A stretch of DNA of 31,309 nt from a virus. The notes beneath the pieces are model-generated. The model made no database searches. It worked only from the letters and a program-made list of their open reading frames with translations, and was not told where the DNA came from. Positions 1 to 31,309 of the stretch are shown in pieces. A program made the translations under genes and the position numbers. Within the stretch, counting starts at the first letter, position 1, and every line of letters begins with the position of its first letter. The stretch covers positions 1-31,309 of the IMG/VR virus record IMGVR_UViG_3300030090_002125. One strand, given 5' to 3'.

Positions 1-522
1 GTAGATGCTTTAATTGCTTTCAAACAGCAAAAAGAAAAGGAAGAACTAGAAGCTAAAGGCAGATATGATGAAGCTATTGCAAAGCAAGCTCAACAGTACC
101 GAGAGGCTGAAGAAACAAAAAACAAAAGAATACAAGAGCTAGAAAGCAGGCAGAGACAGCTTGAAGTAGAAGCACCAGCAGTAACTGCACTTGCTGATGT
201 TGTTCACGACCCACAATATGTTTTATCTCGTATTGACAAAGACCAATTAGCTAGAGAAACAGATGGAACAGTTGTTGTAGTTGATGGCTATAACAGAACA
301 CCTGTAAAAGAGTGGGCGATGTCTAAAATGCCAGCATGGGTACAAAAGAATCCAAGACCTCAAGGCGGTGGGGCAACGACTACCAAAGTTCAAGCAGAGT
401 TTGTAACTAGCGGTGAAAATAATCCATTTGCCAAAGATTCTTTTAATTTGACTGAGCAAGCAAGGTTATATCGTACAGACATAAATAAATATAATATGCT
501 CAAAAACGCAGTTAGCGGTTAG
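1..522 (+). CDS. Scaffold-like head assembly protein, C-terminal part (5' end outside window)
   Basis: The reading frame is open from the first base to the TAG at 520-522, giving the last 173 residues of a larger protein. The first ~60 visible residues are rich in Lys, Glu, Gln and Arg with a heptad-like pattern, so a coiled coil is likely; the rest is polar and ends in a Gly-Gly-Gly and Asn-rich tail. A coiled-coil, highly charged protein directly before the major capsid gene is the usual place and look of a phage scaffolding protein, which directs procapsid assembly and then leaves. No protease motif is visible in this part. The role rests on position and composition only; a minor capsid protein is possible. 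Confidence 0.6.
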   Translation, partial: VDALIAFKQQKEKEELEAKGRYDEAIAKQAQQYREAEETKNKRIQELESRQRQLEVEAPAVTALADVVHDPQYVLSRIDKDQLARETDGTVVVVDGYNRTPVKEWAMSKMPAWVQKNPRPQGGGATTTKVQAEFVTSGENNPFAKDSFNLTEQARLYRTDINKYNMLKNAVSG

Positions 523-529
523 TATAGTA

Positions 530-564
530 ACAACGTGGTTGTGCTACGTCAGAGGTTGTGCCTC
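530..564 (+). promoter_or_regulatory. Structured leader before the major capsid gene
   Basis: The 68-base gap before the capsid gene holds two short hairpins: ACAAC/GTTGT (530-542, 3-base loop) and GAGG/CCTC (552-564, 5-base loop). The octamer GGTTGTGC occurs twice, at 537-544 and 554-561. No Shine-Dalgarno sequence precedes the ATG at 591. The elements may affect mRNA processing or translation of the most abundant virion protein; this is inference. Confidence 0.35.
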
Positions 565-590
565 GAAGTAAACATATTTATTAAATTCTA

Positions 591-1628
591 ATGGCGACAT
601 TACGCAGTGATTTAATAATTCCTGAGGTGTTTACTCCCTACTTAATCGAAGCTACAACTCAAACTGACAGCTTCCTACAGAGTGGGGTAGTACAACCTTT
701 GGCAGAATTGAATCTATCCGCAGAAAGAGGCGGAGACTTTGTAAAGATACCTTTCTACAAAGCTAACTTAACTGGAGATTTTGAAGTTCTAACAGACTCA
801 ACATCATTAACACCAGCAAAGATTACAGCTGATAACCAGATTGCAGCTGTTCTTCATAGAGGTCGTGCCTTCAGTTCTCGTGACTTAGCTGCTCTTGCAG
901 TTGGTGGCGGTGTTGATCCAATGGCTGCTATTGCTCAGAAGATGGCGGCATACGTCAACAACCAAAAGCAGAAAGATTTATATTCTTGCTTAACTGGTGC
1001 ATTTGGTTCTATTAATGCTAACGATAGTAACTCAGCATTATTTGCTTTAACTATTGATTCAGAGTCTGGTGATACTCCAACAGTTCTTAGCCCTAGACAC
1101 GTTGCTAAAGCACAGTCTTTACTAGGCGACCAAGGTGGTAAGTTAACAGCTGTTGCAATGCATTCAAAAGTCTTTTATGACTTGGTTGAGAGAAATGCTA
1201 TTGATCGTATTTACGATAATACAGGCGCTCCTGATACAGCTGCAGCATCTGGTAGCACAACTAGAGCATTTGATGGACCCACAGCTGTAAATACATTCAT
1301 GGGTCTAAATGTAATCGTTTCTGACGATATACCAACAACAGGCTCTGGCTCATCAACTGAGTACTCTACTTTCTTCTTTACACAAGGGGCAGTAGTAACA
1401 GGGGAGCAAGCACCAATCAGAACACAAACTGATAGAGATATTCTTGCTCTAGAGGAAGCAATGGCAGTGGATCTCCACTACATTTACCACCCTGTAGGTC
1501 TTAAGTACGCTGTTTCAACTGTCAATCCTAATAGAACTGTATTAGAGACTGTTGCATCATGGTCGAAAGTGTATGAGACTAAGAACATCGGTATTGTTCG
1601 CGCTACAAACGTAAGTAATCAGGATTAA
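591..1628 (+). CDS. Major capsid protein
   Basis: 345 residues, a normal length for an unprocessed HK97-fold capsid subunit. The protein begins near a Pro-Glu-Val-Phe motif, then has the segment around residues 40-70 reading like 'VKIPFYK...L.GDFEVL.D...LTP.KIT', which I associate with the Gp13-like capsid family. It continues with a long Ala-rich helix (residues ~95-130) like the spine helix of the fold. It sits between the scaffold-like gene and a decoration-like gene, the standard head-gene position. No N-terminal delta domain is fused, in keeping with a separate scaffold upstream. Assignment to capsid is firm; the exact subfamily is from memory. Confidence 0.9.
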   Translation: MATLRSDLIIPEVFTPYLIEATTQTDSFLQSGVVQPLAELNLSAERGGDFVKIPFYKANLTGDFEVLTDSTSLTPAKITADNQIAAVLHRGRAFSSRDLAALAVGGGVDPMAAIAQKMAAYVNNQKQKDLYSCLTGAFGSINANDSNSALFALTIDSESGDTPTVLSPRHVAKAQSLLGDQGGKLTAVAMHSKVFYDLVERNAIDRIYDNTGAPDTAAASGSTTRAFDGPTAVNTFMGLNVIVSDDIPTTGSGSSTEYSTFFFTQGAVVTGEQAPIRTQTDRDILALEEAMAVDLHYIYHPVGLKYAVSTVNPNRTVLETVASWSKVYETKNIGIVRATNVSNQD

Positions 1629-1630
1629 TC

Positions 1631-1996
1631 ATGCCATCATTATTTGAAGTAACTGCTGGCTCCTTAGTTGGACCCACAACTGGCGGTACTGTAACTCAGG
1701 CTACCAATAAATCCACTGGTGTAACTCTAAATACAGAGTCTGGTCAAATCACAATGAACAATGCACAGCTTGATGCTGGCACAGAGGTAACTTTCACAGT
1801 AACTAACAGCAAGATTGCAGCAACAGACGTTGTTGTAGCTTGTCATGGTTCTGCTGGTACAGCTGGTTCATATCTTGTGAACGCTAATAGTATTGCTGCT
1901 GGATCTTTTGCAGTAACAGTTTCTAATGTATCTGCTGGTAACTTAAGCCAAGCAATCGTTATTAACTTTGTTGCTCTTAAAGGTGCATCAAGCTAA
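1631..1996 (+). CDS. Decoration-like head surface protein, all-beta
   Basis: 121 residues starting two bases after the capsid stop. The protein is rich in Thr, Ser, Val, Gly and Ala with alternating hydrophobic residues, so it should be an all-beta domain. The core (residues ~50-118) has the pattern 'TFTVTNSKIAATDVVV.......YLVNANSIAAGSFAVTVSNV', then a terminal 'INFVALKG', a pattern I recall from small structural proteins in marine phages. Position right after the capsid gene is typical of a decoration or cement protein that stabilises the shell. It could also be a small surface adhesin. The next gene starts inside its stop codon (TAATG), so the two are translationally coupled. Confidence 0.65.
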   Translation: MPSLFEVTAGSLVGPTTGGTVTQATNKSTGVTLNTESGQITMNNAQLDAGTEVTFTVTNSKIAATDVVVACHGSAGTAGSYLVNANSIAAGSFAVTVSNVSAGNLSQAIVINFVALKGASS

Positions 1997-2133
1997 TGGC
2001 AATGTACGCATTTAGGCGTATGAGAGAGAGGAATGAAGCTGCTGCAAAGGCGGCTTCTCTCACTTCCACTATTGAAAAGCCAAAAACGAAACCAAAGCCC
2101 AAAAAGATAAAACCAAATGGCGATAACTCTTGA
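1996..2133 (+). CDS. Small Lys/Pro-rich head-region protein (45 aa)
   Basis: An ATG overlaps the stop of the upstream gene (TAATG at 1994-1998) and opens a 45-codon frame that ends inside the next gene (TGA 2131-2133). The product starts with 'MAMYAFRRMRER' and ends in a run of Lys-Pro dipeptides, so it is strongly basic and probably disordered at the C-terminus. Small basic proteins of this look are often found between capsid and connector genes, where they may bind DNA or regulate assembly. Coupling on both sides supports it being real. Function is not recognised. Confidence 0.55.
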   Translation: MAMYAFRRMRERNEAAAKAASLTSTIEKPKTKPKPKKIKPNGDNS

Positions 2134-2677
2134 TGCTACTGTTGGTGGTGCTAACGCAAACACTTATATAACTCTTTCTGATGCTAATTCATTTATTGAG
2201 GGTTTAATCCTCAGTGATGATACTGCAGCTTGGGACGGCTCAAGCACTGATAATAAAAATCGTGCATTGTTTACAGCAGCCCAAAGAATAGATAGAGAAA
2301 AGTTTTTGGGTAGTCGGGTTAGTGACACACAGGCTCTTGAGTGGCCTAGATCAGGAGTAAGGAAACCTGACACATATACCAACTTGTATGGTTTAAGCTT
2401 TCCAAATAGATTAGTCGCTGATTATTACCTTGATACTGAAATCCCAGACAGGGTAAAACACGCACAAGTCATTTTGGCTGTTTATCTCAATAACAATAGG
2501 AACGGGTTAGAACTAAGTGGTTTAGAAGACTTTGCCGCTGTAAGTATTGGTAATATAAACGTAACCCCTAGATTTTATGGGGCAGTTGGTATTGATCGCA
2601 TTCCACCTATAGTTGATCATTACCTGATGGGTATTAGAATAGGTGGAAGAGCAAACTTACAAATTAAGAGGTCATGA
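2117..2677 (+). CDS. DnaT-like head-tail adaptor protein
   Basis: 186 residues. The N-terminus 'MAITLDATVGGANANTYITLSDANSF', followed by a Trp, then 'AL..AAQRIDRE.FLGSR...QALEWPRSGV' at residues ~50-80, is the pattern of the phage family misleadingly called putative DnaT-like. That family occupies the head-tail connector (gp6-like adaptor) position. The location between head and neck genes agrees. It probably forms a ring under the portal through which DNA leaves the capsid. The ATG lies 17 bases inside the upstream small gene. Real DnaT activity in replication is not supported here. Confidence 0.75.
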   Translation: MAITLDATVGGANANTYITLSDANSFIEGLILSDDTAAWDGSSTDNKNRALFTAAQRIDREKFLGSRVSDTQALEWPRSGVRKPDTYTNLYGLSFPNRLVADYYLDTEIPDRVKHAQVILAVYLNNNRNGLELSGLEDFAAVSIGNINVTPRFYGAVGIDRIPPIVDHYLMGIRIGGRANLQIKRS

Positions 2678-2910
2678 AAATGGGCTACGGCTATGAATAT
2701 CCTTCAGCAGAAATCATTAATGATACAGCAGCCCATACTGGTCGATTTGGAAAAATGGTTGCTCTGCAAGATTCTGTGATTGCCACGCTTGTTTCTGAAA
2801 ACATTACAGGTGATCTGACATCTTTACAGTTTAAATCAACTGCAGAAATAGAAGGTGTCATAACAAGCATTACATTATCAAGTGGAACTGTCATTGCTTA
2901 TTCATTGTGA
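2674..2910 (+). CDS. Small beta-rich virion-region protein, copy 1 of a duplicated pair
   Basis: 78 residues, overlapping the adaptor gene by four bases (ATGA). It shares a clear plan with the next gene: a 'YYPSAEIIND-type' start, 'HxGR[FY]GK', 'ALQDSV', a middle beta region, and an end reading 'SGTVIAY.L'. The Ser-Gly-Thr-Val-Ile-Ala-Tyr ending suggests a beta-strand that closes a small barrel. I cannot name the function. The spot between adaptor and neck genes hints at a small structural or assembly protein. An in-frame ATG two codons later is an alternative start. Confidence 0.6.
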   Translation: MKMGYGYEYPSAEIINDTAAHTGRFGKMVALQDSVIATLVSENITGDLTSLQFKSTAEIEGVITSITLSSGTVIAYSL

Positions 2911-3185
2911 AAACATATTATCCAGCGGCAAAAATAATAAATGATACGTCTGAACATTTAGGCCGTTATGGTAAAGTGATGGCTTTACAGGATTCAGTTG
3001 TAACTGTAGGAATAGATTTTGACACTATTGAAGATTTTGATGCTGTTGTTAGTCTTGATAATTTTTATATAAATGGAATTATAGGTGATAATAATAATGT
3101 TCCTTTAAAAGCAGGATGTGAAATTGTTGGAGTATTTTCTACTGTTTTGTTAGATAGCGGCACTGTAATTGCATATAGATTATGA
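2907..3185 (+). CDS. Small beta-rich virion-region protein, copy 2 of a duplicated pair
   Basis: 92 residues beginning at a GTG that overlaps the preceding TGA (GTGA). It is the paralogue of the preceding gene, with the same N-terminal 'IINDT..H.GRYGKV.ALQDSV' and C-terminal 'SGTVIAYRL', but an extra ~14-residue Asp/Asn-rich insert in the middle (residues ~38-60). The tandem arrangement points to duplication followed by divergence. Function unknown. No start other than the GTG gives the conserved N-terminus, so the start is well supported. Confidence 0.6.
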   Translation: MKTYYPAAKIINDTSEHLGRYGKVMALQDSVVTVGIDFDTIEDFDAVVSLDNFYINGIIGDNNNVPLKAGCEIVGVFSTVLLDSGTVIAYRL

Positions 3186-3535
3186 GTTTAGCTAACGCAT
3201 TAAAAAAAGCTGCATCAAAAACTCTTGGTAAGCTTGGAGGTGATGTAACCATTAGACAGGTAACAGCAGGGGCATATAATACTACTACTGGAGCTATAAC
3301 AGAATCTACATCTGATACAACAATCAAAGGTGCATTAAATAATGTTTCAAGAAATCAAGTTAATGATTTGATTGAATCACAAGATAAAATACTTACAATA
3401 TCTGCTGGTGATCTTACATTTGTACCTACAACAAAAGATAGAGTTGTTATTAGTGCTGTCGAATTTAAAATTATTCAAGTTCGTACAAATGAGCAAAATA
3501 ACACACCTATAAGTTTTGATCTAATTTTAAGGTAG
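3182..3535 (+). CDS. Head closure / neck protein
   Basis: 117 residues, starting within the stop of the upstream gene (ATGA). The sequence 'DVTIRQVTAGAYNTTTGAIT', then 'IKGALNNVSRNQVNDLIESQDKILTISA', 'P.T.DRVVI....FKII' and a final 'FDLILR' fits the small beta-barrel stopper (head closure) proteins of siphoviruses. These bind under the adaptor ring and hold packaged DNA until the tail joins. Length and gene order (adaptor, stopper, gp10-like, terminator) agree. The family match is by pattern and position, not by search. Confidence 0.7.
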   Translation: MSLANALKKAASKTLGKLGGDVTIRQVTAGAYNTTTGAITESTSDTTIKGALNNVSRNQVNDLIESQDKILTISAGDLTFVPTTKDRVVISAVEFKIIQVRTNEQNNTPISFDLILR

Positions 3536-3537
3536 AT

Positions 3538-3981
3538 ATGGCAAGACAAATAAAACTTACTGAAATTGATGACTTTTTTGAAGAGTTAGTGATTCAGCTT
3601 GTACAAGCTACAACACTTGAGTGGACTAAAAGAGTAAAAAAAGCAACTCCAGTTTTCTCTTTAGACAACTATCCTGATCTAGATTCTATACCCAATTTTT
3701 TTACATTACCAAATGGTCAAGTAGTTCCTTTTAAAAAAGCTTTATTAGAACACGGGGCAGGCGGTTCACTTCGTGAAGCATGGCAAACAAAAATTAGAAA
3801 ATTTCAAGGAGAAGTAACTAACAATCTTCCATATGCAGAACCTGTTTGTTTTGGTGTAAACTTACCACCCTCTTGGAGTGGCCAATATCGTACAAGACAA
3901 GGCACTGTAGCTGGTTTTCCGGAACTAATTGGTAAAGAACTTGAGCAATATGTCATGAAACAACTTAGGAGGGGTATTTAA
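3538..3981 (+). CDS. HK97 gp10-like neck/tail-completion protein
   Basis: 147 residues. An N-terminal helix ('EELVIQLVQATTLEWTKRVKKATPV') is followed by 'GGSLREAWQTK' and 'NNLPYAEPVCFGVNLPPSW', which is the arrangement seen in HK97 gp10-like and lambda Z-like proteins. These sit at the head-tail joint and are needed for tails to attach. It is followed, with a one-base overlap, by the tail terminator. The last codons contain AGGAGG (3967-3972), an ideal Shine-Dalgarno for the next gene and one of the few in this window. Confidence 0.75.
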   Translation: MARQIKLTEIDDFFEELVIQLVQATTLEWTKRVKKATPVFSLDNYPDLDSIPNFFTLPNGQVVPFKKALLEHGAGGSLREAWQTKIRKFQGEVTNNLPYAEPVCFGVNLPPSWSGQYRTRQGTVAGFPELIGKELEQYVMKQLRRGI

Positions 3982-4403
3982 TGGCTGCTACAGATTTGAA
4001 TAGTGTAAGGTCAACTATCGAAGCTAGATTAGCAACAGAGCTAGCCAGCAGCCCTGCAATTCCTGTTGTTTTCAATAATATGACCTTTGACTCTACAACA
4101 GAAGATACCTTTGTACAGTGCATCACAAGCTTTGGTGCTGGAGAATATTTAACTATGGGAGGAACAACTGATTCAGATAATAATGTTGTTGGTTTGGTTT
4201 TATTGAATGTATTTACAGAGGAAGGTTTGGGAGCAGGATCTAACTTTACAATTTGCAAAAGGCTTAGAGACTTATACAATAGAGTGACGGTAAGTAATGT
4301 GATTTTTGATTCACCCGTGGGGCCTGAGATACTTGCTTCAAGTCCAGAAGGTAAGTTTCAAACACAAATTAGAATTACTTTTAACATTTACGAGGATCTT
4401 TAA
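3981..4403 (+). CDS. Tail terminator protein (DUF4128-like)
   Basis: 140 residues, start overlapping the upstream stop (TAATG) and preceded by a near-perfect AGGAGG. Length and layout ('MAATDLNSVRSTIEARLA', 'IPVVFNNMTFDS', a central beta region, a closing 'FQTQIRITFNIYEDL') match the DUF4128/gpU type of tail terminator. This hexamer caps the tail tube at the head side and stops tube growth at the length set by the tape measure. Position between gp10-like and tube genes is standard. Confidence 0.75.
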   Translation: MAATDLNSVRSTIEARLATELASSPAIPVVFNNMTFDSTTEDTFVQCITSFGAGEYLTMGGTTDSDNNVVGLVLLNVFTEEGLGAGSNFTICKRLRDLYNRVTVSNVIFDSPVGPEILASSPEGKFQTQIRITFNIYEDL

Positions 4404-4405
4404 TT

Positions 4406-4558
4406 ATGCCCAAACTTGTTATAACTGAGGAAATGCTTGACGCTATCGAAGCTGTCAAAGGTATAAGAGATGCTAATTACTGGGATCCTAATTGTAAAAG
4501 ATATATGGAGAATCAACAAAATCCTAAAAAAGATGTAAAAAAGTCTGAAAAGAGTTAA
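4406..4558 (+). CDS. Small charged protein (50 aa) before the tail tube gene
   Basis: An ATG two bases after the terminator stop opens a 50-codon frame ending at TAA 4556-4558. The product has an amphipathic helix start ('ITEEMLDAIEAVKGIRDANYWD') and a Lys-rich, probably disordered end. It fills the whole gap between the terminator gene and the next leader. No family is recognised. It may be an accessory tail protein or an assembly factor. Confidence 0.5.
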   Translation: MPKLVITEEMLDAIEAVKGIRDANYWDPNCKRYMENQQNPKKDVKKSEKS

Positions 4559-4559
4559 T

Positions 4560-4585
4560 ATATTTATAAATATTTCTTTTTTTTG
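4560..4585 (+). promoter_or_regulatory. AT palindrome and T-tract leader of the tail tube gene
   Basis: The 29-base gap holds a perfect 14-base palindrome, ATATTTATAAATAT (4560-4573), followed by a pyrimidine stretch with eight T (4577-4584) just before the ATG. There is no Shine-Dalgarno. A U-rich leader can favour initiation through ribosomal protein S1. The same kind of T-tract precedes the tape measure gene (5581-5586). Role inferred. Confidence 0.3.
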
Positions 4586-4587
4586 TT

Positions 4588-5007
4588 ATGGCTGCTGTAA
4601 AAGGTGATGTCGGTAAAATAATGTTCCATAATGCTGCTGGAACAGAAGCTGATATATCAGGTGTCAGAAACTGGTCTTTATCTATAACTAAAGACACTCA
4701 AGAAACTACAGTTATGGGTAATACAGCAAAAACTTTTGTTGGTGGCCTTATTGCTGGTGAAGGTTCAGCAGAATTGATCTATGACAACGCTGGTAACTCC
4801 GATTATCTTGCATTTGTTGAAGATGTTTTAACAACAGGTGATGCTGGTGACGCATTGTTTGAACTGTTCCCTGATAGTTCAGCTAGTTCTAAAAAATTAG
4901 CTTTTTCTGGAATAATCACTAATGCTGAATATGGAGCAACTCTTGGCGAGATTCAGCTTATCAACGTCACATTCCAGACAACAGGTGCAATTACTTCAGA
5001 CATATAG
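4588..5007 (+). CDS. Major tail tube protein
   Basis: 139 residues. The sequence 'MAAVKGDVGKIMF', 'ISGVRNWSLSITKDTQETTVMGNTAKTFVGGL..GEGSAELIYD', ending in 'SGIITNAEYGATLGEIQLINVTFQTTGAI', is the pattern of siphovirus tail tube proteins: a beta-sandwich with a long loop that stacks hexamer rings. It lies directly before the frameshifted chaperone genes, the conserved order in lambda-like tails (V-G-T-H). The tube conducts DNA during injection. High confidence from pattern plus order. Confidence 0.85.
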   Translation: MAAVKGDVGKIMFHNAAGTEADISGVRNWSLSITKDTQETTVMGNTAKTFVGGLIAGEGSAELIYDNAGNSDYLAFVEDVLTTGDAGDALFELFPDSSASSKKLAFSGIITNAEYGATLGEIQLINVTFQTTGAITSDI

Positions 5008-5035
5008 TAGATTAAGATTATCTCGCACTTAATTT

Positions 5036-5389
5036 ATGCCAAACAAAAGAACTATTGATCTCATTACTGAGTCCTATGGGGATCAGATGTCCACAAGGAG
5101 AAAATATGAGTTTAAAAATGCTAAAGGTGAAAAGGTAGTTGATTTATATTTTAAGCCATTAACAAGATTTGATAGGCAAAGAGCTCAAAGTGTAGCTGGC
5201 ACTGATGAGGCTCTTACAGTATCAACTCAACTTCTTTGTCAAATGGCAGAGCTAGAAGATGGCACAAAGGCTTTTGCTTTAGCAGATGCACCAAACTTAC
5301 AAAGAGAACTTCCAGAGAATGTGTTAAATGAAATAGAATTATTTTTGTTTAATATAAAACTTGATCTAGATACAGCAAAAAACGATTAA
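5036..5389 (+). CDS. Tail assembly chaperone, G-like (zero-frame product)
   Basis: 117 residues, between tail tube and tape measure genes. It starts 'MPNKRTIDLITESYGDQMSTRRKYEF', has the 'LYFKPLTRFDRQRAQS' segment, and ends in an acidic helix up to 'LDTAKND'. This is the place and size of lambda gpG-type chaperones, which coat the tape measure protein and recruit tube subunits. The final codons contain the slippery sequence that lets a fraction of ribosomes enter the -1 frame and make the longer G-T fusion. Confidence 0.8.
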   Translation: MPNKRTIDLITESYGDQMSTRRKYEFKNAKGEKVVDLYFKPLTRFDRQRAQSVAGTDEALTVSTQLLCQMAELEDGTKAFALADAPNLQRELPENVLNEIELFLFNIKLDLDTAKND

Positions 5390-5426
5390 AGCGAGATAAC
5401 TGGTTAAATTTTGAGTTTTTTCTCGC
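5377..5426 (+). promoter_or_regulatory. Programmed -1 ribosomal frameshift signal (G to G-T)
   Basis: The heptamer A AAA AAC lies at 5377-5383 in the correct register (zero frame GCA AAA AAC), four bases before the zero-frame stop TAA 5387-5389. Seven bases downstream begins a hairpin: GCGAGA (5391-5396) pairs with TCTCGC (5421-5426), and inside it AACT (5398-5401) pairs with AGTT (5414-5417). Slippery site, 7-base spacer and stem-loop match the canonical signal used in phage tail chaperone genes. Confidence 0.85.
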
Positions 5427-5565
5427 AACAGAATTAGGCAAAACACTAGAAGAATTAAGAAAATCAATTACTCAAGAAGAGTTAATATATTGGGCTGGAT
5501 ATTATGAAAATAAATTTGACGAAGAAAAAAGAGCAGCGCAACGACAAAAACACAATTCAAGGTAA
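5383..5565 (+). CDS. Tail assembly chaperone T extension (made only as G-T fusion by -1 frameshift)
   Basis: This frame has no ATG of its own near the start. It is entered by a -1 slip on the A AAA AAC site and continues for 60 codons to TAA 5563-5565, giving a fusion of about 176 residues with the upstream chaperone. The added part ('RLKRDNWLNFEFFLATELG', '...LRKSITQEELIYWAGYYENKFDEEKRAA') is typical of short T domains, with the conserved Trp/Tyr-rich 'YWAGYY' motif that contacts tail proteins. Known chaperone fusions are made in small amounts and are not part of the finished virion. Confidence 0.8.
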   Translation, partial: RLKRDNWLNFEFFLATELGKTLEELRKSITQEELIYWAGYYENKFDEEKRAAQRQKHNSR

Positions 5566-5590
5566 TATATAAAAAAGGCTTTTTTTATCT

Positions 5591-7708
5591 GTGGCAGAGG
5601 CAGTAGTTAGACTAAGAGTTGATGCCAGTGGTGCTACTAGGGCATTAAACGGAGTACAATCTCAAACAAATAGGTTACAGTCCGCTTTTGGTGGCCTTAG
5701 AACTGCTATTGGTGGAATAGGTCTTACTCTTTTAGCCAGAAATGCAATAAAGACATCAGCAAATTTTGAAAAATTAAATGTCAGGCTAGGTTTATTAACG
5801 AAAGCATCTGGGACTTTTGCAAAGTCACAGGAATTAGCGGCACAAGCACAAAAAAGTTTTGGGTTGAGTGCAACTGAAGCTCTTGAAGGAATTACTGATA
5901 TAACAGCGAGATTACAGCCTCTGGGTGTTTCTGTTGATGATATAAAAACAACATTTTTTGGATTTAATACTGCTGCTAAGTTAGCTGGTGCATCTGCAAT
6001 AGAATCATCAAATGCATTTAGACAGTTAGCACAAGCGTTAGGTTCTGGACGATTACAAGGAGATGAATTTAGAAGTATATCTGAACAAATACCGACAATT
6101 CTAAAGCCAGTTGCAGACGAACTTGGGACGACTGTAGGAGAACTTAAAAAATTTAGTAGTGAAGGGAAAATAACCAGTGCTGTTGTTATAAGAGCATTGA
6201 AAAAAATTGAAAATGAAGGAGGCAAGTCTTTAGCAGAATTATTAAAAAATGACCCAACACAGGTATTTAAAAACTTATCAAACGAAACAGAAAATTTATC
6301 AAGAGCATTTGGTGATGCTTTAGCCCCTGCTATTTTACCTGTCATAAGAGGAATTACAGAAATTACTAGAAGAATTACAGATTTTATAAATTCTGGGGCT
6401 GGTAAAGTTTCTCTTACTTTTACTGGTATAGCCGTTGCAATTAAAAGCGTAACTGTTATTACACCTATACTTATTGGACAATTTGCAGCAATGTCAACAA
6501 CATTACAGGTTAATGCAGCTAATTCAATATTGGCATCTACTGGTCTAAAAGGTCTTGCTGCTTCATCTTTTTTAGCTGCTGGTGGAATAACAAAAGCAGC
6601 AATCGCTCTAAATCTTTTAAAAGTAGCTCTTATAAAAACTGGTATTGGTGCGGCAGTTGTTGTTTTAGGAACTTTAGCAGCAAAATTTATTGATAATAAA
6701 AAAGCAGCGAAAGAGTCTGCCGAAGCTGCAAAGGCATTTAATGAACAATTAGGAATAACAGTAGATGAAGGAGGTGAAGTGGCTGAAATAATTGCTGATA
6801 TAACAAAGAAACAAAGAGAATTAAATAAGGCAAGAATAAGACCAGCAACTGAAAGAAGGCTCAAAGATGAAATAAAAGAATTGGAGTTAAATAAACAAAT
6901 ATTAGAAGGTGAAAAAGATCGTATAAAGTTAGAAGCTGATATGAAAAAATTTAATGATAAGACGATTAAGTTACTTAAAGAACAAAATGCACTAGAACAA
7001 AAGCTTTCAGGAAAAAAAGAAGAACAAATAACTCTAGAAGACCAAATAAATGAAATAAAAAAAGAATATACTGGTGAAGATGCAGAGCAACTTATAGGCT
7101 TAACTAAAACTATAGATGAACTTAAGAAAAAGAATGAAGAATTAGATAAAAGCAAAAAAAAGGCAGAAGAATTAAAACAAAAATTTATGGATATCGGCGA
7201 AGAAATAGAAGGCAGTATTAAAAATAATTTAAGAGATGCTATTACTGGCGCACAATCATTTGGACAGGCAATGACGAATGTATTAAATAGAATTAGAGAT
7301 AAGATTATTGATAATCAGATAGATAAATTATTAGGAAATTTTGGAGAAAGTTTTGGAGCTAAACAAAATAAAGGCGGATTAGGTGGATTTTTAGGGAATA
7401 TTGCTGGCGGTTTATTAGGAGGACTGTTTAAAGCAAATGGTGGCCCTGTAAAAGCTGGCCAGCCCTATATAGTTGGAGAACGTCAACCTGAATTATTTGT
7501 TCCTCGCACATCTGGAACAATTTTACCTTCAGTTCCTACAGGTGGAGGTAACACAACAAATAATATGATCACCGTAAATGTAGATGCAACTGGTAGTTCT
7601 GTTCAAGGAAACGGATCAGAAGCTGATCAGTTGGGCGGTTTGATTGCTTCTGTAGTGCAGGCAACTATAATTGATGAACAAAGGTCTGGAGGTTTGTTAA
7701 ATAGATAA
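5591..7708 (+). CDS. Tape measure protein
   Basis: 705 residues starting at GTG 5591; the start gives 'MAEAVVRLRVDASGATRALNGVQ', the usual tape-measure N-terminus. Residues ~70-215 form the tape measure domain ('LSATEALEGIT...RLQPLG', 'LGSGRLQGDEFRSISEQIP', 'GKITSAVVIRALKKIE'). Then follow hydrophobic segments (~270-370) that could insert in the host membrane, a long charged coiled coil (~395-545), and a Gly/Asn-rich C-terminus with the 'KANGGPVKAGQPYIVGERQPELFVP' motif commonly found at tape-measure ends. At about 0.15 nm per residue the tail would be roughly 105 nm, an inference from known siphoviruses. It overlaps the next gene by one base. Confidence 0.9.
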   Translation: MAEAVVRLRVDASGATRALNGVQSQTNRLQSAFGGLRTAIGGIGLTLLARNAIKTSANFEKLNVRLGLLTKASGTFAKSQELAAQAQKSFGLSATEALEGITDITARLQPLGVSVDDIKTTFFGFNTAAKLAGASAIESSNAFRQLAQALGSGRLQGDEFRSISEQIPTILKPVADELGTTVGELKKFSSEGKITSAVVIRALKKIENEGGKSLAELLKNDPTQVFKNLSNETENLSRAFGDALAPAILPVIRGITEITRRITDFINSGAGKVSLTFTGIAVAIKSVTVITPILIGQFAAMSTTLQVNAANSILASTGLKGLAASSFLAAGGITKAAIALNLLKVALIKTGIGAAVVVLGTLAAKFIDNKKAAKESAEAAKAFNEQLGITVDEGGEVAEIIADITKKQRELNKARIRPATERRLKDEIKELELNKQILEGEKDRIKLEADMKKFNDKTIKLLKEQNALEQKLSGKKEEQITLEDQINEIKKEYTGEDAEQLIGLTKTIDELKKKNEELDKSKKKAEELKQKFMDIGEEIEGSIKNNLRDAITGAQSFGQAMTNVLNRIRDKIIDNQIDKLLGNFGESFGAKQNKGGLGGFLGNIAGGLLGGLFKANGGPVKAGQPYIVGERQPELFVPRTSGTILPSVPTGGGNTTNNMITVNVDATGSSVQGNGSEADQLGGLIASVVQATIIDEQRSGGLLNR

Positions 7709-8304
7709 TGGCTACATTTCCATCAATAACTCCCACTTATGGGATGAGAAAACAAAGCAAACCAAAAGTAAGAGTAACTTCTCTTGGTGATGGTTATGAG
7801 TTCAGGGCTTTATATGGCCTTCCATTATCTCAAGATCCTAAAGAATATGATCTTACTTTTAACGTGTCTGAAACTAATGCAGATGTCATAGAGGCATTTT
7901 TAAGAAGCAGGGTTGCAGATCAGGCAAGTTTTACATTTACTCCACCAGCAGAAGGGTTCAGTGCAAAGACAGGAACCTTTGTTCAATCAGATGGCTCTGG
8001 AAGTGCTGGGACTATAATTACTGTTACTTTCACAAATCATGGTGTGGCTATTGGCGATGTATTAACAGTTGATTTTAGTTCAGGGCCAACTGATGGGTCT
8101 TATGTTGTTGCCTCCTCTGCTGATGCAAATACCTTCACACTTACTTCTACTTCTGCGGATAGTGCATTAGTTACCGCTGCAACCAATGTTGATTTTACAC
8201 TTTCTGGGGCTGGTCAATATGTCTGTGATTCATGGACAAAAACTATACCTTATAACAACAGGGCTATAATAAATTGTTCTTTCCGTGAAGTGTTTGAACC
8301 ATAA
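7708..8304 (+). CDS. Distal tail protein, lambda gpM-like, with inserted beta domain
   Basis: 198 residues. Residues 1-85 ('FPSITPTYGMRKQSKPKVR', 'LGDGYEFRALYGL', 'YDLTFNVSETNADVIEAFLRSR') and 170-198 ('YVCDSWTKTIPYNNRAIINC') make up a gpM-like minor tail domain. Between them, residues ~101-166 form a separate beta-rich insert with 'NHGVAIGDVLTVDFSSG.TDGSYVVAS..DANTFTLTS'. The same insert type recurs in the next gene and in the J-like protein. gpM-like proteins sit where the tail tube meets the tip. TAATG overlaps join it to both neighbours. Confidence 0.75.
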   Translation: MATFPSITPTYGMRKQSKPKVRVTSLGDGYEFRALYGLPLSQDPKEYDLTFNVSETNADVIEAFLRSRVADQASFTFTPPAEGFSAKTGTFVQSDGSGSAGTIITVTFTNHGVAIGDVLTVDFSSGPTDGSYVVASSADANTFTLTSTSADSALVTAATNVDFTLSGAGQYVCDSWTKTIPYNNRAIINCSFREVFEP

Positions 8305-9125
8305 TGGCAGTACCTACAAGCTCACTTCAGGGATTAACAAATAAATCTATTATTGAGTTATATTCTGTTGAATTAAAACCTGACATTCATTATACAAAAT
8401 CTGCAAAAACAGGTGAATATTTACATTCAGGACAAACAATCACAATTACATTATCAAGTCATGGTTTGTCTGTTGGTTTAATTATTAGTCTTAATTTTAC
8501 AACAGGAAATAGTGTTGATGGAGTTTATACAATTCAGACAGTTCCAACTTCAGATACATTTACAGTTACTGCTACAACTTCGCTTTTTACTAATGGCGAT
8601 GTTTCCTTTAATGTAAATGCAACAATTACAAATCCTACTGTTTATTTATTTCATAGTGGTAATAATATGAAAGATAGCTTGGACATTATATGGCAAGGAA
8701 ATACTTATTCAAGGATGCCTGTAAAAGCTGATGGATTTAAATATTCTGGTAAAGGTAAATTACCAAGACCAACTTTGACTCTTTCTAATTTATTAGGAAC
8801 AATAACTTCAATACTACAACTTACAAATCAAATTACACCATTATCAGATTTGGCAGGGGCAAAAGTAACAAGGCGTAGAGCATTGAGTAAAGACCTTGAT
8901 GAAGAGAATTTTCCATCAAATGTAAATCCATATAAAAGTGGTTCAGTTGATCCTTCGGCAGAATTACCACGAGAAGTTTATTTTATTGAAAGAAAAACTG
9001 TTGAAAATAGAAACATTGTACAATTTGAACTTGTAAGTTCTTTTGATCTGTTTGGTGTATCAGCACCGAAAAAACTTGTAACAAAAGCTGACTTTCCTCA
9101 AGTTGGAACTTTTGTTAATTTTTAA
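8304..9125 (+). CDS. Minor tail tip protein, lambda gpL-like, without the Cys-rich end
   Basis: 273 residues. 'TNKSIIELYSVEL' at the start, 'W.GNTYSRMPVKADGF.YSGKGKLPRPTLTLSNL' and 'YFIERKTVENRNIVQFELVSSFDLFG' match gpL-type minor tail proteins. Residues ~44-106 are the same kind of 'SHGLSVG...DGVYTIQT' beta insert seen in the gene before. Lambda gpL ends in a domain with cysteines that bind an iron-sulphur cluster. Here the protein stops after the core and has no cysteine at all, so that domain is absent. It lies directly before the K-like gene. Confidence 0.75.
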   Translation: MAVPTSSLQGLTNKSIIELYSVELKPDIHYTKSAKTGEYLHSGQTITITLSSHGLSVGLIISLNFTTGNSVDGVYTIQTVPTSDTFTVTATTSLFTNGDVSFNVNATITNPTVYLFHSGNNMKDSLDIIWQGNTYSRMPVKADGFKYSGKGKLPRPTLTLSNLLGTITSILQLTNQITPLSDLAGAKVTRRRALSKDLDEENFPSNVNPYKSGSVDPSAELPREVYFIERKTVENRNIVQFELVSSFDLFGVSAPKKLVTKADFPQVGTFVNF

Positions 9126-9127
9126 TT

Positions 9128-9835
9128 ATGACTTGGAAAGAATCTTTTATAACATATGCAAAAAAAGAAGCACCAGCAGAAGCTTGCGGTTTGCTTGCAA
9201 TAATAAAAGGCAAAGAAACTTTTTGGCCTTGTAAAAATTTAGCAGAGGGAAAATTTGAATTTTTTATTCTTGACCCTGATGATTGGGCAGAATGTGAAGA
9301 TACAGGTGAAGTTATTGGGGTAATACATAGTCATCCTGTAGGGGCTGCAACACCTTCAGATACAGACAGGGCAGCCTGTGAACATCTTGGGTTTCCATAT
9401 TATATCTACAGTATTGAACACGATCATTGGGAGTCGTTTGAGCCTACAGGCTGGAAAGCACCTTCATTAATAGGTAGGAAATTTATCTGGGGAAAATATG
9501 ACTGTTGGAGTATAATTTCTGATTGGTTTTTAGAAACAAAAAATATTAAACTCAAAGAGTGGAAAAGACCAAAACGAATAAAAGATTTTATTGAAAATCC
9601 TTTGTTTGAAAAAGGTTTACCAATTACAGGATTTAAAAAACAACAAAATAATAAAAATATAAAAGTTGGTGATGTTTTACTTTTTCAATCTGTCACAGGT
9701 AATTTAGACCATGTTGCTGTCTATATTGGTGATAATATGATATTGAATCATAATATCAAAGCCTTGAGTTGTAGAGAATTTTTTGACCTAAGATATCAAC
9801 AGGCACTTAGAGGAGTTTATAGATATGCGTCTTAA
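9128..9835 (+). CDS. Tail tip peptidase, lambda gpK-like (JAB/Mov34 + NlpC/P60)
   Basis: 235 residues with two enzyme domains. Residues 1-100 are a JAB metalloprotease-like domain with Glu18, His67-Ser-His69-Pro, Ser77 and Asp80, the full zinc-site pattern. Residues 115-235 are an NlpC/P60 cysteine peptidase with Cys126 ('YDCWS') and His195 ('DHVAVYIG'), and a polar third residue near 207-209. gpK-like proteins are tail-tip components. The NlpC domain can cut peptidoglycan stem peptides during DNA entry, while the JAB domain may process a tail protein. Both active sites look intact. Confidence 0.88.
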   Translation: MTWKESFITYAKKEAPAEACGLLAIIKGKETFWPCKNLAEGKFEFFILDPDDWAECEDTGEVIGVIHSHPVGAATPSDTDRAACEHLGFPYYIYSIEHDHWESFEPTGWKAPSLIGRKFIWGKYDCWSIISDWFLETKNIKLKEWKRPKRIKDFIENPLFEKGLPITGFKKQQNNKNIKVGDVLLFQSVTGNLDHVAVYIGDNMILNHNIKALSCREFFDLRYQQALRGVYRYAS

Positions 9836-10421
9836 AAAAATAAAAGTTTATGGAAAATTAAGGCAATTTTTAGGAAGGCCATATTTTATGGCTGCGGTAA
9901 AATCACCACAACAGGCAATGAGTTTTTTGATCGCAAATTTTGAAGGTGTGCAAAAACATATGAATGATCAGATATATAAAATTAAAATGGGTGGCAGAAT
10001 TATTACTGAAGAATATCTTTCAATGTCTGGTCAAGGTGATATACAAATTATTCCAATAGCTGCTGGTGCTGTTCCTATAGTTGTCGGTGCTTTGGCTCTT
10101 GGTGCTAGTACTGCTGTTGGTGCTACTGTTTTAGGGTCTACATTATTAGCAACTGTTCTTTCTACAGGGTTAACAGTTCTTGGAACTTCAATGCTAATTG
10201 GTGGTGTTACAGACCTTTTATCACCACAAAATCCAACTGCTAATGATTCAAGTGTAAGTCAAATTGATCCAGCAATAAGAGGGTCATATTCGTTTAGTGG
10301 TATTCAAAACGTAAGTTCAAGTGGTGTCCCAATTCCTATAATTTATGGTCTTGTTTTTAGTGGCTCAATTATAATAAGTTCAGGAACAGATTCTACCCAA
10401 GTTGTTAAAAGTATAACCTGA
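9825..10421 (+). CDS. Tail tip assembly protein, lambda gpI-like
   Basis: 198 residues, start 11 bases inside the K-like gene. Residues 1-78 look like the ubiquitin-like N-terminal domain ('KIKVYGKLRQFLG', 'GDIQIIPI'). Residues ~79-131 are a long Gly/Ala/Val-rich hydrophobic stretch, and the C-terminus has 'SFSGIQNVSSSGVPIPIIYG', a motif shared by gpI proteins. gpI is needed for tail tip assembly and may not stay in the virion. The hydrophobic middle could be a membrane-active segment. Order K-I-J is conserved in lambda-like phages. Confidence 0.85.
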   Translation: MRLKKIKVYGKLRQFLGRPYFMAAVKSPQQAMSFLIANFEGVQKHMNDQIYKIKMGGRIITEEYLSMSGQGDIQIIPIAAGAVPIVVGALALGASTAVGATVLGSTLLATVLSTGLTVLGTSMLIGGVTDLLSPQNPTANDSSVSQIDPAIRGSYSFSGIQNVSSSGVPIPIIYGLVFSGSIIISSGTDSTQVVKSIT

Positions 10422-13400
10422 TGCCTAGATTAGTTGATGATCAATTATTTGGAACTGATAGAAAGGTAGTTGATCCTGACCTTATAGATGGTGGTCTGCG
10501 TAGTAAACAATTTGCAACCGTATTAGATTTGCTTGGGTACGGAGAAGTAGATTCAATATTAGATGCTGGTGGTACTGGTACTGATACTTTTAGAAAAAAT
10601 GTTTTTCTTGATGGCACACCATTACAAAATGCAAATGGTGAGGAAAATTTTTCTGATGTAGAAGTTTTTTTTAAAAATGGTGCATCAGATCAAACAGCTT
10701 TACAAGAAATAAATGTATTAGAAAATACTATTCCTGTTGGGGTGCAAGTAACAAATGCTTCTTCGGTAACAAGATCAATTACAGATACTACTGTTGATAA
10801 GGTAAGAATAACAATTCAAATTCCAAGCTTACAAAAATTTGAAGATAATGGAGATATCTTAGGAACCGAAGTAAAAATTTCAATAAGAATAACAGAAAAT
10901 GATGGCTCTATTCATAACCCCGTAGTAGAAAATCCGATAAATGGTAAAGCAACAAGTCCTTATGTAAAAGATTTTGAAATAAAGTTTGTCAAACCAATGA
11001 GTTTTCCTGTTTCTATAACTGTTATAAGAGATACCGCAGATAGTACAGATTCAACCTTACAAAACACCACAAACTGGCTTTCTTTTACTGAGATAAATTC
11101 AGACTCAAGAGCTTATCAAGGTTTTGCATATATTGGAATAAGGTTTAATGCACAGGAATTTCAAAGCTATCCCAAGCGGATGTATCGCATTAAGGGTACA
11201 AAAATCAAAGTGCCTAGCAATACAACTATTGATAGTGATAACGGAAGGGTTATTTATCCAGATGATTATGTTTTTGATGGTACTTTTAAAATAGACAAGG
11301 AATGGTGCTCTGATCCAGCATGGATTTTATATGACATCCTTACAACAGATAAAGGTTTTGGTGGGACAGATGGTGTGATTGATGCGGATACTTTAGATGT
11401 GTTTAGTTTTTATTCTGCAAGTGCTTATGCAAGTACTTTAATTACTGATCCAATTACAAACACAACAGAGCCAAGATTTAGCTGCAATGTAATTATTAAT
11501 CAGAAAAATGATGCCTATTCCCTAATCAATGATTTATGTTCTGTGATGAACGCGATGCCATTTTATAGCAATGGATCATTACAAATATCTCAGGACAGAC
11601 CAACTAATACCTCAACTAATACATCTGATCCTCAATACATTTTTAATAATTCAAACGTAACAGAAGAAGGGTTTACATATCAGGGTGTAGGACAGAGAAC
11701 AAAATATACAGAAGTGGAAGTTGCTTATTTTGACAATGATACGCAGACAATAGACTATGAACTAATTACAACTGATGAAATTACAGCATTATCAAATTCA
11801 AGTACAAAATTTGGTAAAACAAGAAAAACTTTAAAAGCTTTTGCCTGTACTTCCAGAGGTCAGGCAAATAGATTGGGACGTTGGTTTTTATACTCTAATT
11901 TAAAAGAATCAGAAGTTGTATCTTTTACAACAACGCTTGAAGCTGGTGTAATCGTAAGACCTTCAACAATTATTGCTATCGCAGATTCTTTAAGGGCAGG
12001 GGTAAGAAGAGGAGGGCGTATAAAATCTGTTACGGATACAACAACTATTGTTGTTGATGATGCAAACAATACTGATCTGACAATAGAAAACTCTGCTACA
12101 ATATCAGTTGTTTTATCTGATGGGTCAGTTGAATCAAGATCCATAAGCTCTATCAGTGGTACAACAATTACAGTTTCTTCTGCTTTTTCTTCTGCACCAT
12201 TAGCAAACAGTGTCTGGGCTATAGAAAATACTTCTGTGGAGTTTCAAATTTATCGTGTTGTTTCTATTGAAGAAAAAAATGACTCTGAATATACAATTAC
12301 AGCAGTTATTCACGATACAAATAAATATGCACAGGTAGAGGATACAACTGTTGCTGCCAACCCAAGAACAATAACAACCTTATTAAATGAAAAACCTTCT
12401 CCAAGTAACTTAACCGCAACAGAGCAGATTGTCGTATTAAACAACAGAGCAGTATCAAAAATATTTGTAGCATGGGAACCAGTACAAGGTGTAAAAGAAT
12501 ATTTATTAGAATTTCAATATGAAAATGACAACCCAGAAAGGTTAAGGGTTGCCAGACCTAGTTTTGAACTTTTTGAATCAAGATTAGGAACTTATACTTT
12601 TGCTGTAAAATCTGTTAATACATTAGGAAAATTAAGCAGTGGTACTTCAAATTTTACTTTTATTGCTGCTGGAAAAACAGCCTTACCAGTAGACCCTTCA
12701 AATTTAACTGTAGAACCAATTTCTGAACAATTTGTAAGACTAAGATTCACTCAATCTACAGATGTGGATGTTTTACATGGTGGTAACGTAATAGTCAGGC
12801 ATACTCCAGAAACAGGAACAAATGCTACTTTTTCAAACTCAACAGATATTATCCCAGCACTTTCAGGTAATATTTCTGAAACTCTTGTTCCAGCTTTAAC
12901 AGGAACTTATTTAATAAAATTTAAAGATGATGGTGGCAATCTTTCTGAAAATGCAGCAAAAATAATAGTCACACAACCAGATTCTCAACCTCAACAAATT
13001 ATTGTAACTGAAAGAGAGGATACTGATTCTCCACCATTTCAAGGTGAAAAAATTAATACATTTTATGATTCAACCTTAGATGGTTTAGTTTTACAGGGTA
13101 CAACTTTAATTGATGATATTACAGATTTTGATAATATAACAAACTTTGATTTTGCTGGTCATGGTGATATTACAACAGGGCCAATATCTTCAACAGGTTC
13201 TTATGAATTTCAAAATGTTGTTGATCTTGGTGGAAAATTTAACCTTATTTTAAAACGTAGATTTGTAACTTTTGGGGTTTTAGTTAATAGTTTATTTGAT
13301 TCTAGGACAGCAAATATTGACATATGGGATGATTTTGATGGTGATATTGCAGAAAATGTAAACGCAAAACTGCTAGTAGCGACAAGTGATTTAGACCCTG

Positions 13401-14038
13401 CTACTTCTGTCTCAGCTACTTACGAACAAAGCGGAACTACTATAACAATTTCCAAAACTTCTCATGGTTATTCTGTTGGAGATTTTGTTGTAATAGATTT
13501 TGCTTCTGGTGGTGCGACTGATGGAAATTATGAAATTAAAACAGTTACAACTAATGCTTTTACTGTTACATCATCTACAAGTGCAACAATCTCAAGCGGT
13601 ACATCCTGTTCATATGGAGCAAACTTTACACAATTTAATGTCTTTGCAAATGGTGAATATTCTGCCAGAGGTTTTAAATTTAAATGTGAATTAATATCTA
13701 ATGACCCTGCTCAAAATATTAATGTTTCTGAATTAGGATATGAAGCAAGTGTTAAACGTAGAACTGAAACTGTAAATACAGCGATTGCTTCTGGTACTTC
13801 TGCCAAAACTGTGACATTTACACATCCGTTTTTTACGGGTACTGGTTCATTGGGAGGTTCAACAACAGCATTTTTGCCAACAGTAGGAATTACTCTTGAA
13901 GGTGCAGTAACAGGTGACTATTTCAAGATCACAAGTGTAACAGGGACACAGTTTGTAATAGAGGTAAGAGATAGTAGTAATAATTTCAAAAACTTAAATT
14001 TTAAATATACTGCGGTTGGATTTGGACGAGGTAGTTAA
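10421..14038 (+). CDS. Tail tip / central fibre host-specificity protein, lambda gpJ-like
   Basis: 1205 residues, the largest gene here. The N-terminal ~640 residues show the gpJ hallmarks: 'GYGEVDSILDAGGTGTDTFRKNVFLDGTPLQNANG' near residue 40, 'YPKRMYRIKGTKIKVPSN' near 255, 'WILYDILTTDKGFG' near 300, and 'ACTSRGQANRLGRWFLYSNL' near 475. Residues ~660-752 form a fibronectin type III domain. Residues ~1003-1067 carry the 'SHGYSVGDFVVIDFASG.ATDGNYEIKT' insert also found in the M- and L-like proteins. The C-terminus is the likely receptor-contacting part. It starts in a TGATG overlap with the I-like gene. Confidence 0.9.
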   Translation: MPRLVDDQLFGTDRKVVDPDLIDGGLRSKQFATVLDLLGYGEVDSILDAGGTGTDTFRKNVFLDGTPLQNANGEENFSDVEVFFKNGASDQTALQEINVLENTIPVGVQVTNASSVTRSITDTTVDKVRITIQIPSLQKFEDNGDILGTEVKISIRITENDGSIHNPVVENPINGKATSPYVKDFEIKFVKPMSFPVSITVIRDTADSTDSTLQNTTNWLSFTEINSDSRAYQGFAYIGIRFNAQEFQSYPKRMYRIKGTKIKVPSNTTIDSDNGRVIYPDDYVFDGTFKIDKEWCSDPAWILYDILTTDKGFGGTDGVIDADTLDVFSFYSASAYASTLITDPITNTTEPRFSCNVIINQKNDAYSLINDLCSVMNAMPFYSNGSLQISQDRPTNTSTNTSDPQYIFNNSNVTEEGFTYQGVGQRTKYTEVEVAYFDNDTQTIDYELITTDEITALSNSSTKFGKTRKTLKAFACTSRGQANRLGRWFLYSNLKESEVVSFTTTLEAGVIVRPSTIIAIADSLRAGVRRGGRIKSVTDTTTIVVDDANNTDLTIENSATISVVLSDGSVESRSISSISGTTITVSSAFSSAPLANSVWAIENTSVEFQIYRVVSIEEKNDSEYTITAVIHDTNKYAQVEDTTVAANPRTITTLLNEKPSPSNLTATEQIVVLNNRAVSKIFVAWEPVQGVKEYLLEFQYENDNPERLRVARPSFELFESRLGTYTFAVKSVNTLGKLSSGTSNFTFIAAGKTALPVDPSNLTVEPISEQFVRLRFTQSTDVDVLHGGNVIVRHTPETGTNATFSNSTDIIPALSGNISETLVPALTGTYLIKFKDDGGNLSENAAKIIVTQPDSQPQQIIVTEREDTDSPPFQGEKINTFYDSTLDGLVLQGTTLIDDITDFDNITNFDFAGHGDITTGPISSTGSYEFQNVVDLGGKFNLILKRRFVTFGVLVNSLFDSRTANIDIWDDFDGDIAENVNAKLLVATSDLDPATSVSATYEQSGTTITISKTSHGYSVGDFVVIDFASGGATDGNYEIKTVTTNAFTVTSSTSATISSGTSCSYGANFTQFNVFANGEYSARGFKFKCELISNDPAQNINVSELGYEASVKRRTETVNTAIASGTSAKTVTFTHPFFTGTGSLGGSTTAFLPTVGITLEGAVTGDYFKITSVTGTQFVIEVRDSSNNFKNLNFKYTAVGFGRGS

Positions 14039-14053
14039 AAAGTAATTTTCAAT

Positions 14054-14082
14054 TTGGTAAATATAGAAAAAATGGGTATAAT
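14054..14082 (+). promoter_or_regulatory. Candidate sigma70-type promoter upstream of the tail fibre gene
   Basis: TATAAT at 14077-14082 is a perfect -10 box; 17 bases upstream TTGGTA (14054-14059) matches the -35 consensus at four of six positions. It lies in the 147-base gap between the J-like and fibre genes, the longest gap in the virion block. The region is very AT-rich, so chance matches are possible. Confidence 0.45.
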
Positions 14083-14121
14083 AAATTTAAATAATTGTTT
14101 ATTTTTTATTGTTATTACTTT

Positions 14122-14150
14122 TTGCTTGTAATTAACTATAAAAATATAAA
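14122..14150 (+). promoter_or_regulatory. Second candidate promoter upstream of the tail fibre gene
   Basis: TTGCTT (14122-14127), a 17-base spacer, then TATAAA (14145-14150), 35 bases before the ATG at 14186. Together with the site at 14054-14082 it suggests the fibre gene starts its own transcription unit. Weak evidence in AT-rich DNA. Confidence 0.3.
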
Positions 14151-14185
14151 TAAATAATCTTCAAATCCATTGGTATAACTGACAA

Positions 14186-15958
14186 ATGCCCACACATGAT
14201 TACATAATCTCGAATGGAACAGGCGCCGCCGTGAGATCAGATTTAAATAATGCCTTAGCTGCAATCGTAAGTAATAACTCTAATTCATCTTCTCCTTCGA
14301 CTACATATGCCTATCAATTTTGGGCAGACACTAGTAATAATGTCTTAAAAATAAGAAATTCTGCTAATGATGCTTGGATTGAACTTTTTCAACTTGACGG
14401 TACTTTAACTCTTGAAGATGGTACTGAAAGTCTGCCTGCATTAGCTTTTAGAGATAATTTAAGCTCAGGTATTTTTCAATCTGCTGATAATAAAATAAAT
14501 TTTAGTACTAATGGTACTGAAAGATTAGAACTTGGAACAGAAACAATATTTAATGATGGTGGAACAGATGTTGATTTTAGAATTGAAGGAAATAGCGATA
14601 CTGATTTATTTTTTGTTGATGCTAGTGTTGATCTTGTTGGTATAGGAAACAATTCTCCTAAAGTAAAACTTGATGTCGCTCGTCTTGGGGCTGCTTGGAC
14701 AGGTGACACTCCAATTGCAGGTACAGCAGTCTCTTTGCATAATGGTAATAATGCTGCAGGTTCACCAGCTTATTTAGCTATTTTAGCTGGAAGTACCTCT
14801 ATATCAGGAATCATTTTTGGCGATGAGAATAATTCTGATGCGGGTAAATTATTTTATGAACATACAGACGATGTTTTGCGTTTTAATGTAAATGTGGATG
14901 AAAGGGCTAGAATAAATGGATCTGGGGAATTATATATAGGATCTACAACAGCTGCTGGACAAGGTAAATTATTTATAAATCATTCTGCAGCTACTACAAC
15001 AAGAGCACATATAAGAAATGCTTCTGCAACTGGAATTGTTGAGACATATTATAATTTAGATGATGCAAAATTTGCATCAGTTGGTTTAGAAAATGGAAGT
15101 CTTAGCTTTAGAAATAGCACAAGTTCTACCCCAACACTAAGAATGATTATAGATAGCACAGGGCAAGTTGGTATAGCTAAATCAAGTCCAGTTACTTGGA
15201 ATTCCGCTTATCAATCTTTACAAATTTTTGATGCGGCTGTTTTTTATGGGTCTAATGATGATTCCTTTTTTGGATTAGGTTCAAACCATTACCTAAACAC
15301 AAGTGGTAATTTTTTATATGTAAATTCTGATTTTGCATCAAGAATATTTTCAGTTGATGGAACGTTTGAATTTCATACCGCACCTTCAGGAACAGCAGGG
15401 GCCGCATTAACTTTCACAAGGCGTGTATTGATTGGAAATTTAGGACATCAATATTTAAGTTCCGCTGATACTTCAAATGCAAGTTTAACTTTAAAGAAAA
15501 CTGTTTCAGGTGCGGATACAATAGATTATCTACAATGCAGAGATTCATCAAACAATGCAAAAATACTTCTAAATGGTAATGGTGGTATTTCTAATTTCCA
15601 ATCAAATGATTCTAACTTGTCTGATGAGACAATGAAGAAAAATATTGTTGATTGTGAAAGTATTATAGATAAGTTCAAACAATGGAAATTAAGAAAATTT
15701 AATTACAATACAGATACTGATGGTACTGCTTTAACTTATGGTGTGATAGCACAAGAAGTTGAAACACTACATTCTGATTTAGTAAATGCAAATTTTCCAG
15801 TTGATGACGGTGTAGATGAAGAAGGAGAAGTAAAAGTAACTATGAAAAAAACAGTCAAAGATCATCAGTTAATGATGTTAGGCTTTAAAGCATTACAAGA
15901 AGCTATTGCTAAAATTGAAACGTTAGAAACAAAAGTTGCCGCCTTAGAAGCTGCTTAG
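14186..15958 (+). CDS. Tail fibre with C-terminal S74 self-cleaving chaperone
   Basis: 590 residues. The N-terminal ~90 residues ('DYIISNGTGAAVRSDLNNALAAIVSNN', 'PSTTYAYQFWADTSNNVLKIRNSANDAWIEL') are a virion-attachment type domain common in marine phage fibres. The middle is beta-rich with repeated strand patterns, as in trimeric fibres. The end is a Peptidase S74 chaperone: Ser479 and Lys484 in 'SDETMKKNI' have the spacing of the known catalytic dyad, followed by 'GVIAQEVE' and a terminal coiled coil ('ALQEAIAKIETLETKVAALEAA'). The chaperone trimerises the fibre and then cuts itself off, leaving a mature protein of about 478 residues. Role: receptor binding. Confidence 0.88.
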   Translation: MPTHDYIISNGTGAAVRSDLNNALAAIVSNNSNSSSPSTTYAYQFWADTSNNVLKIRNSANDAWIELFQLDGTLTLEDGTESLPALAFRDNLSSGIFQSADNKINFSTNGTERLELGTETIFNDGGTDVDFRIEGNSDTDLFFVDASVDLVGIGNNSPKVKLDVARLGAAWTGDTPIAGTAVSLHNGNNAAGSPAYLAILAGSTSISGIIFGDENNSDAGKLFYEHTDDVLRFNVNVDERARINGSGELYIGSTTAAGQGKLFINHSAATTTRAHIRNASATGIVETYYNLDDAKFASVGLENGSLSFRNSTSSTPTLRMIIDSTGQVGIAKSSPVTWNSAYQSLQIFDAAVFYGSNDDSFFGLGSNHYLNTSGNFLYVNSDFASRIFSVDGTFEFHTAPSGTAGAALTFTRRVLIGNLGHQYLSSADTSNASLTLKKTVSGADTIDYLQCRDSSNNAKILLNGNGGISNFQSNDSNLSDETMKKNIVDCESIIDKFKQWKLRKFNYNTDTDGTALTYGVIAQEVETLHSDLVNANFPVDDGVDEEGEVKVTMKKTVKDHQLMMLGFKALQEAIAKIETLETKVAALEAA

Positions 15959-15964
15959 TATAAT
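15936..15964 (+). promoter_or_regulatory. Candidate promoter for the small genes after the fibre
   Basis: TTGCCG (15936-15941), 17-base spacer, TATAAT (15959-15964). The -10 box overlaps the end of the fibre stop region and lies 22 bases before the ATG at 15986. The -35 match is poor, the -10 perfect. Confidence 0.35.
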
Positions 15965-15985
15965 TAGATAACTTAATTAAATTTA

Positions 15986-16186
15986 ATGGCCACACCACAG
16001 GAACTTTATGACGAAACAAAAACTCGTCTTGATTTAAATATTGCAAAAGCCCAAATTTTAGAAAGAGAAATTCAAGAAAAAATGGCAGAAAAAAATCAAC
16101 TGATGCAGCCGATAATAGAAGATCAGGGAGCTTTAAAACAATTAGAAAAACTTAGTGAAGTTGTTCAAATTGTAGAATCAAAGTAA
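15986..16186 (+). CDS. Small coiled-coil protein (66 aa)
   Basis: 66 residues, 27 bases after the fibre gene. Nearly the whole sequence is a charged helix with heptad-spaced Leu/Ile ('LDLNIAKAQILEREIQEKMAEKNQ'), so a short coiled-coil oligomer is expected. No membrane segment or catalytic motif is seen. Its place after the fibre suggests a fibre-associated or late accessory protein, but I do not recognise the family. Confidence 0.55.
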   Translation: MATPQELYDETKTRLDLNIAKAQILEREIQEKMAEKNQLMQPIIEDQGALKQLEKLSEVVQIVESK

Positions 16187-16209
16187 TATAAAACTAAATA
16201 CTTATTATT

Positions 16210-16524
16210 ATGGCTGTAACTTGGAATGTAATTTCTTATGATGGAGAAAAAACTGTAGGAAGTTTATCTGATGTATTAACGACTTTACATTGGACTGCAA
16301 GTGATTCAGACGGAGAACATATTGGCGATTCTTACGGTTCAGTCAATTTAGAAGCTGCTGATGCTGGTTCGTTTATTGCGTTGGCATCTGTTACAAAAGA
16401 TGATTTAATTGCTTGGGTTAAAAATATTCTTGGGGCTGATGAAGTTACAGAAATTGAAACAAGAATTGCTGCACAGATAATAGAATCAAAAGCACCTACT
16501 AAATTTTCTGGTGTACCTTCGTAG
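16210..16524 (+). CDS. Conserved small phage protein, DUF7936-like
   Basis: 104 residues. The pattern 'TWNVISYDGEKTVGSLSDVLTTLHWTASDSDGEH', 'SYGSVNLEAAD..SFI', 'TKDDLIAWVKNILGADEVTEIETRIAAQI' fits a family I know from many marine and enteric phages, placed near fibre or tail genes: a beta domain followed by a helix ('W.K..LGAD.V..IE'). Function is not established. It may be a tail-associated or capsid-surface protein. The start is the only ATG giving the full beta domain. Confidence 0.65.
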   Translation: MAVTWNVISYDGEKTVGSLSDVLTTLHWTASDSDGEHIGDSYGSVNLEAADAGSFIALASVTKDDLIAWVKNILGADEVTEIETRIAAQIIESKAPTKFSGVPS

Positions 16525-16560
16525 TCATATAAGACATAATTAAGTACATTGGAGCAATAG

Positions 16561-16588
16561 TTGGAATAATAAGCAGACAAGATATAAT
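16561..16588 (+). promoter_or_regulatory. Candidate promoter for the 16629-17630 operon
   Basis: TTGGAA (16561-16566), 16-base spacer and TATAAT (16583-16588) lie in the 104-base gap before the ATG at 16629. Four of six and six of six consensus matches respectively. This gap separates the fibre-associated genes from a membrane-protein operon. Confidence 0.45.
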
Positions 16589-16628
16589 TAATGTATGACT
16601 AATTGCTTTAAGTATCGCGTCTTTTACC

Positions 16629-16877
16629 ATGTTTCAAAAAATAGCTAATATTTTGTCAATTATCTCATTTTTGATGGTTTCGTCAATGAGTGTCTTTGCA
16701 TACATGGCTGTAAAGTATATGCAAAGCCCAGAATTTGAAAGAACACTTAAAAACAAGATTATGGGCAGTGTGGAAGATAAGTTACCTGAAGTAATGAAAA
16801 ATACTTTACCAGATGTTACAGGGCCATCTATACAACTACCAAAGCCACCTAAAAAACAAATGCAATTTATAGAATAA
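16629..16877 (+). CDS. Small single-pass membrane protein (82 aa)
   Basis: 82 residues. Residues ~5-28 ('IANILSIISFLMVSSMSVFAYMAV') are a membrane helix or uncleaved signal anchor, followed by a charged, Pro-rich tail ('TLPDVTGPSIQLPKPPKKQ'). The next gene starts in its stop (TAATG). Three linked genes here encode a membrane protein, a basic amphipathic protein and a Pro-rich protein with a C-terminal anchor. That could be an envelope-acting set (lysis or host-surface change), but no holin or spanin family is recognised. Confidence 0.6.
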   Translation: MFQKIANILSIISFLMVSSMSVFAYMAVKYMQSPEFERTLKNKIMGSVEDKLPEVMKNTLPDVTGPSIQLPKPPKKQMQFIE

Positions 16878-17104
16878 TGATTTTTAGTTTTTTAAAAAAA
16901 CTTTTAAAGTATTATGTTGATAAATTTATAAATTGGCTTCGTATGCAAAGATTTAATTTAGAACTTGATAATGATATAAAAAAATATCACGAAGAATTAG
17001 ATAAAAAACAAAAAAAACCAGAAATAAAAGAAGTTGGAAAATTTGGGGAAGAAGGCTGGTCAATATCTATTGGAAATATAGAAAATGAAAATACCAAGAA
17101 TTGA
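16877..17104 (+). CDS. Small basic amphipathic protein (75 aa)
   Basis: 75 residues. The first ~25 residues ('MIFSFLKKLLKYYVDKFINWLRMQ') form a basic amphipathic helix likely to lie on a membrane; the rest is Lys/Glu-rich and hydrophilic. It overlaps both neighbours (1 base upstream, 20 bases downstream), so the three genes are probably made together. No family is recognised. An amphipathic helix of this kind could anchor the protein to the inner membrane. Confidence 0.55.
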   Translation: MIFSFLKKLLKYYVDKFINWLRMQRFNLELDNDIKKYHEELDKKQKKPEIKEVGKFGEEGWSISIGNIENENTKN

Positions 17105-17630
17105 AATACCACAAATAAAAATAAAAGAAATATATATTCCTAAAACAAGAACATGGGAACAATATCCAACAACTTTAGATATTATTGATAAACCATCTTT
17201 AGAATATCCTGTTGTTAATTTTCCATCTTTTGAACCTTTAGAATATCACCCTGATAAATTTATTCCAACAAATCCAGATAAACAACCAGAACAACAAAAA
17301 CCAGATATACCACAACCGCCAAAATATACGCCCAAAGTCAAAAAAGATAAAGAGTTTTTCATAAAATGCCCCAATGAGTCTAGTATTCCCGTAGGGTCTT
17401 ATCCCAATGAGCTAAGGCTGCAAATCGTCATAGGTCATTCTATTAAAAATGGTCAATGTTATGAAATCCTCAGAGATAGTTCATTTACAGAGAAATGGTT
17501 TCCTAGCTCTCCTGTTCTTGTTAGTACTTCAATTATTGCTGTTGCTGCGGCTTCAAGTCCTATCATAGTTAATCTTGTTAAGAACCTTATAAAGACTGCA
17601 ATAAAAAAGTTAACAAAGAAAAAAAAATGA
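17085..17630 (+). CDS. Proline-rich protein with C-terminal membrane anchor (181 aa)
   Basis: 181 residues. Residues 1-85 are strikingly rich in Pro, Ile, Lys and Tyr with repeated 'I.IP', 'YP' and 'P.F.P' units, suggesting an extended rod rather than a globular fold. Residues ~90-140 form a small domain with two cysteines (95, 125) that could make a disulphide. Residues ~142-165 are a membrane helix, followed by a very basic tail ending in a run of Lys. The topology, with an extended Pro-rich segment, recalls envelope-spanning proteins, but the anchor is at the wrong end for a classical i-spanin. Function unknown. Confidence 0.6.
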   Translation: MKIPRIEIPQIKIKEIYIPKTRTWEQYPTTLDIIDKPSLEYPVVNFPSFEPLEYHPDKFIPTNPDKQPEQQKPDIPQPPKYTPKVKKDKEFFIKCPNESSIPVGSYPNELRLQIVIGHSIKNGQCYEILRDSSFTEKWFPSSPVLVSTSIIAVAAASSPIIVNLVKNLIKTAIKKLTKKKK

Positions 17631-17640
17631 GCTAGAATTA

Positions 17641-17672
17641 AAAAACCCTATTTGCCACGGCAATGGATAGGG
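17641..17672 (-). terminator. Intrinsic terminator for the minus-strand cassette
   Basis: CCCTAT (17646-17651) pairs with ATAGGG (17667-17672) and TTGC (17652-17655) with GCAA (17660-17663), with a 3-base bulge and 4-base loop. Read on the minus strand the stem is followed by TTTTT (complement of 17641-17645). It lies just past the stop of the minus-strand gene at 17704. Confidence 0.65.
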
Positions 17673-17679
17673 CGTCTAG

Positions 17680-17707
17680 GTAGGCAAGTCTAACCGTGCT
17701 TGTCTAC
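17680..17707 (+). terminator. Hairpin terminator for the plus-strand late operon
   Basis: GTAGGCAAG (17680-17688) pairs over nine bases with CTTGTCTAC (17699-17707), one pair being G-U on the plus-strand RNA and a mismatch on the minus strand. A short T-rich stretch follows. The orientation bias suits the plus-strand genes that end at 17630. It overlaps the stop codon of the convergent gene. Confidence 0.5.
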
Positions 17708-18327
17708 TGCTTTAATTTATGAGTATGTGGGATAACTTGATTCATTTTAGGTTTACTAACAATATCTGCACAAAGTCCATGATAAGGACTATTTGCAGCG
17801 TATTCAGCACCTATAACTCTTAATTCATGACAATTTTTAAGTCTTGCCAATTCATAATTTAATCTTGCTGTTGATAACTGTTGCCTTGCTATTTTTTCTT
17901 GAGTTGTTGCACTTTTTAGACAGGCATCCTGAAAACGTCTATCAAGTGGGACAGATATTGTTGCAGCTATTCCAAAGTTAAAAGAAGTCGCATCTTTATT
18001 ACCGCTGTAATTTTCTCGATAAAAAAGAATTTCACCAGCATTTGTAAGGTTACCATCTTCATCAGCGGCTTCGTTATATACAGGGGTGTGATAAATATAG
18101 TCTTGAGGACGTTTTACTGCAACAGAAGTCGTTGCAAAAGGGCTGACACTTAAAGTAGCTCCTGAACATTTAATTCCATTACCATAAGTGTTTTCAGTCA
18201 TTGGCCCTGTTAATACTTGCGTGGCAAAATTAGATACTGAGGATGATGTATTGCTTTGAGGGTTGGCAACTGCTGAAGTGTTGGCGTAACTTGGTAAACA
18301 AGAAAAAAGGCTTATTAATTGGAAAAT
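17704..18327 (-). CDS. Predicted secreted protein of a marine-phage cassette (third gene), non-ATG start
   Basis: About 208 residues if it starts at ATT 18327, which gives a signal peptide 'FQLISLFSCLPSYA' before 'NTSAVANPQ'. The body has 'VLTGPMTENTYGNGIKCSGATLSVSPFATTS', 'FNFGIAATISVPLDRRFQDACL', a helical 'LSTARLNYELARLKNCHELRV', and four conserved-looking cysteines. I recall this layout from proteins next to fibre genes in marine cyanophages. No ATG, GTG or TTG fits: the nearest upstream ATG (18480) would overlap the preceding gene by 166 bases and destroy the signal peptide; the next inner ATG (18201) removes it. An ATA overlapping the upstream stop at 18315 is another option. Function unknown; exported or virion-associated. 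Confidence 0.6.
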   Translation of the reverse strand: MFQLISLFSCLPSYANTSAVANPQSNTSSSVSNFATQVLTGPMTENTYGNGIKCSGATLSVSPFATTSVAVKRPQDYIYHTPVYNEAADEDGNLTNAGEILFYRENYSGNKDATSFNFGIAATISVPLDRRFQDACLKSATTQEKIARQQLSTARLNYELARLKNCHELRVIGAEYAANSPYHGLCADIVSKPKMNQVIPHTHKLKQ

Positions 18328-18734
18328 ATAATAGTAGTATCTGTTACTACCTCTGAAGTTACTTGCCTTGTTATATCGGTTATAGATTCCAGCGATGGGC
18401 CTTTGTAAAATTCTGAAAACTGAAAGCTTTCTGATGTTTGTTGCCAGTTTGGTTTTTGATCCAGATTTAAGCCTGTCCATTCATAAGTAGTTCCATTGAT
18501 GGTTTCTGTGACTGTGGCATTTGGTATAGATAATGTCTCGCAGTTACCGCATGAAATACCAGAACCAGTGACACTATAGGTATAGCCTGAATTATAACGA
18601 ACCTCTCTGATATTTTCTGTAAGATTATTTGTGGTAACGCTACGGCTTGTACTTGTTGCACTTGTGAAATTTGGGACTACTGGGATCGCATATGCTGGAC
18701 TAATAAAAAATATTAGCGGCAAATATTTCCACAT
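18315..18734 (-). CDS. Predicted secreted protein of a marine-phage cassette (second gene)
   Basis: 139 residues from ATG 18734, which overlaps the upstream stop (TGATG); a TTG one codon earlier is an alternative. Residues 1-16 ('MWKYLPLIFFISPAYA') are a signal peptide. The mature part is Thr/Ser-rich beta sequence: 'VPNFTSATSTSRS', 'TYSVTGSGI', 'FQFSEFYKGPSLESITDITRQV', closing 'SEVVTDTTIIF'. The 'PNFT', 'F.F.E.YKGP' and 'VTDTT' points match a family I recall from marine cyanophages. Role unknown, probably periplasmic or on the virion; expressed with its two neighbours. Confidence 0.65.
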   Translation of the reverse strand: MWKYLPLIFFISPAYAIPVVPNFTSATSTSRSVTTNNLTENIREVRYNSGYTYSVTGSGISCGNCETLSIPNATVTETINGTTYEWTGLNLDQKPNWQQTSESFQFSEFYKGPSLESITDITRQVTSEVVTDTTIIFSN

Positions 18735-19219
18735 CAATCAAGAGTTAAATCTGAAACAAATTGACCTGTTAATACAATTCCTGTCCCAGTTCCACCTGTT
18801 AACGTCATTGTGTGATGGTCAAGGGTTACGGCTGCTGTGCCAACACTTCCAGCACTCGTAGAAGTTAAGTCACTAAAATTACTCACTTGGCCGACTGTTG
18901 GTGCTGATCCAGCAGTAGCATCACCTTCAAGATAAGATTGTGAAAAACTGAAAGTTTCGCCTGCTACGGTCTGTGTAGCACTTGGCATAGTTACTGATGG
19001 AACGCCATTTGTAAGACTTCCAAAGCCACCCACAGTCGCAGTATCTCCGCTTGTAGTTGTTATGTTTGTACCGCTTATGCTATAACTTGAACCAATTTTA
19101 TCTGCAGAAGTTCCAGCCGATACACTTTCTAATTTTACACTTGAGGTAAATGTACTTTGTATATCACAATAGGCCGCAGATGGAACACAAAGGGCGGCAA
19201 TAAGTAAAAACTTTTTCAT
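18734..19219 (-). CDS. Predicted secreted protein of a marine-phage cassette (first gene)
   Basis: 161 residues with a clear signal peptide ('MKKFLLIAALCVPSAAYC'). The mature part is low in charge and rich in Gly, Ser, Thr and Val: 'TFTSSVKLESVSAGTSADKIGSSYSISGTNI', a run of beta-type repeats, and the end 'GTGIVLTGQFVSDLTL'. This resembles a marine phage family without known function, whose members end in a similar 'A.FVSE.T' strand. Its ATG overlaps the stop of the upstream membrane gene (ATGA). It may be a secreted surface protein or a virion component exported for assembly. Confidence 0.65.
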   Translation of the reverse strand: MKKFLLIAALCVPSAAYCDIQSTFTSSVKLESVSAGTSADKIGSSYSISGTNITTTSGDTATVGGFGSLTNGVPSVTMPSATQTVAGETFSFSQSYLEGDATAGSAPTVGQVSNFSDLTSTSAGSVGTAAVTLDHHTMTLTGGTGTGIVLTGQFVSDLTLD

Positions 19220-19455
19220 TTAGTAGTTGCTTTAGTGTTCTTATTATCTATTGTAGTATCTTTTTTCTTTTTTATCTGAAATCCTAGTGATGCAGTACTA
19301 GCTGAAAAAATACTTGCAATAAATGTTGGGTCAAAATCTACGATTTTTTTGCCAGATGGCGGTTCGTAATATGAGAGAGATAATAGAGTTGCTGACCATA
19401 AAAGTACGCAAACTTTTACAATAGTTTCAACTTTACTAGGTTCTTGATCTTCCAT
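19216..19455 (-). CDS. Two-helix membrane protein, holin candidate (79 aa)
   Basis: 79 residues with an acidic start ('MEDQEPSKVET'), a first membrane helix (~9-28, 'VKVCVLLWSATLLSLSYY'), a short polar loop, a second hydrophobic segment (~42-62, 'DPTFIASIFSASTASLGFQI') and a Lys-rich tail. Small size, two helices and a basic C-terminus are holin-like, and no other gene in the window fits that role better. It leads the secreted-protein cassette and has its own upstream region shared with divergent genes. No family match is recognised, so holin is a suggestion only. Confidence 0.55.
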   Translation of the reverse strand: MEDQEPSKVETIVKVCVLLWSATLLSLSYYEPPSGKKIVDFDPTFIASIFSASTASLGFQIKKKKDTTIDNKNTKATTK

Positions 19456-19469
19456 AAGAGTTAAGATTC

Positions 19470-19498
19470 TTGTCTAATACTAGCAAAGTAGCTATGTT
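19470..19498 (+). promoter_or_regulatory. Candidate promoter in the divergent gap 19456-19520
   Basis: TTGTCT (19470-19475), 17-base spacer and TATGTT (19493-19498), each four of six to consensus, point to the small gene at 19521. The 65-base gap must also hold the promoter of the minus-strand cassette; no clear one was seen on that strand. Confidence 0.3.
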
Positions 19499-19520
19499 TG
19501 GAAAGTAACACAATTTTAAC

Positions 19521-19685
19521 ATGCTCAGAATCCTTAAACCTATCCTTATGACATTCGTGAAAACGAACGCAGTAAAAAAATTAATTGTTGATCTTTTAAA
19601 ATCATTAGCAAAGACTACAGATAATACAATAGATGATCAAATTGTTGATTATGTAGCGGTACATCTATGGCCAGAGGAAAAGTGA
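19521..19685 (+). CDS. Small conserved phage protein (54 aa)
   Basis: A 54-codon frame from ATG 19521 to TGA 19683-19685, overlapping the next gene by 19 bases. The product 'MLRILKPILMTFVKTNAVKKLIVDLLKSLAKTTDNTIDDQIVDYVAVHLW' has an N-terminal hydrophobic/basic helix and a second helix with 'TDN.IDDQ.V..V'. I recall near-identical layouts in marine cyanophages, often beside membrane-protein genes. Function unknown; the amphipathic N-terminus suggests membrane contact. Confidence 0.6.
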   Translation: MLRILKPILMTFVKTNAVKKLIVDLLKSLAKTTDNTIDDQIVDYVAVHLWPEEK

Positions 19686-19966
19686 AAAGTATTATAAATA
19701 TACTTACTACAAAACCTAGTTTAGAATCTGAGTTTGCTGTAGAAAGTTCTATTGCTGAACTGCACAAAATTGAAGATATAGAGGAGTTAAGAGAGTTAGC
19801 AGGTGTTCTAGCACGAGCAAATCACAAACAATCACAGTTCATAGCCAATGCATTAGAAATAATGTGTAACCAACAAGATATGATAAATTATCTTAAAAGA
19901 AAAAAACCTAGAAAAAAAGCGCCTATAATGAAGCGCCTAAAATATATTTTGTTTGGTAAAAATTAG
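19667..19966 (+). CDS. Small helical protein with basic tail (99 aa)
   Basis: 99 residues; starts inside the upstream gene, so probably coupled to it. 'MARGKVKSIINILTTKPSLESEFAVESSIAELHKIEDIEELRELAGVLARANHKQSQFIANALEIM' is all-helical and resembles a conserved cyanophage family; the end is very basic ('LKRKKPRKKAPIMKRLKYILFGKN'). The Lys-rich tail could bind nucleic acid or membrane lipids. No function is known to me. Its stop codon lies within an inverted repeat that probably ends transcription. Confidence 0.55.
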   Translation: MARGKVKSIINILTTKPSLESEFAVESSIAELHKIEDIEELRELAGVLARANHKQSQFIANALEIMCNQQDMINYLKRKKPRKKAPIMKRLKYILFGKN

Positions 19967-20007
19967 GGACTTACACAAGAGCTGCAAAAAACTTGATGCC
20001 CTAATTT
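19960..20007. terminator. Bidirectional terminator shared by convergent genes
   Basis: AAATTAGGG (19960-19968) is a perfect inverted repeat of CCCTAATTT (19999-20007), and CAAG/CTTG can pair inside. The stem ends in A/T runs on both sides, so it could terminate both strands. It contains the stop codons of both convergent genes (TAG 19964-19966 plus strand; TAA 20006-20008 minus strand). Confidence 0.55.
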
Positions 20008-20170
20008 AGGCTTCTTTACTAATATCAACCCACTCAAAAAGTGTTTTGTGTAGGTTAATCATACGATCCAAAGGGTCTCTACATTGACACTCAAAAGTTT
20101 TGTTTGTTGCAGGGTCATGGTATATTTGACCCTCATAAGGATCGCTTGGGAATCTAGAAAGGAAGGTCAT
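20006..20170 (-). CDS. Small protein at the end of the recombination operon (54 aa)
   Basis: A 54-codon frame whose ATG (20170) lies 17 bases inside the end of the SSB-like gene. Product begins 'MTFLSRFPSDPYEGQIYHDPATNKTFECQCRDPLDRM' and ends in an amphipathic helix. A Cys-x-Cys pair (28, 30) and the compact aromatic-rich N-terminus suggest a small folded domain. Tight coupling and the terminator just after it support a real gene. No family is recognised. Confidence 0.5.
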   Translation of the reverse strand: MTFLSRFPSDPYEGQIYHDPATNKTFECQCRDPLDRMINLHKTLFEWVDISKEA

Positions 20171-20498
20171 CAACGTTAATTGTTTCTTCTGGCTCTGGCT
20201 TGCTCTGTGGTGAGTCTTTTGGAGGTAATGGGGCTAGTTTGCCACTATTACCCCACATACCGCCCCAAAGCGTAAATCCAGCCTCTTCATGATACTCTTT
20301 TTTGTCTGTATAAACTCTGACTTTTGTGTTATTTTTTAATGCATTTTCATAAGCATTCATAAAAAATTCTGCTGCTTTTTGTGCATTTTCAAGTGTAAAA
20401 TCAAAAATTACATTTTTTTCAGGTGCATAATCATTGACAGGGTTAGTGTTGTCAACGACTCTGAATTTAGCTGTAAATGCTGGTTGTACTTTAGCCAT
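20154..20498 (-). CDS. Single-stranded DNA-binding protein-like (acidic DDLPF tail)
   Basis: 114 residues from ATG 20498, one base after the upstream stop; the longer frame to 20651 overlaps the neighbour and is not used. Residues 5-80 are a beta-rich core ('AFTAKFRVVDNTNP', 'NVIFDFTLENAQKAAEFFMNAYENA'), then a Pro/Lys linker, and the last residues are 'TINVDDLPF'. That acidic, Phe-ending tip is the classic SSB tail that docks repair and replication proteins. Its place after an exonuclease and an ERF annealing protein supports the role. The core does not obviously match the E. coli OB-fold, so it may be a distinct SSB type. Confidence 0.6.
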   Translation of the reverse strand: MAKVQPAFTAKFRVVDNTNPVNDYAPEKNVIFDFTLENAQKAAEFFMNAYENALKNNTKVRVYTDKKEYHEEAGFTLWGGMWGNSGKLAPLPPKDSPQSKPEPEETINVDDLPF

Positions 20499-20499
20499 A

Positions 20500-20724
20500 T
20501 TAAAAAGGGTTTTTGGGTGTAATGTTGTTTTCTTTTTCCCATTCAAGGATTTTGCCAAGTTCATAACGAACTTTGGCAGAGCCTGACGACACCGCATATT
20601 TGGGAAGTGTGTAATATTCGGGTCCACGGTCTTTACGTCTCCAATCAGCAATAGTTGCTGGACTTAATCCATATCTTTCAGCTAACTGGTCAGATGTTAA
20701 AAATTGCTGTTCGATTTGGTTCAT
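20500..20724 (-). CDS. Small helix-turn-helix DNA-binding protein (excisionase/AlpA-like)
   Basis: 74 residues. 'EQQFLTSDQLAERYGLSPATIADWRRKDRGPEYYTL' is a MerR/excisionase-type winged HTH: 'LTS..LAERYGLSP.TI..WR..GRGP'. Such proteins act as excisionases, transcription regulators or packaging factors. No integrase is seen in the window, so regulation is as likely as excision. It starts in an ATGA overlap with the ERF gene and ends two bases before the SSB-like gene. Confidence 0.7.
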   Translation of the reverse strand: MNQIEQQFLTSDQLAERYGLSPATIADWRRKDRGPEYYTLPKYAVSSGSAKVRYELGKILEWEKENNITPKNPF

Positions 20725-21359
20725 GGTGTTAATGCTTTCCTCCTAGCTTTAATAAGATCAATAAGTTTATTATATTGGTCTTGGCTAATTTTCCCTTCAT
20801 CTAGCCTTGCAACTAGAGTATTGAAATGTTGGTCTAATTGTTCATCAGTAGTTGATTTCACAATAGCGTCACGAGCCAAAACCGCTATATTCTGTTTGTG
20901 TTGAACATTAGCTTGTCTTTTAGATGGTGCGGCTTTTTCTTTTTCTGGTTCTATCTCCATGTTGTTATCCATGTCAGTTTCCAGACCAAGAATTAATTTG
21001 ATACTGTATCTTCTTTGATAAGTTACAGAACCACCCCATACGTGTGCTTCATTCTTTCTCTCTAAATCTCTTGGAGGTAGAAAGAAAGGCAGTTCACTAA
21101 TTTCTTCATGGCCGCCAATATGCACTAATTTAGTTTTTATTGTAGTTTGGCCTGTTGATGTGCAACCAAAAAGTTGAGATAAGTGAAAGCCATTACTATG
21201 TAGGACTGGCTGGACTTTAGAAAGCATTTGCTCAAGTGGCAAATAGCTATATCCAAATTTTCCAGCGCCTACTTCTTTAGTCCTTACTAATGAAGGAAAC
21301 TCTTTTTGTGCTTTTTGTAATGCTTTGATAAAAGCAATTTTAGGATTAATTTCAGACAT
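20721..21359 (-). CDS. erf: ERF family single-strand annealing protein
   Basis: 212 residues. 'FPSLVRTKEVGAGKFGYSYLPLEQMLSKVQPVLHSNGFHLSQ' at the start and 'GSVTYQRRYSIKLILGLETDMDNN' at ~110-133 are the ERF family signatures ('Y.Y..L......PLL...G' and 'GsaiTYaRRY.l...lGl..d.D.d'). The C-terminal third is a charged, probably flexible region with a helix-rich tail. ERF proteins anneal complementary single strands during phage recombination or genome circularisation. It is coupled (TAATG) to the ParB-like gene and follows a RecE-like exonuclease, forming a two-part recombination system. Confidence 0.88.
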   Translation of the reverse strand: MSEINPKIAFIKALQKAQKEFPSLVRTKEVGAGKFGYSYLPLEQMLSKVQPVLHSNGFHLSQLFGCTSTGQTTIKTKLVHIGGHEEISELPFFLPPRDLERKNEAHVWGGSVTYQRRYSIKLILGLETDMDNNMEIEPEKEKAAPSKRQANVQHKQNIAVLARDAIVKSTTDEQLDQHFNTLVARLDEGKISQDQYNKLIDLIKARRKALTP

Positions 21360-22222
21360 TAAATTATTCCCTCCATTTGGTCTAGTTTTGGATCTTGAAT
21401 AGTAAGAACATTTGCTACATCAGAAGGCGGTGCCATAAATCTAGTTTTTTTAACTTTGTTAATGTGAAAGTTAAATAATCTGATAAAAGCATTTAGTTGG
21501 TATCTTTGATAAAAAGAACCTCTCAATCTAAACCCTTTTTGCATAAGTTGATTTCTGTATGACAAGATTGGATTATCTATTTCTAGATTAGTCCCTTCAG
21601 AAAATTGAGTTAAAAATTCAATCAAAATTTCTTGTTTAAATTTTTTTTCTAGTACAAGTTTGTAAAAAGGTACTCCTGCACTTAAATGAAAATAATGAAA
21701 TTTTCTGTGATAGATACCCATTTCTTGAATAATTGTGTCCCAATCTGATTTTTGCTTTTCGTACTCATTATGGATCTCCATGTGAGTTGGTACTACTACA
21801 TTGCGCCAAGTACCCTTAGGATAATTTTTGTACAAAAGATAAACTTTTATACCAGCTGCTAAATGTTTTGATGCTGCACTACCTTTAATGTAAAGACCGT
21901 CAGCAGCAGTTCTGGCTGTACCTGTGTCGACACAATGAAATATTTTTGGATCCATATTTCTAGCAACCATAATTGGCAGTGTTTTGCCAGTTTTTACAAT
22001 CGCTAAAAGTCTGTGTTGTCCATCTAATAAGTTGCCGTCTTTATCGAAAGCAATACCTTGATTAGTTAAAATCCATTCTCCATTATCAATAGAGGTAATT
22101 AATCTTTTTAGATTAGCTGGTTTAACTTTTCTGTTTTTAGTGTTTTTTTCTTCTAAAACGTGTTCTGCAAAGTCAGGGGTAATCTGTTCAATGCCAAATG
22201 AGGGTAAAGTAGTTTCAGTCAT
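21359..22222 (-). CDS. ParB/Srx-fold protein of the recombination operon
   Basis: 287 residues from ATG 22222, which overlaps the upstream stop by eight bases; the longer frame to 22351 runs back over the exonuclease gene and is rejected. Residues 28-95 have the ParB-like signature 'K..NLKRLITSIDNGEWILTNQGIAFDKDG.LLDGQHRLLAI', with Asp67-Gly-Gln-His-Arg71. The rest is helical, without a recognisable HTH, and resembles phage ParB-like proteins rather than partition factors. The fold can bind CTP or act as a nuclease; the task here is unknown. Its place between exonuclease and annealing protein suggests DNA processing. Confidence 0.7.
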   Translation of the reverse strand: MTETTLPSFGIEQITPDFAEHVLEEKNTKNRKVKPANLKRLITSIDNGEWILTNQGIAFDKDGNLLDGQHRLLAIVKTGKTLPIMVARNMDPKIFHCVDTGTARTAADGLYIKGSAASKHLAAGIKVYLLYKNYPKGTWRNVVVPTHMEIHNEYEKQKSDWDTIIQEMGIYHRKFHYFHLSAGVPFYKLVLEKKFKQEILIEFLTQFSEGTNLEIDNPILSYRNQLMQKGFRLRGSFYQRYQLNAFIRLFNFHINKVKKTRFMAPPSDVANVLTIQDPKLDQMEGII

Positions 22223-23030
22223 AGTTGTTGCTGAGCCAGTAGGGTTTGCCGAGGGTCTGGATTCCGTTTGGTTCGGTATCGGTGTAGCCGAGCCATTTTC
22301 CAGATTGATTAGCTTCAAATATTTTAAGAAGCGCTTGTTCTTGAATTTCATAACCTAAATCAAGGAATTCATCATCTAATTTGTAGACTCCTATATTGAA
22401 AGGAAATACTTTTTCTATTACTACAAAGACAAATTTTTTACAATTTGTACCTTGTAAATAATGTGCTGCTTGAAGGTGGTAGTTAAAGTTAGTAATTGTT
22501 TTAGTAAAACTTTCTGGGGACGCGCCACCTTCTCCTGTAGTTTTTAAATCTACAATGGTGTCTCCATTGATCTTGTCGCAGCGACATTTAAGGTCTAAAC
22601 CAGTTGCACTATGTGACCACCAGAAACTTTGTTCTGATTGGCCTTTGTTTAACAGGTCATAAGCTGTTGAGTGAGCCATTATTGATGACATCATATTGTC
22701 AGCTAATGCAGCATCTTGTGGTGTGATTACTGTTATGCCTTGTTTCTCATATTCGAGAGCTTGTTCTTTGCCTTTTTTTGTGCGCTTATCTTCTACAACT
22801 TTAAATTTAGCTGTAAAATCTTCAGGCTCTAAGGTCATGGCATGAAACAAGGTGCCAAACTTCATAGCGGGTGTAGGAAGTTTTGGAGGTGCCAATTCAT
22901 TAAATTTGCTATGCCATAGCGCTCTAGCATTTTGCTTAGTAATAATTTTTAGATCACTAGCACTGAATGCAGGGTCTGCCTGATAGCTTGCAAAATCTAC
23001 TGAAACTGGTTGGATTTCTTGAATAATCAT
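22215..23030 (-). CDS. RecE-like exonuclease (PDDEXK / exodeoxyribonuclease VIII type)
   Basis: 271 residues. The motif order fits RecE/YqaJ-type nucleases: 'FSASDLKIITK..A.ALWHSKF' at the start, 'MKFGTLFHAMTLEPEDF' with His63, 'CRCDKINGDTIVDLKTT' with Asp152, Asp161 and Lys163 (the D-x-K core), and 'YHLQAAHY' with Gln187 and Tyr191. It would degrade one strand of a duplex from an end, leaving a 3' tail for the ERF and SSB-like proteins encoded next. All catalytic residues appear intact. A hairpin and dyad lie between it and the upstream genes. Confidence 0.85.
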   Translation of the reverse strand: MIIQEIQPVSVDFASYQADPAFSASDLKIITKQNARALWHSKFNELAPPKLPTPAMKFGTLFHAMTLEPEDFTAKFKVVEDKRTKKGKEQALEYEKQGITVITPQDAALADNMMSSIMAHSTAYDLLNKGQSEQSFWWSHSATGLDLKCRCDKINGDTIVDLKTTGEGGASPESFTKTITNFNYHLQAAHYLQGTNCKKFVFVVIEKVFPFNIGVYKLDDEFLDLGYEIQEQALLKIFEANQSGKWLGYTDTEPNGIQTLGKPYWLSNNYD

Positions 23031-23071
23031 TGTTATACTTAATTGGGCCGTTAGGGGCGGTTCTTGGGGTT

Positions 23072-23117
23072 AAAACTGGTATGGGAGTTGAAAGGATCCC
23101 CTCTGCCAGTTTTTTTT
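23072..23117. terminator. Terminator/attenuator before the recombination genes
   Basis: AAAACTGGTA (23072-23081) pairs with TGCCAGTTTT (23104-23113, one G-U), and GGGA (23083-23086) with TCCC (23097-23100) inside. Eight T (23110-23117) follow on the plus strand and TTTT on the minus strand. In the minus operon it sits between the gene ending at 23175 and the exonuclease start at 23030, so it may reduce read-through into the recombination genes. Confidence 0.55.
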
Positions 23118-23119
23118 AT

Positions 23120-23153
23120 GGTCAGCAACAAATTTGTATATGTTGCTACGACC
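23120..23153. promoter_or_regulatory. Eleven-base dyad, operator or RNA hairpin
   Basis: GGTC (23120-23123) plus AGCAACA (23124-23130) are mirrored by TGTTGCT (23141-23147) and GACC (23150-23153), with a 10-base centre and a 2-base offset on the right. The GC-rich ends stand out from the AT-rich surroundings. It lies beside the terminator at 23072-23117 in the same gap and could be a protein-binding site controlling that terminator. Confidence 0.45.
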
Positions 23154-23174
23154 AAAAGAGTAAGACAGATAGAG

Positions 23175-23576
23175 TTATACACCTGTTTTCTCTGCCTCAA
23201 TAAGAGCTTTTAGTTCTTTGGTGATGTCACGCATTTGTTTAAAAAGCTTGGAAGTTCTCTCCTCTAGAGCTAGTAGCTTTACAGGATTTCTTTCTCTAAC
23301 TTCTTTAACAATTAATTTCTTGTATTCTGCATCTATTTTTTCGTACCTCTCCTCTAGCTCTTTAGTCTTTGCGCCTAGTGATAGGCCATAGTATTGAAAA
23401 TTTACTGCACATTCATCTACAGGAATTTCTACTACTAGCTCAATTTGTTTACTATACTTTGGCTCAAACAACAACTGTTGTAGTGATGTTATTTCATAAG
23501 GACAATCTTTAAGCCATTGCTGCACTTTTGGATTAGTGAAATCTAAGTGCTGACCATTACGCTGCATTCCATTCAT
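23175..23576 (-). CDS. Early-operon protein with C-terminal coiled coil (133 aa)
   Basis: 133 residues. The first half ('HLDFTNPKVQQWLKDCPYEITSLQQLLFEPKYSKQIELVVEIPVDE') looks like a small alpha/beta domain. Residues ~70-130 are a charged coiled coil ('KTKELEERYEKIDAEYKKLIVKE'). The start overlaps the upstream stop (ATGA). No family is recognised; coiled coil and operon place suggest a partner protein for an early DNA or host-takeover function. Confidence 0.55.
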   Translation of the reverse strand: MNGMQRNGQHLDFTNPKVQQWLKDCPYEITSLQQLLFEPKYSKQIELVVEIPVDECAVNFQYYGLSLGAKTKELEERYEKIDAEYKKLIVKEVRERNPVKLLALEERTSKLFKQMRDITKELKALIEAEKTGV

Positions 23577-24046
23577 TGTTCTACCTCCTTAGTAGTTTGT
23601 TTTTGTTGATCTTTGTAAAATTGTTCTCTGAACTGTTTTTGTAGTTCATCTTCTAAAGTTCCAAGACAGCCATTAATTAGCTGTATATCTTCAGAAAGTT
23701 TGTAAATTTGTTTTCCTAGGTTTGCAATAGCAATAGAGCAACTAAGCTGCCCATCAAAAATTACATCTAGTGAATTACACCAATCACTATCCCAACACTC
23801 TGAGCATTGGCCTGTGATTTCTTCTAGCACTGCATCTGCTGACTCTTCAGCTGGCTCATATCGAACTTTCTGCATAACAGCAGTTTTTGCTAAATACAAG
23901 CCGTGCATTTTTTCTATGTTTTTACGCGCTGATTCTTTCAAGCTATCTATTCTTTTGTAGCTTGTAGTTCTTTTTTCTCTGAGCTTCGTTACCTCAGGGT
24001 CAGCGCTGACATAGTCGCGCATTTTTTTGTAATCAAAATCAGCCAT
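23573..24046 (-). CDS. Early-operon coiled-coil protein with Cys cluster (157 aa)
   Basis: 157 residues from ATG 24046, which overlaps the upstream stop by eight bases (the longer frame to 24100 is inside that gene). An N-terminal coiled coil ('KLREKRTTSYKRIDSLKESARKN') is followed by 'TGQCSECWDSDWCNSLDVIFDGQLSC', with cysteines close together that could bind a metal, then another helical region. No known fold is recognised. It is coupled to the downstream coiled-coil gene, so the two may form a complex. Confidence 0.5.
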   Translation of the reverse strand: MADFDYKKMRDYVSADPEVTKLREKRTTSYKRIDSLKESARKNIEKMHGLYLAKTAVMQKVRYEPAEESADAVLEEITGQCSECWDSDWCNSLDVIFDGQLSCSIAIANLGKQIYKLSEDIQLINGCLGTLEDELQKQFREQFYKDQQKQTTKEVEQ

Positions 24047-24269
24047 TAAAAGTTGCCTCCAATTTTTTTTCATTTGCGTGAGCAAGCAAAGCCCTGTCAC
24101 AGGCTTGTTGCGCGTGTTCCTTTGTAATCTCTGGGTCCATAAGCAAAGTACAAATTATTTTTGCCATATCATCTGCATGTGAAGTAGTCGGACAAGCAAA
24201 TAAAAGATAAAAACCTTGAAAAAGAAATTCATGTTTATCATTTGGGTCTGGTTTTTTTTCAAATTTCAT
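24039..24269 (-). CDS. Small early-operon protein (76 aa)
   Basis: 76 residues starting in an ATGA overlap with the preceding small gene. 'KHEFLFQGFYLLFACPTTSHADDMAKIICTLLMDPEITKEHAQQACDRALLAHA' is mainly helical with a hydrophobic centre not long enough for a certain membrane span. No family recognised. Part of a chain of at least six overlapping early genes. Confidence 0.5.
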   Translation of the reverse strand: MKFEKKPDPNDKHEFLFQGFYLLFACPTTSHADDMAKIICTLLMDPEITKEHAQQACDRALLAHANEKKLEATFNG

Positions 24270-24397
24270 CTGGCGATCTCCTCACAAGCAGCGACAACAC
24301 CAGCTTTACAGTCTGCTAATGTCATGTCGTAAAGAGTGCCAGAAAGGGTCGTGTAGAACAACCCTGACATTGCGATCATTAGAAATAAATTTCTCAT
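24266..24397 (-). CDS. Tiny early-operon protein with N-terminal signal or membrane helix (43 aa)
   Basis: A 43-codon frame joined to both neighbours by ATGA overlaps (start 24397, stop 24266-24268), which is strong support for a real gene. The product begins 'MRNLFLMIAMSGLFYTTLSG', a membrane helix or signal peptide, then a short segment with two cysteines ('LADCKAGVVAACEEIAR'), which could form one disulphide if exported. Function unknown; small exported early proteins may target the host envelope. Confidence 0.55.
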   Translation of the reverse strand: MRNLFLMIAMSGLFYTTLSGTLYDMTLADCKAGVVAACEEIAR

Positions 24398-24633
24398 TTG
24401 TGTGCCTCGATAAATTTACCCATTGCATCTAGCAAAGCCTGTGAAACTTTTTCAGCTGTGTCAGTAACTTCATAACCGCCAAAAAATTCATTGATGTGTC
24501 GGCTAGTGGTCTTGCTATGGTGTTTTTTTGTGACTAGGTGCATACAGTCTTTAGCCTTAAAAGCAACAAATGTGTCATAAGACTTTAATAGTGTGCCAGC
24601 TTCACATTCGTAGGTGGTAACATTCTTAGACAT
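24394..24633 (-). CDS. Small early-operon protein, possibly DUF8033-like (79 aa)
   Basis: 79 residues from ATG 24633; a GTG one codon upstream (24636) overlaps the preceding stop and is an alternative. 'YECEAGTLLKSYDTFVAFKAKDCMHLVTKKHHSKTTSRHINEFFGG' has the 'SYDT.VA.K' and 'TSRHINEF' pattern of a small phage family I recall as DUF8033, of unknown function. The remainder is a helix. The family tag is from memory and unchecked. Confidence 0.55.
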   Translation of the reverse strand: MSKNVTTYECEAGTLLKSYDTFVAFKAKDCMHLVTKKHHSKTTSRHINEFFGGYEVTDTAEKVSQALLDAMGKFIEAHK

Positions 24634-24635
24634 CA

Positions 24636-24833
24636 CTAAACCTCACAAGTAGTATTAGTTTTTTGTCTAGCTATCTGTTCTAGTAAAGTCCTGATTGTAC
24701 CTGCATAGCTATCTTCGTGTGCTTCTTGAAACTCTTCTTCATCATCAGGAAGCATTGCTTTGGCCTCCTGTAGTATGTTTTCAAAGTTTTCTAGCTGCTC
24801 ATCATTGCAACTGATCTGTAAAAGGTTTTCCAT
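24636..24833 (-). CDS. First gene of the minus early operon, acidic helical protein (65 aa)
   Basis: 65 residues, very acidic ('DDEEEFQEAHED' in the middle), all-helical. It is the first gene after the divergent control region and therefore likely to be made early and in quantity. Acidic small phage proteins can mimic DNA and block host proteins, but nothing beyond charge supports this. Its stop overlaps the possible GTG of the next gene. Confidence 0.55.
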   Translation of the reverse strand: MENLLQISCNDEQLENFENILQEAKAMLPDDEEEFQEAHEDSYAGTIRTLLEQIARQKTNTTCEV

Positions 24834-24850
24834 AATTTTGCGAGAATAAA

Positions 24851-24870
24851 AAAGTGGTACCGACCACTTT
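24851..24870. promoter_or_regulatory. Operator-like dyad over the minus-strand transcription start
   Basis: AAAGTGGT (24851-24858) and ACCACTTT (24863-24870) are perfect mirror halves around ACCG. The dyad begins four bases past the -10 box of the minus promoter, so it should cover the start point; RNA begun there would lack part of the stem, which favours a protein operator over an RNA hairpin. Confidence 0.55.
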
Positions 24871-24873
24871 ACT

Positions 24874-24902
24874 ATTATGACTCATCAATGGACAGAAGTA
24901 AA
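24874..24902 (-). promoter_or_regulatory. Candidate early promoter of the minus operon
   Basis: On the minus strand TTTACT (complement of 24897-24902), 17-base spacer and CATAAT (complement of 24874-24879) match the sigma70 consensus at four and five positions. The first gene starts at 24833, some 40 bases downstream. A perfect dyad overlaps the expected start point. Confidence 0.5.
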
Positions 24903-24903
24903 C

Positions 24904-24919
24904 CTTTATAAGCATAAAG
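24904..24919. repeat. Second dyad in the control region
   Basis: CTTTAT (24904-24909) and ATAAAG (24914-24919) are perfect mirror halves around AAGC, and flanking AAC/GTT nearly extend them. It abuts the -35 box of the minus promoter on the upstream side, a usual place for an activator or second repressor site. Confidence 0.4.
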
Positions 24920-24941
24920 TTACAATATCTGAATAAAACAA

Positions 24942-24958
24942 ATGTTTATTGATGTTTA
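24942..24958. repeat. Direct repeat ATGTTTA, one helical turn apart
   Basis: ATGTTTA occurs at 24942-24948 and 24952-24958, exactly 10 bases apart, so bound proteins would lie on the same face of the helix. It is just upstream of the candidate plus-strand promoter. Confidence 0.35.
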
Positions 24959-24961
24959 CAG

Positions 24962-24990
24962 TTGCGCTTTTTCTAATAATGGTTCATAAT
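24962..24990 (+). promoter_or_regulatory. Candidate early promoter of the plus operon
   Basis: TTGCGC (24962-24967), 17-base spacer and CATAAT (24985-24990). The -10 box is good, the -35 box weak. A start near 24997 would give a short leader containing the hairpin at 24998-25011, ahead of the gene at 25031. Confidence 0.4.
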
Positions 24991-24997
24991 TGATTTA

Positions 24998-25011
24998 TGG
25001 CGGAAGCGCCA
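24998..25011 (+). promoter_or_regulatory. Leader hairpin before the first plus-strand early gene
   Basis: TGGCG (24998-25002) pairs with CGCCA (25007-25011) around a GAAG loop. An ATG at 24997 also opens a 25-codon frame that overlaps the start of the gene at 25031 in another frame; it could be a leader peptide or chance. Confidence 0.35.
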
Positions 25012-25030
25012 GTTCTTTACATTCTCGCAA

Positions 25031-26008
25031 ATGACTTTTACTACTCCAAACCACATCAGCCATCACCTAGTTGAAACAGTTACTAGCGCATTGATTGCTG
25101 AAGTTCAAGCTACTTGTAAACAAAAAAATATCCAAGTAGATCATCACAAAGCAGAGGGTATTAGATTCCCTTATGTAAGCACAGGCCGTTACATTATTCG
25201 TGCAGAAAAAAGACTAGAAGAAAGGTCTACTGTATTTGGTTGGGACGAGCCACGTTTCTACCCACATTACGCAAACATTGTTGATGAGGCACACGCTCAA
25301 GCATTATCTACTATTAATTTGTTGGAGCAGAGAATTGGTCAGCACATGACCGATCAAGAGTACATCTATAAAACAGATTTGAAGATCAACTATTCTAATC
25401 AGCTTATTGAAGGCCGTGTTTATGGTTGCACTTATGAGTATGGTAATGTTGCTGGATTGCCAGCTGATGCTACTGTTCAAGAAAAAAAAGAAGCTACTAA
25501 GTTTGAGATTTATGTACGCATGATCTGGAATTACAGATATGGTGAAAACTCAGCTAATGGCCACCTTACACAGTACACACAGTTCAGATCAGAAAGACAT
25601 GGTACTGAAATGATTGGTAAGAGCAAAGTTCAAAAAGCTACTGATGAAGAGAAAGCTAAGAAAGCTGCAGAAAAACAAGCAGCAGCAGATGCTAAACAGC
25701 AAGCTAAATGGGAAAGATTCGCTAAGTTACCAGTTCAGTTAGAAAAATGGTTAACTAAAGAGATTCACACAGAGGCTGCACGTATTACTGATGAGGGTGT
25801 TGCTCAAGCTAAAGCTGAGTGCGATGCTATCAAAGCTTCATTCGATCAAGAATGGTACGTCAAAGTAAGAGCTGAAAGGATCGAAAAAAACAACAAAATG
25901 AGAAATGACTGCAGAGCTTGGCAAAATGATGATTCTGAGCTTAGAAAGTTATTTGCTGAAGGTGTTGACACTAGGCAAAAGCTAAAGGATCTATACGGAG
26001 TCTGGTAA
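25031..26008 (+). CDS. First plus-strand early protein, unknown function (325 aa)
   Basis: 325 residues, by far the largest gene of this block. The N-terminal ~190 residues ('TFTTPNHISHHLVETVTSALIAEVQ', 'GRYIIRAEKRLEERSTVFGWDEPRFYPHYANI', 'KFEIYVRMIWNYRYGENSANGHLTQYTQFRSERHG') form a mixed domain rich in aromatic residues. Residues ~200-235 are an Ala/Lys/Gln-rich helical linker, and the rest is helical and charged. No catalytic motif is clear. Codons ending in C or G seem more frequent than in nearby genes, as in highly expressed genes. It is followed at once by a strong terminator, so it may be expressed largely alone. Confidence 0.6.
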   Translation: MTFTTPNHISHHLVETVTSALIAEVQATCKQKNIQVDHHKAEGIRFPYVSTGRYIIRAEKRLEERSTVFGWDEPRFYPHYANIVDEAHAQALSTINLLEQRIGQHMTDQEYIYKTDLKINYSNQLIEGRVYGCTYEYGNVAGLPADATVQEKKEATKFEIYVRMIWNYRYGENSANGHLTQYTQFRSERHGTEMIGKSKVQKATDEEKAKKAAEKQAAADAKQQAKWERFAKLPVQLEKWLTKEIHTEAARITDEGVAQAKAECDAIKASFDQEWYVKVRAERIEKNNKMRNDCRAWQNDDSELRKLFAEGVDTRQKLKDLYGVW

Positions 26009-26019
26009 AGACTCCCTTT
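25997..26019 (+). terminator. Strong intrinsic terminator inside the stop of the 25031 gene
   Basis: GGAGTCT (25997-26003) pairs perfectly with AGACTCC (26009-26015); the loop GGTAA contains the stop codon. CTTTCTTT follows. Three more plus-strand genes lie directly downstream, so it probably sets a higher level for the first gene rather than ending the operon completely. Confidence 0.7.
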
Positions 26020-26049
26020 CTTTCATATAAATTTATTTTCTTAAAACTC

Positions 26050-26286
26050 ATGGATTACAAAATCACTACTAAATTTTATTCAAAGAGCTACGACCATACA
26101 GCTGCAGAACTATTCGCACTAAAGCTAAAACAAGACATGAAGTGGCTTACAGATGACTACTTGCCAGTTTACCTAGAACCATTTCTTAATTCTGAAAAAG
26201 TGTATTTTGGTATCAACGTAGAAGGTAATGTACACACAATTTTTAAAAGAGGCAAAACTACATCGAGGTTTATTCCAAATGTCTAG
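26050..26286 (+). CDS. Small early protein (78 aa)
   Basis: 78 residues, after the terminator. 'MDYKITTKFYSKSYDHTAAELFALKLKQDMKWLTDDYLPVYLEPFLNSEKVYFGINVEGNVHTIFKRG' reads as helix plus a beta hairpin; no family is recognised. It overlaps the next gene by eight bases. Placed among a run of short early genes of the kind that often modify host functions. Confidence 0.5.
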   Translation: MDYKITTKFYSKSYDHTAAELFALKLKQDMKWLTDDYLPVYLEPFLNSEKVYFGINVEGNVHTIFKRGKTTSRFIPNV

Positions 26287-26461
26287 AAAAAAAATGACTA
26301 AAGCTGAAGCACTTAAAGACTTCAGATTATTATTCAAAACTTTTGGTAAACGTGGCGATGCCATAGCTAAAAGAGAAGATTGGAACAATTACACAGATGC
26401 ACTTTGTAAAGAAGGTCTAATCACACTAAAACAATACGAAAACTGGGGGCAGCCTTTCTAA
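26279..26461 (+). CDS. Small basic early protein (60 aa)
   Basis: 60 residues from ATG 26279, eight bases inside the previous gene; the earlier in-frame ATG at 26228 would overlap that gene by 59 bases. 'MSRKKMTKAEALKDFRLLFKTFGKRGDAIAKREDWNNYTDALCKEGLITLKQYENW' is a compact helical protein with a basic start, possibly a small DNA-binding domain. No family is recognised. One-base overlap (TAATG) with the next gene. Confidence 0.5.
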   Translation: MSRKKMTKAEALKDFRLLFKTFGKRGDAIAKREDWNNYTDALCKEGLITLKQYENWGQPF

Positions 26462-26745
26462 TGACACTTAATCAAAAAGAACAAAGATTCCTAAGAATGT
26501 TTCCACCGCGCATGAAACAGCTTGACAATCAAATTAGGCTAGTTAAAAACTGTTCTAGGAAAGATGGTTATGAGTGGGACTTTACAGACACAGTTCCTAC
26601 TTTCTTTATAGTAATTTTTCATAACCTGACATTATGCGCTAAGAAGTTTGGTTTAGACGTTGATGTACGTATCGAGGGACGCGATATTGAGGAAGTCTAT
26701 GAAGACGCTAACGACAAATTTCAAGATAGTTTAAATGTCAACTGA
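26461..26745 (+). CDS. Small early protein (94 aa)
   Basis: 94 residues, coupled to both neighbours. 'QRFLRMFPPRMKQLDNQIRLVKNCSRKDGYEWDFTDTVPTFFIVIFHNLTLCAKKFGLDVDVRIEGRDIEEVYEDANDKF' is mostly helical with an acidic end. No family or motif is recognised. Confidence 0.5.
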   Translation: MTLNQKEQRFLRMFPPRMKQLDNQIRLVKNCSRKDGYEWDFTDTVPTFFIVIFHNLTLCAKKFGLDVDVRIEGRDIEEVYEDANDKFQDSLNVN

Positions 26746-26947
26746 ACAATCACTAGCTTATGAGTTTAAACAGCATTTTTGTTACCAAGAGCTACAAAAG
26801 TGGAAACATTACCTTTGTCAAAAAAGATGCATTGAAGAGGTGGAGGTGGCTATTGCTGCGACCACTTCTCTTGTAACTGAGATTAAAAATCTTGAAGACA
26901 AAATTTACAATGAAAATATCCCTAAATGCGATGATCCGTTAATTTAG
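26735..26947 (+). CDS. Small Cys-containing early protein (70 aa)
   Basis: 70 residues, starting 11 bases inside the previous gene. 'YEFKQHFCYQELQKWKHYLCQKRCIEEVEVAIAATTSLVTEIKNLEDKIYNE' has four cysteines in all (residues 16, 28, 32 and 65) and a helical C-terminal half. A small metal site is possible but not shown. No family is recognised. Its stop codon lies at the foot of an inverted repeat that precedes the next small gene. Confidence 0.5.
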   Translation: MSTEQSLAYEFKQHFCYQELQKWKHYLCQKRCIEEVEVAIAATTSLVTEIKNLEDKIYNENIPKCDDPLI

Positions 26948-26998
26948 GTGTATGATCGGCTTGTAAGCAGTTACACTGTCTGGCTATCCAAACACCTA
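26945..26998 (+). promoter_or_regulatory. Structured leader of the 27000 gene
   Basis: TAGGTGT (26945-26951) pairs with ACACCTA (26992-26998), enclosing a second hairpin TGTAA/TTACA (26962-26975, GCAG loop). The outer stem ends one base before the ATG at 27000, so it could hide the start codon region. It has no T-run, so it is not a terminator. The size is too short for a tRNA. Confidence 0.4.
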
Positions 26999-26999
26999 T

Positions 27000-27164
27000 A
27001 TGAACATTTTCATGTATCTTAGAGCGGAAGATGGCGCGGCTTTAAGGGACTTTCTTAAAAGAAACCCAAGTGTAAAAGGTTTTGAAAAGGAAAAAGAGTT
27101 TTTAGATGCTGGATTGATAGCGCGGGTCTGTTACTCTTTGGAAGTAGAGCTTAATAAACTGTAG
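27000..27164 (+). CDS. Small protein between two structured elements (54 aa)
   Basis: A 54-codon frame from ATG 27000 to TAG 27162-27164. Product: 'MNIFMYLRAEDGAALRDFLK' at the start, then 'VKGFEKEKEFLDAGLIARVCYSLEVELNKL', an all-helical, charged protein with the look of a small folded domain (Leu/Ala-spaced helices). It is flanked by a structured leader (26945-26998) and a candidate structured RNA whose first strand begins in its stop codon. It has no named family. The clean start and fill of the gap support a real gene. Confidence 0.5.
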   Translation: MNIFMYLRAEDGAALRDFLKRNPSVKGFEKEKEFLDAGLIARVCYSLEVELNKL

Positions 27165-27289
27165 TCGGGGAGCCTGATGACCTATTGCAAAGCTAGGTCT
27201 GAAAGTTTAGGAAAATTGTAGCCAAAAATCTACAAAAGACAGGGAGGCTATTCTATGCGAGAAGAGAATAGTTTACTTATCCCCCGACT
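27163..27289 (+). ncRNA. Candidate structured RNA, multi-branched, 127 bases
   Basis: AGTCGGGG (27163-27170) is mirrored by CCCCGACT (27282-27289). Directly inside, AGCCT (27171-27175) is mirrored by AGGCT (27245-27249). Enclosed hairpins are GACCTA/TAGGTC (27179-27199) and TTGTAG/CTACAA (27216-27235); ATTCT/AGAAT (27250-27269 area) lies between the inner and outer closing strands. The closing helices are GC-rich in AT-rich DNA. The 3' end overlaps the end of the minus-strand resolvase gene. On the minus strand the TTGTAG hairpin is followed by TTTT, so that part may simply end the resolvase transcript. No known RNA family is recognised. Confidence 0.4.
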
Positions 27290-27716
27290 TATTAATTGTT
27301 TCTATGTTTATCACAGTAAGGGGCCTTGGGGTCTCTTTTTTATCGCAGTAATATTTTCGAGCATGCAAACTTACCACTTGCGAATCATCAGCAATAGCAG
27401 ATAATGTTAAAGCATCTAAAGTGCTACGACATAATTTATCAATGTCTCCCTGCCTTCTATTAGGATATTTTGGCGCTGACGGTTTTACTTCACCATTCGC
27501 ATAAAGATGGGAAATTGGTCTATCGAACCAAAAAACTAAATCAACGTGTACTGGATCAACAATTATTTGTTTCACAACTTTATTTGCCTCTACCCTAACA
27601 GCTTCTTTCCATGGCCCTACCCTTTTACACATTTCTACCATTATTCCGCGTCCAACGTGCCTTTTACTACCCTGTGGTGCAGCTTCAATACCTTCAACAG
27701 TAATTACATATTCCAT
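27273..27716 (-). CDS. rusA: RusA-type Holliday junction resolvase
   Basis: 147 residues. The hallmark 'RRQGDIDKLCRSTLDALTLSAIADDSQVVSLHARKYY' (residues 88-123) matches RusA: Asp91 and Asp93 for metal binding, Asp101, then Asp110-Asp111-x-Gln-Val. Where E. coli RusA has the catalytic Lys76, this protein has Arg97, as in some phage subfamilies. 'APQGSKRH' near residue 13 is another family motif. It cuts four-way junctions so that branched replication products can be packaged. It is a single minus-strand gene between plus-strand units, and its ATG is only five bases from the divergent initiator gene. Confidence 0.85.
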   Translation of the reverse strand: MEYVITVEGIEAAPQGSKRHVGRGIMVEMCKRVGPWKEAVRVEANKVVKQIIVDPVHVDLVFWFDRPISHLYANGEVKPSAPKYPNRRQGDIDKLCRSTLDALTLSAIADDSQVVSLHARKYYCDKKETPRPLTVINIETINKSGDK

Positions 27717-27721
27717 AAAAA

Positions 27722-28486
27722 ATGAGTTTCATACCAGAAAATACTCCTTTCGTATCTTTGCCTACAGCTTTGAAAGGAAGAATAGACCCACACCAGTTAG
27801 CGGTGTTATGGGTATTGCAAAGTTACTATCCAAATATCTGGCCTAGTTATAGCACGATCTCAAAAGACGCGGGTATGTGCCGCACAAAAGTAATTCATAC
27901 TGTTGAACAACTTTGTTCATTAGGTTGGTTACAAAAAGTTTCTAGAGTTGATGAACATGGTCAAAAAACTAATGCATATCGAGTTACAGTTTGGCATGAA
28001 TGTAGAGTTCCAGTACCTCAACTATCTAGTAGTGAACCGCAGTCCATCTCAGCAACCAGTACACCAGATAAACTACCCCAGTGTATCTCAGCAACTAGGG
28101 GTGGTGTATCTCATGAACCCGAAGTAAAACAAGTAAAACTAAAACAAAAAACTAAAAAGAAAGGATATTCTGAAAAATTTGAATCTTTTTGGAAAAAATA
28201 CCAATCTCAAAATAATAAATGTGTTTCACAATCTAAAAAACCAGCCTATCGAGAATGGGAACAGCTTGATAAAAAAACACAGGAAAAATTAGAAGATGCA
28301 CTAGAGGCAGATTCAAGACTTAGAGTAAAACTTATTAGAGACGGTAAATTTGTACCAATGTGGCCTGACTGTTTTAGATGGATTAAGAATGGCCAATACG
28401 AACAGTTTTTAGAGTTGCACGAACAGAAATCTAAGTCAAGATTGAATCATATGCTTGCAAACAAAGCAAGTAATCAACCCTTTTAA
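27722..28486 (+). CDS. Replication initiator-like protein with winged helix
   Basis: 254 residues. Residues ~12-95 ('LPTALKGRIDPHQLAVLWVLQSYYPNIWPSYSTISKDAGMCRTKVIHTVEQLCSLGWLQKVSR') form a winged helix-turn-helix like that of phage replication proteins (O / helix-turn-helix 36 type). A Ser/Pro/Lys-rich linker (~97-148) follows. The end ('FESFWKKYQ..........KKPAYREWEQLDKKTQEKLEDALEA') is a helical domain seen in primosome-type proteins that recruit the helicase. It would bind the origin and load host helicase. The origin is often inside such a gene; no clear iterons were seen here. Confidence 0.7.
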   Translation: MSFIPENTPFVSLPTALKGRIDPHQLAVLWVLQSYYPNIWPSYSTISKDAGMCRTKVIHTVEQLCSLGWLQKVSRVDEHGQKTNAYRVTVWHECRVPVPQLSSSEPQSISATSTPDKLPQCISATRGGVSHEPEVKQVKLKQKTKKKGYSEKFESFWKKYQSQNNKCVSQSKKPAYREWEQLDKKTQEKLEDALEADSRLRVKLIRDGKFVPMWPDCFRWIKNGQYEQFLELHEQKSKSRLNHMLANKASNQPF

Positions 28487-28489
28487 ATT

Positions 28490-28684
28490 ATGCAAAGCTT
28501 ATTAACGACAGGAAAAGCTGCCCGATCACTTGGAATATCTGTATGTTCTCTCAGAAGATATAGAGATATAGTTGGAGGCTTTTTAAAAAAAGATGAACAT
28601 TGGTTTTCAGGTGCATATGAAAATAGCCCTATAAGATGGGATATTGAAAAATGTCATGAAATTATTTGTAGTAGAAACAAATGA
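28490..28684 (+). CDS. Small HTH protein (MerR/excisionase-like, 64 aa)
   Basis: 64 residues. 'LLTTGKAARSLGISVCSLRRYRD' is a MerR/excisionase-type helix-turn-helix ('T.G.AA..LGIS..TLRRY'), then 'GGFLKKDEHWFSGAYENSPIRWDIEKCHE', a wing-like region. It is the second such protein in the window. Likely roles are DNA binding for regulation or replication control. Three bases separate it from the initiator gene, and it overlaps the next by four. Confidence 0.7.
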   Translation: MQSLLTTGKAARSLGISVCSLRRYRDIVGGFLKKDEHWFSGAYENSPIRWDIEKCHEIICSRNK

Positions 28685-29154
28685 AAAATTATAAAAGATC
28701 TGCAATAGATCGAGATATTACTTTCAGGCCACCAGTTCACAACTGCTACGCTTGCAACGATACTGGAATCGTACACAATTCAGATGGATTAATTAATAAC
28801 TATCTTGGAGACTACGATATTACAGAGTCTGGAACTAGAGTTGCAGGTAGTGATTTAGCTATCATTTGTTATTGTGAAGCTGTTTACCCAAAATATAATG
28901 AAGAAGCACAATTAACTGGTCATGGATTTCGAGATGGCGAAGGTAATATAAGAAATAGTGTTGGTATTGATGTAGATAAAGATATAATTAGGCAGCTACA
29001 TAATATAAGAAAAGATGCTTGGAAATCTACTGCCACACTAATGAGTCGAATTATCCAAAAAAACCTAAAAAGCAAAAAAACAGAATTACCTGCAGAAATG
29101 CAAGGAGTAAAAAATCAATTAGTTAATTTTAAGTTAAAATCGTTAAATTCTTGA
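28681..29154 (+). CDS. Cys-rich protein with possible zinc site (157 aa)
   Basis: 157 residues, ATGA overlap with the HTH gene. 'HNCYACNDTGIVH' (Cys22-x2-Cys25-x2-Thr-Gly) and 'IICYCEAVYP' (Cys63, Cys65) would make a four-cysteine zinc site of the DnaJ-like 'CxxCxxTG' type. The C-terminal half is helical and Lys-rich. I recall similar hypothetical proteins in cyanobacteria and their phages. It may assist the initiator or bind nucleic acid; the function is unknown. Confidence 0.6.
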   Translation: MKNYKRSAIDRDITFRPPVHNCYACNDTGIVHNSDGLINNYLGDYDITESGTRVAGSDLAIICYCEAVYPKYNEEAQLTGHGFRDGEGNIRNSVGIDVDKDIIRQLHNIRKDAWKSTATLMSRIIQKNLKSKKTELPAEMQGVKNQLVNFKLKSLNS

Positions 29155-29164
29155 TTTTACTCCG

Positions 29165-29182
29165 CTCAGATTGCCTTCTGAG
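29165..29182 (+). other. Hairpin in the gap 29155-29231
   Basis: CTCAGA (29165-29170) pairs with TCTGAG (29177-29182) around a six-base loop. There is no T-run after it, so it is not a standard terminator. It separates the replication genes from the ParB/methyltransferase island and may be a processing site. Confidence 0.35.
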
Positions 29183-29231
29183 GCCTCTGTAATTATTCCC
29201 CTATACGTTTCTACCCTTGAAAAAACCACAT

Positions 29232-29402
29232 ATGCGCGGGTTATCTTACCGCACCTCCAAAGATTACATTGCTTACGATCCACTACAAAAATGTAATTAT
29301 AGAATTCTTAACGGAAAGCGGCTATGGTTACAGCCAAGACCTAAAGAAGTGTACCTGTCAAAAAAAGAGCTAAAGTGTGGACAGTTAACAATCTCGCTAT
29401 GA
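29232..29402 (+). CDS. Small basic protein at the head of the modification island (56 aa)
   Basis: 56 residues from ATG 29232; a TTG at 29217 would add five residues. 'MRGLSYRTSKDYIAYDPLQKCNYRILNGKRLWLQPRPKEVYLSKKELKCG' is basic and aromatic-rich, probably a small beta domain that binds nucleic acid. Its stop overlaps the ATG of the ParB-like gene (ATGA at 29399-29402), which fixes the start of that gene and links the two. No family is named with certainty. Confidence 0.55.
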   Translation: MRGLSYRTSKDYIAYDPLQKCNYRILNGKRLWLQPRPKEVYLSKKELKCGQLTISL

Positions 29403-30016
29403 CCACAACACCAAATTTACCTATATTCTCACCAGAGGATATTAAACAATCAAGAATAATAGATTTAACCCTTTATAAAGATAATCCTAGAGTACATAGT
29501 GATGTTCAAATAGAAAGATTAGCAATCTCACTTCAGGAGTTTGGCTTTACTAACCCTGTATTAATTGATGACATGGGTAATGTTGTTTGTGGTCATGGTC
29601 GTATTGCAGCTGCAAAAAAAATAGGACTAGAGACAGTTCCAACTATTACGCTTTCTCATCTAACACCAGATCAGCGTAGAGCCTACATAATTGCAGATAA
29701 TCAACTTGCCTTAAACTCTAGTTGGGACGATGACATATTAAAACAAGAATTAGAAGCATTAATGGAAAATGGATTTGATTTATCTGTTTTAGGCTGGGGC
29801 GATGATGTACCGACCTTTGCAGATGAGCCTGATTATGGTTCCTTAGAAGATTTTGACGACCCTACTAGCGAACTAGCTAATGATGTAATGAAAGCAATAC
29901 AGATAGAATTTAGACCAGAAGATTATGAAGAGGCTAAAGAAGTAGTAGGAGAAGCAAGAAAAAAAGGTATTTATGTAGGGCAAGAATTAGTGAAAGCTTT
30001 AAAAAACTTAAATTAA
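29399..30016 (+). CDS. ParB-like nuclease-fold protein of the modification island
   Basis: 205 residues from ATG 29399 (ATGA overlap; a GTG at 29375 is unlikely). Residues 18-105 are a ParB N-terminal domain: 'IIDLTLYKDNPRVHSDVQIERLAISLQEFGFTNPVLIDDMGNVVCGHGRIAAAKKIG', with Gly65-His-Gly-Arg68, and 'YIIADNQLALNSSWD' after it. This type, without a partition HTH, is widespread in phages next to DNA methyltransferases. It is followed with one-base overlap by an FkbM-type methyltransferase. It could guide or regulate DNA modification or act as a nuclease. Confidence 0.75.
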   Translation: MTTTPNLPIFSPEDIKQSRIIDLTLYKDNPRVHSDVQIERLAISLQEFGFTNPVLIDDMGNVVCGHGRIAAAKKIGLETVPTITLSHLTPDQRRAYIIADNQLALNSSWDDDILKQELEALMENGFDLSVLGWGDDVPTFADEPDYGSLEDFDDPTSELANDVMKAIQIEFRPEDYEEAKEVVGEARKKGIYVGQELVKALKNLN

Positions 30017-30720
30017 TGAAGTTGGAAAAGGGAGAAATTAACGGTATTAAATTTTTTTACCGTGAAGGATTTTCTGATGCCAAAACTTTTATAGAAGTAC
30101 TGAAACAAGATTGTTACCAAAAAAAAGGAATGACCATAAAGGCCAACGAATCGTGGCTTGATTGTGGTGGTAATGTTGGTGCTTTTTCACTATTAGCAGC
30201 TTCTAAAGGTGCATCAACTGTTTGTTATGAGCCTGACCCTTACAGTTGTGAAATGATAGAAAAAAACCTTAAATTAAATGGTTTTGAAAATGCAGTAGAA
30301 ATTAAAGAGGCAGCACTTGTACATGATGAAAGAAAGTCTACAATTTTAACTATCGGACCTAACGGCGGGGTTTGGCGTAATTCGATAATGCACAAAGGCA
30401 TTAGAAAAAAAGGTATAAAAGTACCATGTATAAATTTTGATACGCAAGCTGGCCTAGCCGATAATTGTAAAATGGATATTGAAGGCGCAGAAATACCAAT
30501 TCTTACGCATAGTATGGCCACCTTTAAAAAACTTGTTTATGAATGGAGTTTTGATTATGACCCATATATACCAAAACTTTGGAATGTGATCGACAAACAA
30601 AAAGCAGATTACCGTGTAGAAGCAGAATATAAGTCTCTGCACTATGTTGAAAGGGACGTTACATTTTGGGGTGCTACTTGGTTTCCTAAAAACTCTATGG
30701 TTTATTGTTTTGCATTATGA
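30016..30720 (+). CDS. FkbM-family methyltransferase
   Basis: 234 residues. 'WLDCGGNVGAFSLLAASKGA' (residues 47-66) is the SAM-binding loop with Asp49 and Gly51, Glu72 in 'VCYEPDP' is the ribose-binding acid, and 'KMDIEGAE' (152-159) is the family signature. FkbM enzymes mostly methylate hydroxyl groups on sugars or other small molecules, rather than DNA bases. Overlaps with both neighbours show the three genes are made together, so its substrate may be a group made by the dioxygenase-like neighbour. The N- and C-termini are complete. Confidence 0.8.
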   Translation: MKLEKGEINGIKFFYREGFSDAKTFIEVLKQDCYQKKGMTIKANESWLDCGGNVGAFSLLAASKGASTVCYEPDPYSCEMIEKNLKLNGFENAVEIKEAALVHDERKSTILTIGPNGGVWRNSIMHKGIRKKGIKVPCINFDTQAGLADNCKMDIEGAEIPILTHSMATFKKLVYEWSFDYDPYIPKLWNVIDKQKADYRVEAEYKSLHYVERDVTFWGATWFPKNSMVYCFAL

Positions 30721-31309
30721 AACTACCTGAACTAATCCTGAAACCTGTAACATCGCCCCTTAAGATTGGCGATTCTGTAGGAGGTTTTGAACCTAACGTA
30801 TTTGATGATTGTATATTAGTTGACCCTGATGGAACAGCAGTAGGTTTATTTATCAAAACTTTGCCTGATGATTTACAAAATCTAGTCAACATAGTTGACA
30901 AAGAAATACAAACTAAGCGGGTACCTAAATCAGAAATGAAAAGATCTAGCGGGTTACACAACAAAAAAGCTGAAGTACTGCAATACTCTACTATTTGCGG
31001 TTCTTGTCCACCTAAGCCTCACATGAGAAGGCCTTATGCTACTAGATCATCTGTTCACTCAGTTAAAAGCGCCAATGTTTTTGTAAAAGCAATTAATGCA
31101 GCTGGTATCAAATCTTTTGAATTGGTTAAAAAATATATTCCAACAGTTGCTGAAAATCATTTATTGAAAATTAAGCAAAGAATACCTGATAACTGGCGTT
31201 TTGCTAATAATTTCAGTTCTACAATTTCAAACTGCAACATATCCGCACCAGTTCACCAAGACCACGCCAATGTAAAAGGTGCTATAAATATGATTATTAC
31301 CAAAAGACG
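30717..31309 (+). CDS. Putative 2OG-Fe(II) dioxygenase, possibly TET/JBP-like (3' end outside window)
   Basis: The first 197 residues, beginning in an ATGA overlap with the methyltransferase gene and open to the window end. Residues ~91-120 ('ICGSCPPKPHMRRPYATRSSVHSVKSAN') are a distinctive motif I recall from phage hypothetical proteins. Near the end, 'FSSTISNCNISAPVHQDHANVKGAINMII' has an His180-x-Asp182 pair with following Asn, like the metal site of TET/JBP-type dioxygenases. The second metal His and the 2OG-binding Arg would lie past the window. If right, it may oxidise a base or a side group. The assignment is tentative. Confidence 0.5.
   Translation, partial: MKLPELILKPVTSPLKIGDSVGGFEPNVFDDCILVDPDGTAVGLFIKTLPDDLQNLVNIVDKEIQTKRVPKSEMKRSSGLHNKKAEVLQYSTICGSCPPKPHMRRPYATRSSVHSVKSANVFVKAINAAGIKSFELVKKYIPTVAENHLLKIKQRIPDNWRFANNFSSTISNCNISAPVHQDHANVKGAINMIITKR

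Follow-up and report, generated by a model that had tools for sequence, protein, structure and literature searches.

A coupled set of genes at the end of a viral DNA sequence is, on balance, probably a phage module for the hypermodification of DNA bases, in which a putative TET/JBP-type dioxygenase would oxidise the base, an FkbM-family methyltransferase would tailor it, a ParB-like protein would assist and the protected DNA would be packaged. The sequence analysed (the window) is 31,309 nucleotides long and corresponds to positions 1-31,309 of the 32,721-b record IMGVR_UViG_3300030090_002125; among named viruses it is closest to the Prochlorococcus siphoviruses MED4-184, P-HS2 and MED4-117, with 81% DNA identity over the locus. 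The chemistry that we infer would begin with hydroxylation by the dioxygenase of a pyrimidine 5-methyl group in the phage's own DNA, thymine (yielding 5-hydroxymethyluracil) being a likelier substrate than cytosine. FkbM, standing in for the glycosyltransferase of sister phages, would then tailor the product, most simply by O-methylation of the new hydroxymethyl group to give a 5-(methoxymethyl)pyrimidine. The ParB-like protein may recruit the enzymes to DNA or prime the DNA for them, and the adjacent terminase would package modified DNA that resists host nucleases.

Layout and coupling of the locus

The features of the locus, in window coordinates, are the following.

29232-29402, + strand: small basic open reading frame, 56 aa, with an ATGA overlap with the ParB gene; accessory
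29399-30016, + strand: ParB-like protein, 205 aa, with a ParB_N match near the cut-off and PHROG matches; no methylase domain
30016-30720, + strand: FkbM-family SAM methyltransferase, 234 aa, with Methyltransf_21, invariant motifs and a class I methyltransferase fold
30717-31309, + strand: the 197 N-terminal residues of a putative TET/JBP-type 2OG-Fe(II) dioxygenase; the gene ends at 31439 in the parent record
31254-31262, + strand: codons H180, Q181 and D182, the iron-binding H-x-D motif within the dioxygenase gene

The small open reading frame (ATG at 29232, end at 29402) and the ParB gene (ATG at 29399, stop at 30016) share an ATGA overlap, TAATG joins the ParB gene to the FkbM gene (30016-30720), and a further ATGA joins the latter to the dioxygenase gene (ATG at 30717). 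The dioxygenase frame is cut by the end of the window; in the parent record it is kept past a gap of ten Ns (31310-31319) up to the stop at 31439, and is followed by genes positioned like TerS and TerL of MED4-184. The order ParB-FkbM-dioxygenase-TerS-TerL is kept in MED4-184, MED4-117 and more than 100 environmental contigs, and the coupling is not due to chance, since gene order and short overlaps are found again in more than 100 independent contigs. The sequence-only reading, in which four genes are joined by ATGA or TAATG overlaps, thus agrees with the coordinates and with this recurrence. It had also counted the small basic protein as a member of the unit: the overlap with the ParB gene stands, but membership of the conserved core does not, because the protein is restricted to close relatives (51-61 aa in the MED4-184 group) and is absent from distant relatives that retain ParB-FkbM-TET. 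Elsewhere in MED4-184, the tail gene region encodes a protein with a Prok-JAB domain plus a ThiS-like domain (L291:33706-34674).

The encoded proteins

The dioxygenase had been called from one partial motif, and the distal histidine and 2OG-binding arginine were expected past position 31309. Both are encoded past the gap in the record to which the window belongs, as H231 (within RHGVTPI) and R245 (within YRNSHVW); together with H180 and D182 they are invariant in an alignment of 15 diverse sequences. Matches to Pfam Tet_JBP (PF12851) lie under the Pfam cut-off throughout the subfamily: a full-length relative scores E=3.4e-6 (26.8 bits against a cut-off of 34.9 bits), and sister proteins give 3e-7 and 1.1e-5. 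The predicted fold, from a moderately confident AlphaFold2 model (pLDDT 69), is closest to TET/CMD1 enzymes, which answers the question of a double-stranded beta-helix in favour of the call. The best 26 PDB matches in Foldseek are all CcTet, Naegleria NgTet1, human TET2 or Chlamydomonas CMD1, and in VIA-align TET2 scores Z 14.1 and NgTet1 Z 13.1, at an rmsd of about 4 across 206-232 residues, the runner-up group being FTO with Z under 11. The assignment of the third core gene as a TET/JBP-type 2OG-Fe(II) dioxygenase, a putative oxidase of the 5-methyl group of thymine or 5-methylcytosine in DNA, therefore holds at the level of sequence and model. When PDB sequences were searched with this profile of the TET subfamily, TAL-effector repeats came up; they were rejected as chance summing over a helical stretch, each repeat contributing about 2-5 bits. 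A scan of bacterial and archaeal genomes gave no relative of this TET subfamily, and hence no sign of a prophage copy.

Members of the FkbM family typically O-methylate sugars and natural products, and FkbM-like genes also occur elsewhere in phages; we know of no member that acts on DNA. The product of the window's gene matches Pfam Methyltransf_21 (PF05050) over the cut-off (E=5.8e-10; 40 bits against 22.7), carries a motif I of the form D-x-GGNVGAF, an acidic YEPD and the FkbM motif DIEGAE, of which GGNVGAF and DIEGAE are invariant, and has a class I SAM methyltransferase fold according to a fold search with its moderately confident model (pLDDT 73), all of which confirms the initial family call. 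The gene is under purifying selection (dN 0.26, dS about 2). Two FkbM-seeded scans, which yielded 80 loci each, contained no core-family FkbM locus lacking a TET gene downstream; the linkage between FkbM and TET is near-exclusive from both sides. FkbM nevertheless recombines as a cassette, as its identity departs from that of its flanks: the window shares 94% (ParB), 69% (FkbM) and 92% (TET) identity with MED4-184, whereas the values for the locus L039 are 78%, 98% and 86%.

The ParB-like protein matches Pfam ParB_N just under the cut-off (E=2.9e-5), and a relative (in L046) matches it over the cut-off. It has strong matches in PHROGs to phrog_620 (ParB-like, 5.8e-46) and to the N-terminal part of phrog_498 (DNA methyltransferase, 1e-42), and a G-H-G-R box is near-invariant in the family; the original ParB-like assignment is upheld by these matches. 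Among its relatives, some lie next to DNA-modification genes and others are fused to them. The annotation of some relatives as 'DNA methylase' was rejected for this protein, ParB_N being its only domain, and most likely stems from the fused relatives. The closest relative outside cyanophages (L005:4890-6147), from Psychrobacter phage vB_PmaS_Y8A, directly precedes a Mom-family DNA modification gene and the terminase.

Exchange of the putative tailoring gene

The slot between ParB and TET was surveyed for 116 distinct TET proteins of the window's subfamily. It holds FkbM in 68 cases and the TET-associated glycosyltransferase TAGT (PF20691, matches over the cut-off) in 42, and is empty in five, one case not being assigned. 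On the TET tree, the label changes six to seven times for FkbM and at least four times for TAGT; for instance, a single tight clade contains loci with TAGT (L082), with FkbM (L150) and with neither (L152). Core-type FkbM and TAGT are mutually exclusive in the slot. No TAGT is present in the window's record, where FkbM occupies the slot; elsewhere in 23 FkbM-type records no TAGT-family enzyme was found over the cut-off (one sub-threshold match in G036), and a scan of the 20 larger proteins of the window and of MED4-184 revealed no glycosyltransferase. This exchange is the strongest evidence for the proposed role: since FkbM repeatedly replaces, in situ, enzymes that tailor hydroxymethyl bases, it is best read as such an enzyme itself, most likely one that tailors a hypermodified DNA base. 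It would act after TET and not before, because the ParB-TET pair alone is viable and persists without FkbM, which also disfavours the idea that FkbM prepares the substrate for TET.

A comparable association is found in a second, far-diverged TET lineage typified by Pelagibacter phage HTVC112P (Tet_JBP at 1e-29), in which the order ParB-TET-FkbM occurs in 26 of 37 loci. The post-TET slot is otherwise occupied by TAGT with nucleotidyltransferase-type genes, or by an ADDT (PF18724)/aGPT-Pplase3 protein, ADDT being described as an amino acid:DNA transferase family and aGPT-Pplase3 as a thymine pyrophosphorylase one. The HTVC112P enzyme itself (gp18, L370:4094-5002) is annotated as 'DnaJ chaperone/putative SNF2 DNA repair protein', yet it is a clear TET/JBP dioxygenase in a ParB-TET-FkbM operon. 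Several other genes of these loci deserve mention. Over its C-terminal half, a 712-aa protein encoded right after TET in L406 (3890-6028) matches ADDT and aGPT-Pplase3, and its N-terminal half resembles a PLP-dependent enzyme by eye. Cytidylyltransferase-cupin and kinase/phosphatase genes adjoin TAGT after TET in L403 (3894-4673) and L407 (3897-6106), which suggests that the activated sugar or alditol with which such phages decorate their DNA is of their own making. A second FkbM subfamily co-occurs with TAGT, adjacent to it in L401 (1964-3360) and 4 kb away in L081 (148-786, - strand), and L412 has another methyltransferase beside TAGT. Because they accompany TAGT, the L401 and L081 enzymes may methylate a sugar rather than a base, and this subfamily is a candidate methylase of DNA-linked sugar.

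Alternative readings and known systems

The same module could operate with FkbM methylating a sugar or larger group that a transferase, either the host's or an unrecognised one of the phage, had already placed on the hydroxymethyl base. This is the main rival, and it may apply somewhere, since L401 has FkbM beside TAGT; sugar O-methylation is the precedent for FkbM, and the L081 and L412 arrangements point the same way. For the window we hold it to be improbable, as the slot holds either core-type FkbM or TAGT but not both, and the searches described above revealed no accompanying glycosyltransferase. The oxidised base could also be cytosine, with 5-methylcytosine made by host or phage being converted to 5-hydroxymethylcytosine and then O-methylated. 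Phage TETs often occur together with C5-methylases and glycosyltransferases (PMC12730594), and of 50 records with a TET of this subfamily (several of the records being fragments) 5 carry a DNA cytosine-C5 methylase, including G003 and G009, phages whose FkbM allele is almost that of the window, so that cytosine is kept as a candidate. However, the other 45 records lack such a gene, and none is found in the window's record or in the isolate genomes MED4-184 and MED4-117. A gene of the thymidylate-synthase/hydroxymethylase family, from which nucleotide-level hydroxymethylases originate, was absent from all 21 records searched for one. The rarity of the one and absence of the other favour direct action on thymine, as with JBP, and the HTVC112P-type slot also hosts ADDT/aGPT-Pplase3, families tied to thymine hypermodification. 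Thymine is thus the likelier substrate, and oxidation of cytosine in this module appears unlikely.

The sequence-only reading had left two explanations side by side, a hypermodified base and modification of a surface glycan. FkbM acting on a host or virion surface glycan, in an incidental neighbourhood, would fit the typical function of the family and the presence of FkbM-like genes elsewhere in phages. We consider it very improbable: the gene lies in the replication/packaging interval, flanked by ParB and TET and away from the tail-fibre genes, and a second TET lineage shows the association again in a different gene order. The hypermodified base is preferred because the FkbM slot alternates with TAGT and, in the other lineage, with the amino acid:DNA transferase. 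Hardly any weight attaches to the third gene being a queuine tRNA-ribosyltransferase in a module for modifying tRNA or for placing deazaguanine in DNA. This is the RefSeq label for the proteins of MED4-184, MED4-117 and Nigel, and the PHROG name (phrog_6059), but we reject it, as Tet_JBP is the sole Pfam match of the full-length protein, with no TGT match, the predicted fold is TET-like and the Fe/2OG residues are invariant.

A more specific proposal, to which we give slightly less than even chances, is that aquatic phages make the new base 5-(methoxymethyl)uracil, or its cytosine analogue, through TET and then FkbM, and swap methyl, sugar and amino-acid caps at one slot to outpace host nucleases. 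If true, the enzymes known to cap hydroxymethyl bases gain a methyltransferase, and a base without report in the literature searched is predicted in Prochlorococcus phages and many marine and freshwater relatives. The cultured phage MED4-184/P-HS2 has the same operon, which makes the prediction accessible to mass spectrometry. The single slot alternating between FkbM, glycosyltransferase and nothing would then be a natural experiment in the diversification of phage DNA camouflage.

Loci combining ParB, TET and terminase are already known, as is the tailoring of TET products by glycosyltransferases, after which Pfam names TAGT; phage TET/JBP hypermodification loci with TAGT were reportedly described by Iyer et al. 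in 2013. Full-text literature searches, covering the phage-TET literature in part, turned up no paper that gives an FkbM methyltransferase such a role in phage DNA modification. The TET/JBP-TAGT loci (PF12851, PF20691) resemble the window in their adjacent ParB, dioxygenase and terminase genes and in a tailoring enzyme within the operon, theirs being a glycosyltransferase whereas the window's would be an FkbM methyltransferase. The same order beside the terminase is seen in the Mycobacterium cluster B phages Nigel and Stinger (ParB-TET-TerS-TerL), and Rhodococcus phage Tonitrus has ParB-TET-aGPT-Pplase2, likewise beside the terminase; TET identity is about 26-29%, and they have no FkbM but another tailoring gene or none. 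HTVC112P shares all three families (FkbM 29% identical), but its FkbM follows TET, and its TET is missed by the profile of the window's TET subfamily. In the kinetoplastid base J pathway (JBP, then a glucosyltransferase), the hydroxymethyl pyrimidine produced by a TET/JBP oxygenase is also capped by a second enzyme, although the cap is glucose and the organism a eukaryote, whereas a methyl cap in a virus is proposed here. Finally, the carboxymethylcytosine system CmoX/CmoY of cyanophage S-B43 likewise modifies cyanophage DNA by SAM-type chemistry and has neighbours with a ParB domain, but it proceeds by direct C5-carboxymethylation by a C5-methylase homologue, without TET (PMC12783734).
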